Assembly (NCBI RefSeq): GCF_024054535.1
Contig: NZ_JAMXLV010000019.1
Span: 1-64,000, forward strand
Source of the DNA: Thermococcus alcaliphilus
Lineage (GTDB): Archaea; Methanobacteriota_B; Thermococci; Thermococcales; Thermococcaceae
DNA: 64,000 nucleotides
Reading direction: 5' to 3'
Below the pieces are notes generated by a model. That model made no database searches. It saw only the letters and a program-made list of their open reading frames with translations, and was not told the origin of the DNA. The translations under genes were made by a program, and so were the position numbers. Shown here in pieces: positions 1 through 64,000 of the stretch. The first letter of the stretch is position 1; each line of letters starts with the position of its first letter.

Positions 1-93
1 TGTTGCTCTGATTTTCTTTTCTGGTGGGATTTTGTTTCGGCGAAAAGGTTTTAAGGCTGAAACCATCCAGTGGATAATGGTTTCAGCTTGCAT
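1..93 (-). CDS. Insertion-sequence transposase, N-terminal part (runs off the window)
   Basis: An open frame of 31 codons starts at the ATG complementary to 91-93 and leaves the window at base 1. It has a good ribosome site (GAGGGGAAT) directly upstream and a TTTAAAT box near 130-137. The peptide contains KPFRRNKIPPEKKIRA; as I remember them, IS6-like transposases of Pyrococcus and Thermococcus begin with a similar basic segment ahead of a helix-turn-helix. The catalytic DDE domain lies outside the window, so family and intactness cannot be judged. The frame, start and promoter are seen; the family is from memory. Confidence 0.5.
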   Translation of the reverse strand, partial: MQAETIIHWMVSALKPFRRNKIPPEKKIRAT

Positions 94-150
94 ATTCCCC
101 TCTTTCTTTTTCTGAGGGAGTGTCTGAGATTTAAACCTGACGCCCCACTG
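1..150 (-). mobile_element. End of an insertion sequence next to pckG
   Basis: The transposase start at base 93 and its short upstream region imply that one end of an insertion sequence lies somewhere between about 110 and 185. I could not locate the terminal inverted repeat because the other end of the element is outside the window, so the boundary given is approximate. It sits upstream of pckG and could affect its promoter. Confidence 0.4.
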
Positions 151-225
151 CTTATCCTGACAGTATCGTGGTTTTAGTGGAAATCTTTTTAATTTGTTAT
201 TATGACAATTTTTACGGTGATGTAA

Positions 226-2100
226 ATGGAACCTTTGGAATATCTTCAAAATAGACTTGAGCCAGAACAGTTTGAGAAAATTAAGGTAATTGACAATCCC
301 GAACTCCATGAATTTTTGGCAAAGTACATTGATCTTTTGAATCCTGCAAAAGTTTTTGTTTGCACAGACTCGAAGGAAGACGAGGACTATGTAAGGAGAA
401 AGGCAATTGAATACGGGGAGGAGAAGCCCCTCGCAATGGAAGGGCATACCGTCCACTACGATGGCTATTACGATCAAGCTAGAGATAAAGCGAGGACTAA
501 AATCTTGGTTCCTAAGGGGGTGGAGATTCCGTTCATAAATACTATGGACAGGGAAGAAGGGCTTAAGGAGATTCATGAAATCATGAGAGATATTGCAAAA
601 GGTAAGGAGCTGTTTGTATGTTTCTTTGTGCTCGGCCCTAAGAACTCAATCTTCACGATTCCCGCTGTTCAGCTCACCGATTCTGCATATGTTGCTCACA
701 GTGAGTTTATCCTTTACAGAAAAGGTTACGAGGAGTTTAAACGCCTTGGAAGAGATGCAAAGTTTTTGAAGTTTGTCCATTCTGCGGGGGAACTTGACGA
801 AAGAAAGACCAGCAAGAACATAGATAAGAGAAGGATTTACATTGACCTTGAAGGAGAGACCGTTTATTCAGCAAACACACAGTACGGTGGCAATACAATA
901 GGGCTCAAAAAGCTCGCCTTTAGGCTTACGATTAGGAGAGCCGTTCAAGAAGGTTGGTTGAGCGAGCACATGTTTCTTATGCGCGTGAACGGGCCTAATG
1001 GGAGAAAAACCTATTTCACAGGAGCTTATCCATCTATGTGCGGCAAAACCTCAACAGCAATGCTTCCATGGGAGAACATAGTGGGCGACGACCTCACGTT
1101 CATAGTTGACATGAAAGGTGAAGCCAGAGGGGCTAACGTCGAGAAGGGTGTTTTTGGAATAATCCAGGGAGTCAACCAGGAGGATGACCCAATAATATGG
1201 CAGGTTCTTCACTCACCAAACGAGATAATCTTCTCGAACGTTCTCGTTAAAGATGGAAAGCCCTACTGGAACGACATGGGCATTCCGATTCCAGACGAGG
1301 GAGAAAATCACAGCGGGAAGTGGTGGAAAGGAAAGAAAGATGCCGAGGGTAACGAGATACCACCGAGCCACAAAAATGCTCGCTTCACAGTCAGCCTTCA
1401 GGCATTTCCAAACGTTGATTTAGAAGCCCTTGAAGCTCCTTGTGGCGTTAGAATCGGTGGCATGATATTTGGTGGCAGAGATGCAGATACCTGGCCCCCG
1501 GTGAGGGAAGCATTTGACTGGGCGCATGGAGTCATTACTATGGGAGCGGCGTTGGAAAGTGAAACAACCGCAGCCACCCTTGGAAAGGAAGGAGTGAGGG
1601 CATTCAATCCAATGGCTATTTTGGATTTCCTGAGCGTTCATATTGGGGACTATCTTAGGAACTATCTTGAATTCGAGAAAAAGCTAAGGATAAAGCCGAA
1701 AATATTTGCCGTTAACTACTTCCTTAGGGATAAAGACGGCAGATGGCTGAATCATAAGCTCGACAAGGCAGTGTGGCTCAAATGGATGGAGCTTAGGGTT
1801 CATGGGGATGTTAATGCAATAGAAACTCCCGTTGGATACATTCCAAAATACGAAGACCTGAAGAGACTCTTTAAGGAAGTCCTCAACAAGGATTACAGCA
1901 GAGAAGACTATGAAAAGCAGTTTACCATCAGAGTTCCCGAGTTCATTGCCAAGATAGAAAGGATTGAAAAGATTTACAAGGATGTTGGCAACATCCCAGA
2001 AGAGCTCTTTAAGATTTTAGAGGAAGAAAGACAAAGACTCCTAAAGGCGAAGGAGAAGTATGGAGACTATATATCCCCATTCCAGCTAGAAAAGAGCTAA
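226..2100 (+). CDS. pckG: Phosphoenolpyruvate carboxykinase (GTP)
   Basis: It interconverts oxaloacetate plus GTP with PEP, CO2 and GDP in the cytoplasm, joining the C4 acid pool to PEP for gluconeogenesis or anaplerosis. The 624 residues match the length of GTP-type enzymes. The kinase-1 loop GAYPSMCGKTSTAM spans about residues 266-279 and holds the reactive cysteine (Cys272) typical of the GTP family. The acidic metal-binding stretch FIVDMKGEARGAN follows at about 290, and a basic substrate region (RRIYIDLEG) precedes it. The ATG at 226 has a ribosome site (GGTGATG) upstream and an AT-rich promoter region near 185-200. The gene stands alone, just downstream of an insertion-sequence end. Identification is secure. 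Confidence 0.96.
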   Translation: MEPLEYLQNRLEPEQFEKIKVIDNPELHEFLAKYIDLLNPAKVFVCTDSKEDEDYVRRKAIEYGEEKPLAMEGHTVHYDGYYDQARDKARTKILVPKGVEIPFINTMDREEGLKEIHEIMRDIAKGKELFVCFFVLGPKNSIFTIPAVQLTDSAYVAHSEFILYRKGYEEFKRLGRDAKFLKFVHSAGELDERKTSKNIDKRRIYIDLEGETVYSANTQYGGNTIGLKKLAFRLTIRRAVQEGWLSEHMFLMRVNGPNGRKTYFTGAYPSMCGKTSTAMLPWENIVGDDLTFIVDMKGEARGANVEKGVFGIIQGVNQEDDPIIWQVLHSPNEIIFSNVLVKDGKPYWNDMGIPIPDEGENHSGKWWKGKKDAEGNEIPPSHKNARFTVSLQAFPNVDLEALEAPCGVRIGGMIFGGRDADTWPPVREAFDWAHGVITMGAALESETTAATLGKEGVRAFNPMAILDFLSVHIGDYLRNYLEFEKKLRIKPKIFAVNYFLRDKDGRWLNHKLDKAVWLKWMELRVHGDVNAIETPVGYIPKYEDLKRLFKEVLNKDYSREDYEKQFTIRVPEFIAKIERIEKIYKDVGNIPEELFKILEEERQRLLKAKEKYGDYISPFQLEKS

Positions 2101-2127
2101 CATATAAGAAAATTCGTCTCTTACTTC

Positions 2128-2133
2128 TTTTTT
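2128..2133 (+). terminator. Probable T-run terminator after pckG
   Basis: A run of six T after pckG lies inside a pyrimidine-rich stretch (2115-2136) and is followed by the promoter of the next gene. Oligo-T runs without a hairpin are the usual archaeal termination signal. Only the sequence pattern supports this. Confidence 0.4.
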
Positions 2134-2156
2134 CTTCGGTTAGGGTCACCAAAACC

Positions 2157-2165
2157 TTTTTATAT
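2157..2165 (+). promoter_or_regulatory. TATA box for the cation transporter operon
   Basis: TTTTATATG preceded by a purine/C-rich BRE-like AAAACC matches the thermococcal box A. Transcription would start near 2185-2190, leaving a leader of about 50 nt that ends in a strong ribosome site (GGGAGGAAT) before ATG 2238. Confidence 0.5.
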
Positions 2166-2237
2166 GACTTTTCGGAGAGTTACTCGGTAAGGTAAAAGAC
2201 AGTGGCAAGGAGGGAGCAGAAATGAGGGGGGAGGAAT

Positions 2238-3422
2238 ATGAAAAGCCTCCAAGTAGTTCTTGGAAGGGAGCTTTCAGAGAAATTCAGAGAAGCATTGATA
2301 GCAGTTCCAGCGCTAATAGTTTGTCTTCTTATGGACTTCTTTGCCGGAGCGTTCTTGGGTAGATTTTTTGAAAAGATTATGCTGAGTTACCCGGTCATAT
2401 TCGTGATTCTCCCGGGACTTATGGGGTTGAGAGGCAACATTTTTGGCGCAATGGCTTCTCGCTTTACTACAATGCTCCATCTAGGTGAGATGGAGCCAAA
2501 GCTGAGAGATAAAAATGTTGTGAAAAACATCTTCTTGAGCATTCTCCTATCTCTCCTCCCTGTTATTGTACTGTGGGCTATAGGAGTTCTTAAAGTGGGA
2601 AACGCCATATCCGGAATGATTGTGCTTTTAATAGTTCTAACTTCGACTATTTTCGTAAGCTTGATAATGGGTTATGCAACGGCACTTGCCACCGTATTGC
2701 CCTTCAAGAAGGGCATTGATCCAGACACCGTGGCGGCACCTTTGGTAACTTCCGCTGGAGATCTCGTCACAATGCCTTTTTTGGTGTTATTTATTCTCCT
2801 TTATGAAGATATTCCCCATGTCTTCGATAGCTTAGTAGTTTTGGCGTTTTTGCTTTTGTTAGCTATGTTCATCAAAACAAAATTTGAAAATGAAGAGAAG
2901 CGCATGATTAGAGAAATTCTAGGAATTATTGGGGCTTTAGCATTGCTTTCAAGCATTTCGGGAGGACTGCTTGAATCTTACAGCGAAATTATTTATGCTT
3001 CTGTTGTGTTCAGCGTCATGTACCCTGCAATACTTGGCACTGCTGGAAACTACGGATCAATTATTGGAGCAAAAACCTCAACGAAGCTTCATCTTGGGGA
3101 AATTGAGGGCTTTCTCAACCGGGATTCTATACTAGATATTTTTGTGTACTTTGTGACGAGTTTTTTCATAGCAGTTCTAATGAACTTAGTGGCAATAGGT
3201 GTGGTAAAACTAAGCTTGGGAAAGAGCATTGGACTTGTTCTCCCGTTTATTTTTCTTTATCCCCTCTTGGTCTTGTTTAACATGTTCATTGGATACTTCC
3301 TCGCAATAATCTTTGATAGACTTGGCTTAGACCCCGATAATGCCACTGTTCCAACGATAACAACTTTAGCAGATATATTTTCCACCCTCTTCACTGTGGG
3401 GGTTGCTCATCTGATTGTTTAG
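2238..3422 (+). CDS. SLC41/MgtE-type divalent cation transporter
   Basis: Predicted inner-membrane Mg2+ or related divalent cation transporter. The 394 residues are mostly hydrophobic and hold two copies of the MgtE membrane domain. Each half ends in a DPD motif (DPDTVAAPLVTSAGD about residue 157, DPDNATVPTITTLAD about 370) and each carries a G-N-x-x/Y-G-S-like segment followed by a conserved T-x-LHLGE sequence (LHLGEME about 79, LHLGEIE about 290). The bacterial MgtE cytoplasmic N and CBS gating domains are absent, so it resembles eukaryotic SLC41 in layout. Two PhoU+TrkA_C genes follow on the same strand (gap 57 nt) and are likely its regulatory partners. The ion is inferred from the family. 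Confidence 0.85.
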   Translation: MKSLQVVLGRELSEKFREALIAVPALIVCLLMDFFAGAFLGRFFEKIMLSYPVIFVILPGLMGLRGNIFGAMASRFTTMLHLGEMEPKLRDKNVVKNIFLSILLSLLPVIVLWAIGVLKVGNAISGMIVLLIVLTSTIFVSLIMGYATALATVLPFKKGIDPDTVAAPLVTSAGDLVTMPFLVLFILLYEDIPHVFDSLVVLAFLLLLAMFIKTKFENEEKRMIREILGIIGALALLSSISGGLLESYSEIIYASVVFSVMYPAILGTAGNYGSIIGAKTSTKLHLGEIEGFLNRDSILDIFVYFVTSFFIAVLMNLVAIGVVKLSLGKSIGLVLPFIFLYPLLVLFNMFIGYFLAIIFDRLGLDPDNATVPTITTLADIFSTLFTVGVAHLIV

Positions 3423-3479
3423 TCTAAGAAAACCTTAAAAGAAAATGAGATATGAGATAAAAACGGGGAGGACAAAGGG

Positions 3480-4097
3480 ATGGAAGAGTTTGAGGAGTTT
3501 GAGTATCAGCCTAAGAGCGTTAAAGAAATTTTCATTGAGATGAAAAACATCGTCGAGCTCATGGTTGATCTTGCTTACACAGCAATCCTCTTCGGGGATA
3601 AAGAGATAGCCGAGGAAGTGCTCGATCTTGAGGAGAGGATGGATCTCCTTAATTACCACCTTATGACACACGCTGTTTTGGCAGCAAGAAATCCAAAGGA
3701 GGCGGAGCAGATAACTTCTGTTCTGCAGATGGCAAACTCAATAGAGGACATCTCAAACGCCGCTGGAGACCTTGCAAAGATGGTTCTTGAAGGAGTTGAA
3801 CTTCATCCAGTTATTACAGAGGCAATTATGGAAAGCGAGGAAGTAATAGCAAAGGTTCCAGTCTCTGCAGATTCTGTCATCGTAGGAAAAACACTTGGGG
3901 AGCTTGACCTTGCCACAAACACCGGGGTTTGGATAATAGCGGTGAAAAGGGGTAAAAGGTGGATTTTTGCCCCGGATAAGGACTTCAAGATAAAGCCGGG
4001 AGATATTTTGATAGGAAGGGGAACTCACACGTCTGTTGAACACCTTAAAGAAATTGCGAGAGGAATTATCAGGGTGGTTGGTGATGAAAGAGCTTGA
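3480..4097 (+). CDS. PhoU-like plus TrkA_C (RCK_C) domain regulatory protein
   Basis: The 205 residues split into an alpha-helical PhoU-like half (about 1-115; the motif FIEMKNIVELMVDLAYTA) and a C-terminal TrkA_C/RCK_C half (about 125-200; ADSVIVGKTLGELDL, then IKPGDILIGRGT). TrkA_C domains bind small ligands, in several proteins c-di-AMP, and gate transporters. Lying directly behind an SLC41-type transporter, it probably senses a ligand and controls transport; that role is inferred. The next gene overlaps it by 14 nt and encodes a paralogue, so the two products may form a heteromer. ATG 3480 is preceded by GGGGAGGACAAAGGG. Confidence 0.8.
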   Translation: MEEFEEFEYQPKSVKEIFIEMKNIVELMVDLAYTAILFGDKEIAEEVLDLEERMDLLNYHLMTHAVLAARNPKEAEQITSVLQMANSIEDISNAAGDLAKMVLEGVELHPVITEAIMESEEVIAKVPVSADSVIVGKTLGELDLATNTGVWIIAVKRGKRWIFAPDKDFKIKPGDILIGRGTHTSVEHLKEIARGIIRVVGDERA

Positions 4098-4680
4098 AGA
4101 GATAAAAGATTGTCTCATAGAAATGAAAAACCTTTCTTCTCTTATGGTTGACCTTGCCTTCTCCTCAGTCATGTACGATAGTGAGGACATAGCCGATGAG
4201 GTTTATATTCTGGAAGAAAAAATGGATGAGCTCACATTAAAAGTCAAAAAACTTGCTTTGAGGGCTGCCAAGTATGAAGAAAATCCCGAAAAGCTCCTAA
4301 GTATAATTGAGATGGCTACAATAAACGAGCAGATAAGCGATTCCGCCTATGAGATAGCAGACCTTGTTCTCAGGGATGTTGAGCCTCACCCTATAATAAG
4401 GAAAATAATGCACGATGTTGATGAAGAAATAGGACGCATAAAGGTTAACAAGGGGTCAATACTAATAGGACAACCCCTCAAACAGCTTAAGCTTCCAACT
4501 AAAGTGGGTGTAAGGTTAATAGCAATAAAGAGGGGAGGAAGATATATTTACAACCCCTCCAAGGACGAGAAAATTGAAGAGGGGGACATATTGATAGCCG
4601 TAGGCTCTGGAATTGATCGCCTGAGAGAACTCTCCAACGAAAAAGGAGAGGAAGGAGAATTCATAGAAGAGGAGGAATGA
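4084..4680 (+). CDS. PhoU-like plus TrkA_C domain regulatory protein, paralogue
   Basis: About 198 residues with the same layout as its upstream neighbour: a helical PhoU-like part (LIEMKNLSSLMVDLAFSSVMY) and a TrkA_C part (GSILIGQPLKQLKLPTKVGVRLIAIKRGG, then IEEGDILIAVGSG). The acidic tail ends EFIEEEE. I place the start at ATG 4084; a GTG directly before it (4081) is an alternative, and a longer start at 4036 would overlap the previous gene by 62 nt and lacks a good ribosome site. The short overlap suggests translational coupling. Function in ligand-controlled cation transport is inferred from the domains and the transporter upstream. Confidence 0.8.
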   Translation: MKELEEIKDCLIEMKNLSSLMVDLAFSSVMYDSEDIADEVYILEEKMDELTLKVKKLALRAAKYEENPEKLLSIIEMATINEQISDSAYEIADLVLRDVEPHPIIRKIMHDVDEEIGRIKVNKGSILIGQPLKQLKLPTKVGVRLIAIKRGGRYIYNPSKDEKIEEGDILIAVGSGIDRLRELSNEKGEEGEFIEEEE

Positions 4681-4731
4681 TTATAAACCCTTTAGGTTAC
4701 TTGTTTTTGAAAAGAAAATGGAGGATTTGGA

Positions 4732-5202
4732 ATGAAAGTGGAAGGATTTGTCGCAAGTTTAAAAAACGCTGAAACAATTGAAGAGCTCTTTGATATCCTT
4801 GAGAAGAAAGGTGCACCGATTATAGAGTTTGATGGGCAGAAAACTCTCGTAGTTGTTGAGGGGGACTTTGAGGGAAAACCATTTTGGACGGAGATAAACG
4901 GCAAAAAAGCTAACTTTGCCCTTGGAGATGCAATGTTGAACTCTGCAAGCTTTCCCTTTAAATGTAAAAAGCCCTATACAGGAGGAAACGCTATCTTTGT
5001 GAACTTCGAAAATATAGAAAGCGAGGAATTTCTGGTTGCATACAGGTCAGAGGATACTTTAAGGGCATTTCATGTGAAGGGCACAGAAGTTGAGAAAATA
5101 GATGAGACGAAATACGAGGAACTTATTCCTAAGATGCCCGAGTTCAAAGTTAAGGGCTTCTCTGAAGAGCAGATGGACATGATGGGCGCCTTCTTTGGCT
5201 AA
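4732..5202 (+). CDS. Conserved hypothetical protein, 156 aa
   Basis: I do not recognise this family. It is a soluble, slightly acidic protein with no signal peptide or membrane segment. An N-terminal helix (SLKNAETIEELFDILEKKGAP) is followed by alternating beta-strand-like segments with a CKKPYTGG turn near residue 80. ATG 4732 has a purine-rich GGAGGATTTGG leader. It overlaps the 3' end of the convergent phosphoesterase gene by 4 nt, and the coding pattern (K/E-rich, no rare codons) is native. Confidence 0.65.
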   Translation: MKVEGFVASLKNAETIEELFDILEKKGAPIIEFDGQKTLVVVEGDFEGKPFWTEINGKKANFALGDAMLNSASFPFKCKKPYTGGNAIFVNFENIESEEFLVAYRSEDTLRAFHVKGTEVEKIDETKYEELIPKMPEFKVKGFSEEQMDMMGAFFG

Positions 5203-6710
5203 GCCCATGGCACTTTTGTTTTTATTTTCCATATTCCGAGGAGTTTTCTTGATCCCCATGTTGCCTGTATTTCAAACGCCGCTATCATATCTTCATAGAT
5301 GTCTATTAAGTTGAAGGAGTTTCCAAAGGGATTTCTGTGGAGCTCCCAGCTTATTGACCCTGCGTTTATTATTGGTGTTTCTTCGACTTTTATTCCCAAT
5401 GTGTTGCCACCGTGACCGGTCAGAACTAAGTTTGCTTTTTCATCTGTTAATATCTTCAAAACATTGCCCCCATCTTCTAAAAATCCTATCTCTCTGCTTT
5501 TAGGTATTGGAATTATGTTGTGGTGCATTATTACAGCTCTGAACTTTTCTTCATGTTCCTGTAGATGTTTTCTCAAAATCTTCTGGCCTATTCTCCCAAC
5601 CACTCCTATAGGAGTCTCATATTGGGCTGAAATTATTGGAATGAATGCAAAATTCTCCATTTCCAGAATTTTTGGCTCTCCAAAATACTCTTTGAAGAGG
5701 TCGTAGCCGAGATAGGTAATGTCGTTGTGCCCGGGCACTATAATCTTCTCTGGCTTAATCTTTTCCCAGAATTCGTAAGCTTTTGCATAATATCTCTCGG
5801 TTCCGACATCTACCATGTCTCCGCAGTGTATGACTAAATCTGGTTTGTACTTCTCGTTGATAGCCTTAATTGCGTTTTTCAAAACTCTCTCTCTGAAATA
5901 AACCCTATCTGAAACATTGCTCTCGCTCATCTGGACGATTCTTAACAATCTTCTCTTTTTTGGAACAAAAATCCTTTGCTTTTTGATTTTAAACTCTCTT
6001 CTTGTGATATCTCCCGTTACCCGCTTTATACTTACCGAGATTTTTCCATCATCTTTGATTTTGATTATGTTGTAGCTGTTTACGTCACCTTTTCTGGTCT
6101 TTCTGCATGAGGTGCAGCCGGCATTTGCCACAACAAGCCCCTCAACTTTGTAGATATTGGGCACGTGCTTGTGCCCGCAGATATAAAGGTTAACATCGTG
6201 CTTTAAAAGTAAGTCCAACACATCGCCGGCATTGAATAAAACATTCCTTTCCCTCCCCGTGTCCGGTAAGGGAACTAAATGGTGGTGGGAAGCAACGATC
6301 TTGAATTTTTTGTGAGAATACTCCTCAAGCTTTTCTTTGAGCCAGTGGAATTTGTAGCCCCCTATTCTTCCATCACTTAAGTCAGGGATCGTAGAATCTA
6401 CCCATATTATGACGAGGTCGTCTTTTTCGTAAACCCCATTTAACGGGCCTATGTACTTCTCAAAGAGTTCATAACCGACGTTTCTTGCATCATGATTTCC
6501 GGGAACGACGATTAAAGGCTTCTGAATCTTTTTTAGTTCATAACTTGCTCTCTCGTATTCTTCCCTCAATCCCTCGTTTGTCACATCTCCCGTGTGAATA
6601 ACTATATCATAGTCTAGTGTATTGACTTCGTTGGCTATTAAATCGTAGGCATAGCCCTTGTAGGCTTCTCCGCTGGTTATGTGGGTGTCACTTATGTGGG
6701 CTATTTTCAT
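5199..6710 (-). CDS. Two-domain metallophosphoesterase, second domain degenerate
   Basis: Calcineurin-like phosphoesterase of about 503 residues containing two tandem domains. The first (about 1-240) keeps every metal motif: SDTH near residue 7, GDVTNEG near 41, GNHD near 71, HHH near 138 and GHKH near 177. In the second (about 255-500) the same positions read SESN, GDMVD, GHND, MHHN and GHGG, so several ligands are lost and this half is probably structural or substrate-binding. I start at ATG 6710 because GAGTGAGGGAT precedes it; a GTG at 6719 is possible but has a poor ribosome site. It follows the CBS gene on the same strand with a 5-nt gap. Substrate (nucleotide, nucleic acid or phosphodiester) is unknown. 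Confidence 0.85.
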   Translation of the reverse strand: MKIAHISDTHITSGEAYKGYAYDLIANEVNTLDYDIVIHTGDVTNEGLREEYERASYELKKIQKPLIVVPGNHDARNVGYELFEKYIGPLNGVYEKDDLVIIWVDSTIPDLSDGRIGGYKFHWLKEKLEEYSHKKFKIVASHHHLVPLPDTGRERNVLFNAGDVLDLLLKHDVNLYICGHKHVPNIYKVEGLVVANAGCTSCRKTRKGDVNSYNIIKIKDDGKISVSIKRVTGDITRREFKIKKQRIFVPKKRRLLRIVQMSESNVSDRVYFRERVLKNAIKAINEKYKPDLVIHCGDMVDVGTERYYAKAYEFWEKIKPEKIIVPGHNDITYLGYDLFKEYFGEPKILEMENFAFIPIISAQYETPIGVVGRIGQKILRKHLQEHEEKFRAVIMHHNIIPIPKSREIGFLEDGGNVLKILTDEKANLVLTGHGGNTLGIKVEETPIINAGSISWELHRNPFGNSFNLIDIYEDMIAAFEIQATWGSRKLLGIWKIKTKVPWA

Positions 6711-6715
6711 ATCCC

Positions 6716-7126
6716 TCACTCCGCTGCTATTGAAGTTTCGAGCTTTCTCCTACTTGCTTCGAGCAAATCACTCAGTGTAAAAATCCCGACGACTTTTCCT
6801 TCTTCCCTCACCAATATGTGCTTTATTCTCTTTGCAGCCATAATCTTCAGCACTTCCTTTAGCGGTGTATTCGTGTCTACGGTAATGAGGTCTTTTGTCA
6901 TTATCTCCTTTACGGGGGTCGTGTAGGGCAAGCCTGGAACGATTACCCTTCTAATAATATCGCTTTTTGTAAAGAAACCCACAACATTGTCTTTTTCATC
7001 AATAACTACCAGAGAACCAATGTCAAAATCCACCATCACTTTGCATGCCTCTTGAACAGTGTCTTCTGGTCTTACCCCTATAAGCTTCTTTGTCATATAT
7101 ACTTTGATAGGAGCGTTTTCATCCAT
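6716..7126 (-). CDS. CBS-domain pair protein
   Basis: About 136 residues forming one Bateman module of two CBS repeats: VYMTKKLIGVRPEDTVQEACKVM to FFTKSDIIRRV, then VKEIMTKDLITVDTNTPLKEVL to IFTLSDLLEASRR. Such stand-alone modules bind adenosine nucleotides or SAM and regulate partner enzymes; the ligand cannot be read here. The start MDENAP at 7126 is chosen because GGTGATC lies five bases ahead; upstream in-frame starts lack a ribosome site. The downstream phosphoesterase begins five bases after its stop, so they may be co-expressed. Confidence 0.85.
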   Translation of the reverse strand: MDENAPIKVYMTKKLIGVRPEDTVQEACKVMVDFDIGSLVVIDEKDNVVGFFTKSDIIRRVIVPGLPYTTPVKEIMTKDLITVDTNTPLKEVLKIMAAKRIKHILVREEGKVVGIFTLSDLLEASRRKLETSIAAE

Positions 7127-7188
7127 TGGGATCACCATAAAAGCTCTCAAAAATTAATTGGTCTCAAAAAGATAAAAGAGTTTTGTCC

Positions 7189-8088
7189 TTAAATTGAAAG
7201 CTCAATACCCCTCTCCTTAAGCCGCTTTGGTATTTCCTCCATGAGATTATTCATTATGGAATTTATAGACTGCTCAAGTTCGATGTTCTCTATAATCGGA
7301 ATCCCGTATTCTTTCGCTTTTTCGATTAGATACTCTTGGATGTGCATTATGTTATCGATATTCTTCACGTAGTATTCCGCTGGTCTGAGGCTGTAACGGG
7401 CTCTTTCGTAAAATCTCGCTTCAAGTGCTTCGCTGTTTTTTACAGTTATCAGATACATAAAACTCCTGTCGTTTAGGCTCACATATCCTGGAACTAAGTG
7501 AATTCCCTCTATTATCGTGTTGAAACCCTCCTTGTATGAACGTTCCACAACTGCGTTAATTCCTACGGTTACATATCGTACTTGACTTTCAAACCCGTAT
7601 ATTAGAGGATCTACATCTTTTGGCAAGTTTCTGAGCTCTCTCCATGCTAAAAATGAGGAAGTGTGGATCGCTGGTAGGAGCTCTTTGCTTATTATTTTCC
7701 TCATTACCTCTCTAACGGTGTCAGTTCCTATTACAGTCCTTATCCCAAGTCTAAAAGCTAACTCCGTGGCCAGCGTGGACTTTCCAACTCCAGTTGCTCC
7801 TCCAAGGAGGATTATCATTGGATATTTCAGCCTTCTAAGCTCATGCCAGAAAAGATACTTCCTAGCGGCATCTTTCAGCCCATGATCCAAGAGCTTCTTA
7901 TAGGCCATCTTCCGGATTTCATCCTTGGTGATTACCTTTACCTTTTTTCTCTCAAGTTCCTTTACTATCTCTGCTGCTATTGAATAGGCTATCCCAACGT
8001 CAACGCCGGTAGAAGTTATTGATCTAGTTAAGATTCCTCGTGAAAAGGGTATTTTGGTTTTCTTCTCGGGATCAACAACGATTATCAT
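7189..8088 (-). CDS. 2-phosphoglycerate kinase
   Basis: Phosphorylates 2-phosphoglycerate to 2,3-diphosphoglycerate, the first step toward cyclic 2,3-diphosphoglycerate. An N-terminal ATP-cone-like region (about 1-85, FSRGILTRSITSTGVD) precedes a P-loop kinase domain with GGATGVGKST near residues 96-105 and GTDTVREVMR afterwards, the arrangement known from the Methanothermus fervidus enzyme. Its start overlaps the stop of the upstream synthetase gene by 4 nt (8085-8088), so the two pathway steps are translationally coupled. The product is cytoplasmic. Confidence 0.88.
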   Translation of the reverse strand: MIIVVDPEKKTKIPFSRGILTRSITSTGVDVGIAYSIAAEIVKELERKKVKVITKDEIRKMAYKKLLDHGLKDAARKYLFWHELRRLKYPMIILLGGATGVGKSTLATELAFRLGIRTVIGTDTVREVMRKIISKELLPAIHTSSFLAWRELRNLPKDVDPLIYGFESQVRYVTVGINAVVERSYKEGFNTIIEGIHLVPGYVSLNDRSFMYLITVKNSEALEARFYERARYSLRPAEYYVKNIDNIMHIQEYLIEKAKEYGIPIIENIELEQSINSIMNNLMEEIPKRLKERGIELSI

Positions 8089-9389
8089 TTGCCCTCACCT
8101 TTGAGCTCCCTTCCGATTTTCAAAACAGCTTCCTTCAAGTCCTTTCCGTCTATATTCACCGGTTCATTGTCTAGGTATATTATTTCCTTTCCATGCTTGA
8201 GGGCTTCCCTTGTAACCACGTCTACGGCAGCTGCTTTCAGTTCCACTATAACCGTATCGTAGTTATCAAAGCGTTTCAAGTCCTCTCTGAGTTTTTCTCT
8301 GTTTGCTAAGTTTGGGCTTTTTCCAACTATCTCGACCTCATAATGATCTTCTAAGTACTTCGCGGCTTTTTTAAGTCCTTCTGGAGGTGCAGTCATAACA
8401 AGGAGGGCTTTTTTGCCCCTTACATCCCCCAAAGGTCTTGACCTAAAGGCCGTTACATGAACTTCAGCTTTTGGGTTTATTTCCCTCAAAACTCTTTGGA
8501 GCTCTTCAAGCTTCTCTTTGCTTACCATATCGGCAAGTGTGACCACGATTAAGTCCGCAAGTCCCACTCTGAAGGGTCCGAAATAGCTCCTTATGAACTC
8601 AATTCTCTGAGTTGCACCGACGACGGTTATGTATTTATCTGCCTTAACCGCGGGGAAAGTTGCGCCGCTTCCTTCAAGTATCACTATATCTCCTTCAAGC
8701 TTCTCCGCGAGTTTTATCCCTTTGTCAACGATATCGAAAAAGCTAAAGCCTGCCATTCCGCCTCCGCATCTTCTGCATCCGATGGTTAAAACTCTAGCCG
8801 TTAAAGCGTCTTCAAAATGATCGGATGCGGCATGCTTCCCTGACTCCGCAATTTCTACTAGAAACTCGGGAGTTATCTCTATCTTATCTCCCTCAATTAT
8901 CTCCGGCTCTTCTGGTCCTCCCCTGCCCATTGTTACTATTATGGGCTTTGTAATTTGTTTTAGAGTCCTTGCAACAAAACCACTTACCGCTGTTTTTCCA
9001 ACTCTTTTGCCGGTCCCTAGTATTGTAATACTAGGTTTGCTTATTTTTATCATCTTCTTGGGAGAGAACTCAAAATCAGCACCCTTGTATTTTACACCGT
9101 TCTTTAAGAGCACTGCCGCTATTCTAAATCTGTCCTCATAGTTTAGCACGGGCTCATCACTCAGGTCAACGACTTCCTCAATTTTGTTCTCCCTAATGGC
9201 TTTCTCGATTTCAAGAAGGTAGTCTTTACCGTAGTACAGCTTAACCCCTATTTTTTCCTCCAAGGATTTCATATCGCCTATCTTTTCCGTGCCTCCCAAA
9301 AACACTGCACAGCATACATCTCCGAGCTGTTTTATAGCCCACGCAGTTACATCTGGATAGTGCTCCCCATCAATAAGCACCATTCTCAT
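8085..9389 (-). CDS. cpgS: Cyclic 2,3-diphosphoglycerate synthetase
   Basis: Closes 2,3-diphosphoglycerate into the cyclic anhydride using ATP; the product is a thermoprotective solute in some methanogens. The 434-residue protein has the family's N-terminal LIDGEHYPDVT segment, a P-loop GTGKRVGKTAVSG near residue 127, the GRGGPEEPE motif near 154 and a CRRCGGGMAGF cysteine pair near 205. ATG 9389 has GGTGGGAG upstream. It is first in a two-gene unit with 2-phosphoglycerate kinase. The role of cDPG in Thermococcales is not obvious, so the physiological purpose is inferred. Confidence 0.88.
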   Translation of the reverse strand: MRMVLIDGEHYPDVTAWAIKQLGDVCCAVFLGGTEKIGDMKSLEEKIGVKLYYGKDYLLEIEKAIRENKIEEVVDLSDEPVLNYEDRFRIAAVLLKNGVKYKGADFEFSPKKMIKISKPSITILGTGKRVGKTAVSGFVARTLKQITKPIIVTMGRGGPEEPEIIEGDKIEITPEFLVEIAESGKHAASDHFEDALTARVLTIGCRRCGGGMAGFSFFDIVDKGIKLAEKLEGDIVILEGSGATFPAVKADKYITVVGATQRIEFIRSYFGPFRVGLADLIVVTLADMVSKEKLEELQRVLREINPKAEVHVTAFRSRPLGDVRGKKALLVMTAPPEGLKKAAKYLEDHYEVEIVGKSPNLANREKLREDLKRFDNYDTVIVELKAAAVDVVTREALKHGKEIIYLDNEPVNIDGKDLKEAVLKIGRELKGEGK

Positions 9390-9420
9390 TCTCCCACCTT
9401 TAGAAGTTTAGTTAGTTTAG

Positions 9421-9429
9421 GTATAAAAT
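9421..9429 (-). promoter_or_regulatory. TATA box for cpgS
   Basis: The minus strand reads GATTTTATAC here, about 32-40 nt upstream of the cpgS start, consistent with a short leader carrying the GGTGGGAG ribosome site. It lies back to back with the wtpA promoter. Confidence 0.45.
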
Positions 9430-9473
9430 CCTTCTGGAGTTAAGCGAGCTAGTTTAACTTCAACACATTTATT

Positions 9474-10596
<1,123 letters not shown>

Positions 10597-10627
10597 ACTT
10601 TTTATCTTTTTCTTTAGAGGTGAGGAT

Positions 10628-11371
10628 ATGAGGGATTACGTAACATGGTTCTTCGCTCTGCTTGGCACGTTCCTTGTTCTGTACATTCTCCTTCCGTTAG
10701 CCGTTATCATAGGAAAGCAGCTTTTGGACTGGGAGATGATTATAAATGTTCTCCACGATGATCTTGTCTTAGAGGCTCTTAGGAATTCCCTCCTAACGTC
10801 CACGGCTGCAATGGTTATTTCTCTCTTTTTTGGAGTTCCCCTTGGCTATATACTCGCAAGGAAAGATTTTGTGGGGAAGAGTTTTGTTCAGGCCGTTGTT
10901 GACGTCCCAATAGTTATCCCACACTCTGTTGTTGGCATAATGCTTCTTGTGACATTTTCAAACAAAATTTTGGACAGCTATCTCGGAATAATAATGGCAA
11001 TGCTTTTTGTCTCTGCACCTTTCACAATCAATGCTGCCAGAGACGGGTTTTTGGCGGTAGATGAGAAGCTTGAGCATGTGGCAAGAACCTTAGGGGCGGG
11101 TAGGCTTAAGGCATTCTTGACGATTTCGCTTCCCATTGCGATGCCCTCTATCTTGAGCGGTGCCATAATGACGTGGGCAAGGGCGATAAGCGAAGTGGGT
11201 GCGATTCTAATCGTTGCATATTACCCAAAAACTGCGCAGGTTCTGGTCATGGAGTACTTTAACAACTATGGTTTGAGGGCTTCAAGGCCAATTTCCGTTA
11301 TCCTTGTACTGCTGAGCTTGAGCATCTTTGTTGTTCTAAGGTGGATTGTAGGGAGGTCGAGAAATGCTTAG
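10628..11371 (+). CDS. wtpB: Tungstate ABC transporter permease
   Basis: Membrane channel subunit of 247 residues with about six transmembrane helices. The ABC-coupling EAA loop is visible as [22 protein letters not shown] near residues 141-160. It lies 31 nt after wtpA with GGTGAGGAT before ATG 10628 and overlaps wtpC by 8 nt, so the subunits are probably made in balance. It should form a dimer with two WtpC copies. Confidence 0.93.
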
Positions 11372-12398
11372 GGTCGAAAACGTCAGCAAAGAGTGGAGGG
11401 AGTTCAATCTTAAAGATATCAGCTTTGAGGTTAGAGCGAAGGAATACTTCATAATTTTGGGCCCCAGTGGTGCTGGAAAGACCCTTCTCCTCGAGCTCAT
11501 CGCTGGCATCTTTACACCAGATTCTGGAAAAATCTTTATGGATGGGAAGGAGATAACTTTTCTTCCACCGGAGAAGAGGAACTTAGCCTATATTCCCCAA
11601 AACTACGCCCTCTTTCCTCATATGAAAGTTTACGACAACATAGCCTACGGATTGAAGCTCAGAAAAATTCCAAAAAATGAAATCAATAGGAGGGTTAAGG
11701 AGATTGCAGAGATTCTTGAAATCTCACATCTTTTGCACAGAAAACCAAAAACGCTGAGCGGCGGTGAAGCTCAAAGGGTTGCCATTGCGAGGGCTTTAGT
11801 ACTGGAGCCAAGGCTTATACTTCTTGATGAGCCTTTTGCGAATCTGGACGTTCAAACTAGGGCTAAGCTTATTCAAGAGATGAAACGCTGGAGAAGGGAG
11901 CTTAGCTTCACGGCTTTACACGTAACGCATTCTTTTGAAGAGGCTGTCAGTTTAGGGGATAGAGTTGGTGTAATGCTGAACGGAAAATTGATTCAAACCG
12001 GAGAAGTTAGGGAAGTCTTTTCCAAGCCTAAAAATGAAGAAGTCGCGAGGTTTCTTGGGTTTGAAAACATAATAGAGGGGATTGCGGAAGGGAGGATATT
12101 AAGGGCAAACGGAATTTCAATAGAGCTACCGGGAGAGTTTAAAGGGAAGCTGAGAGTTGGAATAAGGCCGGAAGACATCGTTATATCCAATGAGCCCATA
12201 AAAACCTCTGCAAGAAACGAGTTCAAAGCTAAGGTGTTAGCGGTTGAAGATCTGGGCTCGCTGGTGAGGGTAACCCTTGATATTGGTGGAATTGAGCTTA
12301 GAGCTTTTATAACCCGCTCTTCTCTTGTAGAGATGGGGATTAAAGAGGGAAAAGAGGTTTACCTAAGCTTTAAAGCAACGGCGATCCATGTCTTTTAA
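11364..12398 (+). CDS. wtpC: Tungstate ABC transporter ATP-binding protein
   Basis: ATPase that drives tungstate import. Walker A is [10 protein letters not shown] (about 33-42), the signature [15 protein letters not shown] lies near 128, Walker B is [12 protein letters not shown] near 150 and the H-loop HVTHSFEEA near 186. A C-terminal TOBE-like domain (about 270-344, [17 protein letters not shown]) resembles the oxyanion-sensing regulatory domain of ModC/WtpC and may give feedback inhibition. It overlaps wtpB and completes the operon. Confidence 0.93.
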
Positions 12399-12504
12399 TG
12401 TGTACAAGTATACCTGGGTGCATTCATTTGTCTTTTGGAGTCCTCTCCTTTACATATAGCAAGCCTTTTATATTCATGAAATTCCTTTCATAATCGGTGG
12501 GAGC

Positions 12505-13614
12505 ATGAGGAGGCTGAGATTAGCTGAGGCAAGTGCAATACTTATAGGTACTCAAATTGGTGCGGGTGTTTTGGGCTTACCGTATGCACTGAGGGAAGCA
12601 GGAGTTCTTGGGATTTTTATTGTAATTTTAGCTGGATTGATGACACTCCTTACTGCCCTGTTCGTCCTTGAAGTCTCATCCAAAAATCCCGGAAAAAGCC
12701 TTTCAAAACTCACTGAGGAGCATTTGGGAAATATAGGTGGAGTTTCAATGTTTCTCAGCATCTCTGCTTTGGCTTATGGGGCTCTCATAGCATACATTGC
12801 AGGGAGTGCTGATATTTTATCTTCCTTAACCGGGGTTAAGCCTGAGTTCGCTGCTTTAGCCTTCTGGAGTTTAATGAGCCTGATAGTCTTTATGGATCTT
12901 AAAGTCTCTGGGGAGGCGGAATTGGCTCTTACGGGGCTTCTTCTTTTAGTCCTTGCAGTCTCGATAGGTCTTGTTTTGGGAAGGATTGACGTAAATAATT
13001 TGTCCACTTTCAACACCTCTGCAGCTTTAAACGGATTGGGAGTTGTGATTTTTGCTTATGTCAGCCACATGGTAATCCCTGAGCTCCTCAAAGGACTCGA
13101 AGACATAAAAACAACCACAAAAGCGGTCTTTATAGGCTACCTTGTTCCAATGGTGTTTTATGCTTTCTTTGTCCTTTCATTTGTGGGAGCCTTTGGTTCA
13201 GATACGCCTGAGCTCGCAACAAGCGCACTTGAAAGGTTATACGGAAATCTGGGAAGGATTCTAGGTCTTGTTCTGCCCCTTGCAGCAATATGTACAAGTT
13301 ACATAGGTATAGCCCTCTCGGAAATGGATAACATAAAAGATGTTTTAGGAATAGGTAGGCTTTATGCATGGCTGCTAACAGTGCTTCCGCCTTTGCTAAT
13401 ATACTTTGCCGGTCTCAAGAGCTTTGTGAATGCTCTATGGCTGGCTGGGACTTTTGGCGGAATACTCTATGCAGGCATACTACCAACGGCGATGTATCTA
13501 AAGGCAAAGAGAAAGCAAGAGAGCTTTCATCTTGATCTACCACATTCGATCGCTTACTTCTCTGGACTGGTTTTCCTTGTACTTTTCCTCTATTCAGTTG
13601 TCTCCTTGGGATAA
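12505..13614 (+). CDS. Amino-acid permease (aromatic/neutral amino-acid family)
   Basis: Integral membrane protein of 369 residues with about 10-11 hydrophobic segments. The N-terminal EASAILIGTQIGAGVLGLPYALREAG matches the substrate-binding first helix of the AAAP/HAAAP group (tryptophan/tyrosine and related permeases). It probably imports amino acids by cation symport; the exact substrate cannot be read. It has its own AT-rich promoter region near 12460-12480 and a GGTGGGAGC ribosome site. Its 3' end overlaps the convergent small gene by 25 nt. Confidence 0.83.
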   Translation: MRRLRLAEASAILIGTQIGAGVLGLPYALREAGVLGIFIVILAGLMTLLTALFVLEVSSKNPGKSLSKLTEEHLGNIGGVSMFLSISALAYGALIAYIAGSADILSSLTGVKPEFAALAFWSLMSLIVFMDLKVSGEAELALTGLLLLVLAVSIGLVLGRIDVNNLSTFNTSAALNGLGVVIFAYVSHMVIPELLKGLEDIKTTTKAVFIGYLVPMVFYAFFVLSFVGAFGSDTPELATSALERLYGNLGRILGLVLPLAAICTSYIGIALSEMDNIKDVLGIGRLYAWLLTVLPPLLIYFAGLKSFVNALWLAGTFGGILYAGILPTAMYLKAKRKQESFHLDLPHSIAYFSGLVFLVLFLYSVVSLG

Positions 13615-13871
13615 ATTTTGTATTTTACCACGTACCTCCCTTTTTCAAAGTCCTCTTCCTTTTCAACAATCTCAACTGGTTCCACTTTTAGTCCGAATTC
13701 AATAGCTTCCCATGTAATGTCCTCAAAATAGTCAAATAATCCGCAGGTCTTGCAGAAGGAGCCTTTAAATTCGATTATTGCCTCATCCTCTTTTACTTCT
13801 ATTATCTCAGCCTGAGCCTCGCTTCCATGAAGTCTGTTAAACTCTTCAACGGCCTTCTTAAGCTTCTCCAT
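13590..13871 (-). CDS. Conserved small protein with a CxxC motif, 93 aa
   Basis: I cannot name this family. The protein is acidic with an N-terminal helix, a strand-rich middle and one FCKTCGLFDYFEDI segment (about residues 38-51) that could bind a metal or form a redox pair. Start ATG 13871. It converges on and overlaps the permease gene and is divergent from the Lhr helicase gene. Confidence 0.6.
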   Translation of the reverse strand: MEKLKKAVEEFNRLHGSEAQAEIIEVKEDEAIIEFKGSFCKTCGLFDYFEDITWEAIEFGLKVEPVEIVEKEEDFEKGRYVVKYKIYPKETTE

Positions 13872-13971
13872 GCTTTTCCCTACCGAAATTTAGTTTTGGG
13901 TCTTTAAATGATTTTGTTCGAAAATCGTATCAAAATTTTTAAAGTCCGACTATGTAGGATGATTGAGAGCT

Positions 13972-16563
13972 ATGATAAGGTTTGCAAACAGGGAATACAG
14001 CGATGAGGAAATCTATGCCATACTCGATAAGCCCATTGCAGAGTGGTTTAGGCGTAAGTTCGGTACTTTTACTCCTCCCCAGAGATATGCCGTTGTAGAA
14101 ATCCACAAGGGAGAAAACGTCCTAATATCCTCTCCAACGGGTAGTGGAAAGACATTATCGGCTTTTTTAGCTGCTATAAACGAGCTTGTTCTTCTTGGGA
14201 AGGAGGGTAAGCTGGAAGACCAGATTTACGTTCTCTACGTTTCTCCGCTGAGGGCTTTGAACAACGATATAAGAAGGAACCTTGAGGAGCCGTTAAGTGA
14301 GATAAGGGAAGTTTACAAAGAGCTCGGGTATGAATTGCCGGAGATAAGGGTGGCTGTTAGAACTAGCGATACCTCAAGCTATGAAAAGCAGAAGATGGTA
14401 AAAAAGCCACCCCATATTTTGATAACCACTCCTGAAAGCCTGGCAATAGCCCTAAATGCCCCTAAATTTAGTCAAAGACTGAAAACAGTTAAATACGTGA
14501 TCATTGATGAAGTCCATGCTTTGGCTGAAAACAAAAGGGGCACTCATTTGACCTTAAGCCTTGAGAGATTTCAAAATCTTGCTGGAGACTTCGTAAGAAT
14601 TGGCCTAAGTGCGACGATACATCCCTTGGAGGAGGTTGCCAAGTTTGTCTTTGGCTACAACGATGATGGAAGTCCAAGGCCTGGCCTTATAGTGGATGTT
14701 AGCTTTGCAAAGCAAACTGAAATTAAGGTTGAGAGCGTTGTTGAGGATCTCATCTATGCCCCAGCAAGTGAACTCAGCGAAGCATTGTATAAACGGTTGG
14801 ATGAACTTATAGAGCAGCATCGGACGACTTTAATATTTACAAACACACGAAGCGGTGCCGAAAGAGTAGCTTATCATCTCAAGAAGAAGTTTCCAAAATA
14901 CGCTGAGCTAATTGAAGCACATCACTCAAGCCTTTCTAGGGATGTTAGGCTTGAAGTTGAGGAGAAACTGAAGAGAGGTGAGCTCAAGGCGGTAGTTTCA
15001 AGCACCTCTCTGGAGCTTGGCATTGATATCGGAAGCATTGATCTTGTTGTTTTAATAGGCTCCCCCAAGAGCGTCAACAGAGCACTTCAAAGAATTGGAA
15101 GGGCTGGGCATAGGTTGCATGAGGTCAGCAAAGGCGTAATCCTTGTTTTGGATAGGGATGATTTAGTGGAGTGTACGGTTTTAGCCCATAACGCGAGAAA
15201 TAGAAGGCTGGATAGAATTAAAATCCCTCAGAATCCGCTGGATGTTCTTGTGCAGCACCTCCTTGGCATGGCTCTTGAAAGAGTATGGGATATAAACGAA
15301 GCGTACTCCCTTGTGAAGAGAGCTTATCCTTATCATGATCTGAGTTTTGAGGACTTCATGAGCGTTTTACGCTATCTCGCTGGAGAATACGCAGGTTTAG
15401 AGGAGAAGAAGGTTTATGCAAAAATCTGGCTCGATGAGGAGGAAGGCAAGTTCGGTAAGAGAGGGAAAATGACAAGGGCAATCTACTACATGAATACCGG
15501 CACTATCCCTGATGAGGCAAAAATTGAAGTTTACACTCTCGATAAGCGCTTCATAGGAACGGTTGAGGAAGAATTTGCCGAGAGGTTAATGCCTGGGGAT
15601 ATCTTCGTTTTAGCCGGCAGGACGTATGAGTTTAAAAAATCTAGGGGCAACAGAATATATGTTGTGCCAAAGGAAGGGGCGAAGCCCACAATCCCGGCGT
15701 GGTTTTCTGAGATGCTGCCGCTGAGCTTTGATTTGGCTATAGACGTTCAGCGGTTTAGAAAAGAAGTTAAGGGTCTCTTGAACAACAGAAGGGCTAAAAG
15801 TTTCCTCATGAAAAAGTATCAAATCGATGAAAAAGCTGCAAAGGCAATTTTAGGATATTTCAGGGAGCAGGAGAAGTATTCCACAATTCCAGATGACGAA
15901 ATTCTTTTAGTTGAGGAGGTCTTTGACGAGAGAAGGGCTAAGTATTTCTTCCATACCCTAATAGGGCGCAGAGCAAACGAAGCCCTCAGCAGGGCTTTTG
16001 CATACCTTATCAGCAAGAAGAAGAGAACAAACGTGGGAATAGCAATAAGCGATAACGGCTTTATGCTTATCCTCCCTAAGGAGAAGCCCCTAAGCGAAGA
16101 GGAAATTAAGGAGCTGTTTCAGGTTGATGACTTAAGAGAGACTTTAAAGAGAGCATTAGACAACACGGAGCTCTTAAAAAGACGCTTTAGGCATGTGGCA
16201 AACAGAGGGTTGCTCATCCTCAGGAGGTACATGGGGAGAAAGAAGAGCTTAAGCAGGCAACAGCTGAATGCACAAACCCTTTTGAGGCTCTTGAAGAAGA
16301 ACTATCCTGATTTTCCACTTTTAAAGGAGGTTTACAGGGAAATAATGGAGGACAAGATGGACATAGAAAACGCGGAGCTCTTTTTGAGCTGGGTGAAAGA
16401 GGGGAAGATAAAGGTCGTTATAGAGCACAACGAGCTTCCGAGTCCATTTGCCTTCAACCTTGAGGTAATCGGAGCGAGCGACGTTGTCCTCATGGAGGAT
16501 AGAAGGGAGCTAATTAAGCAGCTGCACAGCAAGATTATGAAGCTGATAGAGGAAAAGGCCTAA
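13972..16563 (+). CDS. Lhr-family ATP-dependent DNA/RNA helicase
   Basis: Superfamily 2 helicase of about 863 residues, the size of archaeal Lhr-core proteins, which unwind DNA and RNA-DNA hybrids in repair. Motif I is SSPTGSGKTLSAF near residue 52, motif Ia YVSPLRALNNDI, motif II IDEVHALAENKRG near 180 and motif VI QRIGRAGHR near 378. The rest holds the winged-helix and Lhr-specific C-terminal domains. A TATA-like TTTTTAAAG lies at 13935-13943. ATG 13972 is preferred; a TTG at 13963 in the same frame is an alternative. It is a monocistronic gene, ending near the convergent peptidase. Confidence 0.92.
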   Translation: MIRFANREYSDEEIYAILDKPIAEWFRRKFGTFTPPQRYAVVEIHKGENVLISSPTGSGKTLSAFLAAINELVLLGKEGKLEDQIYVLYVSPLRALNNDIRRNLEEPLSEIREVYKELGYELPEIRVAVRTSDTSSYEKQKMVKKPPHILITTPESLAIALNAPKFSQRLKTVKYVIIDEVHALAENKRGTHLTLSLERFQNLAGDFVRIGLSATIHPLEEVAKFVFGYNDDGSPRPGLIVDVSFAKQTEIKVESVVEDLIYAPASELSEALYKRLDELIEQHRTTLIFTNTRSGAERVAYHLKKKFPKYAELIEAHHSSLSRDVRLEVEEKLKRGELKAVVSSTSLELGIDIGSIDLVVLIGSPKSVNRALQRIGRAGHRLHEVSKGVILVLDRDDLVECTVLAHNARNRRLDRIKIPQNPLDVLVQHLLGMALERVWDINEAYSLVKRAYPYHDLSFEDFMSVLRYLAGEYAGLEEKKVYAKIWLDEEEGKFGKRGKMTRAIYYMNTGTIPDEAKIEVYTLDKRFIGTVEEEFAERLMPGDIFVLAGRTYEFKKSRGNRIYVVPKEGAKPTIPAWFSEMLPLSFDLAIDVQRFRKEVKGLLNNRRAKSFLMKKYQIDEKAAKAILGYFREQEKYSTIPDDEILLVEEVFDERRAKYFFHTLIGRRANEALSRAFAYLISKKKRTNVGIAISDNGFMLILPKEKPLSEEEIKELFQVDDLRETLKRALDNTELLKRRFRHVANRGLLILRRYMGRKKSLSRQQLNAQTLLRLLKKNYPDFPLLKEVYREIMEDKMDIENAELFLSWVKEGKIKVVIEHNELPSPFAFNLEVIGASDVVLMEDRRELIKQLHSKIMKLIEEKA

Positions 16564-16640
16564 ACTTCTGGGTAAAGAACTGCAAAAGGAAAGGGAAGAA
16601 TCTAGAAAAAGATACGAAGAAATTAAAAGCGCCTTAGGTT

Positions 16641-18500
16641 CTAAACCCTAATCTCCAAGGTCTTAACCACGAAAGCGAGCAGATCTGTCAGTTCTTTAAT
16701 CCTCGTCTCTGGTGAAGCCCCCATGTGTCCGCTCTTTGTTTCTACCCTCAGATAAACGGGAGCTCCAAGGTCTTTGAGCTTCTTTGCGAACTTAAGTGCA
16801 TGTGCGGGGTGAACTCTGTCATCGTACAAGCCGGTATAGATTAATGTCGGGGGATACTTTTGGGGCTTTACGTTGTGATATGGGGAATACTTAAGGAGAA
16901 ACTCCCTGTCCTTTGGGTCATCCGGGTTGCCGTATTCGGGAATCCATACGCTTCCGATGTAAAGTTTATGGAACCTCAGCATGTCTATAACCGGATACCC
17001 TATTAAAGCGGCATCCATGACGTCCGGTCTCTGGATTAAAACAGCTGAAACCAAAAGACCGCCGTTGCTTCTTCCCCAGGCGGCAACCTTGTAGCCATCT
17101 TTTTTGAGCTTCTCGAGAACTGCAATAAAGTCGTCAAAGACGTTCTGTTTGTTCTCCCTCATTCCAGCTCTGTGCCACTCTTCACCGTATTCGCTTCCTC
17201 CCCTGAGGTTTGCCATTACAAAGGTTCCACCGCGCTTTATGAACGGTATTGCATGTGGGAAGAACCTGGGCTTTAGGGCAATGTTAAAGCCGCCGTAGCC
17301 AAAGACCCATGCCTTCTTTTCGTCTTTTTCTCCTTTTACAGTGAAGTAATGTACCCTAGTTCCATCCTTTGACGTTGCAAAGTCTTCGCCAACCTTAAAG
17401 CTACCTTCAACTTTCACTTCATCAATCAGCTCAAGCCTTTCTTTGAAGAGATAGAGGCGATATGGGATTGTAAAGCTCTCATACCTCAGTATTGCCTTTT
17501 CTCCGTCGGTGTCTAGGGGTTGAACCTGTCCGGGCATGTCAAATTTAATCTCCTCAAGAAGTTCCCCATCGAGGGTGAAGACCTTCAGCAGTGATGAAGC
17601 ATGCACGAGATAGCCGGCAAGGATTTTATCGCCAGCAATTATAGCCCACTCCAGCGGGAACTCGTCTTCTGGGATGACTTCTCTTACGTTTCCATTTTCA
17701 ATGGCAATGACCTTGCCGAGTCCCTTTCCTTCCCTTGTGTAAATGTAAAGTTTTCCATCCACGTAATCAATTGGATACGCTGGAACTTCGCTTGAATACA
17801 CCTTTCCCCATTTTTTCGGCTCTTCAAGGGGACCAAAGTAAATCTCGCTCTTGTTCCACCCTAGTGAGAGCGTTATTAACGCATAATTACCGTAGTTGCT
17901 CTTGCGGATGCTCATAAAGTATCCTGAGCCTAACCCTTCCCCAAAGACCATCCTTTCTTCTCCGCCCTTTTTGAGAAAGATTCTCTCCGCAGGAGCATCA
18001 ACTCCGTCTGGTGTTTTTCCCTTCCTATAGAAGCGTGCAAAATAGTAGCCGTCATCAAGGAAAACGATGTTCCAGAGTGATGGTTTTATCTCTTCAATTA
18101 CCTCGCCTTTCTCTAGGTCAACTATCTTTGTAATGCCCTCATCAGCCCCGCCTATTGAGAAGCTGTACGCTAACCTTTCCCCTTCTCGGTCTACGGTGAA
18201 GTTTTGCAGAAGAATTTCATCCTTAAGTTCCTCTTCAAGCTGCTTTGAATCGACTATGACTTCGTTTGTTTCGAGAATCTTTATTGCCTGCCTTCCCTTT
18301 TCGTTTATCCTTACAAAAGTCCCTCTCTCTGTTATGTGAGCTTCAACGACGTTGGGGAGGTAATAGTGCTCTCTAACCTCCTCGATGAGTTTATCGGGCA
18401 AATCGCCCAGGAACTCTCTAAAGCGGGTATTTTCCTCTTCTATGAATTTTAAAATCCTCTCGTCACTTAGGTTTTCCATCCAGATATAGGGGTCTTCCAT
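16641..18500 (-). CDS. Prolyl oligopeptidase (prolyl endopeptidase)
   Basis: Cytoplasmic serine peptidase that cuts short peptides after proline, useful for the peptide diet of these archaea. About 619 residues: a beta-propeller part (roughly 60-360) and an alpha/beta-hydrolase part. The nucleophile lies in WGRSNGG (Ser near 475), the acid in YDDRVHP (Asp near 559) and the histidine in SGHMG (near 593). MEDPYIWMENL at 18500 is the start used by homologues and has GGTGATG ahead; upstream in-frame Met codons are ignored. It is divergent from the acetyltransferase-ABC fusion gene with a shared promoter region. Confidence 0.94.
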   Translation of the reverse strand: MEDPYIWMENLSDERILKFIEEENTRFREFLGDLPDKLIEEVREHYYLPNVVEAHITERGTFVRINEKGRQAIKILETNEVIVDSKQLEEELKDEILLQNFTVDREGERLAYSFSIGGADEGITKIVDLEKGEVIEEIKPSLWNIVFLDDGYYFARFYRKGKTPDGVDAPAERIFLKKGGEERMVFGEGLGSGYFMSIRKSNYGNYALITLSLGWNKSEIYFGPLEEPKKWGKVYSSEVPAYPIDYVDGKLYIYTREGKGLGKVIAIENGNVREVIPEDEFPLEWAIIAGDKILAGYLVHASSLLKVFTLDGELLEEIKFDMPGQVQPLDTDGEKAILRYESFTIPYRLYLFKERLELIDEVKVEGSFKVGEDFATSKDGTRVHYFTVKGEKDEKKAWVFGYGGFNIALKPRFFPHAIPFIKRGGTFVMANLRGGSEYGEEWHRAGMRENKQNVFDDFIAVLEKLKKDGYKVAAWGRSNGGLLVSAVLIQRPDVMDAALIGYPVIDMLRFHKLYIGSVWIPEYGNPDDPKDREFLLKYSPYHNVKPQKYPPTLIYTGLYDDRVHPAHALKFAKKLKDLGAPVYLRVETKSGHMGASPETRIKELTDLLAFVVKTLEIRV

Positions 18501-18530
18501 GGTCATCACCGTTCAGATATATACCTTAGC

Positions 18531-18567
18531 GTTATTAAACCTATTGCCCCGCTCAACACTTAAATAT
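18531..18567. promoter_or_regulatory. Divergent promoter region between the peptidase and the ABC-fusion gene
   Basis: The minus strand reads GGTTTAATAAC at 18531-18541, a TATA box for the peptidase gene. The plus strand reads CTTAAATAT at 18559-18567, a TATA box for the gene starting at 18597. The two cores are only about 20 bp apart, so the polymerases may compete. Confidence 0.5.
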
Positions 18568-18596
18568 CCCTTCGCCCAAATCTCTTGGGTGGTTAG

Positions 18597-20480
18597 ATGA
18601 TAATTAGGGGAAAGGTCGTGGGGAGTGAAGTCCCTCGCTTCAAGCACAGGTGGTTTGGAGTTCTTGAGGTAGATGCCGGGGAGAGGTACAAGCTGTACAT
18701 GAGCGGTATCGCTCAATGGTTTGTAACGGGGGATGAAGTTGAGATACACATCAAGAACAAATCCAAAAAAGGTAATGTGCTCGACTTTGACGATTATGAG
18801 CTCTACAAGTTTTACGAAGGGGACAAAATAAAGGTCTGGCCGTTGTGGGAAAAGGAGTATGAGGCGAAGCGCTTTTCTCCCCTGACTGGAGAGCTTTTGT
18901 ACACCTATAGGATAAGGGCAAGGGAAGCAACTTATGAAAGCGACTTTGAGGCAATAGCGGAGCTTGAGCAGTATCACTACGCCTCACAAAAGGAGAGGGT
19001 TGCCCTCTGGAGGTGTGAGAACAACCACATCTTCGAGGCAAACACGAAGCAGCCGTGCCCGGTCTGTGGAAGTGAAGACGTTCACATCCTCGAGATTAAG
19101 GGTTCCACTCCAGCCTCGAGGTTTCTGCTCCTTGAACTTGAAAACAGGGAGGAATATGAGCCTAGGATTTTGGCTTATGTAAGAGTTGACCCGCCTATTC
19201 CGCTAATGCACCGTCGTTTGCCCAATGGAGAAATAGAAAAGAATATAAGAGAGAAGGTTTTTCCAGAGGAGTGGTTTAAGCCCTCCTTCTGGCCGGAGAA
19301 AATCATGAAAGAGCTTTATGAAGAGCTCAAGAAAAAGCACACAAAAAAGATTGCACGCCATTTGCTATGGGAGAAGGCTAAATGGCAGGCTTTAAGAGAA
19401 AGCAACACGGCTGGAGCTAGAATAGCGAGGGTCGTTGTGCATCCGGACTATAGAAGCGACGGGCTTGGACAGCTCAGCGTTAAAGCTGCCCTTGAGTGGA
19501 TAAGTGAGAGAAGAGTCCCGGAGATGAGGAAAAGAAAGCACATTGTAGAAACTATAGCCCAGATGGCCCGCTTCAATCCGTTCTTTGAGAAAGTTGGGTT
19601 TAAGTTTCTCTGGGAAACCGCAAGCGGAAGACCAGTGCTTTTCTACCCACTAACGGAGGAGGCTAAAGAATACATCGAAAGATTCCTCAGAGAAGACTCA
19701 TATGCTCCCAAGGATGGTAGGTTATGGAAGCCGAGCTATGGAAAGGTTGAGTCCCTAAAGGGGTCGATAGTCTTTGAGAATGTTAGCAAGGTGTTTGAGA
19801 GTGAACTGGATATAAAAGGTCTTCCAGAGGAGATAAGGTTCCTTCTGGAAGCCTTTGGGGTTAGACATAGGGTAATACAGAGGCCTGTTTTGAGGAATTT
19901 AAACTTTGAAATTAAGCCTGGCGAAATAGTTGCGGTGGTTGGGGCAAGTGGAGCTGGAAAGACGACCCTCATTAGACTTCTCCTTGGCGCAGCACTTGGC
20001 TATTGGGAGGAGAAATACAGACCTACGAGTGGAGAGATTAAGGTGCCGGAGAACGTTAAGGTTTCAGCTCTACTGCCTGGAGAGCAGGAGCCTACTTTTG
20101 GTAGTGAAAGCATTTTGGAGCACGTTTACAGAAAAATAGGGGATTTAAATGCTGCCGTTGAAGTTCTAAACCGTTCTGGATTAAGTGATGCCGTTCTTTA
20201 TAGGGCAAAGTTCAGTGAGCTCTCCACTGGCCAAAAGGAGAGGGCAAAGATAGCATCTTTACTTGCAGAAAAGCCAAATCTTCTGCTTATGGACGAATTT
20301 GCGGCACATCTTGACACTCTCACCGCTATGAGGGTCGCCAAAAAGGTAAGTGAAATTCTAAGGGAAGCTGGCATAACAGCTTTGATAATAACCCACAGGC
20401 CGGAAGTGGTCAAGGCCTTGGACCCAGATAAGGTTCTCTTTGTAGGCTATGGAACTGCAAAGCTAACTGATCAATTTTGA
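18597..20480 (+). CDS. ABC ATPase fused to a predicted acetyltransferase and zinc ribbon
   Basis: A 627-residue soluble fusion that matches the cluster described as ABC-type ATPase fused to a predicted acetyltransferase (COG2401). The order is: N-terminal beta-rich region (about 1-130); zinc-ribbon-like CxxxH...CPVC (about 140-158); GNAT-type acetyl-CoA motif HPDYRSDGLG (about 281-290) followed by a helix; and an ABC domain from about 380 with Walker A GASGAGKTT (449-457), signature LSTGQKERAK (about 541), Walker B LLLMDEFAAHLD (about 561) and H-loop ITHRPE. No transmembrane segment or permease neighbour exists, so transport is unlikely; a role on RNA, ribosome or protein is conceivable but unproven. 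Own promoter at 18559-18567 and GGTGG ribosome site. Confidence 0.85.
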   Translation: MIIRGKVVGSEVPRFKHRWFGVLEVDAGERYKLYMSGIAQWFVTGDEVEIHIKNKSKKGNVLDFDDYELYKFYEGDKIKVWPLWEKEYEAKRFSPLTGELLYTYRIRAREATYESDFEAIAELEQYHYASQKERVALWRCENNHIFEANTKQPCPVCGSEDVHILEIKGSTPASRFLLLELENREEYEPRILAYVRVDPPIPLMHRRLPNGEIEKNIREKVFPEEWFKPSFWPEKIMKELYEELKKKHTKKIARHLLWEKAKWQALRESNTAGARIARVVVHPDYRSDGLGQLSVKAALEWISERRVPEMRKRKHIVETIAQMARFNPFFEKVGFKFLWETASGRPVLFYPLTEEAKEYIERFLREDSYAPKDGRLWKPSYGKVESLKGSIVFENVSKVFESELDIKGLPEEIRFLLEAFGVRHRVIQRPVLRNLNFEIKPGEIVAVVGASGAGKTTLIRLLLGAALGYWEEKYRPTSGEIKVPENVKVSALLPGEQEPTFGSESILEHVYRKIGDLNAAVEVLNRSGLSDAVLYRAKFSELSTGQKERAKIASLLAEKPNLLLMDEFAAHLDTLTAMRVAKKVSEILREAGITALIITHRPEVVKALDPDKVLFVGYGTAKLTDQF

Positions 20481-20532
20481 CCACATTTTTCTTTTCCTTT
20501 GACCACACCATATTTAATTAGAGGTGGGAAAT

Positions 20533-21204
20533 ATGATAGAAGTTGTTGAGAGAGAATACAAGGTAGGAGTAGGAACAAAGCTGAAGATTGGAAACGTAAA
20601 CGGCACCATAAAGATCGAAGGTTATGAGGGCGAAACTATAAAACTAAAGGCCGAGAAAAAGTGGGGGCTTTTAGGTGCAGAGCCAAAGATAAAGGTCAAA
20701 AAAGAGGGAAATACTCTTACGATTAAAGTTGAACAGAAAAAGAACTTTGGCATTAACATTGGAGGAAGTGCTGTTAACTTCGATATCAGAGTGCCAAAAG
20801 GCGTTGAAATAGAAAAAGCTGGAAACGTTAATGGCACAATATCCATAAAGAACGTTAAAAAAGTCGGGAAAGTCAGCACTGTGAATGGAAACATTTCCAT
20901 AAAAAACACTTCTGCTGAAAAAATATCTGCTGTGAATGGTTCAATAACAGCTCTGCTGTCTCGCATAAACAACAATGTCAAGATTTCTACAGTTAACGGA
21001 AGAATTGAAGCCTACATTCCAAAAGATGCCGATGCAGTAATCAAAGCTACCACTGTTAACGGAAAAATAGACTCAGAGATCCCAGGGGAGCTTTCGAAGC
21101 CCCCGGTTCATGGACCAAAATCTTTCAGTACTGTTCTTGGAAGCGGTAAATACGAGGTTGTGCTATCTACCGTAAACGGCAACATCTCCCTCAGGCTCCT
21201 ATAG
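20533..21204 (+). CDS. DUF4097-like beta-helix repeat protein
   Basis: About 223 residues built from repeating VNG-x-I units: VNGTIK, VNGTIS, VNGNIS, VNGSIT, VNGRIE, VNGKID and VNGNIS. This is the right-handed beta-helix pattern of DUF4097/bactofilin-adhesin-like proteins. No signal peptide or membrane segment is seen, so it is probably cytoplasmic and scaffold-like; function is unknown. ATG 20533 follows GAGGTGGG; a GTG at 20524 is the only alternative. It converges on the CPBP gene with a 14-nt overlap. Confidence 0.75.
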   Translation: MIEVVEREYKVGVGTKLKIGNVNGTIKIEGYEGETIKLKAEKKWGLLGAEPKIKVKKEGNTLTIKVEQKKNFGINIGGSAVNFDIRVPKGVEIEKAGNVNGTISIKNVKKVGKVSTVNGNISIKNTSAEKISAVNGSITALLSRINNNVKISTVNGRIEAYIPKDADAVIKATTVNGKIDSEIPGELSKPPVHGPKSFSTVLGSGKYEVVLSTVNGNISLRLL

Positions 21205-21838
21205 TGCAGAGGATGTCAAAAACAACCGCACCAATCCAGTGAAGAAGGAAGCTCGGCAGAAAGCTTTCGCTCTTTAGATCCATTTTTGCAAAGACTATTC
21301 CTGCTATGAAGGAATATGGGATTTCCAATGGCGGTTTGCCTATGTGAACGAGAGTGTATGGGATGTTTTGGGCAATTATGGCAGCTAATTCGTTTTTTCT
21401 TGCAAGGGGGAAGAGGATAATCCCCCTGTAAAATGCCTCGTGAGCAAACATGATAACGCCAATCAAAAGCTCCTTAAGGAGGAAATCTTCCCAAGAAGAG
21501 TAGGCAAATATCGGGTAATACGCCTTGAAGTTTTCTAGCTGGGAGGCATAAACACTTATAGGAAGAGAGAGGAGAAAGAGGGCAAGAGCCCAGATATAGC
21601 CATCTCTTTTCCCTATTTTAAAGCCGAGCTCGTTGGGTTTGAAGCCAAGTAAATAAGCAGCGATGAGAGGTATAACCACATAGAAGAGGACATCGTAGAA
21701 CGCCCACTCATAGATGTTCCTCCCCAATCGATAGTTAATCAAAATAAGAAAGCCAGCAAAGGCATAAAGGGTGATTATCCTCTTCAAAGCTTTCACCAAA
21801 TAGAAAAAGATAAAGGAATCACTCTTTATTCTCCTCAC
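21191..21838 (-). CDS. CPBP-family intramembrane protease-like protein
   Basis: A membrane protein of about 215 residues with six or so hydrophobic segments. The CPBP (CAAX protease and bacteriocin processing) motif appears as FAHEAFYRG in place of the usual EExxxR, followed by NIPYTLVHIGKPPLE, which supplies the second conserved histidine. The first glutamate of the motif is therefore a histidine, and activity is uncertain. The GTG start at 21838 overlaps the upstream FKBP gene by 20 nt; a later TTG/GTG start is possible. Confidence 0.7.
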   Translation of the reverse strand: MRRIKSDSFIFFYLVKALKRIITLYAFAGFLILINYRLGRNIYEWAFYDVLFYVVIPLIAAYLLGFKPNELGFKIGKRDGYIWALALFLLSLPISVYASQLENFKAYYPIFAYSSWEDFLLKELLIGVIMFAHEAFYRGIILFPLARKNELAAIIAQNIPYTLVHIGKPPLEIPYSFIAGIVFAKMDLKSESFLPSFLLHWIGAVVFDILCTIGA

Positions 21839-22736
21839 TTTCTTTTGGGGCTTCTTCGCTTTCTTCTGGTTTTTCCTCTTTTTCTTCGACCTTTTCTTCT
21901 TTTGTTGTCTCTTCCTTTACTGTTTCCGTTGTCTCCTCGGCTTCCTCTTTTGTTTCCTCAGCTTTTTCTTCTGTTTCTGCTTTCATTTCCTCTTTGGCTT
22001 CCTCTTCGAGTTCCTCCTCAACCTTGGCCTCTGGTGGCTTCAAAAGCTCTTCGACACTTGGCTTGAACTCAATCTTCTCATACCCAAGGAACTTGAGGTC
22101 GCTCTCAAGAAGGATTTCGCCTAAAACGAGAGTCCTTGGGTCTATTGTCTGCTCTCCAAAGTCTATTTTAACGTCGTTTTCGCCAACTTCGATCTGCACT
22201 TTCTCAAAGTCTATTCTTGGGATTCTGAGCTCAATTAGGGCTTTCACTTTCTCTATTGGGTCGTCTATTTTTTCAAGTATCTCAACTTCATAAACGACGG
22301 TTTTTCCAGCGTATGGATGATTGAAGTCAACTCTAACCCTACCGCTGGATACGCTCATTACTCTGCCCTTGAGCTTCTTTCCGCTCTCCGTCTCGATTTC
22401 CACATCAAGTCCCGGGAAGGGATAGATGCCCTGTCTTCTAAACTGGCCGATTGTGAATGTCTTTATGAGCTTTGGGTCTCTCTTTCCAAATGCCTTCTCT
22501 GGCGGGAGCTCAATGGTGTACTTCTTTCCAACTTCTAGGCCTTCGAGGGCTTCATCAAGGCCTTTTATAACGTGTCCAGCACCAACTGCTATCGGAACTG
22601 GCCCGTAAATTCCCTTCTCGCTGTAGATTCCGGCTTCCTTTGCAACATCCTCATAAGTCGTGTCAAATATCTCTCCTGTTTCTTTTATCTTTCCGGTGTA
22701 GTGGAGCCTTATTACGTCTTTCTTTGCAACTTTCAT
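21819..22736 (-). CDS. FKBP-type peptidyl-prolyl cis-trans isomerase, long form with charged tail
   Basis: Protein-folding isomerase and chaperone. The FKBP domain runs over about residues 1-150 (VIRLHYTGKIKETGEIFDTT, GAGHVIKGLDEALEGL, VGKKYTIELPPEKAFGKRDP) with the archaeal insert-in-flap region, then an archaeal C-terminal domain to about 235. The last 70 residues are almost only Glu, Lys and Thr, a low-complexity acidic tail. ATG 22736 (MKVAKKDV) has GGGAGGTT at the right distance; earlier in-frame starts do not. It is divergent from cysS. Confidence 0.92.
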   Translation of the reverse strand: MKVAKKDVIRLHYTGKIKETGEIFDTTYEDVAKEAGIYSEKGIYGPVPIAVGAGHVIKGLDEALEGLEVGKKYTIELPPEKAFGKRDPKLIKTFTIGQFRRQGIYPFPGLDVEIETESGKKLKGRVMSVSSGRVRVDFNHPYAGKTVVYEVEILEKIDDPIEKVKALIELRIPRIDFEKVQIEVGENDVKIDFGEQTIDPRTLVLGEILLESDLKFLGYEKIEFKPSVEELLKPPEAKVEEELEEEAKEEMKAETEEKAEETKEEAEETTETVKEETTKEEKVEEKEEKPEESEEAPKESEENKE

Positions 22737-22864
22737 AATCATAACCTCCCTCTTTCCTTTTTTCAAAAACTGGTTTAGATTATGGGAGGGGGTTTTTAAG
22801 CTTTGCACTTGCCGGAAGCGATAATCTAATAAAAACTTCGGAGAATTCTCTCTAGGTGATTGGG

Positions 22865-24289
22865 GTGAAGGTTTATAACACGATGTCCAAGCAAAAGGAG
22901 GAATTTAAGCCTTTGAGGGATGGCGAGGTCAGAATGTACGTGTGTGGACCGACTGTTTACGATTACACCCATCTCGGCCATGCAAGGACTTATATTGCCT
23001 TTGACGTTATTAGAAGATACCTGGAGCATAAGGGGTACACGGTTTTAATGGTGATGAACTTCACCGACATAGATGACAAGATTATCCGAAGGGCAAATGA
23101 AACCGGAGAAGATCCGAAAGAGCTGGCTGAGAAGTTCTTGAAGTATTTTCTTGAGGATATGAAGGCTTTGAAGGTAAAGCCTGCCGACATTTACCCAAGG
23201 GTAACGGAGCACATTCAGGATATAATAGAATTCGTGAAGAAGCTTGAGGAAAAAGGCTATGCATACGAAGGAAGCGATGGCGTTTATTTTGAAGTTAGAA
23301 AGTACCAAGAATACGGGAAGTTGAGCAAGATAAACCTCGAGGATCTTAGAAAAGGAGCGAGAGTAGAGCCTGGAGAAGGGAAGAGGAATCCAGAGGACTT
23401 TGCCCTGTGGAAGAAAGCAAAACCTGGGGAGCCCAAATGGGAAAGTCCCTGGGGTGAGGGAAGGCCTGGGTGGCACATAGAGTGCTCTACCATGAGCACC
23501 AAATACCTCGGCGAACAGTTCGACATTCACGGAGGAGGAAACGATTTAATTTTCCCGCACCACGAAAACGAGATAGCTCAAACAGAGGCATGCACCGGCA
23601 AAGAATGGGTGCGTTACTGGCTTCACACGGGCTTTGTAATGGTCAAAGGAGAGAAAATGAGCAAAAGCCTTGGAAACTTCGTTACTATCAGGGAGCTCCT
23701 TCAAAGATATTCGGCAGAGGTCATTAGGTTCTTTGTCCTTCAAAAGCACTATCGCTCTCCGTTAGATTACACGGAAGAGGGAATTCAGCACGCAAAGAAC
23801 AACCTTGAGAGGCTTTACAACACCCTTGAGAATATTAGAATAGCCCTTGAAAAGGCAGAAACGCCGTTCAAATGGGACAAAGAAGAGTTTGAGCTTTATG
23901 AAGTGGTAAGGGATGCGAGGAAGAAGTTTTATGAAGCGATGGACGATGACTTCAACACGGCTGAGGCTATGAAGCCAATATTTGAGGTGGCAAATGCCGT
24001 AAACAGGTATCTGGAGAAGGTTGAGAAGCCAAAGGAAAGCGTTCTTAGAAAAGCCCTCGAGTTCTTCAAGATGGTAAGCGAAGTCTTTGGAATATTCGAG
24101 GACTACTTCAAAGAGGCCAAAGAGACAAAGGAAGAAGAACTAATAGAATTATTAATTGAAGTTAGAAGTGCACTTAGAAAACAGAAAAACTTTGAGCTGG
24201 CAGACAAAATAAGGAGCGAGCTCAGAGAGCTTGGTATTCAACTCGAAGACACACCCCAAGGAACAATATGGAAAAGAATAAACGTTTGA
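22865..24289 (+). CDS. cysS: Cysteinyl-tRNA synthetase
   Basis: Class I aminoacyl-tRNA synthetase charging tRNA-Cys. About 474 residues. The HIGH signature appears as CGPTVYDYTHLGHART near residue 25, with its zinc cysteine. Further zinc ligands lie in HIECSTMS and PHHENEIAQ, and KMSKS is intact in GEKMSKSLGN near 263. The C-terminal anticodon-binding part is present. I choose GTG 22865 (MKVYNTMSKQKEEF) because GGTGATT precedes it; GTG 22856 is three codons longer. Confidence 0.95.
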   Translation: MKVYNTMSKQKEEFKPLRDGEVRMYVCGPTVYDYTHLGHARTYIAFDVIRRYLEHKGYTVLMVMNFTDIDDKIIRRANETGEDPKELAEKFLKYFLEDMKALKVKPADIYPRVTEHIQDIIEFVKKLEEKGYAYEGSDGVYFEVRKYQEYGKLSKINLEDLRKGARVEPGEGKRNPEDFALWKKAKPGEPKWESPWGEGRPGWHIECSTMSTKYLGEQFDIHGGGNDLIFPHHENEIAQTEACTGKEWVRYWLHTGFVMVKGEKMSKSLGNFVTIRELLQRYSAEVIRFFVLQKHYRSPLDYTEEGIQHAKNNLERLYNTLENIRIALEKAETPFKWDKEEFELYEVVRDARKKFYEAMDDDFNTAEAMKPIFEVANAVNRYLEKVEKPKESVLRKALEFFKMVSEVFGIFEDYFKEAKETKEEELIELLIEVRSALRKQKNFELADKIRSELRELGIQLEDTPQGTIWKRINV

Positions 24290-24544
24290 TTATTCCTTTT
24301 TCTTCTTAAACTCTGCCAAGAGTTCCTTTGCCGCCTTTACCATTTCTTCTAGGCTTGCTCTGTCGTGTGTTATGCCTATAGTTATCTTTGCGTTTGTCGT
24401 TACGTAGGAGAAATACAGCGTGTTGCCCTTGCTCTCGGCAAAAAACTGCTCCACAGTGGTTTCTTCTTCCACTCCTTCATCTCCCTCTTCAGCCGCTATT
24501 ACTTCGTTTGGTATCTCCTCAAAGAGCATTGGTTTTGGCTTCAT
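24290..24544 (-). CDS. Small hypothetical protein, 84 aa
   Basis: Not recognised. An acidic N-terminal half (EEGDEGVEEETTVEQFF) leads into a strand-like LYFSYVTTNAKITIGITHD and a C-terminal helix (SLEEMVKAAKELLAEFKKKKE). ATG 24544 has an excellent GGAGGTGA site. It abuts the convergent cysS stop with no gap. No cysteines, signal or membrane segment. Confidence 0.6.
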   Translation of the reverse strand: MKPKPMLFEEIPNEVIAAEEGDEGVEEETTVEQFFAESKGNTLYFSYVTTNAKITIGITHDRASLEEMVKAAKELLAEFKKKKE

Positions 24545-24586
24545 TTTTTCACCTCCTAATGGATTTGAGGTTCTTGCAAAATAAAT

Positions 24587-24979
24587 TTATTGGATGAGCT
24601 TTGTCCTTACGTATTTTTTTGCTGCCTCAAACTGCTTAACGTCGGAGGTGTAGAGATCAGCTTTTAGTTCTTCCGCGAGGGCTATGTAGAGAGCATCGTA
24701 AATGGTAATTTTTTCTTTCAATGCTATCTCCAAAGCACGCTCAAAGTAATTCTTGGCTTCGAAGAGCAACAGGCTTTTGGCGAGATACTTCAGTGCTTCA
24801 GTTCTGTCTTTTGCGTCTTCTTCATCTAGCCGTTTTTGGATAACAGCTTTCCAAATAGCGTTTAGTGCCTCAACAAGAGCGTAATCCAGCGTTGCAGTTT
24901 TTTCCGTTAGTGGAACACTCTCCCAGTTCTCTTCTTGAAGGAGCACTTTAGCAAGAGCAGATGCATCAATTACTATCAC
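24587..24979 (-). CDS. vapC: VapC-type PIN-domain toxin
   Basis: PIN-fold ribonuclease of 130 residues. The metal-binding acids are in place: Asp5 in MIVIDASALAK, a Glu in LVEALNAIWK, an Asp in ITIYDALYIALAEE and an Asp in LYTSDVKQFE. Such toxins cut tRNA or rRNA when not held by their antitoxin. Its start overlaps the 3' end of the ribbon-helix-helix antitoxin by 14 nt, the usual vapBC arrangement. Confidence 0.88.
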   Translation of the reverse strand: MIVIDASALAKVLLQEENWESVPLTEKTATLDYALVEALNAIWKAVIQKRLDEEDAKDRTEALKYLAKSLLLFEAKNYFERALEIALKEKITIYDALYIALAEELKADLYTSDVKQFEAAKKYVRTKLIQ

Positions 24980-25187
24980 GATCCTCCCTCACAGATTTCG
25001 CTGAAAAACCTCTCTCAACGCTCTTTTTCCCCTTGAGAATTTCAAGGGCTTTTTGAAGGTTTTTCTTCCTTTCTTCCTCTTCTATGCGCTTGATTATGAA
25101 CCTCCTTATTTCTTCACTCCAGTTTATATTTATCCCCTTCATCTTTGCTTTTATCTCATCTGGAACTCTAACTGTAATGACGGCCAT
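24966..25187 (-). CDS. vapB: VapB-type ribbon-helix-helix antitoxin
   Basis: 73 residues. The N-terminal strand AVITVRVPDEIKAKM and helices through SEEIRRFIIKRIEEEERKKN form a ribbon-helix-helix DNA-binding dimer. The flexible C-terminal tail (KKSVERGFSAKSVREDRDSN) would wrap the toxin. ATG 25187 has AGGTGATATTGC ahead. It probably represses its own promoter. Confidence 0.83.
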   Translation of the reverse strand: MAVITVRVPDEIKAKMKGININWSEEIRRFIIKRIEEEERKKNLQKALEILKGKKSVERGFSAKSVREDRDSN

Positions 25188-25232
25188 GCAATATCACCTG
25201 AAATACATTATGCAATACGAAGTATATAAAAT
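25186..25232 (-). promoter_or_regulatory. vapBC promoter with a direct repeat
   Basis: The minus strand shows a TATA box (TTTTATATAC, near 25222-25232). The 8-mer TATTGCAT occurs twice, complementary to 25210-25217 and 25186-25193, 24 bp apart. One copy lies between the TATA box and the expected start of transcription, the other overlaps the vapB start codon. This is a candidate operator for autoregulation. Confidence 0.4.
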
Positions 25233-25367
25233 TTGTGTTTATCTCGTGAGAGCTTTGCCCTTTTAGAGAGATGAGTTAGAGAATCGTAAACTTTTCTCTT
25301 TAACACTAGTGAACGAGGGTGAAAACTCTTAAATATCATTTCGATGAAAATTTTAATGGTGTCATCT

Positions 25368-26690
25368 ATGGACGTTGTGGAGCTCCTTTCCGAACTAGTG
25401 AAATTTGACACAACAAACGACCCGGCAAAAGGTATAAAACCCTCAAAGGACTGCCCGAAGTTTATAATGGATACACTGTCTTCTTGGGGCATTGACTCTG
25501 AGCTGATAGAAAAAGATGGCTATTATGCAGTCTATGGTGAAATAGGGAGTGGGAAACCAAAGCTCCTCTTCATGGCACACTTTGATGTGGTTCCCGTAAA
25601 CAGAGAAGAGTGGGAGACTGAACCGTTTGAGCTGACCATTAAAGGTAGCAGAGCATACGGAAGGGGAAGTGCCGATGACAAGGGAAACGTAGCTTCAGTA
25701 ATGTTAGCATTGAAAGAGCTCTCAAAAATAGAGCTTGAGGGGAAGATTCTGTTCGCATTTACCGGTGATGAAGAAATTGGTGGAAAAATGGCAATGCACA
25801 TTGCTGAAAAGCTGAAGAGCGAAAATAACCTTCCGGAATACATGATCAACGCAGATGGCATTGGCATGAAACCCATAATACGCAGGAGAAAGGGATTTGG
25901 AGTTACTATAAGTGTGCCTTCTGAAAGAATCAAGCTCATAGGGGTCCTAAAAGAGAGGAAGTTTAAGGTGAACACTCCAATTCTTGAAACGAGGCATGCG
26001 GCATATTTCCTTCCTGGAGTTGATACTCATCCGATGATAGCACTGTCGCACTTTTTGAGGAATTCAAACGCTTTGGCGGTCTCTCTTGAAGGGAAGTTCC
26101 TCAAGGGAAACGTCGTGCCGAGTGAGGTAACGCTCAAGTATCTTGAGCCAGGAGAGGGAGGAGAGGAAGTTGAAGCAGATATGGGCTTAATGAAGCTTTT
26201 AAAGGCGATAGTGCCTTTGGTGAGAGCTCCAATAAAGCCTGAAAAGTACAGCGATTATGGAGTATCGATAACGCCCAACATCTATTCCTTTAAGGATGGC
26301 AAGCATGTTCTGAGGCTAGACATAAGGGCAATGAGCCATTCCCATAAAGACATCGAGAGTACTATAAAAGAGGTTGTTGCTTTTAACATCCCAGAGGCAG
26401 AGGTTATCGTAAACAGCAACGAGAAAGCAGGTTACCTCTTTACCCACCCGGAGGAGGAGATAGTAAGGGCAATGCTTGAAACGCTTGAAAAATTTGGCGA
26501 GAAAGCCGAACCCGTAGAAGGGCCTGGAGCAGCGGATTCAAGGTTCTTCACACCTTATGGAGTTAAGGCAATAGACTTTGGACCGAGAGGAGGCAATATT
26601 CACGGGCCGAATGAGTACGTTGAGATAAACCCCCTTAAGATTCTTCCGGAGGTGTACAAGGAGGTTGCATTGAAGCTGATTAGGGAGTAG
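25368..26690 (+). CDS. M20-family metallopeptidase/deacylase
   Basis: Zinc-dependent amidohydrolase of about 440 residues, of the ArgE/DapE/carboxypeptidase G2 group. Metal and catalytic motifs are present: HFDVVP near residue 74, GSADDKG near 107, DEEIGG near 141 and NIHGPNEY near the C terminus. It could release amino acids from N-acyl compounds or small peptides; the substrate is not readable. The start MDVVELLSELVKFDTT at 25368 follows GGTGTCATCT; an ATG at 25344 has no ribosome site. Confidence 0.87.
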   Translation: MDVVELLSELVKFDTTNDPAKGIKPSKDCPKFIMDTLSSWGIDSELIEKDGYYAVYGEIGSGKPKLLFMAHFDVVPVNREEWETEPFELTIKGSRAYGRGSADDKGNVASVMLALKELSKIELEGKILFAFTGDEEIGGKMAMHIAEKLKSENNLPEYMINADGIGMKPIIRRRKGFGVTISVPSERIKLIGVLKERKFKVNTPILETRHAAYFLPGVDTHPMIALSHFLRNSNALAVSLEGKFLKGNVVPSEVTLKYLEPGEGGEEVEADMGLMKLLKAIVPLVRAPIKPEKYSDYGVSITPNIYSFKDGKHVLRLDIRAMSHSHKDIESTIKEVVAFNIPEAEVIVNSNEKAGYLFTHPEEEIVRAMLETLEKFGEKAEPVEGPGAADSRFFTPYGVKAIDFGPRGGNIHGPNEYVEINPLKILPEVYKEVALKLIRE

Positions 26691-26696
26691 TTTTGG

Positions 26697-26718
26697 TTCT
26701 TTTTTCTGTTTTTCCTGT
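26697..26718 (+). terminator. T-rich terminator after the M20 peptidase
   Basis: Two T-runs (ctttttt, then gttttt) follow the stop codon within 25 nt and precede the promoter of the next gene, whose TATA box CTTAAATATT lies at about 26728-26737. Pattern only. Confidence 0.4.
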
Positions 26719-26766
26719 GGGAAAAGCTTAAATATTCCTTGTTTATTAACGTCAGTAAGGGAAATC

Positions 26767-27414
26767 ATGAAGAAGTTTCCAGCATACCTGGCTTCTTGGG
26801 ACGACATAGAGAAGTGGGCTAAAGAAGGAGCAATTAAAGTTCTTGAAGAAGGCTGGATGCCGGATGTTATTGTAGGCCTTGCAAGAGGCGGCTGGGTTGC
26901 GGCAAGGCTTTACTGCGACTATTTGGGAGTTAAAGACCTTGTGAGCGTTAAAGTGGAGCATTGGGGAGTTACGGCAACTCCAGACGGAAAAGCCAAACTT
27001 AAGTACGGCACGCAATACAATTTTGAGGGCAAGAAAGTCCTGATAGTTGATGACATAGCGGACACTGGAGAAAGCTTAACCTTGGCAAAGAACTACGTCG
27101 AGAGCAAAAATCCAGCTGAAATAAAAGTTGCAACTCTTTTGACGATAAAAACCTCAAAGTTTAGGCCAGATTACTTTGGAGAGGAGATTGATTGGGCATG
27201 GATAGTCTTTCCGTGGAACTTTGTTGAGGATATGATAAACCTCGTAAACAACCTGTTTGAGGAGAAGGATGCCCTTACTTCGGATGAAATAATTGAGCTG
27301 TTTAAAGAGCTCCATGGTATGGAGGTTCCGAAGGAGAAGCTTGAGGAGGCTTTGAAGTTTGCCCAGATGAGAAAAATATTTAAATGGGATGGGCAATCTT
27401 GGCGCAAAGCTTAA
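26767..27414 (+). CDS. Purine-type phosphoribosyltransferase
   Basis: A 215-residue type I phosphoribosyltransferase. The PRPP-binding motif is VLIVDDIADTGES near residues 91-103, with a pyrophosphate loop GLARGGWVAARL near 37. It resembles archaeal xanthine/guanine or hypoxanthine phosphoribosyltransferases, but base preference cannot be read. The C-terminal extra domain (about 160-215) carries a helical tail ending WDGQSWRKA. The TATA box CTTAAATATT sits 30-40 nt upstream. The 97-aa gene follows after 12 nt. Confidence 0.87.
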   Translation: MKKFPAYLASWDDIEKWAKEGAIKVLEEGWMPDVIVGLARGGWVAARLYCDYLGVKDLVSVKVEHWGVTATPDGKAKLKYGTQYNFEGKKVLIVDDIADTGESLTLAKNYVESKNPAEIKVATLLTIKTSKFRPDYFGEEIDWAWIVFPWNFVEDMINLVNNLFEEKDALTSDEIIELFKELHGMEVPKEKLEEALKFAQMRKIFKWDGQSWRKA

Positions 27415-27426
27415 GGTTGTGATATC

Positions 27427-27720
27427 TTGGATAAGGAGGATATGATAAAATCAATAAGGGAGCACAGCAACTACTCTAGAGAAATTTACGATATGCACGA
27501 GGACGTTATAAACGAGGCCCTAGAACATTATGACGAGCTGAAAGAAGAATATTTAAATGACCATTCGCGTGCTAGAATCGTTAGAATCGTGATAAACGAG
27601 GATAATAATTTGCCGTTGGCCATAGAGTTCCATCGGAAGGATGATTCCTTTAAAGGCTTCAGCATAGCAATAGGCAAGCCCTATATAAAGAATGGAAAGA
27701 GCAACGGGCATCAGGACTGA
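27427..27720 (+). CDS. Small conserved protein, 97 aa
   Basis: Not recognised. An acidic helical N-terminal half (EHSNYSREIYDMHEDVINEALEHYDELKEEYL) precedes a mixed strand-helix half. The TTG at 27427 is the longest start; an ATG at 27442 has GGAGG very close and is possible. Its last codons and stop run into the base of a strong hairpin (27724-27778), so its 3' end may derive from, or overlap, the mobile-element tail on the other strand. Confidence 0.55.
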   Translation: MDKEDMIKSIREHSNYSREIYDMHEDVINEALEHYDELKEEYLNDHSRARIVRIVINEDNNLPLAIEFHRKDDSFKGFSIAIGKPYIKNGKSNGHQD

Positions 27721-28012
27721 CCTCCTTCCCGCCTTTAGCGAGAGGCTAAGCTTTAATCCCTCGCTAAGGACGGGAAGGTTTACGGGCAACTCATTCCCTA
27801 CTCCCGCTGCCGGTTTCGGTTCAGCCCGAGGGGACGGTCTCGCCCCCATTACCCCTATCCCCAAAGGGGACTTGGGGTTATCGTTTTGACAACCTTCTTC
27901 AGTTTTTGACTACCCGAGAGGACAATTTTTTGAAGGACGCCTTACGGCGTCCACTCCCCTTCAGCTTGAAGGGGACACTTAAACTCCTCGCCTCATCAGG
28001 TTCTAAGTTTGA
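27720..28012 (-). ncRNA. GC-rich hairpin cluster resembling a tnpB 3' tail with guide-RNA scaffold
   Basis: About 290 nt without a conventional gene. On the minus strand it reads, in order: a 9-bp stem with a 3-nt loop (27955-27975), a 7-bp stem closed by a GUAA (GNRA) tetraloop (27935-27952), a nested C/G stem (27851-27878) and a long hairpin with arms 27724-27742 and 27760-27778. A TATA box (CTTTATATAGTA, 28031-28042) lies about 20-30 nt upstream of the first stem. An open frame through the distal half translates as ARPSPRAEPKPAAGVG ... LSEGLKLSLSLKAGRRS, which by memory resembles the C-terminal tail of thermococcal IS605-type TnpB, whose 3' end overlaps the guide RNA. No RuvC-like body is present. 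GC content is well above the flanks, as in structured RNAs of hyperthermophiles. Hairpins and promoter are seen; the TnpB link is inference. Confidence 0.55.
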
Positions 28013-28030
28013 CATCTTCAAGCTTCTTAT

Positions 28031-28042
28031 TACTATATAAAG
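28031..28042 (-). promoter_or_regulatory. TATA box upstream of the hairpin cluster
   Basis: The minus strand reads CTTTATATAGTA. It is downstream of the stop codon of the minus-strand metalloprotease gene, so it cannot serve that gene, and no protein start with a ribosome site follows. It is the expected distance ahead of the hairpin-rich stretch. Confidence 0.5.
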
Positions 28043-28093
28043 TTTAAAAGAGTTTCGGTTCTTTAAAGGTTACCCTTCAATTACTGCACCCTC

Positions 28094-29887
28094 CTAAAGG
28101 GCAGGTTTTCTGAGAGAAAAATAAAATCCATCTTCAATGACTCTTCCGTCGTATACTTGATAGCTTACTAGATAGTATGTTGGATTTTTGTATTTTCTTG
28201 TTCCATATCTATCTGCTCCGGCGATCCATATTATATAGTTGTCTTCCCGATATGGGTTTCTTATTGCCATTATTACGGATGTAAAGGGTGAGCTGTAAGT
28301 TTTTTCGGCGAATTCAATCTCTTTTATGTTTTGATCCGTTATTAAGAACGTTCTGACGTTTTCGAATTCGGCATTTTTCTCCAAAATCCATGTTCCGTTT
28401 GAGAGCACAAATCTTAAGGGGAAGTCCTCATCCAGTTGATCCACAACTTTATTACTCAAAGGACCACCTATGAGGATCATATCCTTCTCTAAATCTTCCT
28501 TAGTTATCTCCACATCGCTCTTTATTTCGACTTTTACCTCTCCCATCCACTGAGAGTAGAACCTCTGGAGATAATCTTTAACTATTTCGGCTGTTTCTCT
28601 ATCATAATCCACACCATTTTTGTCGGGGTTCTGTGTGCCGTAAACTATGATTATTTCTCCCTCCTTCACTCCATCATCCAGTGCTCTCAATGGAGTTACC
28701 GGTACTTTTTCTTCATAAAGGGCTTTTGCTTCACTTTCAGGCACCATATGGGCCAACTCTGTTAACATATTGAAGATGTACTCCTCCAAGGGCCTGTTAT
28801 TCTCAACGGCAATCTTGGCATATTTTTTGTATAGCTTTACAACATCCTCGATCCAAAATTCTCCCCATGCTTTCTCCATCTGAAGGGAAAGCTCGGCATA
28901 GTCTTTGTTTATTCCGCTTAGGGCAAAGTACGCCCAGGCATCTGCAAAGCTTTCGTATATCATGGTTGTATCGCTCCAAAAGTGTATGTCATAGGTTGCC
29001 AAGTAAGGCATGTCCTCCTCTATGGTGTCTTCAAGGTATTTGAGAGGCTTTACTTTGTACCCGTAATACTCGTTGAGCTTGGCTGTAGTTAGGTCGTGCC
29101 CAAGTTCGTGGTATATGAACTCCAGAATCCACAATTTGTCAAATTCTGAATTGTTCACATAAACACTGTTTAGCGGAAGCCCAAAAATTGTATCCTTTGC
29201 CCTAAGAAATCCCCAGTATGTTTTGGGAGGGTTTCTTCTGACCAATGGAAGCATTCCTCCGGAGCCATAAATTACAGTCTCATTCACTTTTTCCCTAAAG
29301 CTGTGTCCATGAATGCAGACCAGATATGGAAAATGAAACTCGAAGCGAACGTTGGTCAAGTTCATATATGGTTCCATGAACTCATCTGGTGGGAGTAGAG
29401 TTATGGCAGAAGCATAAACTTCTAGGTCTTCATTGTAGTAATTCTCATGGCTCCTAAAGAATTCCATGAAGTTTGTATCTTGGGAAAACTCCCTCAGGGC
29501 GTCCACTATTTCGTCAAGCTCTTGATCCTGCCATTCAGTGTAGATCCTCTCCATCTTCGGTGGCTCTGAGAACTGCAGAAGGTACGCGTCAATGATGAAT
29601 AGCCTATAGTCCCTCTCTGGAATAGTCTTTGCATCCTTGAAATATTCCCTAAGTATCTCTACCGCCCTGTGGTTTCTGTATTTCCAAAACCAGTGTTTTA
29701 CATCGTTGATGTACCCCTCTCTATTGAGGACGAACTCATCGTGACCAAATGCAAGGTAGTAAACAATCGATAGGAGCTCTTCATTTGGGTTTATCTTTAT
29801 TAGAACACTATTCCGCTGGAACTGATACGCACTAACGTTTGGAGCCAGGAGAAAGATAAGCAGGAGTGCCAAGAGCCTGCGCTTCAT
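28094..29887 (-). CDS. Exported HELGH metalloprotease-like protein (DUF4932-like)
   Basis: About 597 residues. A signal peptide (MKRRLLALLLIFLLAPNVSA) is followed by a large helical domain with a zinc-peptidase motif YHELGHD near residue 262 and a downstream YESFADAW segment near 305 that could supply the third ligand. The C-terminal 200 residues are strand-rich with an ILIGGPLSNKVVDQL segment and an IIWIAGADRYGTR segment, reminiscent of domains found in archaeal S-layer-associated proteins. It likely acts outside the cell on proteins or the envelope. ATG 29887 is chosen because the signal peptide begins there. Confidence 0.72.
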   Translation of the reverse strand: MKRRLLALLLIFLLAPNVSAYQFQRNSVLIKINPNEELLSIVYYLAFGHDEFVLNREGYINDVKHWFWKYRNHRAVEILREYFKDAKTIPERDYRLFIIDAYLLQFSEPPKMERIYTEWQDQELDEIVDALREFSQDTNFMEFFRSHENYYNEDLEVYASAITLLPPDEFMEPYMNLTNVRFEFHFPYLVCIHGHSFREKVNETVIYGSGGMLPLVRRNPPKTYWGFLRAKDTIFGLPLNSVYVNNSEFDKLWILEFIYHELGHDLTTAKLNEYYGYKVKPLKYLEDTIEEDMPYLATYDIHFWSDTTMIYESFADAWAYFALSGINKDYAELSLQMEKAWGEFWIEDVVKLYKKYAKIAVENNRPLEEYIFNMLTELAHMVPESEAKALYEEKVPVTPLRALDDGVKEGEIIIVYGTQNPDKNGVDYDRETAEIVKDYLQRFYSQWMGEVKVEIKSDVEITKEDLEKDMILIGGPLSNKVVDQLDEDFPLRFVLSNGTWILEKNAEFENVRTFLITDQNIKEIEFAEKTYSSPFTSVIMAIRNPYREDNYIIWIAGADRYGTRKYKNPTYYLVSYQVYDGRVIEDGFYFSLRKPAL

Positions 29888-29976
29888 ATGCATCACACTA
29901 ATTTTTCATTCGATATATTTAAACTCTCTGCAAAACTTTAAAATACCATGCTCCAACTTTGTTAGGGTGACCTAAA

Positions 29977-30948
29977 ATGAAGAGAATGGTAATACTGTTT
30001 GTACTTATCCTTTTTCTAGCTCCATTAACTACCGCTCAGGAGAAGCCTTTAGTGGTCACGAGCATAGCCCCAATAGCAGAGATACTTAGGGAAGCCTTTG
30101 GAGATACCGTTCAGGTGGAATACCTCGTTCCTCTTGGAGTTGATCCTCATCAATACCAGCTTACACCGGATCAGATTGAGGAGATTCAAAGGGCAGATGT
30201 TGTAGTTACAATTGGTCACTTGCCAGCTGAAGAAAAAATAGAGGAGCTCAAGCGAGAAGGCATCTTGAAAGGTAAGGTTCTTGGGATAGAGGATTATCAA
30301 AGATACGGCTTTCGCTATCTCCCTGAGAGGTGGTACAACAACAAGTACAATCTTCACGGCATTTGGCTTGACCCCTATAATGCCCTTGCCATAGCTGAAG
30401 CCGTAAAGGATGCTTTAGCTAACTCCCCTGCATACACTTCCCTGGATTCTCGGTTTTCAGAGTTTGAGGCAAAACTCGAAGGGATTGTCTTAGCATATCA
30501 AAAATTGGGCTTGGAAGGGAAGAAGGCATTGATAGAGCTCCCCTCTCAACAGTATACTTTGGAGTGGATGGGAATTATAGCGGTTGACTCTATAAAACCT
30601 GAAGAAGAAGTCCCAGCTAAGAGTGTGGATGAGCTCCTTACTGTTGCAAAAACGGTTGATGTAATAGTTTACTCGGAGGAATCTCCAGAACCTTTGAAAA
30701 GTGCTGCCCTTGAGCTTTCAAAAAGAACAGGAATCCCAGTGGTCAAAGTTTCTGTTATGTGGAGTGGGAGGGATTATACCGAAGTTTTAGCCCAAAATTC
30801 TGCCAATATAGCATCCGCATTTAGAAGCTATGCTCCGGAGCAAGGGCAGACATTCCAGCAAACAAACCTCAACACAACGTATATTCTCCTTGCCCTTGTG
30901 GTAGGCATTACCCTTGGGACAGCTCTCGGTGTAATAATAAAAAATTAA
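29977..30948 (+). CDS. Metal-binding protein of the ZnuA/A9 family, membrane-anchored, no ABC partner nearby
   Basis: 323 residues. A signal peptide (about 1-20) leads into a cluster A-I substrate-binding fold: VVTSIAPIAEILREAFGD, then GVDPHQYQLTP (His near 57) and NLHGIWLDP (His near 127), as in zinc or manganese binding proteins. A C-terminal hydrophobic segment (YILLALVVGITLGTALGVII) anchors it to the membrane, unusual for this family. No permease or ATPase for metals is adjacent: the downstream operon is convergent and of another type. Either it serves a distant transporter or it delivers or senses metal. Confidence 0.82.
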   Translation: MKRMVILFVLILFLAPLTTAQEKPLVVTSIAPIAEILREAFGDTVQVEYLVPLGVDPHQYQLTPDQIEEIQRADVVVTIGHLPAEEKIEELKREGILKGKVLGIEDYQRYGFRYLPERWYNNKYNLHGIWLDPYNALAIAEAVKDALANSPAYTSLDSRFSEFEAKLEGIVLAYQKLGLEGKKALIELPSQQYTLEWMGIIAVDSIKPEEEVPAKSVDELLTVAKTVDVIVYSEESPEPLKSAALELSKRTGIPVVKVSVMWSGRDYTEVLAQNSANIASAFRSYAPEQGQTFQQTNLNTTYILLALVVGITLGTALGVIIKN

Positions 30949-30954
30949 GAGAGT

Positions 30955-31860
30955 TCACTCTCTCTTGTAGGGCTTTCCATCGGCCTTTGGAGGCCTTACT
31001 TTTCCTATTATTCCTGCCACAATGATTAATGTCACTAGGTATGGAAGTGTAGCAACAAACTGCCATGGAATGATTCTCTGAACCTCTGGATTCGTTCTTA
31101 CCCATACTGAGAGGTTGTCGAAGAATCCGAAAATGAATCCTCCAAGGAGAGCCCTTAACGGGTTCCATCCGCTGAACACCATATTTGCCAGGGCGATAAA
31201 TCCTCTGCCTGCTGAAAGCTGCTTTGTGACCGTTCCAAGCCAGTCTACACTCATGAATGCCCCGCCAAGTCCTGCAAGCGTTGCTCCATACACTGTGGCT
31301 AGAAATCTATAGCGCTCAACGTTTATACCTAGTGCATCCGCTGCTTCCGGATTTTCACCTACCGCTCTTATTCTAAGTCCTAGTGGAGTTCTGAAGAGAA
31401 CCCAGTGGGTTAAGATTGCTATGGCAATTGTCACGAGAACCATTGGACTTAGACTTCCGTAGGGGGTGTTTATTATCGGTGTAACCCTGAAGTTCGTCGG
31501 AACTTGATGCTGACCTGCAGTTCCCCAGTATGCTGGAATTCCAAAGGCTACAACACCTAATGCAAGAAGGTTAACTCCGATACCCGGAATCACATGATCT
31601 CCCTTTAGATAGACGGTAATAAATCCGTGGAGCATCCCTAGAAGCATCCCTATAAAAGCCCCACCAAGAAGGCCGATCCATGGACTTCCTGTTATTTCTG
31701 CGAATATTGCTCCAAAGAAGGCGCTCATGAGGAGTATTCCCTCATATCCTATGTTTACAACACCGGCTCTCTCGCTCACTACAGCCCCCACGCTTGTAAG
31801 CACCAGTGGAACCATTGCCGTTAGTGCTCCTATAAGTGTTGAAATGACTGCCTCAATCAT
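30955..31860 (-). CDS. Nucleoside-type ABC importer, permease 2
   Basis: 301 residues, about eight to nine membrane segments, BPD_transp_2 family (branched-chain, ribose and nucleoside permeases). The motif GENPEAADALGINVERYR and AGLGGAFMSVD match the YufQ/NupQ subunit of BmpA-dependent nucleoside importers. Last gene of a four-gene unit (lipoprotein, ATPase, permease 1, permease 2), overlapping the previous permease by 4 nt. Confidence 0.88.
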   Translation of the reverse strand: MIEAVISTLIGALTAMVPLVLTSVGAVVSERAGVVNIGYEGILLMSAFFGAIFAEITGSPWIGLLGGAFIGMLLGMLHGFITVYLKGDHVIPGIGVNLLALGVVAFGIPAYWGTAGQHQVPTNFRVTPIINTPYGSLSPMVLVTIAIAILTHWVLFRTPLGLRIRAVGENPEAADALGINVERYRFLATVYGATLAGLGGAFMSVDWLGTVTKQLSAGRGFIALANMVFSGWNPLRALLGGFIFGFFDNLSVWVRTNPEVQRIIPWQFVATLPYLVTLIIVAGIIGKVRPPKADGKPYKRE

Positions 31861-32888
31861 TTTCTCACCACCCTCTTTAGAAGGTCTAAAAGTCCTGGAA
31901 CTGCAACGGCAACAACTATCACACCCTGAACCATTCTCACCATCTCTAACGGGACTCCTGCTTCAATCTGCATAGCTGTGGCTCCAGCTTTAAGCATTCC
32001 AAAGAATATACCGCTGAATATTATTCCAAGCGGGTGATTTCTTCCTACTAAGGAAACACCTATTCCATCAAATCCGTAGCCGTAGATGTTCGCCATTCCT
32101 TGGCTTATTGCATAGCTTGGAGGTCTTCCCATGACTTCCGTTGCTCCGGCAAGGCCGCTCATAATACCTCCAAGTAGGAAAGACCATATAACTGCTTTCT
32201 TTGGGTTTATTCCACCATAACGAGCTGCTCTCTCATTGTATCCGCTTACTCTAAGTTCATACCCCAACTCAGTGTGCCAGAGGATGTAGTATGTGATGAG
32301 GGCTGCTATTACCGAAATCGCAAAGGCCCATGAAAGCTCACTTCCTTTCATTATTATCGGAAACCTTGCACTAGCCGGGACTGCTATTGTCTTATTTGGA
32401 TCTTCGGGATTTGGTATTTTTTGCAGGACTATGTAGAGGGCTATGAAGTAGGCCATCCAGTTGAGCATGATTGTAGATACAACTTCATTTACTCCTCTTA
32501 GAACCTTTAGGAAGGCAGGAATTGCCATCCATGCGATTCCTGCTATTATTCCACCAAGAAGGCCCATTAAAATGTTTCCCCAGAGGTTTGTTAGCAGGAT
32601 TGCCGCTATAGCTCCAAAATATACTGTACCTTCCCCACCAATGTTAAAAAGTCCTGTTCTCGCTCCTATCCCAAAGGTCAAAGCGGTTAATATTATGGGG
32701 GTTGCTGCACTTAGTGTCATGGCCCATCCGTACTTTGAGCCTACGGCTCCGTCAAAAAGTGCCACGTAAGCCTTAACTGGGCTGTAGCCTGAGAACGCTA
32801 GTATAATTCCTCCAACTACAATTCCAATCACTATCGCTATCAGGCTCTCTACAAGTGGCTTTGCGAATCCTTTGATGTCAACTCTCAT
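31857..32888 (-). CDS. Nucleoside-type ABC importer, permease 1
   Basis: 343 residues with about nine to ten membrane segments, same family. GYNERAARYGGINPKKA is the ATPase-coupling segment and FNIGGEGTVYFGAIAA a conserved helix, both as in YufP/NupP. It overlaps the ATPase gene by 11 nt upstream and the second permease by 4 nt downstream. It forms a heterodimer channel with the second permease. Confidence 0.88.
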   Translation of the reverse strand: MRVDIKGFAKPLVESLIAIVIGIVVGGIILAFSGYSPVKAYVALFDGAVGSKYGWAMTLSAATPIILTALTFGIGARTGLFNIGGEGTVYFGAIAAILLTNLWGNILMGLLGGIIAGIAWMAIPAFLKVLRGVNEVVSTIMLNWMAYFIALYIVLQKIPNPEDPNKTIAVPASARFPIIMKGSELSWAFAISVIAALITYYILWHTELGYELRVSGYNERAARYGGINPKKAVIWSFLLGGIMSGLAGATEVMGRPPSYAISQGMANIYGYGFDGIGVSLVGRNHPLGIIFSGIFFGMLKAGATAMQIEAGVPLEMVRMVQGVIVVAVAVPGLLDLLKRVVRK

Positions 32889-34407
32889 GCTTGATACCTC
32901 CCATCATTAGTCCTATTTGCTCTTCGGTAACCTCTTCAGGCTTTACTATGCCTACAAATTCGCCCTCATAGATTATCGCCATTCTATCACTGAGTTGCAG
33001 TACTTCGTCGAGATCAGCAGAAACCAGAAGAACGGCCTTGTTTTCGTTTCTAAGCTTTATCAGGTAGTTTCTTATGTACTCGGTTGACGCGACGTCTACA
33101 CCTCTCGTTGGTTGAGATGCGATTATAAATTCGGGCTCTTTGCTGACTTCCCTTGCAACTATGAGCTTTTGCTGGTTTCCTCCGCTCAGGCTCTTTACGG
33201 GAGCCTCTATACTTGGGACAACAACTTCAAAATCCTTCACGAGCTTTGCCGCATGTTCTTTAACCTTGTCCCACCTTATAAGTCCCAACGGCCCTCTAAA
33301 AGTCTCTCTCCAGTGGAGCCCGAGAATTGAATTTTCGGCTACACTCATTTCTGTGACTAGTCCCATATGGATTCTGTCCTCTGGAATATGTGCCACTCCG
33401 AGATCATAGAGCTCCCTTGGTGGTCTACCAGTTATATCTTTGCCGTTGAGGATTACCTTACCCTTTTCTATTCTCCTTAACCCGCTTATCGCTTCTATAA
33501 GCTCGGTTTGTCCGTTGCCCTCTACACCAGCTATTCCGAATATTTCCCCTGCCCTCACTTCAAATGTCAGCCCTTTTACTGCATCTTCGCCTCTGTCCCC
33601 CTTTACCCATAGATCCCTTACCTCAAGAACGGGTTTCCCAGCTTCTTTTGGTGGTTTCTCTATCCTGAGAACAACTTCTCTCCCAACCATCATTTTGGCG
33701 AGTTCTTTTGGAGATGTCTCGCTTGTGTTGACGGTTCCTATTACTTCCCCCTTTCTCAGAACGGTTACCCTGTCGGTTATCTCCATGACCTCTCTTAGCT
33801 TGTGGCTTATGAATATTATCGTTGTACCCTGTGCTTTTAGCTTTCTAAGAACATCAAAGAGCTCCTTGACCTCTATTGGTGTTAACACTGCAGTTGGCTC
33901 ATCCAAAATGAGAACATCAACATCTCTATATAGGGTTTTTAATATCTCGATTCTCTGCTGAACGCCCACCGGAAGGTTTTCGACGGGTACATCAAGGGGA
34001 ACTTGAAAGTTCAGCTCATCCATAAGTTTTTGTAACTTCTCCTTTGCTTTCTCAACATCTATCTTTGAGAAAAGCCCGTGGCCTTCCATTCCAAGTATAA
34101 TATTATGAAGACCATCAAAAACATCAACGAGAGTAAAATGCTGATGAACCATCCCAATTCCATTCGCAAGAGCATCTGCGGGGCTCTTAAATCTCACTTC
34201 TTTACCATTAACAAAGATTTTACCCTCTGTTGGATGGAGCATTCCAGAGAGTATTTTCATTAAAGTTGTTTTTCCAGCTCCATTCTCACCCAACAAACCG
34301 TGAATCTCACCTTTTTTTACGGAAAAATCAACACCTTTCAAAGCCTTTGTTCCGTCTGGATATATCTTGACGATCCCTTTCATCTCGATAATTGGAACTT
34401 CTTCCAT
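32878..34407 (-). CDS. Nucleoside-type ABC importer, double ATPase subunit
   Basis: 509 residues with two ABC domains in one chain. The first has Walker A GENGAGKTTLM (about 40), signature LPVGVQQRIEILK and Walker B VLILDEPTAVLTP. The second has the degenerate Walker A GVEGNGQTELIE (about 295) usual for this subgroup and a normal signature LSGGNQQKLIVARE. This is the RbsA/YufO layout. It energises the two permeases downstream, fed by the BmpA-type lipoprotein upstream. Confidence 0.9.
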   Translation of the reverse strand: MEEVPIIEMKGIVKIYPDGTKALKGVDFSVKKGEIHGLLGENGAGKTTLMKILSGMLHPTEGKIFVNGKEVRFKSPADALANGIGMVHQHFTLVDVFDGLHNIILGMEGHGLFSKIDVEKAKEKLQKLMDELNFQVPLDVPVENLPVGVQQRIEILKTLYRDVDVLILDEPTAVLTPIEVKELFDVLRKLKAQGTTIIFISHKLREVMEITDRVTVLRKGEVIGTVNTSETSPKELAKMMVGREVVLRIEKPPKEAGKPVLEVRDLWVKGDRGEDAVKGLTFEVRAGEIFGIAGVEGNGQTELIEAISGLRRIEKGKVILNGKDITGRPPRELYDLGVAHIPEDRIHMGLVTEMSVAENSILGLHWRETFRGPLGLIRWDKVKEHAAKLVKDFEVVVPSIEAPVKSLSGGNQQKLIVAREVSKEPEFIIASQPTRGVDVASTEYIRNYLIKLRNENKAVLLVSADLDEVLQLSDRMAIIYEGEFVGIVKPEEVTEEQIGLMMGGIKHES

Positions 34408-34453
34408 AAATGCACCCCCAAGAAGCTGTAAAATTTAAAATAGAAAGGAGAAA

Positions 34454-35722
34454 TCAGCCGCTTTCCCACTGCTTTGCTAACTCCTCCATTTCCTGCCATG
34501 TTTGGGCGTTTCTTAAGGCTTCTATCTGGTCTTTTGTGGTTGCCATTGGAACCTTTATCTCTCCGCTCTTGATTTTCTCTTCAAGTTCTTTTACTGCATT
34601 CCAGATCCAGTCTGGAACTTGCTTTCTTGTCTCCTCGAGCTTGGCAAATAGCTCATCTTCGCTGGTAAAGCCGAGCTCCTTGAGCTTCTGCTTCTTGGTT
34701 TCCTCTGGCAGTGAGTTAAACATCTCTTTGACATCGTCGATAGTGCTTACCCCAACACCACCTTCTTTTAGTCCAAGCTCCATTATTCCTCCTTGCCAGT
34801 TGCCCTTGACGGCCATCTCTACAGCCTTGTATACACCTACATCAACTCTCTTCATCATTGAAGCGATTATAACTCCCGGTTTAATCCAATCTTGAGCTGA
34901 GTCGACACCTACTGCAAACGGTGGCCCCATGTCTTTTCCTTGGCTCTGGAGGTACTCATAGACGGCATCGAAGACACCCAATCCTACTGCACCAGCTATT
35001 TGGTAAATCACCCAAGCTCCCTGTCCGAGCTGGGCTTGAGCGGCTGTTTTACCCTTTGCCGGGTCTGTGAATGAACCGGTGTAAGTGTATAAGATGTCAA
35101 TGTTAACCTCTTTTCCAGTCTTTTGCTTGTAGTAATCTTCGGCCCAAGCAACACCAAACCTGTATCCACCTTCGAATTTATAGAGCACTGGGATTTCAAT
35201 ACCAAGAACAGCTCCAACTTTGTCTTTGCCGTCGTTAGCTGCAATTAAACCGGCTAAAGCTCCAATTAAAGCAGAGCCCTCGTTTTCTTTGAAGAGAATG
35301 CTCACGACATTTGGCTTGTCTGGGACAAATCCATCAACTATGGCGAACTTTTGGTTGGGGAACTCATCTGCTACTTGCTTTATTGCATCGGTCATCATAA
35401 ATCCAACTGCGATAATGATGTCGTATTCTCCCTTTTGGGCTAAGCTTCTGAGGTTTGGCAAGTAATCGGATTCACTGTTGCTTTGTACTTCCTTAAGTTC
35501 AAGGTTGAAGTCCTTTGCAGCCCTTGAAGCACCTAGGTATGCCATATCGTTGAAGCTAAGATCACCTCTTCCACCGACATCATAAACCACTGCAATTTTT
35601 CCCGCGTATTGGGGAGTGCTTGTTTGTGTTTCTGTCTTTCCTCCTCCGCCAATACAGCCACTTACAGCAACGCTAAATAGTAAAATTCCTACTAAAAACA
35701 CTGCTAATCCTCTATTCTTCAT
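34454..35722 (-). CDS. BmpA/Med-family substrate-binding lipoprotein
   Basis: About 422 residues. Lipoprotein signal with lipobox VAVSGC, a short T/Q-rich linker, then the BMP fold: VYDVGGRGDLSFNDMAYLGA, SESDYLPNLRSLAQKGEYDIIIAVGF and VGVDSAQDWIKPGVIIASMMKR. This family binds purine nucleosides in bacteria, so nucleoside uptake is the best guess; sugar or other ligands are possible. A C-terminal helical extension follows. ATG 35722 has GGAGGTCGATCT; an upstream ATG at 35737 does not. Minus-strand TATA box at about 35770-35780. First gene of the importer operon. Confidence 0.88.
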   Translation of the reverse strand: MKNRGLAVFLVGILLFSVAVSGCIGGGGKTETQTSTPQYAGKIAVVYDVGGRGDLSFNDMAYLGASRAAKDFNLELKEVQSNSESDYLPNLRSLAQKGEYDIIIAVGFMMTDAIKQVADEFPNQKFAIVDGFVPDKPNVVSILFKENEGSALIGALAGLIAANDGKDKVGAVLGIEIPVLYKFEGGYRFGVAWAEDYYKQKTGKEVNIDILYTYTGSFTDPAKGKTAAQAQLGQGAWVIYQIAGAVGLGVFDAVYEYLQSQGKDMGPPFAVGVDSAQDWIKPGVIIASMMKRVDVGVYKAVEMAVKGNWQGGIMELGLKEGGVGVSTIDDVKEMFNSLPEETKKQKLKELGFTSEDELFAKLEETRKQVPDWIWNAVKELEEKIKSGEIKVPMATTKDQIEALRNAQTWQEMEELAKQWESG

Positions 35723-35769
35723 TAGATCGACCTCCATGGGGAGTTATCGTATGAGAGTGAGAACAATAA

Positions 35770-35780
35770 GAATATATACT
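35770..35780 (-). promoter_or_regulatory. TATA box of the nucleoside importer operon
   Basis: The minus strand reads AGTATATATTC about 50-60 nt upstream of the lipoprotein start. A plus-strand promoter (GTTTTTAAAG, about 35810-35819) for the next gene lies back to back. Confidence 0.5.
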
Positions 35781-35848
35781 TTATGGTCATTTTTGGGCAA
35801 CTGCCTCAGGTTTTTAAAGGGTTTAATTCTACTGAGTGAGGGAGTGAT

Positions 35849-36304
35849 ATGCTTAAAGAGATAGCGAGCCTTGAAAGGGGTGTGATTTTACTTACGGGGG
35901 ATGCCAAGAAGCTCGCAAGGATATTTCTCAACCTATGGCTTTCTAAAGGTAAAGTTTTCCTTGTGGAATACCTCCCTTTTGAGGTGAATTACCCAGAGAA
36001 AGTCTTTATAGGGGGCATTGAAGAAGGATTTGAATTTGACGGGTATGTGGTCTATTCACTTCTCTCCAGACCAAAATCAGAGAGAGCCAAGTATTATTCG
36101 TTCATAGCAGAACATAGGGATAAGCTTATCCTTATATACGAGCCCAAGTACTTCAGAGATTCCCTTTTTAGATATGCCCTCAAGGATTTAGTGGATTATC
36201 TGGTCGCTTACAAGCGTGAGACTATGGGAATGGATAGAGTTGACGTTTATAAGCTTGAAGAGGGTAGAGTCGTTAAAAAGAAAACCTACGTGAGGAGATT
36301 TTGA
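35849..36304 (+). CDS. Hypothetical protein with a degenerate RecA-like look, 151 aa
   Basis: Not recognised with certainty. The start (GVILLTGDAKKLARIFLNLWLSKGKVFLVEY) resembles the first strand, loop and helix of a RecA/KaiC-like fold, but the P-loop lacks the GKT lysine-threonine pair, so nucleotide binding is doubtful. The tail is basic (VVKKKTYVRRF). ATG 35849 follows GGGAGTGAT. It precedes the phosphohexomutase by 73 nt and may be co-transcribed. Confidence 0.6.
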   Translation: MLKEIASLERGVILLTGDAKKLARIFLNLWLSKGKVFLVEYLPFEVNYPEKVFIGGIEEGFEFDGYVVYSLLSRPKSERAKYYSFIAEHRDKLILIYEPKYFRDSLFRYALKDLVDYLVAYKRETMGMDRVDVYKLEEGRVVKKKTYVRRF

Positions 36305-36376
36305 GAGAGATGAAATAAAAAATCTTTTAACTTAGCCTCGTACTTCTTAGTGTTTAGCGTTCATAGGGTGATTCTC

Positions 36377-37726
36377 ATGGGGAAGTACTTTGGGACGAGT
36401 GGTATAAGGGAAGTCGTTAATGAGAAATTAACCCCGGATCTCGCTCTGAAGGTCGGAAAGGCATTAGGGACTTTCCTTGGCGAGGGGAGAGTAGTTGTCG
36501 GGATGGACACTAGAACTAGCGGCGAGATGCTTAAAAACGCCCTAATCTCAGGTCTTTTGAGCACTGGAGTGGATGTTATTGACATCGGCCTTTCTCCCAC
36601 TCCATTAACGGGCTTTGCAATAAGGCTCTATGAGGCCGATGCAGGAGTGACTATTACCGCTTCTCACAATCCTCCCCAATACAACGGCATAAAGGTGTGG
36701 CAGCCGAATGGAATGGCCTATACAAGCGAGATGGAGAGTGAGCTGGAGAGAATTCTTGAAGAGGAGAAGTTCCAGCAGGCATCTTGGGATAGAATAGGGA
36801 AGCTGACAAAGGCTGATCCAAAAAGGGAGTACATAAAAAAAGCCCTCGAAATGGTGGAACTTTCAAAAAGCTATAAGGTTGTTGTTGACTGTGGAAACGG
36901 CGCCGGGAGCATAGTTTCGCCCTATCTTCAGAGGGAGCTTGGAAATAAGGTTGTCTCACTCAACTCCCACCCATCTGGATTTTTTGTGAGGGAACTTGAG
37001 CCAAATGCTAAAAGCCTTTCAGCCCTTTCGAGGGCTGTCAAGTCCCTTGGGGCTGATGTCGGCATAGCACATGATGGAGATGCCGACAGGATTGGTGTTG
37101 TTGACGATCAGGGGAACTTTGTAGAGTATGAGGTTATGCTCTCCCTCATAAGCGGCTACATGCTTAGAAAGTTTGGAAAGGGAAAGATTATCACCACAGT
37201 TGATGCCGGTTTTGCCTTGGATGATTACGTTAAACCTTTGGGTGGAGAAGTTGTTAGGGTAAGGGTTGGAGATGTTGCAGTTGCGGAAGGAATAATGAGG
37301 GAAAAAGCAATCTTTGGGGGAGAGCCCTCTGGAACCTGGATAATTCCGCAATGGAACCTTACCCCTGATGGAATATTTGCTGGGGCTTTGGTTCTGGAGA
37401 TGATTGACAAACTCGGCCCAATAAGCGAGCTGGCTAAAGAAGTGCCAAGATATGTAACTTTGAGGGCTAAAATCCCATGTCCCAATGAGAAAAAGGCAAA
37501 GGCAATGGAGCTCATAGCCAAGGAAGCTCTGGAGACCTTTGACTACAAAAGACTGATCGACATCGATGGGGTAAGGATTGAAAACGACGAGTGGTGGATC
37601 CTTTTCAGGCCTAGTGGAACCGAGCCGATAATGCGCATAACCCTTGAGGCACACACAGAGGAAAAGGCAAAGGAGTTGATGAACAAAGCGAAAGAACTTG
37701 TGGAAAGGGCTATAAGGGAGGCTTAG
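36377..37726 (+). CDS. glmM: Phosphoglucosamine/phosphohexose mutase
   Basis: Alpha-D-phosphohexomutase of about 449 residues. FGTSGIREV starts the chain, the phosphoserine loop is [11 protein letters not shown] (Ser near 94), the metal site DGDADR lies near 235, the sugar loop GEPSGTW near 315 and the phosphate-binding [12 protein letters not shown] near 415. Archaeal members act as phosphoglucosamine mutase or mixed phosphogluco/phosphomannomutase, so the symbol is provisional. GGGTGATTCTC precedes ATG 36377. The membrane-protein gene starts 2 nt after its stop. Confidence 0.9.
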
Positions 37727-37728
37727 AC

Positions 37729-38151
37729 TTGGAAATTCCCATTTACATATTTTATGCTATTTTATCCGCTATATTTGCCGCTTTGGTTGCGATATTTGGA
37801 AAAATTGGTCTTGAGGGGATAGATTCAACTCTGGCCACTACGATTAGGGCGTTTATCATGTTTATGTTTCTGCTTCTGGTCTCAGCCTTTCAAGGAAAGC
37901 TGAAAGGAGGAATAACTTCAAAGCAATTTGCCTTTATAGTATTGTCTGGCGTTGCTGGGGCGCTTTCTTGGCTTTTCTACTTTTTGGCACTAAAAACGGG
38001 GACTGTTAAAGCTGTTGTGGCTATAGACAGGACTAGTGTGGTCTTTGCAATAGCGTTTGCATGGCTTTTGCTTGGAGAAGAGGTAACTTTGAGGGCTTTT
38101 ATTGGGGCTTTATTAATAGTTATCGGCGCTATCTTGGTCTCGCTGAAGTGA
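37729..38151 (+). CDS. EamA/DMT-family membrane protein, half-size
   Basis: 140 residues forming a single EamA repeat of about five membrane helices (LSAIFAALVAIFGKIGLEGIDS, FYFLALKTGTVKAVVAIDRTSVVFAIAFAWLLLGE). Half-size members work as dimers; the substrate is unknown. The TTG at 37729 uses a ribosome site (GGGAGGC) inside the end of glmM, so it is coupled to it. Its 3' end overlaps the convergent flavodoxin gene by 39 nt, a fairly long overlap. Confidence 0.82.
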   Translation: MEIPIYIFYAILSAIFAALVAIFGKIGLEGIDSTLATTIRAFIMFMFLLLVSAFQGKLKGGITSKQFAFIVLSGVAGALSWLFYFLALKTGTVKAVVAIDRTSVVFAIAFAWLLLGEEVTLRAFIGALLIVIGAILVSLK

Positions 38152-38598
38152 GGCTAACCTTTTTGCAAACCTTCTTGCCCTTTCCAAATCCTTTTCATTT
38201 GGATGCCCCTTACTAATTCCTCCAATCTTCTCTAGCCATCCGTTGGTGTCCCAGCCCCTGCAGGAGAACTCTCCAACTATTTCAAATCCTTTCCTCCTTA
38301 AAGCCCTTCTTAGCTTCCTGTGGTTGATAAATGGGATATTTATCCCTGCTGTCGAGAAAATAAATGCTTTCTTCCCTTTCACTTCTGGAAGGTTATCTAT
38401 AAGCTTAAAGAGCGCCCTATGGTGCTTCCAGTAGTAGATGCCGGAGCCAAACCCTATGAGATCATATTTCAGGAGTTCTTCAGGTTTTACTTCCCATGGC
38501 TTGACGAGCTCTGCATTAAGAACTTCTGCTATTGCTTTGACTATCTTTTCCGTGTTTTTGTGGTGGATAGAGACGTAAACAATGATAGCGCTCATCAT
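38113..38598 (-). CDS. Flavodoxin-like protein
   Basis: 161 residues with the flavodoxin fold: the phosphate loop YVSIHHKNTEKIVKAI near residue 8 and the FMN-side loop FGSGIYYWKHH near 51, followed by FIFSTAGI. It would carry electrons or accept hydride in the cytoplasm. Start at 38598 (or the adjacent ATG 38595) with GGAGGGATT. It overlaps the upstream DUF523-like gene by 4 nt, so the two are probably co-expressed. Confidence 0.85.
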   Translation of the reverse strand: MMSAIIVYVSIHHKNTEKIVKAIAEVLNAELVKPWEVKPEELLKYDLIGFGSGIYYWKHHRALFKLIDNLPEVKGKKAFIFSTAGINIPFINHRKLRRALRRKGFEIVGEFSCRGWDTNGWLEKIGGISKGHPNEKDLERARRFAKRLASLQRDQDSADNY

Positions 38599-39173
38599 AA
38601 TCCCTCCACAGCTTCCTTCAGCTTTTCAATGCTTTCCTCAATGCTGTCTTTATCAAATTCTAGATAAACGGCATCCGGGAATCTTCTCTTTAGGACTTCA
38701 AATAGCACACCTTCTCCTTGAACTACCTCAAAGCCTTGTTCTTTCATCAGCTCTTTTGATCTCTTTATTCTCTCTTCCTTTGGCAGATAAAAGAACTCTT
38801 GGATAGCTTTGTAAGGAAATGTCTCTGGGTTGCTGGAGGTTGTGTGAAATACTCCACACGTTGGCGAGCCCTTAACTCCAAGAAAGACTATTTTTTCGGG
38901 CTTTTCTTCCGTTAAAACTCTCCCAATGAAGTCCGCAATGTTTTCGGCTTTTTCTCTCATTCCAAGCTTTTCAAAAACTTCTTTGCTCATCGGAGGCCTT
39001 GGCCAGCCTATGAGCTCATATTCTGGGCAGGGATAGGTTAAAATTTTCATCTTCCCTTTGTGCTCTGCAAGAAAGCTTAGGAGCTTTTCACTTGTCTTGT
39101 ACTCTTTTTCCTTTGCTCCTCGATAAACGTAGAAGGGGCTGAGGAGGCATGGTGCCATAATGAGGAGCTTCAT
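38595..39173 (-). CDS. DUF523/TudS-like cysteine protein
   Basis: 192 residues. The N terminus MAPCLLSPFYVYRG and the motif GVKGSPTCGV near residue 100 recall DUF523 proteins, where cysteines bind an iron-sulfur cluster used in desulfuration (TudS). The middle cysteine of the usual CLLGxxCRYxG motif is Phe/Tyr here, so cluster binding may differ; another cysteine, in TYPCPEYELIGWPRPP, may compensate. It lies upstream of and overlaps a flavodoxin, a possible electron donor. The assignment is moderate and the function inferred. Confidence 0.6.
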   Translation of the reverse strand: MKLLIMAPCLLSPFYVYRGAKEKEYKTSEKLLSFLAEHKGKMKILTYPCPEYELIGWPRPPMSKEVFEKLGMREKAENIADFIGRVLTEEKPEKIVFLGVKGSPTCGVFHTTSSNPETFPYKAIQEFFYLPKEERIKRSKELMKEQGFEVVQGEGVLFEVLKRRFPDAVYLEFDKDSIEESIEKLKEAVEGL

Positions 39174-39340
39174 ACTATCACCTAAGGGCTATTGAGAGTT
39201 CACCTTTATATCTCTGTTGGAAAAGATGCCTTTCATTGGAGCTTTTCGATGGACGAAGTGTTTTTCTTTCCTCGGTTTTCAGCTTTCCCCGCTGATCTTT
39301 GCTATGATTCTTTTTATTTTAAGATCTCAAAGTCCAGCAA

Positions 39341-40164
39341 TTACATGCGCTTGTTCTTTAGGGCCTCCTCTATGGCTTCTATCCTTCTTTCTATTCTTTC
39401 CAGCCTCCGGAGGATCTCCTCAAGCATGGCCCTCATTTCGCTCAGGCCCTCCAGCTCCGGCGGTGCGCTCCCCACAGGCTGGAGCCCCTTCTTGCCGATG
39501 TATTTGTGCATCACGTTTCTTAGCTCGTTCAGGTACTGCATCGTTTTTTCGGGATCTTTCGCAAACTCCTCTATGAACTTCTTTAGGTCGTTGTAATTTT
39601 TTCCAAGATTTAGCCATGCCTTTGCCCTCTCCTCATCGTCTGGTACCCACGCATCCACGAGTTTTGCCGTGACCTTTGCTATTTCCTCCAGCTTTTGCAG
39701 GTCCTCGTCTGTTACCTTTCTTCCAAAATATTTTTTGGTATACTTGCTTTCTTTAAGTGCCGTTTTAATAGAATCCCAGTTGACTCCAAGCGGATCTTCG
39801 CTGTTGTGTTTCCACTGTAGCAGACGTTTATCCACACCTTCCAGTAGTAATATGGTTAGTACTTTGTGCGGATCAGCGTCCAGCACGCTTGCTGCTGCCT
39901 CTGCAAAGATCTTAAACCAGAGCGTCAGCTTTGTGGCAGATGCGATGTCGTGCTTTACAACAGGTGTCCCAACAATTGATGCTGCCCCAAATCCGCGTTT
40001 TTTTCAATTTCCTTGTATTTTTCGAGCGCTTTTCTCCCCTCTGGGTGGGTATATTCGAGGAGTTGCCCCCACATTTTGGCGGCCCCTTCGCTGATCGTAA
40101 AGAAGTTCCTGAGGAATGCCACCATTTTTGGGTCGTCCCTGTATTTGGTCGGCTTTATGAGCAT
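39341..40164 (-). pseudogene. Hypothetical island protein, frame broken in a run of seven A
   Basis: Two adjacent minus-strand frames belong together. The first starts at ATG 40164 after GAGGGGGGT (MLIKPTKYRDDPKMVAFLRNFF ...) and meets a stop near 39955. The second encodes about 181 residues to the stop at 39341 (LDADPHKVLTILLLEGVDKRLL ... RRLERIERRIEAIEEALKNKRM). At about 39998-40004 there are seven A on the minus strand; eight would join the frames through KKRGFGAASIVGTPVVKHDIA, giving about 275 residues with a C-terminal coiled coil. I do not recognise the family. The break may be real decay, a read error or slippage. Confidence 0.6.
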
Positions 40165-40287
40165 TTTTACCCCCCTCACGGAACTGCGTTTATCGATATT
40201 TCAGGTATTTCTCCCGTTACTAACTCCAGCTTAGTTCATCTACTCCCCATTCCTAAAAACGTTTTCGAACGACCCGGAGAGCTCACC

Positions 40288-41667
40288 TCACTGGGCCGCT
40301 TCCTCGATGTCATCCAAGTCCCACACTAAGAACCCCTCCTCTCTAAGTCCCTCCTTCTCCTCGACACTTTTAGCGACAAGTCCATAGCTCTTCCCCCATC
40401 CATCGAGACCCACAAGTTCTGCCTTCCTCTCCAAGTCCCTCAAAATCCCCCTCGCTTCCCTCTCTTTGAGGTTTTTCCACTTGACCTCGACGAAGAGCGC
40501 CTTCTTCTCACGCTCGTTGAGGGCAACGAGGTCAATCTCCTCTTCCTTGTGCCACCACCTTCCAATCCTGGTGAACTTAAACGGAAGCTCACCACTCCTG
40601 TTCAACCTCAGGAGGAACTCCCTGGCCACACCTTCAAACACTCCCCCTGTGTAGTGGTCTATGTCGGCCATGACGGCATCAACGAGAAGCTCCCCGCTGC
40701 CGCTCTCGATCATGTCGGCGTTGGGGTAAACGTAGCGGAACCAGAAGGCAAAGTAGTTGTCCGCTATGTAGTATCTCCCCTTCCTGCTCTTTCTACTCGC
40801 CGTTACGGGCAGTTCCCTCCTCACGAGGTCGAGGTCTATGAGCACGCTGAGATACTTTCCGACGGTGGCCCTCTCAAGGCCAGTATCGTTCACTATCTCC
40901 CCGAGCGTTGTCTTTCCCCTAGCTATCGCCTCCATTATGGCAAAGTAGTTCCTCGGCTCGTCAAGCTCCTCACGGAGGACGAAGAGCGCATCGCCATAGA
41001 GGAATGAATCAACGCGGAAGTACCCCTTAAGGTTCTCCTCAATGCTTTTTTCATCGCTGAACTCAAGGAGGTAGGCCGGCGTGCCTCCTAAAATCCCATA
41101 GACCCTTACAAAGTCCTCAAGCGAGTATTTTGGAAGGAACTCTCTTGCATTGAAGAAGTCGAGGGGCTTAAGCTTGAGCTGAGCGGTTCTTCTGCCGTAG
41201 AGCGGGCTCTTGTAGCCCAAGAGCCTCTCCATCATCGAGACGCTTGAGCCGGAGATTATTAGAAATACCTTCCCCTTCGAGAGTCTCATCTCCCAGTACT
41301 CCTGGAGGATTGAGGGCAGGGCTTTGTTTCCCTTCACGAGGTAGGGGAACTCGTCTATGGCTATGATGAGGGGCTTTTCGGCCTTAGTTGAGAGGTACTC
41401 GAAGAACGCGTCCCAGCTCCGCAGGGGGTTCTTTTTGAGGAATGAATCGTTGAAGTATTCAGCGAGGCGGAGGGAGAAGCGCTCGAGGTTCTCAGCTTCG
41501 CTCGTCTCCCTCGCAAGCAGGTAAACTCCGCCGTGTCGCCTTAGGAATTCAAGGATGAGGGCGGTCTTTCCCACCCTCCTCCTGCCGTAGATCACGACGA
41601 ACTGCGCCTTCCCGCTCTTCAGTCTCTCCTCAAGGAGGGTCAGCTCATCCTTCCTGTCTATGAACAT
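40288..41667 (-). CDS. Archaeal AAA ATPase with DUF234 C-terminal domain
   Basis: About 459 residues. An ATP_bind (MNS/STAND-like) domain starts at MFIDRKDELTLLEERL with Walker A YGRRRVGKTALI (about 30-41), Walker B IIAIDEFPYL near 110 and a GSS sensor. A winged-helix part (TTLGEIVNDTGLERATVGKYLSVL, about 260-285) and a DUF234 domain with a restriction-enzyme-like core (EEEIDLVALNEREKKALFVEVKW) follow. The D...EVK pattern suggests a possible nuclease. Composition is clearly GC-richer than the flanks, a sign of transfer. ATG 41667 fits homologues; a GTG at 41679 is possible. Confidence 0.85.
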   Translation of the reverse strand: MFIDRKDELTLLEERLKSGKAQFVVIYGRRRVGKTALILEFLRRHGGVYLLARETSEAENLERFSLRLAEYFNDSFLKKNPLRSWDAFFEYLSTKAEKPLIIAIDEFPYLVKGNKALPSILQEYWEMRLSKGKVFLIISGSSVSMMERLLGYKSPLYGRRTAQLKLKPLDFFNAREFLPKYSLEDFVRVYGILGGTPAYLLEFSDEKSIEENLKGYFRVDSFLYGDALFVLREELDEPRNYFAIMEAIARGKTTLGEIVNDTGLERATVGKYLSVLIDLDLVRRELPVTASRKSRKGRYYIADNYFAFWFRYVYPNADMIESGSGELLVDAVMADIDHYTGGVFEGVAREFLLRLNRSGELPFKFTRIGRWWHKEEEIDLVALNEREKKALFVEVKWKNLKEREARGILRDLERKAELVGLDGWGKSYGLVAKSVEEKEGLREEGFLVWDLDDIEEAAQ

Positions 41668-41669
41668 TT

Positions 41670-41702
41670 GTTTACTCACCAGTAATTTACTTGTGAGTAA
41701 AC
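41670..41702 (-). promoter_or_regulatory. Inverted repeat over the DUF234 ATPase promoter
   Basis: A perfect 10-bp inverted repeat, GTTTACTCAC at 41670-41679 and GTGAGTAAAC at 41693-41702, with a 13-bp spacer. On the minus strand the outer arm touches the TATA box (CTTAAATAGT, about 41701-41710) and the inner arm touches the expected transcription start and leader. A bound dimer would block initiation. Confidence 0.55.
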
Positions 41703-41830
41703 TATTTAAGGGTTTCGATGTTTAGTGGGACTCCCTATGCAAAATATTTGATAATTCCAAGTTATCATAAATTGTGGTTTGGGTGCTGGCTTTCCTCTGT
41801 TGGGTCAAGGATCAAAAAGTCGGAAACGAA

Positions 41831-42728
41831 TCAGCTCGTCCCCAAGAACTTTTCGAGCTTTTCTTCCTCTTCTCTGATTATGAGCTCTGTAGCAACTGCG
41901 TAGAGGCCGGCCCTAAGGAAGACCTCCTCGCTGAGCTCACCCTCAGCTATCTTTTTAACCTTTTCCTTAAGCTCTTTTACTGCTTTACTCCTTGCCTCGG
42001 CGGAATCAACGAGCTTCACTGCTTTTATGAGGGAGAGGACTTCGAGCTTAGCATCTTCTGGGATTTGAGCCGTGGTAAGTTCTTTCTCCTCCTTCAAGTG
42101 GTTGAACTTTTTCTCGACCTTTTCCCGCTGATCTCCGCCAGGAACTGACGGAACTCCTCAAGTTCCGGCCCGATGTCGATGCCGTTCTTTTTTAGTATGT
42201 ACACTGGGTCTTCGGTCTCTTCTGCTAATGCTTGATAGAGTGCATCTAACCGCTCTTCTGAAGCATCGTCGACCATCTTTTCAGCGATCTTTGCAGCCTT
42301 CTTGAATGCTTCAACCAATTTCTCCGCATCTTCTTCTTTAACGGGAATTCCTCTATTGTTTGCTGCCCTAACAATTTCTTCTGCCAACATCTGTGGGTTT
42401 TCTTTTAGTTTGTCGAATTCATAACCTTCCTCGATTAGCGCGTCAAGGGCATCGCCGACTGCGTGGCCCACGTGCTTCGAGGTACTGCGAGCAATGTGGG
42501 ACAGTGTCAGCGCAAGGAACGGGTGCGTGATCATTATCTTAATGCCGTTCGGGTGTTCAGCATCAATCATTTTGTGGTGTACATCATGGTCGAATAAGCT
42601 TCTTACACGTATCCTTTTTTTCCTTTCCTTACTGGGGAGTTTAATCACGTCGAGGATTTTGTACATTTTTTTATGTCCTTTTCCGAATCTCCTTCTGCTG
42701 CTAGTTCGGGCAGATTTTTGACACCCAT
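41831..42728 (-). pseudogene. Hypothetical island protein, two apparent frameshifts
   Basis: Three minus-strand frames seem to be one gene. ATG 42728 opens MGVKNLPELAAEGDSEKDIKK, which would continue into MYKILDVIKLPSKERKKRIRVR (the frame from 42666) if the run of seven A near 42666-42672 had eight. That frame stops at 42094, but adding one base in GGGAAAAGG near 42120 carries it into VEKKFNHLKEEKELTTAQ and on to 41831. Read singly, the second and third pieces overlap by 4 nt and the third would need a TTG start with no ribosome site. The joined product is about 300 residues, helical and charged; no family recognised. Confidence 0.5.
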
Positions 42729-42733
42729 TAAAG

Positions 42734-42868
42734 TTAAATAACCGCTTTTTTTACTTGATCAACAGTTAGTCCGTATTTCCTTGCGAGTTCTCTGTATACT
42801 TCCTCCGGGGACTTTTCCTTCTTTTTGCTTCCGAATATGAACATCCCGGCCAGCGGCAGGAGCGACAA
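42734..42868 (-). CDS. Small membrane-anchored ORF, about 44-47 aa
   Basis: A short frame ending at the stop complementary to 42734-42736. It has a hydrophobic start (LSLLPLAGMFIFG) then a charged helical part (KKKEKSPEEVYRELARKYG, LTVDQVKKAVI) that looks like a half helix-turn-helix. GAGGGTGGTT lies just ahead of TTG 42868; GTG 42877 is an alternative start. It directly precedes the frameshifted gene. No family is known to me. Confidence 0.4.
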   Translation of the reverse strand: MSLLPLAGMFIFGSKKKEKSPEEVYRELARKYGLTVDQVKKAVI

Positions 42869-42915
42869 GGGAACCACCCTCTAAACTTGGGCTTTGGAAG
42901 AGATAAGCCTTTTCC

Positions 42916-43171
42916 TCACCTGTAAGCTCTCTCGCGCCTCTCGACCTTGAAGATGATCACCCTCATATTCTCATCATCAACCTCGTAGAGTATCCTGAAC
43001 CTGCCGACCCTGATCCTGTAAGTGCGCTCTTCCCCTTTAATCTTCTTGTAAGGGTATGAAAAGGGGTTCTGGGAGAGCGCCAGAACTATCTCCTTTAGCT
43101 TTCGCCTGTGGGAGGGCTCAAGGTTCTTGACCTGCTTCGCAGCTTTGCGAGTAAAAAACGACTTCGTACAT
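42916..43171 (-). pseudogene. relE: RelE-type toxin, frameshifted in a T-run
   Basis: The frame opens at ATG 43171 with MYEVVF and leaves frame in a run of six T (complement of 43153-43158). With five T it reads MYEVVFTRKAAKQVKNLEPS and continues, in the frame that is intact to the stop at 42916, through HRRKLKEIVLAL, PYKKIKGEERTYRIRVGRFRILYEVD and VIIFKVERRERAYR, a full 84-residue RelE. RelE toxins cut mRNA on the ribosome. As written, the toxin is inactive. The start follows the antitoxin stop by 2 nt, as expected for relBE. GC-rich like the neighbouring ATPase gene. Confidence 0.75.
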
Positions 43172-43173
43172 GC

Positions 43174-43356
43174 TCATTCCTCGAAGAGCTCTTCAAAGCG
43201 GACGAACTCGCCCCTCTTGACCTCCTCGCGCATCTTCCTGAGCTCTTCCCTCTCCTTCTTGCTCAGGGACTCGTAACCAAGGAAGTTGTCTATCTTCGCG
43301 TTGAGCTGGATTAAAAGGTGCTCAATCCTCTCAAGCCTCTCAATCACTTTACTCAT
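43174..43356 (-). CDS. relB: RelB-like antitoxin, 60 aa
   Basis: Small, almost wholly helical, charged protein: SKVIERLERIEHLLIQLNAK, then a second helix KKEREELRKMREEVKRGEF and an acidic end RFEELFEE, the pattern of archaeal RelB antitoxins that wrap RelE. ATG 43356 follows GGTGGT, and a minus-strand TATA box (TTTATTTAA) lies about 30-40 nt upstream. The toxin gene follows after 2 nt. Assignment rests on size, helices and position next to RelE. Confidence 0.7.
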   Translation of the reverse strand: MSKVIERLERIEHLLIQLNAKIDNFLGYESLSKKEREELRKMREEVKRGEFVRFEELFEE

Positions 43357-43386
43357 ACTACCACCTAGTTAAAAATTCCCCTCCTG

Positions 43387-43497
43387 TTAAATAAACTTTT
43401 GCCCTATACCTCTATCTCCAAGAGAGTCGAAATCCCTCAAGTTCCAAACCAAAACGACTCTTCCTTTGTTGCCACTCTCTTCAGCAAACTCATGCAC
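43387..43497 (-). pseudogene. Possible remnant of a PIN-domain protein C-terminus
   Basis: A frame without its own start reads HEFAEESGNKGRVVLVWNLRDFDSLGD and stops at 43387. The VVLVWNLRDF strand-loop resembles the last conserved part of PIN nucleases. It overlaps the end of the UPF0200 kinase gene and lacks the catalytic N-terminal part. It could be a truncated toxin gene at the edge of the island. Confidence 0.3.
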
Positions 43498-44065
43498 GAG
43501 TGAGCTTCCTTATTATGTCCTCGACCTTTGCCTTCAGCTCTTCCAAAGTTCCTTCATTTACAATCAAAAAGTCAGCCAAATCTTTAAGATTGCTCGTATG
43601 ATAAAGCTCCTCCTCAGCTTCATCAGCCTTTAAGAAATCTTCAAAGCTTTTTATCACCTTATCTTTACCTGCGTTTCTCTTCTTTAAGCGTTCATACCTT
43701 ATCTCCGGCCTCGCTTCAACATAGATTATAAACCCGCCTCGCTTTTTTATCGCCTCTATCTCACCTCTCGAGCGAACTCCGTCGATGATAACGTTTTCGC
43801 AGTTTCTTTTCTTGTCCAATGCGAGTCTTATCAGGATATCTTCCCCGTAGGTTTCCTTTAGGTATCTGCCGTATTCAATGAGTTTATCTCTTGTTGGTTC
43901 GCTCTTTTCTGGAACTTCAGGAAGCCATGAATATTCGCTTAGGTTGTGAGTTAAAAGATCAATTAACGGATCACTGCATGAAACCCTGCAAAAACCTCTC
44001 TCCTCGAAAAACTTTGCAATTGTTGTTTTTCCAGCTGCGATTTTACCAACAACTCCTATTATCAT
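43490..44065 (-). CDS. UPF0200-type nucleotide kinase
   Basis: 191 residues, P-loop kinase. Walker A GVVGKIAAGKTTIAK (about 4-18) and the motif VIIDGVRSRGEIE near 92, with a lid-like RPEIRYERLKKRN, match archaeal UPF0200 proteins related to adenylate and dephospho-CoA kinases. The substrate is not proven. It lies 12 nt after the next upstream gene (44078-44878) in a three-gene minus-strand unit. Confidence 0.82.
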   Translation of the reverse strand: MIIGVVGKIAAGKTTIAKFFEERGFCRVSCSDPLIDLLTHNLSEYSWLPEVPEKSEPTRDKLIEYGRYLKETYGEDILIRLALDKKRNCENVIIDGVRSRGEIEAIKKRGGFIIYVEARPEIRYERLKKRNAGKDKVIKSFEDFLKADEAEEELYHTSNLKDLADFLIVNEGTLEELKAKVEDIIRKLTRA

Positions 44066-44077
44066 CTAACCACCAGG

Positions 44078-44878
44078 TTACTTTTTCCATGCCCACCATA
44101 TTAAGTTTGCCCCATCTGTGGACTCCATTAATCCTTCAGCCACCATATCAACTACAAAGTCTATCATGGCATCCTTGTCAATCCTGACAGGCTTTTCAAA
44201 GCCGAAAAAGTACTTAGCCTCAAAGAATCCAATGTGGAGAAACCTAAGGGGATTTAACAGTGCCACATCCTCAATAAACTTCAAATCAAATGGAAAATCC
44301 CCAATGACGAGATTGATTCCCCTTTCTTTGGCGATATCTTTCAGCTTTTCCTCATCTGGATAAAAGAGCTCTCTAAGAGAGCCGTCTATTGGTTCATAGC
44401 TTATTTTTGGAAATGTGTACTTGATACCGATTTTCTTAGTTTTTAACCCCAATTTTTCAGCAAAGCCTATCATGGCCTTTGCATTAAAGCTGAGAAAAAC
44501 AAGGGCTCTCTCGTCTACTCTTAACTCGGGCCACTTTCGGGGAGGAAATTTAAACTCTGCCTCGATTATTGGTTCCAAAAATTCCAAAAAAGTTCCTCTA
44601 ATCCTTTCCAAATTTTTTTCGAGCTTTTTCTGCTTTATAAGCAGGTCAAGCTTTGAATATACTGTAACCTGCTTCACGCCGAGTTCTTCTCTAAGCTTTC
44701 CGATTACAAAGCTGTTCCCGATTATTGCACTTTTATCACTTCTATCTCTGCCTATTATAAACAGCTTATCTCCTTCCCTGTCATACCTAATTTCATCTAT
44801 CACAAATGGCACTAGGGGAAAACCGTTTTCTTTTCTTATTCTGTTGACCTTCTCACTTATCTCTTCTATTGTAAACAT
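44078..44878 (-). CDS. Conserved archaeal protein, 266 aa
   Basis: I do not recognise the function; it may be the UPF0128 family, from memory only. It is soluble with an N-terminal part (SEKVNRIRKENGFPLVPFVIDEIRYDREGDKLFIIGRDRSDKSAIIG shape) and a C-terminal helical part ending GANLIWWAWKK. ATG 44878 overlaps the stop of the upstream gene by a few bases and has GGTGAGCTG ahead. Grouped with the UPF0200 kinase and the TBP-like small protein, hinting at a shared housekeeping role. Confidence 0.65.
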   Translation of the reverse strand: MFTIEEISEKVNRIRKENGFPLVPFVIDEIRYDREGDKLFIIGRDRSDKSAIIGNSFVIGKLREELGVKQVTVYSKLDLLIKQKKLEKNLERIRGTFLEFLEPIIEAEFKFPPRKWPELRVDERALVFLSFNAKAMIGFAEKLGLKTKKIGIKYTFPKISYEPIDGSLRELFYPDEEKLKDIAKERGINLVIGDFPFDLKFIEDVALLNPLRFLHIGFFEAKYFFGFEKPVRIDKDAMIDFVVDMVAEGLMESTDGANLIWWAWKK

Positions 44879-45153
44879 CAGCTCACCTTGTACGCCTTGA
44901 TGCACTCGTAGATTTCTTGGGCAATTTTTAAAGCTTCCTCTTTGTTGTTTGTTTCCTTGACTATAATTTTTCCACTCGGGAATATGCTTATGTCATATGT
45001 CTTTCTAACAAGGGCTAAGAACTTGGTTACTCGCTTTATCTGGTAGCCTTTCTCCGCTAAGCATTCGCAGACTTCCTCGAGGTCTAAATCAAACTTTTCT
45101 TTAGGGGTTACGTTTATTGCCTTCATGCTGGTACATGGCTTTGCAACCAGCAT
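44878..45153 (-). CDS. Small protein with a TBP-like half fold, 91 aa
   Basis: The segment TYDISIFPSGKIIVKETNN followed by a helix KEEALKIAQEIYECI copies the strand-turn-strand-helix of one TATA-binding-protein repeat (the F-x-SGK-x-x-V core), and the first part also shows helix then strand. One repeat of TBP fold is found in some nucleic-acid binding domains. ATG 45153 is preferred because GGTGGTTCT precedes it. First gene of the unit with the 266-aa protein and the kinase. Function unknown. Confidence 0.6.
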   Translation of the reverse strand: MLVAKPCTSMKAINVTPKEKFDLDLEEVCECLAEKGYQIKRVTKFLALVRKTYDISIFPSGKIIVKETNNKEEALKIAQEIYECIKAYKVS

Positions 45154-45221
45154 AGAACCACCAACCAGAATTTATGAACCGTACTTCATAAAATTTATTG
45201 ATTGAAAGAAAAGGTCGAACA

Positions 45222-45794
45222 TCATCGCTTCCAGAGGGCAAATCCCAAAATTGAGATCAGCAAAAGCGCCCCCAGTGAAAGGATAATTTTTGTTGGGGCA
45301 CTCTTTTCTTTTGTTAGATTCGGGGTGTCTGTTCCCTCTTCAAGGGTGAAACTTACCTCAATTTTTCCCGCTGGAAGTGTTATTTTATTGCCCTCAACTT
45401 CAAGGGGGACATCGCTCATATCCACCAAGCTTGCTCCTTCTGGTAATATAACGCTCACTGGATTGTCTGATTTCAATGAGATTGTCCAAACAAGGCCCTC
45501 TTGCTTAATCAAATCTGGAGTGGTGTAAGTAATCTTCACTATCTGGGCATCTTGAGTGTTTACGGTAATCTCGTTTCCGTTTATGTAATATTCAAGGGGA
45601 TTATCGTTTTCGTCGGTAACAAAGACGTCTTCGTAATGATCCCCAAGTAAAGATAATGTAACCTGCGTTGCATAATCATCAACGGGCACTTCGATTTCTA
45701 CAGTCGCATATCCGTCTCCATAGGGAGTTATGTTTACGTTCTCTGCACTTACAAGGGGAATAAAAAGCAATAAGGCAAGCAAAGCCTTTTTCAT
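45222..45794 (-). CDS. Exported, C-terminally anchored beta-rich protein
   Basis: About 190 residues. Signal peptide (KKALLALLLFIPLVSAE), a strand-rich outer domain with many Asp, Thr and Val, and a C-terminal membrane helix (IILSLGALLLISILGFALWKR) with a short basic tail. It would sit on the outer face of the membrane. The preceding gene encodes an exported coiled-coil protein 28 nt upstream, so they may act together. Function unknown. ATG 45794 follows GGTGGGAAGT. Confidence 0.65.
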   Translation of the reverse strand: MKKALLALLLFIPLVSAENVNITPYGDGYATVEIEVPVDDYATQVTLSLLGDHYEDVFVTDENDNPLEYYINGNEITVNTQDAQIVKITYTTPDLIKQEGLVWTISLKSDNPVSVILPEGASLVDMSDVPLEVEGNKITLPAGKIEVSFTLEEGTDTPNLTKEKSAPTKIILSLGALLLISILGFALWKR

Positions 45795-45822
45795 ACTTCC
45801 CACCTCCATAAAAAATTAGAAA

Positions 45823-47025
45823 TCAGAGATGCCTTAGGATAAACTCATCCACTCTATGGAGCATGTCCAGGGCGATTGCAAAGTGCATCTTTGCTTCTGC
45901 TGGCTTTTTGTGTTTTAGGAGCTCGATTCCAAGTCTTACCTCTTGTATCGAAGTTTTAAGCTGCAGTTCTGCCTTTCTTGTATCTACTCCTTTTCTCTTG
46001 AGCTCTCTCAAGGCCTTTGCATCCTTCTGAATTCTGCCGTTAATCTCTCTGAGAAATGCTCTCATGTCTCTCATCTTTTCTTGGGCTTCTCTCTCGTGGA
46101 ACTTTCTCTGGATAAATGCCATTGCTTTGTGAAATTCTTTTATGGTCTCTGCGTTCTCTCTCATGACTTGAAGGGCTTCGTCGTATTTTCCTTCATCCGC
46201 TAGGTCTTTAATCTCATCGTAGACTTTTCTAAACGCTTCAAACCTTTCCTGAAGTTCACTTGCATCGTAGCCTTTTTCTCCTGCCGCCTCAATTACCTTC
46301 TCTGCCACTTCTATTCCTCTTGCACCCTTCTCCAAGAACTCATTTACTATCTTGTCAGCGTTTGCCTCTACAAGTTCCTTTCTTATTTTCTTTAGTTCCT
46401 CGTCTAATGCCGCTTTTTTCTCCCTCGCAACTTCGAGGTCTTCTTTAGCTTTCTCGAAATCTCTGGCTTTTATGTCCTCTAACACAGTCCTGTAAGCCTC
46501 CTTAGTTTCTTGTAAAAGCATTGTTGCGTTTTCTACATCAATCCCCTGTTTTTGAGCGATCTCTATAGTTCTCTCAGCCATTCTAAAGTAGCCTTCCATT
46601 CTCTTTATTTCCTCTGGTAACCTTTCTTTGAGCTCCTCTTTTCCTCTTTCAAAGCTCTTCAGAACTTCTCTGTAGTGATGCATTGCCGTTAAGCCATTGA
46701 TTATGGTGTTGTAATAGTCGCCGCTTTCATAAGCAGCAAGGGCATCTTCCTTATATTCTTCGGCCAGTTGGTAGTGTCTCATAACGCTTGAGTTATCCGG
46801 CAAGTTTGTATTGTTAATTAGTCTTGTTGTTATTTCGCTCAGTCTTTCAAGGGCTGCAACAATATGCTCGGCTATCCTCTCCTCCTGCGTTATGTTTTGT
46901 ATTTCTGGTGGCAAAGGCTCTGTTTCATTTTCTATGGTGGTGTTTTCATCTGCCAGGCTCAAGCCCGCTGGTATTATGCTCCCAACCAACAGGGCTATTA
47001 ACACCCAAACTTTCAACCATCTCAT
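45823..47025 (-). CDS. Exported long coiled-coil protein
   Basis: About 400 residues. After a signal peptide (MRWLKVWVLIALLVGSIIPAG) and an N-glycosylation-rich stretch (NTT, NET, NIT, NNT, NSS), the rest is nearly all charged helix rich in Glu, Lys and Ala with heptad character and TPR-like spacing (YKEDALAAYESGDYYNTIINGL, DFEKAKEDLEVAREK, GKYDEALQVM). It may form a rod on the cell surface. ATG 47025 follows GGTGATGGAC. The promoter carries a 16-bp palindrome. No family is assigned with confidence. Confidence 0.65.
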   Translation of the reverse strand: MRWLKVWVLIALLVGSIIPAGLSLADENTTIENETEPLPPEIQNITQEERIAEHIVAALERLSEITTRLINNTNLPDNSSVMRHYQLAEEYKEDALAAYESGDYYNTIINGLTAMHHYREVLKSFERGKEELKERLPEEIKRMEGYFRMAERTIEIAQKQGIDVENATMLLQETKEAYRTVLEDIKARDFEKAKEDLEVAREKKAALDEELKKIRKELVEANADKIVNEFLEKGARGIEVAEKVIEAAGEKGYDASELQERFEAFRKVYDEIKDLADEGKYDEALQVMRENAETIKEFHKAMAFIQRKFHEREAQEKMRDMRAFLREINGRIQKDAKALRELKRKGVDTRKAELQLKTSIQEVRLGIELLKHKKPAEAKMHFAIALDMLHRVDEFILRHL

Positions 47026-47355
47026 GTCCATCACCATTCTTAACTAGGCTCTTTACCTATTTTAGGAACCCGGTGAAAAGAACGTTCCGGAACGTTTCAT
47101 TTTTTTGTATAGGCTTCCATAAACAGCTTTCTACACATACAACCCATTAAAAATTATGAAAATCTGCATGTGAACGATGAGAAACGATATTTTGGATTAA
47201 ATAAGGCTTAGATCTTTTTTAGAATGAGCTTCATAAAGGCCCCAGCATTCTTTAAACGATGGGTCTTGAACTTTGCTGTCTTGAAGGTGTGCACTTGAAG
47301 CGGGAATCTCCTCTATCCTCAAGTAAACTCCTCCAAAAGTTTAAAAAAGAAAAAA
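47026..47355. other. 330-bp intergenic region with an operator-like palindrome and short frames
   Basis: Near 47081-47096 lies a perfect 16-bp palindrome. Between about 47200 and 47330 the minus strand has short open frames: one with TTG after GGAGGAG (RIEEIPASSAHLQD...) and one ending VHTFKTAKFKTHRLKNAGAF to a stop near 47218. They overlap each other, so at most one is real; they may be the relic of an old gene. No RNA gene is evident. Confidence 0.4.
47081..47096. promoter_or_regulatory. 16-bp perfect palindrome upstream of the coiled-coil protein gene
   Basis: AACGTTCCGGAACGTT is self-complementary over all 16 bases. A minus-strand TATA-like CCTATACAA lies near 47108-47118, so the palindrome would cover the transcription start of the gene at 47025. 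It is a likely repressor site. Confidence 0.5.
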
Positions 47356-48552
47356 TTACCTTAAACTTTTCACAAGCTCCTCCATAACCCCAAGGAACGT
47401 TTCAACTTCTTCAATGCTGTTGTATACATGGAAAGAAGCCCTAACAGTTCCATTTATGCCAAGCTTTTTCATTACCGGCAATGCACAGTGATGACCGCTC
47501 CTTACCATAATGTTGTGCTCATCCAGAACGGCGGCAACGTCATGGGGGTGAAGCGGAGGGACGTTAAAACTCACAACTCCAGCATGCTTTTTGAGGTCTC
47601 TTGGTCCGTACCATGGAACTTCAAGCTCTGTTAAGCCTTCAGTTGTTCTTTTCACAAGCTTGTGCTCTTGCTTTTCGATTTTGTCTATGCCTATTTTTTC
47701 AATGTACTTTATTCCAGCAGCAAGACCTATTGCCCCTCCAATATTTGGCGTACCGGCTTCATAGCGCTCTGGTGGTTCGGTGAGCTTGTAATCGTAGAGA
47801 TCGACGTCTTCAATTGTTCCCCCACCTATTAACGGGGGCTCGAACACATCGAAGAATTCCTCCCTTATGTAAAGCACTCCTATTCCAGTTGGGCCCATTG
47901 GCCCTTTGTGTCCCGAAAATGCCAAGAAGTCTGCGTGAAGTTTGTTAACGTCAACCTCCATGTGGCCAACGCTTTGGGCTGCATCGACAACAAATATTGC
48001 TCCTTCTTCTTTTGCCATCTTTCCGATTTCTTCTACCTCGTGGATAACTCCAAGAGCATTGGAGACATGCTGTATGGCTACAAGCTTTGCTCCCTTGATT
48101 TTCTTCTCCGCATCCGCTAAATCCAAGTTTCCTTCGTTGTCTCCTTCGATTATCTCCAGTTTCAGTCCAAGTTTTTTGGCTAATCTCTGCCAAGGGAGCA
48201 AGTCGGAGTGATGTTCGTAGGGAGTTGTCACTATCTTGTCTCCTTTCTTAAAAATCCCCTCCAAACCAAGAGCCGTTAAATTCAAGCTTTCACTCGTGTT
48301 CTTTGTGAACACAATCTCCTCAAATTTAGCTCCAATGAACTTTGCTGTGATTTCCCTTGCCTTTTCATATTCATGGGTCGCCTTTTGAGAGAGCCTGTGA
48401 ACTCCACGGTGGACGTTTGCCCTATATTTCAAATAATACTCGTCCATGGCCTCAACAACTGGTTTGGGGGTTAGAGAAGTTGCGGTGTTGTCAAAATATA
48501 TAACTTCTTGCGTTAAAGGGATGTCTTTCCGAACATCTTCGGGTATTCTCAT
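47356..48552 (-). CDS. SufS-type cysteine desulfurase
   Basis: PLP enzyme of about 398 residues that releases sulfur from cysteine for iron-sulfur clusters and other thio-compounds. The PLP lysine lies in FSGHKGPMGPTG near residue 222, the PLP-binding acid in VVDAAQSVGH, and the sulfur-carrying cysteine in VRSGHHCALPVM near 362, as in SufS/CsdA. ATG 48552 (MRIPEDVRKD) has GGTGGTTGGC; the in-frame Met codons further upstream do not. No SufE or SufBCD gene is next to it. Divergent from the S-component-like gene. Confidence 0.88.
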   Translation of the reverse strand: MRIPEDVRKDIPLTQEVIYFDNTATSLTPKPVVEAMDEYYLKYRANVHRGVHRLSQKATHEYEKAREITAKFIGAKFEEIVFTKNTSESLNLTALGLEGIFKKGDKIVTTPYEHHSDLLPWQRLAKKLGLKLEIIEGDNEGNLDLADAEKKIKGAKLVAIQHVSNALGVIHEVEEIGKMAKEEGAIFVVDAAQSVGHMEVDVNKLHADFLAFSGHKGPMGPTGIGVLYIREEFFDVFEPPLIGGGTIEDVDLYDYKLTEPPERYEAGTPNIGGAIGLAAGIKYIEKIGIDKIEKQEHKLVKRTTEGLTELEVPWYGPRDLKKHAGVVSFNVPPLHPHDVAAVLDEHNIMVRSGHHCALPVMKKLGINGTVRASFHVYNSIEEVETFLGVMEELVKSLR

Positions 48553-48632
48553 GCCAACCACCGTAGAATTTATTTTCATGGAACATATAAATGCTTTGCT
48601 TCTCATTTTTGTCCTCCCAAATATTCCGATTA

Positions 48633-48664
48633 TGGAACAAAATTTTATAAAGATTGGAACAAAA
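48633..48664 (+). promoter_or_regulatory. Direct repeats flanking a TATA box
   Basis: TGGAACAAAA occurs at 48633-48642 and at 48655-48664, two helical turns apart, on either side of a TATA box (TTTTATAAA, 48643-48651). A partial copy (TGGAACATAT) lies at 48579-48588 near the desulfurase start. This looks like a cooperative regulator site for the membrane protein gene at 48683. Confidence 0.45.
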
Positions 48665-48682
48665 GCACGGGTGGTGGTTTAA

Positions 48683-49270
48683 ATGAAGGCTAGGGAGATA
48701 GGATTAATCGGACTGCTGCTGAGCTTATCTTTGGTATTGCAGATTTCCCCACTTAAGGTTCCGACTCAATGGGGAATGACAATTGATCTTGTAGCCGTCC
48801 CGATAGTGGTTATCTACATTTTGTTGGGCTTTTGGAGCAGTGTAACAGCTTTAGTGTTATTGTTTTTGGGTTTGAGTTTAGTATCGTCTGCCTCTTGGTT
48901 GGGAGCCAGTATGAAGTTCTTTGCAACCTTGAGTGTGGTAATAGGCCTTGAAATTGCTAAAAGGATCACAAGGTTTGACTTCAAGAACTACAAGAGGGAG
49001 AGAGACCTTGTAATATTTGTGCTTGTGGCGTATCTGATAGGAATTGCGATAAGGATCCCCGCAATGGTTGCAATGAACTACTACTATGCCCTACCGCTGT
49101 GGCTGGGCATTCCAAGAGAACAAGTAATTCCAACTATTGAAGAGTGGTTCCATATTCCATTCTGGCTAGTGATAGGCATTCCAAATGCCATTCAAAGTGC
49201 TGTGGATGTTGTGATCGGTATTCTCGTCGCTCTGCCGGTTATTAGGTCGCTACCGCACATCCTTGAGTGA
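48683..49270 (+). CDS. ECF-transporter S-component-like membrane protein
   Basis: 195 residues, about six hydrophobic segments. The N-terminal ALGL-like GLIGLLLSLSLVLQISPLKVPTQWGMTIDLVAVPIVV resembles vitamin-binding S components of energy-coupling-factor importers, which share ATPases encoded elsewhere. Its vitamin is unknown. ATG 48683 follows GGTGGTTT. Promoter with direct repeats at 48633-48664. Converges on the C5-epimerase-like gene with a 21-nt overlap. Confidence 0.65.
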   Translation: MKAREIGLIGLLLSLSLVLQISPLKVPTQWGMTIDLVAVPIVVIYILLGFWSSVTALVLLFLGLSLVSSASWLGASMKFFATLSVVIGLEIAKRITRFDFKNYKRERDLVIFVLVAYLIGIAIRIPAMVAMNYYYALPLWLGIPREQVIPTIEEWFHIPFWLVIGIPNAIQSAVDVVIGILVALPVIRSLPHILE

Positions 49271-50374
49271 TCTCTTCCATTTTTCTGCATATTCTTTAAA
49301 GATTTCATTTTCCGTTTTTTCATAGAGCCATTCCAAGAGCTGGATATGGAGTTCGTGGTATTTTCTCATTGCTTTTCCATGAATGTTCGAGTATAAACTC
49401 CATCCTTCCTTATCAAAGTACGGAAGAGCCTTTGCAACAGAGACTGTCCCGTTGTCAAATAGCTCTTTTGCATAAGGGTCTTTCGTGATTTCCCAGTAGT
49501 AGTAGAGGCCTTGGAGTGCTATAATGTGCCCATTTAAAACCAGTTCATTTGGATTGTATCCATACTCTAGAATCCAAAGTCCATATGGAGAATTCACTAC
49601 AAATCCTCCTTCTTTGTAGGGGATCTTAAAGGAATTGAGGAAGAGTTTTGCTGTTTTTAGGTATGTTTTGTTGTTTGTTATTTGGTATGCTTTAGCGTAT
49701 AATCCTGCTCCTAAGCCTTGGGCATAACCAGAAACCCAAGGTACAGAAGAATTCTCAAAATGAAAATAATTCAAAAACAAAGCATACTCAATTTTGTCTT
49801 TCTTTCTGAGAATCATAACCCCTTCCAGCTCATCCAAGATTTTTAGGGCTTCTTCTATGTTCCCATTCTTAAAGTACAGATCAGCCCAGTGAAGGGCACT
49901 TACCGGATACAGAACAAGCCCCCTGAAATTGTAATGCACAAAGGGGAGGGAGGTGTTAAGTCCCCCTTCAGCAAAGAAAACATTTCCATAGGGGCTTTTG
50001 TTTTCAAAGGTTATTGGGTAAAAGCTTCTTAGTGGAGATATGTATCTGGAATAATACTCGTTGTTGGCCTTTAGGGTCAAGTGCAGCATCTTAACCTCCC
50101 CTATGCTCAGGTTTCCTTCCCTTTTCAAGACCTCTGCAAAGGTTCTTGTTGAGTAACCTGCTTCTACACTTGAAAACAAGAAAAGGACATTTGTGGTGCT
50201 TAAGAACTTGAAGAAGTTATCTAAAACAACCTTTTGGTTCTCGTTTAAGATATTCTTCAATGTATCGGCTCTTTCCGTTATAGTCCTCTTTGAAAATTCA
50301 AAGCTTCCGAGATATGAACCCGTTAAAAGGAGGAAGAGCAGTAGCAGAGAGTAGAACTTCTTTACCGGACTCAT
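49250..50374 (-). CDS. Membrane-anchored glucuronyl C5-epimerase-like protein, copy 2
   Basis: About 374 residues. One N-terminal hydrophobic segment (FYSLLLLFLLLTGSYLG) anchors it, and the rest matches the C-terminal catalytic domain of D-glucuronyl C5-epimerases (alpha/alpha toroid): PWVSGYAQGLGAGLYAKAY near 217, then LNGHIIALQGLYYYWE. It may epimerise or cut uronic acids of surface polysaccharide. ATG 50374 overlaps the stop of the upstream paralogue (4 nt) and has GGAGGATCTC. A 40-residue block is identical to the paralogue. Confidence 0.75.
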   Translation of the reverse strand: MSPVKKFYSLLLLFLLLTGSYLGSFEFSKRTITERADTLKNILNENQKVVLDNFFKFLSTTNVLFLFSSVEAGYSTRTFAEVLKREGNLSIGEVKMLHLTLKANNEYYSRYISPLRSFYPITFENKSPYGNVFFAEGGLNTSLPFVHYNFRGLVLYPVSALHWADLYFKNGNIEEALKILDELEGVMILRKKDKIEYALFLNYFHFENSSVPWVSGYAQGLGAGLYAKAYQITNNKTYLKTAKLFLNSFKIPYKEGGFVVNSPYGLWILEYGYNPNELVLNGHIIALQGLYYYWEITKDPYAKELFDNGTVSVAKALPYFDKEGWSLYSNIHGKAMRKYHELHIQLLEWLYEKTENEIFKEYAEKWKRSLKDVR

Positions 50375-51906
50375 CCGAGATCCTCCGGTTTTAATCCTCT
50401 GTAAATTAGGTAATTGTTCCATTTTCTGGCATAATTGAGAAAGTACTCATCGCCGGTAACATCGTATAACCATTTTAAGAGCCTTATGTGGAGTCTGTGG
50501 TAGAACTCGCTCGCGTCCCCGTGAATGTTTGAGTATCTACTCCACGAGTTGGTGTCAAAGATTGGGAGTGCCCTCTTTGTGCTCTCTACTCCAGCTTTGA
50601 ATAGTTTCCATGCTTTTTCATCTTTCGTGATTTCCCAGTAGTAGTAGAGGCCTTGCAAAGCTATTATGTGGCCGTTTAAGACCAGCTCATTTGAATTGTA
50701 GTTGTATTCGAGATACCATGGCCCGTATTTTGTATCTGCAACAAATCCGTTCATTTCTAAAGGCAGGTCAAATGAATTTAATAGCAGGTTTGCTGTTTTT
50801 AGGTATGTTTTGTTGTTTGTTATTTGGTATGCTTTAGCGTATAATCCTGCTCCTAAGCCCTGAGCGTAGCCAGAAACCCAGGGAACGGAAGAATTCTCAA
50901 AATGAAAATAATTCAAAAACAAAGCGTAATCTTCGCCGTTGTAATTTCCATAATAGAGGAGCCCCTGAAGCTCGTCCAGGAGTCTTAGAGCTTTTTCATT
51001 ATCTCCCCTTTGGAAGTACAGGTCAACCCAGTGAAGGGCACTCACCGCATAGAGGTTTATTCCCCTCCCCCGGTAGTATATGAAGGGCAAAGAGGTGTTT
51101 AGTGCCCCCTTTATCTTTATTGGGGAGTAGTAGGGAGTGCTGTCCGAGAATATCACAGTAAAAAAGTCCTTTTGTGGTGAAGTAAAGCGAGAGTAGTACT
51201 CGTTATTGGCTTTCAGAGTTAGGTTGAAGACCTTTAGGTCAACGGGTGTGAGGGCTTTCCATTTTGCAAGCTCCCCAAAAGCCCGTAGTACATAGGAGGA
51301 ATCCCTATAGGATATGAGATAGGTGATGTTGCCTGTTTCGGAATACTTTTGCAGGAAAAAGCTGCTCAATTTTTTGTTTCTCTCGATTTCTCTCAGAATA
51401 TCTTCTGGAATTTTTCCATAGAGGCCTCTTATTTCTTCGAGCAGGGCTTCTTCTGGAGATAGAAAAACATCTTTTGGAATGCTCTCACCGATAACTCCCG
51501 ATTTATCCCTATCTGCTCTTATCCTAATGCTCTCATCTTGATAGTAGAGCTCCAAGGTAACAAGTACTTCTTCTCCATAGGGGAGCTTAAATGTAATCAG
51601 GTTTTTAGCATGCCCATTTTTTCCATACCAGTTTTTTACTCTTGCTTCCGCAATGAATGCAACGTTGACTTCTCCGTTATCTCCCCTTGCATATCCAACA
51701 AAAATGGGCTTATTGAATTCACTTATCGTTTTATCTCCCACTTTTATTTCCACTTCTGAAAAGTCAAAAACTGCGCTTTTTTCTTCTATCTGCACGTATA
51801 CTTTGACATTAGAGTTTATGGGGGATGAGTAGAGCCCATCTTCAACGGTAATGCATCCGAGAGAAAAAATTATCAGGAAAATGGGTATTATTTTAATTAG
51901 TTTCAT
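50371..51906 (-). CDS. Glucuronyl C5-epimerase-like lipoprotein, copy 1
   Basis: 511 residues. A signal with lipobox-like FSLGC is followed by an N-terminal beta-rich domain of about 150 residues missing from copy 2, then the same C5-epimerase-like toroid domain (PWVSGYAQGLGAGLYAKAY, LNGHIIALQGLYYYWEITKD). As a lipoprotein it would be on the cell surface, perhaps working with copy 2 on uronic-acid polymers. The two genes overlap by 4 nt and form one unit. Confidence 0.75.
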   Translation of the reverse strand: MKLIKIIPIFLIIFSLGCITVEDGLYSSPINSNVKVYVQIEEKSAVFDFSEVEIKVGDKTISEFNKPIFVGYARGDNGEVNVAFIAEARVKNWYGKNGHAKNLITFKLPYGEEVLVTLELYYQDESIRIRADRDKSGVIGESIPKDVFLSPEEALLEEIRGLYGKIPEDILREIERNKKLSSFFLQKYSETGNITYLISYRDSSYVLRAFGELAKWKALTPVDLKVFNLTLKANNEYYSRFTSPQKDFFTVIFSDSTPYYSPIKIKGALNTSLPFIYYRGRGINLYAVSALHWVDLYFQRGDNEKALRLLDELQGLLYYGNYNGEDYALFLNYFHFENSSVPWVSGYAQGLGAGLYAKAYQITNNKTYLKTANLLLNSFDLPLEMNGFVADTKYGPWYLEYNYNSNELVLNGHIIALQGLYYYWEITKDEKAWKLFKAGVESTKRALPIFDTNSWSRYSNIHGDASEFYHRLHIRLLKWLYDVTGDEYFLNYARKWNNYLIYRGLKPEDLG

Positions 51907-52001
51907 ATTTCCTCACAGTGGTTAAAAAGAGGGTTAGAGATATAAGCTTTTCTGGAAAAGGTTTATAACCTGGTTTTAAAAAAGAACAACTGGTGAAGAG
52001 C

Positions 52002-52898
52002 ATGAAAACCCCTTGTGAATTCTGGGCTGAGGAAGTTATGCCCAACCTCAGGGCAAATGTTGCTCGGATTTTATACTCCAAAGGCTTAACTCAGGCGAAA
52101 ATAGCGGAACACCTGGGAATTACCCAAGCGATGGTTAGCAAATACCTAACTGGCAAGTATAGAAGGCTGAGTGGTGAACTTGGTAAGGAGGTTGAAAAGG
52201 TCGCTCAAGAGGTTGCGGGGCTTATTCTGTATGGGGCAAAAAAGGAGGACTTGGTAAGGTTTTTGAACAGAAAGTTCTTTGAAATGTTCAGGAGCGGAAT
52301 TCTTTGCAAGGGCTATTTGGATTACATTGGTAGCAGTGATGAGTCTCTATGCCGAGAAATATTCACTGAAGAGCCTTCAAGAACTCAGATTTTAGAAGAG
52401 CTTTCCTTGGCCTTAAGTGAGTTGCTTCGTGATGAGAAGTTTTTGGAGTTAATTCCTGAGGTCAGAAGCAACTTTGCCTATTCCCTTCCAAAACCAAAAG
52501 AAAAGAACGATGTTGCTGCCATTCCAGGGAGGATAACAGTGGTAAAGGGAAAAGCCTACGCTTTGCCTCCAGAATTTGGGGTGAGCGAACACATGGCAGA
52601 GGTGTTGATTGGGCTTTCTGAAATTTTTCCCGAAGTTAGAAGTGTTTTGAACATAAGGTACGACGAGAAAATATCGGGTGCCCTTAAAAAGGCAGGTTTT
52701 AAAGTTGGAACTGTAGAAAAAAGCGAGAGAAGCGAGGAAGAAACCGTTAAACTAATCACCGAAGAGTTTAAGAAAAAAGGGATTCTTGATGCTGTGATAG
52801 ATAAGGGGGGATTCGGAATAGAACCTTGTGTTTATATCTTTGGCAAAAGCCCAATAGAGGTCGTTGAAAAAGTTAAAAAACTGGAGCGTTTTCTATGA
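52002..52898 (+). CDS. thiR: HTH plus ThiN domain transcription regulator
   Basis: About 298 residues. An N-terminal helix-turn-helix (LTQAKIAEHLGITQAMVSKYLTG, about residues 28-50) is joined to a ThiN domain (about 130-298; NVRSNFAYSLPKP, then GGFGIEPCVYIFGKSPIEV), the arrangement of archaeal ThiR repressors that sense thiamine phosphates. GGTGAAGAGC precedes ATG 52002. It overlaps the VanZ-like gene by 4 nt, and YjbQ follows, a gene linked to thiamine phosphate synthesis. A TATA-like GTTTATAACC lies near 51961-51970. Confidence 0.82.
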   Translation: MKTPCEFWAEEVMPNLRANVARILYSKGLTQAKIAEHLGITQAMVSKYLTGKYRRLSGELGKEVEKVAQEVAGLILYGAKKEDLVRFLNRKFFEMFRSGILCKGYLDYIGSSDESLCREIFTEEPSRTQILEELSLALSELLRDEKFLELIPEVRSNFAYSLPKPKEKNDVAAIPGRITVVKGKAYALPPEFGVSEHMAEVLIGLSEIFPEVRSVLNIRYDEKISGALKKAGFKVGTVEKSERSEEETVKLITEEFKKKGILDAVIDKGGFGIEPCVYIFGKSPIEVVEKVKKLERFL

Positions 52899-53194
52899 GG
52901 CCTTTGAAGTATCTCTACCTCATCTTTCTAATTTATGCCAATCTCTCTCCTAAGGTGCCATCGGTTGGGATAGCGGGAGGGGACAAAATAGCACATTTCT
53001 TGGAGTTCTTATTTCTCGGTCTGATTAGTGGGAGTAAGTTTTACATAGTTTTTCCGGTTATTCTTGAATTTCTGCAGGTCTTTATCCCGGGAAGGAGCTT
53101 TTCCTTTATGGACATGGCCGCAAACCTAATAGGGTTTGGTGCCGGTTATTTGCTCTGGAGGTGGTGGAATGAAGGTAGTAACCGAAGAGCTTAG
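52895..53194 (+). CDS. VanZ-like small membrane protein
   Basis: 99 residues, three or four short hydrophobic segments, with the VanZ signature of GGDKIAHFLEFLFLGL and an EFLQVFIPGRSFSFMDMAANLIG block. VanZ-like proteins are of unknown role in archaea. It overlaps the ThiR gene by 4 nt and YjbQ by 26 nt, so the three are one transcription unit. Confidence 0.75.
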   Translation: MRPLKYLYLIFLIYANLSPKVPSVGIAGGDKIAHFLEFLFLGLISGSKFYIVFPVILEFLQVFIPGRSFSFMDMAANLIGFGAGYLLWRWWNEGSNRRA

Positions 53195-53582
53195 GTTTTC
53201 CACGAAAGGGGAAATAGATTTGGTGGATATAACCCCCGAAGTAGAGGAGATAGTAGAACGGAGCGAAATAAAAAACGGTCAAGTTCTTGTGTTTGTTCCC
53301 GGGGCAACTGGAGCCGTTGTAACAATAGAACACGAGAGCGGTCTCCTTGAGGACTTTAAAAGAATTATAAAGGAGCTTGTGCCCAGAGGTGCTGGTTACA
53401 GGCACGATTTGATAGACAACAATGCTCACTCTCATCTAAGGGCTACCATTTTGGGACCTTCACTTGTACTCCCCGTTGTTGAAGGAAAAGTTGTCAGGGG
53501 CATATGGCAGCAGATATTTTTTGTGGAGCTCGATGTAAGGCCAAGAAGAAGGAGAGTGGTTGTTCAGGTGATGGGAGAGTGA
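53169..53582 (+). CDS. YjbQ-family (UPF0047) protein
   Basis: 137 residues, the usual length for UPF0047/YjbQ, which is described as a secondary thiamine phosphate synthase. The conserved DNNAHSHLRATILG near residue 83 and the GTATRQ-like LVLPVVEGKVVRGIWQQIFFVELD are present. GGAGGTGGTGGA precedes ATG 53169. Its position behind a ThiR-type regulator supports a thiamine link, but the activity is not shown here. Confidence 0.85.
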   Translation: MKVVTEELRFSTKGEIDLVDITPEVEEIVERSEIKNGQVLVFVPGATGAVVTIEHESGLLEDFKRIIKELVPRGAGYRHDLIDNNAHSHLRATILGPSLVLPVVEGKVVRGIWQQIFFVELDVRPRRRRVVVQVMGE

Positions 53583-53663
53583 AAACTCGCTTGGGTTTCT
53601 CATTTTTATGTTCTGTTCCAATGATTTTCCTTGGAGAAGGGCTTTTGAAGAGCTCTTTCTTGT

Positions 53664-54419
53664 TTAAATCCCCAAGTGCATAAAGTCCCTTCCAATTATT
53701 CCTACCTCTCCAACCTTTTCTTCCAGCTCCTCATGGGTATAGTTTGAATGGCTTATATGCACGAAGAGCGTTTTTACTGCATTGACTTTTTGTGCGAGCT
53801 TAACTGCATCATCCACCCCGAGATGGGTTCTAGGAATTGAATGCTTGTGGGTCATCTCTGCGACGAGAAGATCGGCTCCTTGAATTTCTTTCAATGTTTT
53901 CTCGTCCCTCAAAATTTCTGGCCCCGTGTCTCCAGTTATGGCGATCCTTTTCTCCCCTATCTCTAGGATGAATCCACCGGCAACTTCTCCGGGCTGGTGA
54001 ACAACTGGAAAGTGCTTTACCTTGAAGTTTCCAAAATCATACCATTTGTTGAACTCTAAGGGGATGTATCTCCACTCTCTCTGCCCTAAAAAAGTTTCCT
54101 GCAAGAGCTTCGCAATGCTAAGAGTTTTCTCATGGGAGTAAAAGATAATCTCCTTAAAAACCTGTAGCTCGGGAAGCCCGGCAATGTGGTCAAAGTGGGG
54201 ATGAGTTATAAAAACCCTCTCGATTTTTTCATTTAGGTGCTTTAGATGGTAATACAGATCTGGAGAGGGATCTATGAGAGCTTTTATCTTTGGGATGTAC
54301 ATTGAAAACCTTGTTCTTCTGTATTGGGGGAACTTCCTCGCCCTTGTGCAGTTCTCACAGTTGCACAATGCCTTAGGAGTCCCGCTGTAAGAGCCGGAGC
54401 CCAAAAGGATGACCTTCAT
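53664..54419 (-). CDS. PhnP-like metallo-beta-lactamase-fold phosphodiesterase
   Basis: About 251 residues. ILLGSGSYSGTPKALCNCENCTRARK has the cysteine cluster of PhnP-like proteins, and HPHFDH near 76 plus TGDTG and MTHKHS form the metal site. It probably cleaves a cyclic phosphate or nucleotide diester. ATG 54419 overlaps the upstream YgjP-type gene by 4 nt. Confidence 0.85.
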   Translation of the reverse strand: MKVILLGSGSYSGTPKALCNCENCTRARKFPQYRRTRFSMYIPKIKALIDPSPDLYYHLKHLNEKIERVFITHPHFDHIAGLPELQVFKEIIFYSHEKTLSIAKLLQETFLGQREWRYIPLEFNKWYDFGNFKVKHFPVVHQPGEVAGGFILEIGEKRIAITGDTGPEILRDEKTLKEIQGADLLVAEMTHKHSIPRTHLGVDDAVKLAQKVNAVKTLFVHISHSNYTHEELEEKVGEVGIIGRDFMHLGI

Positions 54420-55075
54420 TCTCTTCCCCCCAGTATCTCTCTCCAGATGGGGTTGTTGTGGACAATTATCCACCAATCCTTAAGTTCTTTCCTCTTTTTC
54501 CTCCAGTCTGGATGGAATTCCTCAACCAACGTCCAAAACCTCTTGGAGTGGTTCATCTCTATAAGGTGAGTCACTTCGTGTGTTACGAGATAGTCAATGA
54601 GCTCCGGAGGTAAGGCCAGCATTGCTAAATTAAAGCTTAAGTTCCCCTTTGGGGAGCAGCTTCCCCATCTCGTCCTCTGTTTTCGGATGAAAATTCTTTT
54701 TGGCTTGACACCCAAACTCGCAGCACGTTCTTCAACAAGGGACACCAATAATGTCCTAAGCTCGTTTTTTAGAGTTTTCTCAAGCTTTCTTTTGTCTGAA
54801 ACGTCTAAAACTTTGTTATCGGTGAAAATCTTTCCGTCTTTAAATGGGTAGAACTTTCCCAGATAAGGAAACCCTTGAATGTTTTTTGCCCTCTCAATTT
54901 TCTCAAGCTTTGAGAGTATCCAATCCTCCTTTTCTTTTAGGAACCTTTCAACTCTTCTCGTTGGGGAGACGATATAGAGTTTTCCCTCTGGAGCTATGTA
55001 GATTCTCACGTATCTTACCCTTCTCACGCTGACTTCGTACTGAATCTTTTTTCCATTAAGGTCTATTTCCGGCAT
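54416..55075 (-). CDS. YgjP-type (DUF45) metallopeptidase
   Basis: 219 residues with VTHEVTHLIEMNHSKRFW near residue 162, a HExxH zinc motif followed by the conserved H-S, and RTRWGSCSPKGNLSFN upstream, both diagnostic for this family of SprT-like peptidases. Cytoplasmic. Co-transcribed with the PhnP-like hydrolase. Confidence 0.88.
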   Translation of the reverse strand: MPEIDLNGKKIQYEVSVRRVRYVRIYIAPEGKLYIVSPTRRVERFLKEKEDWILSKLEKIERAKNIQGFPYLGKFYPFKDGKIFTDNKVLDVSDKRKLEKTLKNELRTLLVSLVEERAASLGVKPKRIFIRKQRTRWGSCSPKGNLSFNLAMLALPPELIDYLVTHEVTHLIEMNHSKRFWTLVEEFHPDWRKKRKELKDWWIIVHNNPIWREILGGRE

Positions 55076-55158
55076 ATTATCTCTTTGAAGCTTGAAGCTT
55101 AAGTATTTATCTAATGGTAACGATTAATATCCTGGGATCAAACTTTGGTGGGGTAAAC

Positions 55159-56265
55159 ATGAAGAAGATACTTTACGCAATCCTAATAGCAGGATTTTTT
55201 GCAATACTTGGCTCTACCATGAGTAAATCTCCAACTTTGCCACTCTATGCTCAAAGTTTGGGGTTAAGCAGGGGAGAGATTGGAATTGTTGCGGCGGCAT
55301 CAACTATAACGGGTATTTTTATGAACTTTGCCTCAGGGCTTTTGAGCGATATCTATGGACGAAAAAAGCTTCTTAAAATAAGCGGCTTTGTATTCTTCTC
55401 TGCGCCCCTTCTTTACTTCTTTGCTAACAATGCTATAGCGTTAGCTTTGGTAAGGGCCTACTATGGGATAGCAACTGCTATATTTGTTCCTGTTTCCCTT
55501 GCTTTAATCAGTGACTTATATTCTGAAAAGAAAGGTACTTTTATGGGGATTTTAAGTTCTGCAACTCTCGTGGGGAGAGCCATTGCTCCGTTATTGGCAG
55601 GAAGCTTAATATATTTCGCAGGATTTTGGATTGTTTTTATTTTGTGTTCTTTCTTTGGATTTACAACCTTTGCAATAACTTTTATGTTACCTGAAGCAGA
55701 AGGAGAATTAGAGAAGTTTGAGTTTTCATTTAGTTCCACCCTCTTTCTTCTTGGTCTGTTGGATGCAGCTGTTTATATGGCTTATCAAAGTATTGAAACA
55801 TTTTTACCTCTTTTCTACTTTCTTGAAGACAAAGCTTGGCTTTCGGGATTAATCCTTGCAATTGAGATTTCGCTAATGGCAATTGTGAAACCCTACGCTG
55901 GTTACTTAAGTGACAAGATTGGGAGAATAAAGCCAATAATTGTGGGAATGGGCATGGTAAGTCTTGCCATGCTCATCTTTGCCCTCTCAAATTCCCTCTC
56001 ACTAATAATCGGGGGAGCAGTTTTATTTTCCCTCGGCGCTTCAGTAAGTGAAGCTTCAACTAAGCCTTTGGCAACAGAAATTTCAAAGCTTAGAGGGACA
56101 GCGTTAGGTTTTTTGGAGAGTATAAAAGACATAGGCCAAGCTTTGGGCCCAATCTTGGTTGGATTTTTAGGTTTTAGGTTCGGCTTTGCTTTTGTTGGAA
56201 TCTTTGGGATGGTGATATTGGGAATATTTATGTTGATGTTTAAAGGGATGAAAATTGAGGGATGA
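55159..56265 (+). CDS. MFS transporter
   Basis: About 368 residues with twelve hydrophobic segments. The MFS loop GLLSDIYGRKKLLKISG (about residue 60) and its second copy GYLSDKIGRIKPIIVGMG (about 255) are clear. It is a proton- or ion-driven exporter or importer of unknown substrate. GGTGGGGTAAAC precedes ATG 55159. The next gene begins 2 nt after its stop region, so they are coupled. Confidence 0.87.
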   Translation: MKKILYAILIAGFFAILGSTMSKSPTLPLYAQSLGLSRGEIGIVAAASTITGIFMNFASGLLSDIYGRKKLLKISGFVFFSAPLLYFFANNAIALALVRAYYGIATAIFVPVSLALISDLYSEKKGTFMGILSSATLVGRAIAPLLAGSLIYFAGFWIVFILCSFFGFTTFAITFMLPEAEGELEKFEFSFSSTLFLLGLLDAAVYMAYQSIETFLPLFYFLEDKAWLSGLILAIEISLMAIVKPYAGYLSDKIGRIKPIIVGMGMVSLAMLIFALSNSLSLIIGGAVLFSLGASVSEASTKPLATEISKLRGTALGFLESIKDIGQALGPILVGFLGFRFGFAFVGIFGMVILGIFMLMFKGMKIEG

Positions 56266-56267
56266 AC

Positions 56268-57329
56268 ATGACGCTTTCATTTGAACCTGTGTGGTTTGAT
56301 TCCTTGGGAGCCAAGAGTTCGTGTGTCTTCGTTAAAACACCTGACATCTCGATCTTAATAGATCCGGGTATCGCTATTATGCAGCCGAGTTTTCCAGCCA
56401 CTGAAGAAGAGAAGATCGAATGGCTTATTGAGGGGGAGAAGGCAATAAAAAAGGCCAGTGAAAAGGCAGATATTATTGTAATTTCTCACTATCACTACGA
56501 TCACTACTTCCCAAGCGATTTATATGTGTATGAGGATAAGCTCCTCCTAGTTAAGGATCCAAATGGCTATATAAACGATTCCCAGAGAGAACGGGCCGAG
56601 TATTTTTATTCCAATCTCTACAGGTATTATGGAGACCTAAAGTTGGAGGATATCTGGAAAGAACCAGAATCGCGAGAATATCCAAATCCAATGGAAGAGC
56701 TACCAATAGCATTCTCCAAGGATTTCGGAGATTACAACAAGCGAAGGAAACAACTCCTTGAAAAAGGCCTTAAGTGGTTCAGAAATAGGATCAATAAATG
56801 GAATCGAAACCCAAAAATTCCTGAGATGAGTTTCAAGAATCTTCGAGTTGTGTTTGCCGATGGGAGAGAATTTCAGTTTGGAGACACAAAAGTCAAATTT
56901 ACGAAACCTCTCTTTCATGGAATAGAGTTTTCAAGAGTGGGTTGGGTGATTTCAACTGTTATTGAGCATGAAGAAGAAAAGTTAATCTATTCAAGTGATT
57001 TAAATGGCCCTATAATAAAAGACTATGCGGAGTGGATAATTAGAGAAAATCCAGATATTTTAGTCTTAGACGGCCCTATGACCTATATGCTTGGTTACCT
57101 CCTCAATAAAATCAACTTAAGAAGAGCAATTGAAAATGCGGTTAGGATTGTGAAAGAGACAGATGCAGAGACTATTATCTACGACCACCACCTCCCGCGA
57201 GAGCGTCATTTTAAGGAACATACAAGGGAGGTGTGGGAAGTTGGAGAAAAGCTCAACAAAAGTGTTTTAACGGCCGCCGAGTTCTTGGGAAGGGAACCAA
57301 AAGTTCTGGAAGTCACTCTTAAAAAATAA
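56268..57329 (+). CDS. UPF0282-type metallo-beta-lactamase-fold hydrolase
   Basis: About 353 residues. Metal motif ISHYHYDHYFP near residue 80 and conserved FHGIEFSRVGWV, YSSDLNGP and IYDHHLPRE. UPF0282 proteins are archaeal with unknown substrate. ATG 56268 is placed after GAGGG with proper spacing; ATG 56262 overlapping the MFS stop is possible. Coupled to the MFS gene. Confidence 0.85.
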   Translation: MTLSFEPVWFDSLGAKSSCVFVKTPDISILIDPGIAIMQPSFPATEEEKIEWLIEGEKAIKKASEKADIIVISHYHYDHYFPSDLYVYEDKLLLVKDPNGYINDSQRERAEYFYSNLYRYYGDLKLEDIWKEPESREYPNPMEELPIAFSKDFGDYNKRRKQLLEKGLKWFRNRINKWNRNPKIPEMSFKNLRVVFADGREFQFGDTKVKFTKPLFHGIEFSRVGWVISTVIEHEEEKLIYSSDLNGPIIKDYAEWIIRENPDILVLDGPMTYMLGYLLNKINLRRAIENAVRIVKETDAETIIYDHHLPRERHFKEHTREVWEVGEKLNKSVLTAAEFLGREPKVLEVTLKK

Positions 57330-57363
57330 AAAAAGGAGATCAGTTCAGAGAATGCAAATAATG

Positions 57364-57783
57364 TCATCTTTTTGGTGGAAAAACACCAAGCTGTCGTAAA
57401 ATAGCAATCTCGTTGCTTACCCACCACATTTCTGCAACTTTATCTCCTTCGAAGCGGTATACAGTCATGCCTTCAAAGCGGACCTTTTTTCCAGTAGGTG
57501 GAATTCCCATAAACTCGCCCTTTTGGGTTCCAGTTACTGTCCACCGTACCGCAATTTTATCTTCCTCAGCTATCATGTCTTCGATAGTTGCGTGAAAATC
57601 TGGAAGCGTCTTGTGAACTTCAACTACCCATTTTTTAAATGAGGCAAAGTCTGAGACCTCAGGAATATTGGGATGGTGATTTTTGAAATTTGGTGTGTAA
57701 AACTTGTCTATTACTTCTACATTTCCTTTGTTCCAGATTTCGTCGATTATCGTTTGGAGAATTCTTTTTCTTTCTATGCTCAT
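57364..57783 (-). CDS. SnoaL-like ester cyclase family protein
   Basis: 139 residues of the NTF2-like/SnoaL fold: IDEIWNKGNVEVIDKFYTPNF, DFHATIEDMIAEEDKIAVRWTVTGTQKGEFMGIPPTGKKV and a WWVSNEIAILRQLG tail. Such proteins often catalyse cyclisation or isomerisation, but many have no known role. This family is unusual among thermococcal core genes. The start is at 57783, with GGGGGTGAAA upstream. Confidence 0.8.
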   Translation of the reverse strand: MSIERKRILQTIIDEIWNKGNVEVIDKFYTPNFKNHHPNIPEVSDFASFKKWVVEVHKTLPDFHATIEDMIAEEDKIAVRWTVTGTQKGEFMGIPPTGKKVRFEGMTVYRFEGDKVAEMWWVSNEIAILRQLGVFPPKR

Positions 57784-58093
57784 CTATTTTCACCCCCTCT
57801 TACGCTGTGTATGTGAGTTATTTGAGAAGCAGCCTTTTGATAGCCTTTTGGTAAGGTACCAGGCACTCAAAAAACTCAACTTATTACTATGAATAGGATT
57901 TAGGTAATATATACTTTTGTATTATGTGGGAATGTAGTAATGATGATGTTTACAAAGAATTAGAGCATTTTGACAAATTCAAACAAAACTTTAAACAAAG
58001 TTTTATGTAAACTCCCACCTTACAAAACAGAACTTCAAATATCGAATTGTGGAAGAAAAATAAAATAAGGGTTGGATTATTTTTCTGCAGAGA
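57784..58093. other. AT-rich intergenic region with a short inverted repeat and a tiny frame
   Basis: About 310 bp with no clear gene. A perfect inverted repeat AAAACTTT (57985-57992) and AAAGTTTT (57997-58004) with a 4-nt loop is present. A 28-codon plus-strand frame opens at 57924 (MWECSNDDVYKELEHFDKF) and ends at 58010; its composition looks coding but there is no ribosome site. It may be a relic. TATA-like TAATATATAC lies at about 57905-57914. Confidence 0.35.
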
Positions 58094-58801
58094 CTACTTC
58101 AAAATTATTCTTGCGTCTACTATAACTGCTCCTTCTCCCTCGGGATAAACGAAGACTGGGTTTAAGTCCATCTCTTTGATGTAATCCTTGAGGTCATCAA
58201 CGAGCTGTGAAACTTTTAGCATCATATCTACGATGGCCTTCATGTCTGCTGGAGGCTCCCCCCTTGCCCCAGCTAGGATTGGATATCCTTTGATGCTCTT
58301 TATCATCGCCCAAGCATCTTTTTCTTCAATTGGGATTATCCTGAAGGTTACGTCTTTGAGAATCTCCACGAAGATTCCACCGAGACCAAACATTATTGCG
58401 TGGCCAAACTGTGGATCCTCTGTGACACCGATAATGATCTCTCTTCCAGGCTTGAGCATTGGGGCTATCAATACACCCAAAATTTCCGCATCTGGCCGGT
58501 ATTTCCTTGCATTTTCGTGAATTTCATCCCATTTCTGTTTGAGTTCTTCATCGTTTTTTATGTTAAGCATAACGACTTTTGCATCGCTTTTGTGGAGAAT
58601 CTGTGGAGACATGAGTTTCATAACGACTGGATATCCTATTTCGTTTGCGTATTTTATGGCCTCATCGAGGGTTTTCGCAAGCTTTTCCTCTGGAAGTGGC
58701 AAGCCATAAGCTTTTAAAACCTGCTTTGCTTCGTATTCAACCAAAGCCTTCCTACCTTGGGCCAAAACCTCTTCAATCACTTTCAAAGCTTCATCTTTCA
58801 T
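58094..58801 (-). CDS. acdB: ADP-forming acyl-CoA synthetase, beta subunit
   Basis: About 235 residues, ATP-grasp domain: ALVEYEAKQVLKAYGLP near 20, VVMKLMSPQILHKSD near 58 and IMFGLGGIFVEILKDV near 130. With the alpha subunit it converts acyl-CoA, ADP and phosphate into acid, CoA and ATP, the main substrate-level ATP step of peptide and sugar fermentation. ATG 58801 lies after GGGGGGGTAATT and 35 nt after the alpha gene. Confidence 0.92.
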   Translation of the reverse strand: MKDEALKVIEEVLAQGRKALVEYEAKQVLKAYGLPLPEEKLAKTLDEAIKYANEIGYPVVMKLMSPQILHKSDAKVVMLNIKNDEELKQKWDEIHENARKYRPDAEILGVLIAPMLKPGREIIIGVTEDPQFGHAIMFGLGGIFVEILKDVTFRIIPIEEKDAWAMIKSIKGYPILAGARGEPPADMKAIVDMMLKVSQLVDDLKDYIKEMDLNPVFVYPEGEGAVIVDARIILK

Positions 58802-58836
58802 AATTACCCCCCCATAATAAGGAAATAAGGAATGGA

Positions 58837-60258
58837 TCACTCCTCCTTTAACTTTTCAAGATATTTGGAGTATTGTACTAAGCCAGCTAATGCTCTAACT
58901 CCTCTTTCTGGTGTAGGATAGACGGGAACTCCTTTTTCTTCAAGTATCTTTGCATAATACTCTGTCTTTTTACCGCCCATGGCAACCGCAACTATTGGTT
59001 TTTCACTCTTCTTTGCGTAGTCCGCTAAGATTTCTATTATTTCCTCCTCATCTAAGAGCGGCACTTGGAAGAGAACGATTACCACTATTGCATCAACGTT
59101 TGGATCGTTTACAAAAGCTTCAATTGCATACTTGTATCTCTGGGCGTCGGTATCTCCAACGACATCAGTCGGATTTCCTGCAACTGCATGTGGTGGGAAG
59201 TGTTCCTTTAGATATTTGATGGTCTCTTCGCTAAGTTCAGCCATTTTAAGACCAAATTTGGCAACGGCATCACTTGCCATAACTCCCGCTCCACCACCGT
59301 CTGTAATTATTCCAACTCTGTCTCCTTTTGGAAGCTTGCACTTTGCAAATGCCTTTGCTACGTCAAACATGTGCTCAAAGTCTTCTGCCCTTAAAATCCC
59401 CGTCTGCTTGAACACTGCATCATAAATCACATCAGCCCCCGCTAGGCTTCCGGTGTGGGAAGATGCAGCCTTTGCACCATATTCTGTCCTTCCACTCTTA
59501 AGGGCTATAACAGGCTTTACCTTTGTTATCCTTTTCGCAGCTTCGATGAATTTTCTGCCATCTTTCACTCCCTCTATGTAGAAGGTGACGACCCTTATGG
59601 AGTCATCGTAAATGAAATAATCCATTAGATCAGCATCGTCTACGTCTATTTTGTTACCATAGCTTACCATCTTTCCGATTCCTATCCCAGCTAAAGCTGC
59701 CCAGTCAAGCATTGCTGCGGCAAAAGCACCACTTTGAGAAACGAAAGCTATTGGACCGCTCTTAGGTCTGTCCATTTTTTCCTCAGGTAGGAAAACCGTG
59801 TCAACACCTGTATCGGGTACGTAAACTCCAACACAGTTGGGTCCTATGACCCTTATCCCGTTTTCCCTTGCTATTTGAAGGATTTCCTCTTCCATTTTCT
59901 TTCCTTCTTCGCCGAGCTCTCCAAAACCACCAGTAATAATTACTACTGCCTTTATTCCCTTTTCTGCAATTTCTCTCATTGTGTTTGGCACAAAGGGAGC
60001 TGGAATTGATATTACTGCTAAATCAGTGTCATCTGGGAGTTCTTTGACGCTCTTGTATACTTTATACCCCTCGATTTCATCAAGCTTGGGGTTTACGGGG
60101 TAAATGTTGCCCTTAAAAATGCCCTGCTCTTTGTTCCTTTTGAAGTTCTCAAAAATAACGTTTCCAACTTTTCCTTTTTTGTTTGTGGCTCCTATGATTG
60201 CGACGGCCTTGGGTTCGAAGAAGGGTTTGAGTTCTTCGACAATTTTTGGGCTTTTCAT
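58837..60258 (-). CDS. acdA: ADP-forming acyl-CoA synthetase, alpha subunit
   Basis: 473 residues. CoA-binding domain with PKAVAIIGATNKKGKVG near 17 and IRVIGPNCVG near 140; the phosphohistidine lies in KAASSHTGSLAG near 260. It catalyses the same reaction as the beta subunit as an alpha2beta2 complex. Which acyl range (acetyl, branched or aryl) is unknown. The promoter region holds a 9-bp inverted repeat (60283-60305). GAGGTGATACC precedes ATG 60258. Confidence 0.93.
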   Translation of the reverse strand: MKSPKIVEELKPFFEPKAVAIIGATNKKGKVGNVIFENFKRNKEQGIFKGNIYPVNPKLDEIEGYKVYKSVKELPDDTDLAVISIPAPFVPNTMREIAEKGIKAVVIITGGFGELGEEGKKMEEEILQIARENGIRVIGPNCVGVYVPDTGVDTVFLPEEKMDRPKSGPIAFVSQSGAFAAAMLDWAALAGIGIGKMVSYGNKIDVDDADLMDYFIYDDSIRVVTFYIEGVKDGRKFIEAAKRITKVKPVIALKSGRTEYGAKAASSHTGSLAGADVIYDAVFKQTGILRAEDFEHMFDVAKAFAKCKLPKGDRVGIITDGGGAGVMASDAVAKFGLKMAELSEETIKYLKEHFPPHAVAGNPTDVVGDTDAQRYKYAIEAFVNDPNVDAIVVIVLFQVPLLDEEEIIEILADYAKKSEKPIVAVAMGGKKTEYYAKILEEKGVPVYPTPERGVRALAGLVQYSKYLEKLKEE

Positions 60259-60282
60259 GGTATCACCTCTAAAATTTTATGA

Positions 60283-60305
60283 ATAAAGTTCCACTTGAAC
60301 TTTAT
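60283..60305 (-). promoter_or_regulatory. Inverted repeat in the acdAB promoter
   Basis: A perfect 9-bp inverted repeat (arms ATAAAGTTC and GAACTTTAT, 5-nt spacer) lies about 25-47 nt ahead of acdA. On the minus strand a TATA box (CTTTTATACAC) is near 60315-60325, so the repeat should cover the transcription start. It may be the operator of a repressor. Confidence 0.5.
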
Positions 60306-60391
60306 CTTCTTGTGTATAAAAGTTTTATGTAGGTAAAATAAGCTCCCTGATGAATCAATAAAGGCATTATTGCCCAAAAATTGAAAGAATA

Positions 60392-61159
60392 TCAAATATT
60401 GCTGTGAAGTTCACTCAAAAATTTGAGACTTTTAATAGCATCGTCGAAGGTTTTTACCTCTAAAGACATGGGAACTTTGGGTAGTTTTTTCATTACCTCC
60501 CTCCAAGGGACCGTGCCTTCTCCTAGAGCCAAATGAGAGTCTTTTGTGCCGTCATTGTCGCTTAAGTGTACGTACACTATTCTGTCTCTTAAGAGTTCAA
60601 TAAACTCGTCAAAGTTTCCAATTGTTGTGTTTAAGTGTCCCACATCAAATGTCACGCCTATGTTGGTTCCATCAACGAGTTCTGCTATCCTCTCTGGAGT
60701 TTGGCCATCAAGTATCCAGAAGGAGGGCATATTCTCTAAAGCAACCTTCACACCTATCTTTTCTCCTACTCTGTCTATTTCTTCTAGAGAGCGTTTTTGG
60801 ACTTTTTCGTAAGCTTTGGGAAACTTTCCACTTAGTGGGGACTTGTGTGCTGGATGAATTACCACAAGCAAGGATTCCATTCTATGTGCTACCTCCAGAG
60901 TCTCAAAGATAATGTTGAGAGAGACTCTCCTTATTTTTTCGTTTAACGATCCTATGTTTATATCGCTGAATGGAGCGTGGATAACGCTTTTTAAACCGTT
61001 GTTTTCTAAAAACTCCTTGTGCATCTTATAGTTGTACCTGTTAAGCTCGTGATACCCTTCATTGACGATCTCAACAAAATCAACGTTGAGATTCTTAATT
61101 TTGTGGAGGGCGAGGCTTAAGCTTTTATCAAATAGACACTGAGTTGACACTCCTATCAC
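60392..61159 (-). CDS. Xylose-isomerase-like TIM-barrel (AP endonuclease 2 fold) protein
   Basis: 255 residues. The strand-edge motifs SVIHAPF near 57, VVIHPAHK near 98, VALENMPSFW near 137, GVTFDVGHLNT near 169 and YVHLSDNDGTKDSH near 195 form the metal site. The family includes sugar isomerases and AP endonucleases; the function here is not readable. It starts at 61159 with an acceptable ribosome site. Confidence 0.82.
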   Translation of the reverse strand: MIGVSTQCLFDKSLSLALHKIKNLNVDFVEIVNEGYHELNRYNYKMHKEFLENNGLKSVIHAPFSDINIGSLNEKIRRVSLNIIFETLEVAHRMESLLVVIHPAHKSPLSGKFPKAYEKVQKRSLEEIDRVGEKIGVKVALENMPSFWILDGQTPERIAELVDGTNIGVTFDVGHLNTTIGNFDEFIELLRDRIVYVHLSDNDGTKDSHLALGEGTVPWREVMKKLPKVPMSLEVKTFDDAIKSLKFLSELHSNI

Positions 61160-61201
61160 TTTTTCTCACCGGAGAGGTATAAAGAAGAGGGTATAAAAAT
61201 A

Positions 61202-61870
61202 TCATCCTTGAGACTTTGGCAGGAAGGGAATAAGCCAGCTTAAAAAGCTATCTATGCTTCTTGTTTGTATGTATAATGTCCCGGTGCCATAGAACTCCGC
61301 TACAAGTCCTTCGCCACCAAAGATAGTGCTTTTTATTCCCCCAACCCTTCTTACCTTAAAATCGAGACCCTCTGTAAAGGCCACTAAATGGCCGGTGTCT
61401 ATTATGAAGCGCTCATCTCTAAGCTCCTTTTTATATATTGCTCCAAAGCTTGAAAGGAATACTGTTCCATCCCCGGTTAGTTTAAGCAGAAAAAGCCCTT
61501 CTCTTGAGAAAAAGGTCTTTGCACCACCGAATTTAGTGTCTATCTCTATATTCTCAGAACTAGCTAAAAATGCTCCACTCTGGGCATATAGGGTTCCTCT
61601 TAACTCCAATGCCTCTATGTCTCCCATATACGGCGGGGCTAGGCCAATATTTCCTTTACCCCCTCTGGCTCTAAAGGTGTTTATGAATATGCTTTCTCCT
61701 CCAAGCATTGACCTTTTTAGGGCTTTAAAAACTCCGCCTGTCTTTGTTTCTATTTCTACATTTGGGCTCATATGAACCATTGCTCCGGGTTCTGCCTTAA
61801 TGGCTTCCCCATCCTCCAATTCTACCTCAACCAAGCTAAAACTTGGTCTTTGAATAATCTCGTATCTCAT
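61202..61870 (-). CDS. AIM24-like (TIGR00266-type) protein
   Basis: 222 residues, strand-rich. Motifs LEDGEAIKAEPGAMVHMSPNVEIETKTGG and RSMLGGESIFINTFRA near 53 match the TIGR00266/AIM24 family of unknown role. No signal peptide. The start at 61870 lies on its own transcript; the endonuclease III gene lies upstream on the same strand, 45 nt away. Confidence 0.85.
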   Translation of the reverse strand: MRYEIIQRPSFSLVEVELEDGEAIKAEPGAMVHMSPNVEIETKTGGVFKALKRSMLGGESIFINTFRARGGKGNIGLAPPYMGDIEALELRGTLYAQSGAFLASSENIEIDTKFGGAKTFFSREGLFLLKLTGDGTVFLSSFGAIYKKELRDERFIIDTGHLVAFTEGLDFKVRRVGGIKSTIFGGEGLVAEFYGTGTLYIQTRSIDSFLSWLIPFLPKSQG

Positions 61871-61915
61871 TTATAACACCAAAAGAAATTTGGTGATTTG
61901 GGTATATAAGCCCTT

Positions 61916-62629
61916 TTATCTTATTTCTCTCTTCTCTATTTGACCTTTTGCGTAGGGGCAGAGATCCTGCAGGGGACACTCGTTGCATTTTGGGTTTATA
62001 GGCTTGCATATTCGTTTTCCATGGTCAACCATTGCATGATTCACATATATCCATAGATCCGTGGGTATTAATTGTTTGAGGTATTCCTCGACTTTCTCCG
62101 GTGAAACCTTCGGAGGAGCTAAGCCGAGCCTTTTGCTGATTCTGTTTACGTGGGTATCCACTGGAATCGTCTGCTTTCCAAACCCGTATGCTAAAACTAT
62201 GTTTGCACATTTTCTCCCTATACCCGGGAGCTTCATTAGTTCTTCAATTTTATCTGGAACTTTACCACCATATTCTTCGAGAATTATTTGAGAAGCCCTT
62301 ACTATCCATTCGCCTTTCGTTTTCCAGAGGCCAACACCGTTCTTCCTCAGAAACTCTTGCATCTCTTCAATGGGTGTGTTCGCTATTGTCTCGATGTTCT
62401 TGTACTTTTTAAACAACTCCCTCCACACTTTGTAAGTCACTTCATCCCTCATCCTTTGGGAGATTATGCAGTGGATCAGCGTTTTGTAAGGATCCCCAAT
62501 GAGGATTTTTTCTCTAGGATAGGTCTCTATGAGTTTTTTGACTATCTCTTGGGCACGTTTTTTCTTTTCCTCCCAGCTCTCGTTAAATGTAAATCCATCA
62601 GACTTGGATGATTGTAAGTTTGTTTTCAT
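61916..62629 (-). CDS. nth: Endonuclease III
   Basis: DNA glycosylase and AP lyase for oxidised pyrimidines, about 237 residues. HhH motif LMKLPGIGRKCANIVLAYG with the catalytic lysine (near 145), VDTHVNRISKRLG with the catalytic aspartate (near 164), and a C-terminal four-cysteine [4Fe-4S] loop (CKPINPKCNECPLQDLC). ATG 62629 (MKTNLQSS) follows GGTGGTTC and overlaps the preceding gene by 32 nt. Confidence 0.93.
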   Translation of the reverse strand: MKTNLQSSKSDGFTFNESWEEKKKRAQEIVKKLIETYPREKILIGDPYKTLIHCIISQRMRDEVTYKVWRELFKKYKNIETIANTPIEEMQEFLRKNGVGLWKTKGEWIVRASQIILEEYGGKVPDKIEELMKLPGIGRKCANIVLAYGFGKQTIPVDTHVNRISKRLGLAPPKVSPEKVEEYLKQLIPTDLWIYVNHAMVDHGKRICKPINPKCNECPLQDLCPYAKGQIEKREIR

Positions 62630-63029
62630 TATGAACCACCAATACGGTATTTTTTGCAACCCTAACTTCTTTAAGTTTCTCGAATTTCTGGTTAAAAATC
62701 TTGTGCCCTCTTTGGTTTAAAATTAAAACCTCATCGTCAAAGACAACTGCAATAATGCTTTTTCCGAGAAGCAAATCTTTAATTTCCTTTTCAAATTCAA
62801 GTGTTGTGGAGAATATCTCTTCTTTGCTTAGCTCTATTGCCGTTAAGTCAGTGACCTTAATGACTTCTGGCTCTGCATATATGACCTTGAACTTGAGAGG
62901 CTTTCCCAGCAGGTCTATTTCCAGAACATCACCTTCTCTGACTTCTTTTCCCTTGAGCTTTGTTTTTATGACCTCAATGAAATCGGGAGTTAGAGGTGCC
63001 TCGAACAGGGGTTTTAATATGAGTTTCAC
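62598..63029 (-). CDS. CDC48 N-domain-like beta-barrel protein
   Basis: About 143 residues. PLFEAPLTPDFIEVIKTKLKGKEVREGDVLEIDLLGKPLKFKVIYAEPEVIKVTDLTAIEL shares the spacing of the double-psi barrel of CDC48/VAT N domains (VLEIxxLGxxxxFxV ... T.I.I). The rest is strand-rich with a final NKLTIIQV. It lacks an ATPase domain, so it might bind substrates or partners. GTG 63029 has GGGGTGGGAATC. Its end overlaps endonuclease III by 32 nt, hinting at coordinated expression. Confidence 0.55.
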   Translation of the reverse strand: MKLILKPLFEAPLTPDFIEVIKTKLKGKEVREGDVLEIDLLGKPLKFKVIYAEPEVIKVTDLTAIELSKEEIFSTTLEFEKEIKDLLLGKSIIAVVFDDEVLILNQRGHKIFNQKFEKLKEVRVAKNTVLVVHNENKLTIIQV

Positions 63030-63086
63030 GATTCCCACCCCAGTAGTTGTACTTCGTGAACTAATTAAGGGTTTTTAGGGACAAAG

Positions 63087-63113
63087 TTTATAAAAATATA
63101 TCTTTTGATATAT
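63087..63113 (+). promoter_or_regulatory. padR-like promoter with TATA box and inverted repeat
   Basis: A TATA box (TTTATAAAAA, 63088-63097) is followed immediately by an inverted repeat, ATATATC at 63096-63102 and GATATAT at 63107-63113, spacer TTTT. It sits over the expected transcription start of the PadR gene at 63125, a typical autoregulatory place. Confidence 0.5.
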
Positions 63114-63124
63114 CTGGTGATATA

Positions 63125-63580
63125 ATGGAAAGGCCAAAATATAGGGGATATTTGAAACTTCTTATCCTTCATTTGCTTGAAGAAAAACCTCTACACGGCT
63201 ATGGTATAATGGCGGAGCTTGAGAAAAGGTACGAAATACCGAGCCCAAGTGCTGGAGCAATTTATCCTTTGCTGGCTAATTTAAAGAAAAACAAGCTTAT
63301 TGAGGTTGTTGAGACAGAAAAAAGAGAGAAAAAACTCTATAGGATTACGGAGAAGGGAAGGAGTTATCTTCAAGAGCATCAAAATGAGCTGAAGGAGGCT
63401 CTTGAGAAGGTTGATCGTTTTAGAGAATTTTCTAGACTTGGAGGCAGGGAGTTGTTTAAAACAATAAGAGAAATTATGGAAGTTTTGCCCTCGCTTTCGG
63501 AGTCTCAAAAGGCTGAAATCTCGAAAGAAATTGAGAAATTTACGAAGAGAATAAAGCTGATACTTCTCGGAGGTGAGTAG
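63125..63580 (+). CDS. PadR-family transcription regulator
   Basis: 151 residues. Winged-helix domain LLILHLLEEKPLHGYGIMAELEKRY, PSAGAIYPLLANLKKNKLIEVV and EKREKKLYRITEKGRSYL (about 10-80), then a helical dimerisation part. Such regulators often control a neighbouring multidrug ABC exporter, and one follows directly here. ATG 63125 follows GGTGATATA. It would repress its own promoter. Confidence 0.88.
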   Translation: MERPKYRGYLKLLILHLLEEKPLHGYGIMAELEKRYEIPSPSAGAIYPLLANLKKNKLIEVVETEKREKKLYRITEKGRSYLQEHQNELKEALEKVDRFREFSRLGGRELFKTIREIMEVLPSLSESQKAEISKEIEKFTKRIKLILLGGE

Positions 63581-63581
63581 A

Positions 63582-64000
63582 GTGTATGCCATTGAGGTTG
63601 AGAATCTCGTCAAGAAATATGGTGACTTTGAGGCTGTAAAGGGGATTTCCTTTAAGGTTAAAAGAGGAGAAATATTTGCCTTTTTAGGACCGAATGGTGC
63701 AGGTAAAACAACTACGGTTCACGTTCTAACTACTCTCCTAAAATTGACCTCGGGAAAGGCCATTGTAGCCGGACATGACGTGGTTAAGGAACCAATGGAA
63801 GTGAGAAAGAGGATAGGAATAGTGTTTCAAGATCCAAGCCTTGATAGGGAGCTGACTGCTTATGAAAACATGTATATTCACGGGAGGATATATGGATTGG
63901 GAGGGAATGAGCTTAAAAACAAAATAGAGGGGCTTTTGAAGTTTGTGGAGCTTTGGGAGTTTAGAGATAAGCCTGTAAAATATTTCTCAGGTGGTATGCA
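63582..64000 (+). CDS. ABC exporter ATPase, N-terminal part (cut by window end)
   Basis: About 140 residues are visible. GTG 63582 follows the PadR stop with GGAGGTG six bases ahead; a GTG at 63573 is closer to the ribosome site. YGDFEAVKGISFKVKRGEIFAFLGPNGAGKTTTVHVL contains Walker A (about 38-46), a Q-loop follows in GIVFQDPSLDREL, and the last codons begin the signature (FSGGM). It resembles the ATPase of daunorubicin-type two-gene exporters. The C-terminal part and the permease lie beyond the window. Confidence 0.88.
   Translation, partial: MYAIEVENLVKKYGDFEAVKGISFKVKRGEIFAFLGPNGAGKTTTVHVLTTLLKLTSGKAIVAGHDVVKEPMEVRKRIGIVFQDPSLDRELTAYENMYIHGRIYGLGGNELKNKIEGLLKFVELWEFRDKPVKYFSGGM

Follow-up and report, generated by a model that had tools for sequence, protein, structure and literature searches.

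Within the window, the 64,000-nt stretch of the Thermococcus alcaliphilus genome analysed here, the minus strand carries a complete IS200/IS605-type element of 404 nt (27717..28120), which lacks tnpB and specifies a structured RNA homologous to the tnpB omega-RNA. The preferred reading, to which a probability of roughly 0.7 is assigned, is that it belongs to a non-autonomous IS200/IS605 family, whose copies would provide a TnpB encoded elsewhere with guides directed against their own empty sites. Dozens of relatives occur in the heat-loving Thermococcaceae, and the scaffold lies under a promoter of its own; the element therefore has the appearance of a TnpB-system parasite, equipped with its own guide RNA. 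A preliminary description of the locus had named a non-autonomous element among its possibilities; this is borne out by the LE, RE and target motif (TAM) held in common with tnpB elements, by empty sites and by copies at many sites.

Ends, insertion site and neighbouring genes

Some 34 solo copies and 15 tnpB-linked ones share the LE and RE of the window element, and profiles of both ends found them paired in nearly all loci. Solo copies have a near-constant length of about 400 nt, as compared with 1440-1630 nt for the tnpB-linked ones. Intact tnpB elements of the same genome have matching ends (LE foot GAAAG, RE end TCAG). The LE hairpin (28089..28105, minus strand; CCTGCCC-TTTA-GGAGGG) is imperfect, and its foot reads GAAAA, instead of the GAAAG seen in most copies. 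The RE-terminal hairpin (27724..27778, minus strand, arms 27724-27742 and 27760-27778), equivalent to the RE stem in A2, had been described as the largest in the window, and it is indeed the strongest short-loop inverted repeat there, with the top score among ungapped repeats with loops of up to 25 nt.

In two relatives (G004 and G007) the orthologues of the adjacent 97-aa gene read CATCAGGA|GTAAAA without insert, corresponding on the minus strand to GGRTTTTAC|TCCTGATG, with nothing between the two halves. From these uninterrupted alleles it follows that the element runs from 28120 to 27717, just 3' of a TTAC (now TTAT), with no target duplication; the preliminary description had cut it short on the left, where it reaches 28120, and had not placed its right end precisely (27717). 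The TAM (28121..28124, minus strand) reads TTAC where the site is empty (G003, G004, G007 and G008), and the change to TTAT is synonymous in the overlapping protease gene (Tyr, TAC to TAT). At the orthologous site, a solo element was absent in all relatives examined. Empty sites lacking a target duplication are available for three loci, and read TTAC|TCCTGATG, TTAC|ATG and GCTTAC|TAGATAG. Two empty/filled pairs agree with that of the window element, one at TTAC|ATG, ahead of a 138-aa gene, and one at the protease 3' end, which is filled in G002 and has its empty site in the window at 28140-28180. This last position is an insertion hotspot, being also filled in G005 and G009 (loci L067/L101, L103 and L106). 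In G012, an independent mini element (L098) has inserted where the window element did, at the end of the orthologue of the 97-aa gene (3' side).

The element keeps two convergent genes apart, and provides both with new 3' ends. The element completes GAC TGA, the final codon and stop of the 97-aa gene (27427..27720, plus strand), for which no Pfam family was found, so that a protein ending in HQE* in relatives (GAG TAA) ends in HQD*. The HELGH metalloprotease-like gene (DUF4932; 28094..29896, minus strand) takes its last 27 nt or so from the element, and its product ends in GFYFSLRKPAL*, as compared with GFYS* in the frame of the empty allele. The alternative that the region is part of an intact unrelated gene is excluded; no reading frame is constant among the copies, in which the longest sense stretch free of stops ranges from 44 to 95 aa.

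At the 138-aa gene, a solo element is placed exactly between TTAC and ATG in three species (L016, positions 4836-5248, L061 and L083), and may function there as the gene's promoter or leader; in G001 (L148) the same site holds a different element. Correspondence of this site with the HgcC4/TK1679 site of T. kodakarensis was considered and found unsupported, 27 of the 30 loci of the gene family being without the element.

The RNA, its promoter and its predicted guide

The ability to fold was evaluated on the minus-strand RNA of the region, which gave z-scores of -5.9 and -6.2 against dinucleotide shuffles, none of 100 shuffles being as stable. The four minus-strand stems of the preliminary description are real, although their count was too low, since the RNA of the element forms hairpins H1-H5, P1-P4b and the RE hairpin; the reported GNRA tetraloop is found in GACGCC-GUAA-GGCGUC. 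Covariation was analysed on 32 aligned solo copies, LE excluded, by using a structure of 53 pairs. Standard pairs account for 94.2% of the total, as compared with 39-53% when the pairs are slid, a percentage favoured by the structure having been drawn partly from the consensus. The stronger measure is given by two-sided compensatory changes, which occur at 23 of the 53 pairs, in 132 cells; shuffles give 48 such cells, and sliding the structure gives 11-36.

The RNA is composed of two parts. The scaffold core (27768..27884, minus strand) scores 115.8 bits with covariance model R2 and is homologous to the last part of tnpB, sharing P1-P4b with tnpB tails. About 190 nt at the end of the intact tnpB element of the same genome (contig C22) align at 70% (E about 1e-11), and R2 picks up all tnpB tails tested, at 48-67 bits; the resemblance to a TnpB C-terminal tail, previously pointed out, is therefore true homology. 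Two features of a TnpB omega-RNA are present, a conserved RNA secondary structure and homology of the scaffold with the 3' end of tnpB and RE. The 5' domain (27908..28030, minus strand; hairpins H1-H5) is specific to solo copies; it scores 82.2 bits with model R1, shows covariation, and found no match in the 15 tnpB-linked loci. Its derivation from the tnpB coding sequence was also considered and rejected, as no profile match was obtained (best E 0.069) and R1 reached at most 13.7 bits in tnpB loci. In the window copy the scaffold is intact, and H1 is half broken (3 of 6 pairs).

In P2 and P4 the solo scaffolds are unlike those of tnpB, so that the same TnpB would not necessarily bind both. 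In two hybrid copies (L043 and L084) the 5' domain is combined with a tnpB-type scaffold that still encodes the TnpB tail, and L036 and L055 occupy one insertion site, with flanks about 100% identical and interiors only 84% alike; scaffolds thus seem to have been exchanged between copies. A homing signature looked for at L024/L025 was not present, the flanks being merely locally variable. A tnpB-like gene on contig C24 (L019) has a matching LE and is 78% identical over its first 41 aa, with only 36% identity at the C-terminus, and is possibly a chimera.

A conserved archaeal promoter lies just 5' of the first hairpin in solo copies. In the window it consists of a BRE (CGAAAC, 28057-28052) and a TATA-like TTTTAAAC (28049-28042; together 28042..28057, minus strand), and the LE alignment gives the consensus CGAAAC-YY-TTTTTAAACT or CGAAACCCTTAAATACT, about 15-25 nt ahead of a conserved TAATA that precedes the first hairpin. 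A promoter for the RNA had been proposed before; the TATATA then indicated (28039-28034) is placed just inside the conserved one. The start of the transcript is predicted near 28020-28030. That the scaffold has its own promoter is well supported by the conservation of BRE and TATA among copies, by the covariation and by the expressed HgcC relatives described in the literature.

The predicted guide is formed by the 20 nt beyond RE (TCCTGATGCCCGTTGCTCTT; 27697..27716, minus strand), and is antisense to the 97-aa gene at its 3' end. On the guide side, all 30 nt compared match the empty allele of G004, adjoining TTAC.

HgcC (RF00062) is an orphan RNA verified by northern blot. RF00062 matches cover the 3' part of the scaffold and about 12 nt past RE, in tnpB-linked as well as in solo copies. 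Solo copies other than the window one match below the cut-off; the window copy gives no match at E <= 1 and does not reach the gathering score, and an Rfam cmscan of the window region returned no relevant match. In T. kodakarensis all five HgcC RNAs are expressed, including the transposase-free HgcC4 and HgcC5 (PMC4247193). HgcC probably corresponds to the 3' half of the guide RNA of thermococcal TnpB; none of the papers searched names both HgcC and TnpB.

Family membership, mobility signals and spread

Membership in IS200/IS605 is indicated by ends common with an autonomous relative, since in G005 (L089) a single element contains LE, Y1 TnpA, TnpB and RE, and by the fixed TTAC 5' of the insertion, with no target duplication. 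At the family level, subterminal hairpins with foot guides matching the cleavage sites are also found. The RE end is TCAG in 50 of 51 copies, TTAC stands immediately to the left of 35 and the LE foot is GAAAG in 37. In IS608 the foot of the LE hairpin pairs with the target. Here, four tnpB copies with TGAC targets (L081, L087, L045, L088) have (T)CAAG or (T)CAAC in place of the GAAAG that accompanies TTAC, a change of the kind expected for IS608-like foot-target pairing; two copies (L023 and L084) break the rule.

The window copy is altered at both LE and RE feet, and these changes, together with the C-to-T change in the TAM, suggest an immobile copy. Its genome, 99% complete in 25 contigs, yielded no Y1 TnpA, and for this reason the copy is possibly no longer moving; TnpA was found in 5 of the 13 genomes of the genus. 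Apparently worn mobility signals next to intact scaffold helices are compatible with a late capture, and equally with drift.

Besides the intact tnpB 3' end on C22, the same genome contains three relatives without tnpB (on C14, 90%, and two on C16, 73% and 72%). Copies were detected in 12 of the 13 genus genomes, with 21 matches in one of them. Homologues do show the compensatory changes asked for in the preliminary description. A search with covariance models found the 5' domain (R1) in 52 of 94 Thermococcaceae genomes, from 5 of 6 genera, and the scaffold (R2) in 71 of the 94. A close TnpB (best E <= 1e-100, counted by hand) occurs in 42 of the 52 genomes with the 5' domain versus 18 of the 42 without (Fisher p = 2e-4, uncorrected for kinship). 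None of the 12 genomes lacking any TnpB match has the 5' domain, and several genomes with the domain have no close TnpB.

Single-hairpin mini elements of about 35-45 nt, in which the LE start is joined to the RE end (GAAAGCCTCGCCCTTYAGGGCGGGGAGGAGGTCAG), were observed in the same genome (C24:131311-131345 and C24:132827-132861, 1.5 kb apart and in the same orientation, and C21:13453-13487) and genus-wide. The pattern is found in 13 of 13 genus genomes, some matches being ordinary RE ends; the reversed control gave 0.

Explanations and related systems

According to the preferred reading, an ancestor would have lost tnpA and tnpB, retaining what their products recognise, namely both ends for the Y1 transposase and the omega-RNA scaffold for TnpB, and would have gained a promoter-proximal 5' domain undetectable in tnpB. 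A TnpA from elsewhere would move the element as single-stranded DNA to positions 3' of TTAC. The LE promoter would produce an RNA of about 315 nt, running through RE into the flank, the first 20 nt or so of which would serve as guide. A TnpB from elsewhere would bind this RNA and cut the empty TTAC plus guide site on sister or incoming chromosomes, and repair would copy the element back. That the RNA serves a TnpB encoded elsewhere, as had been suggested before, is plausible, given the intact TnpB with a homologous scaffold on C22. For the window guide, the candidate target is TTAC followed by TCCTGATGCCCGTTGCTC; if the mechanism holds, the G004 empty allele would be cut, because the guide matches it fully beside TTAC. 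The element would thus be a parasite of both TnpA and TnpB. Extended to the whole family, the proposal describes mobile RNA genes whose sole product would be a guide RNA dedicated to TnpB and bearing a specialised 5' domain, and which would hijack the nuclease of autonomous elements for re-homing into their own empty sites, a reading for which the odds are rated about even; the 5' domain might serve in competition for TnpB, or in processing without tnpB mRNA.

A plain MITE/PATE, with ends kept for TnpA and an RNA structure that is either baggage or a feature of single-stranded DNA transposition, without guide function, is unlikely. In its favour, tnpB-less IS605 derivatives are already known, the scaffold-free mini elements indicate that the scaffold is not needed for spread, and copies are dispersed, with few common orthologous sites. 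It accounts poorly for compensatory changes in hairpins distant from both ends (H3, P3), for the conserved promoter and near-constant length, for G-U pairs accepted at many positions, which suit RNA more than DNA, and for the expression of HgcC RNAs.

It is quite improbable that the window copy is now a captured guide RNA, used by the host with TnpB or an inactive TnpB for regulation or defence. The apparently decayed mobility signals next to intact scaffold pairing would fit, as would the copy shared by three species exactly ahead of the 138-aa gene ATG, but the guide matches the insertion site itself, which was the target compared, all relatives examined lack the element there, the TAM change is synonymous, and the 138-aa-gene site is occupied in only 3 of the 30 family loci examined. 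A dead remnant, i.e. a decayed tnpB tail without transcript, is the least credible; it would explain the alignment with the tnpB 3' end, but both ends are present, together with a 5' domain that tnpB lacks and that recurs in 52 genomes, and the covariation and family-wide conservation of structure contradict it.

If the preferred reading is true, the guide-RNA-directed retention proposed for TnpB elements is open to exploitation by protein-less elements. The orphan HgcC would also receive a likely identity, and the family could supply thermostable scaffolds for guides and, Thermococcus being genetically tractable, a natural system for testing the action of omega-RNA in trans.

MITEs and PATEs (palindrome-associated transposable elements) are tnpB-less IS605 derivatives, likewise non-autonomous, that keep only the ends; examples are treated in PMC7290912 and PMC3119063. 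The window family is like them multi-copy, with ends and without any protein gene, and differs in having an RNA gene, structured and covarying, that comprises scaffold and promoter. It combines two known kinds, MITE/PATE and omega-RNA. IS608-type IS200/IS605 elements share with it the LE and RE hairpins, the TTAC target without duplication, a scaffold overlapping the tnpB 3' end and a guide directly past RE; unlike them, the window element has no tnpA or tnpB, and has its own 5' RNA domain right behind the LE promoter. The HgcC RNAs of P. furiosus and T. kodakarensis are alike in overlapping the 3' part of the scaffold and in being expressed from transposase-free copies, and unlike in that the RF00062 model spans only about 130 nt, without the 5' domain. 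Stand-alone, trans-acting omega-RNAs of IscB are known from Ktedonobacter; they too are guide scaffolds without a nuclease gene of their own, but they serve IscB and not TnpB, and in the present family the RNA is at the same time an entire mobile element, complete with LE and RE.
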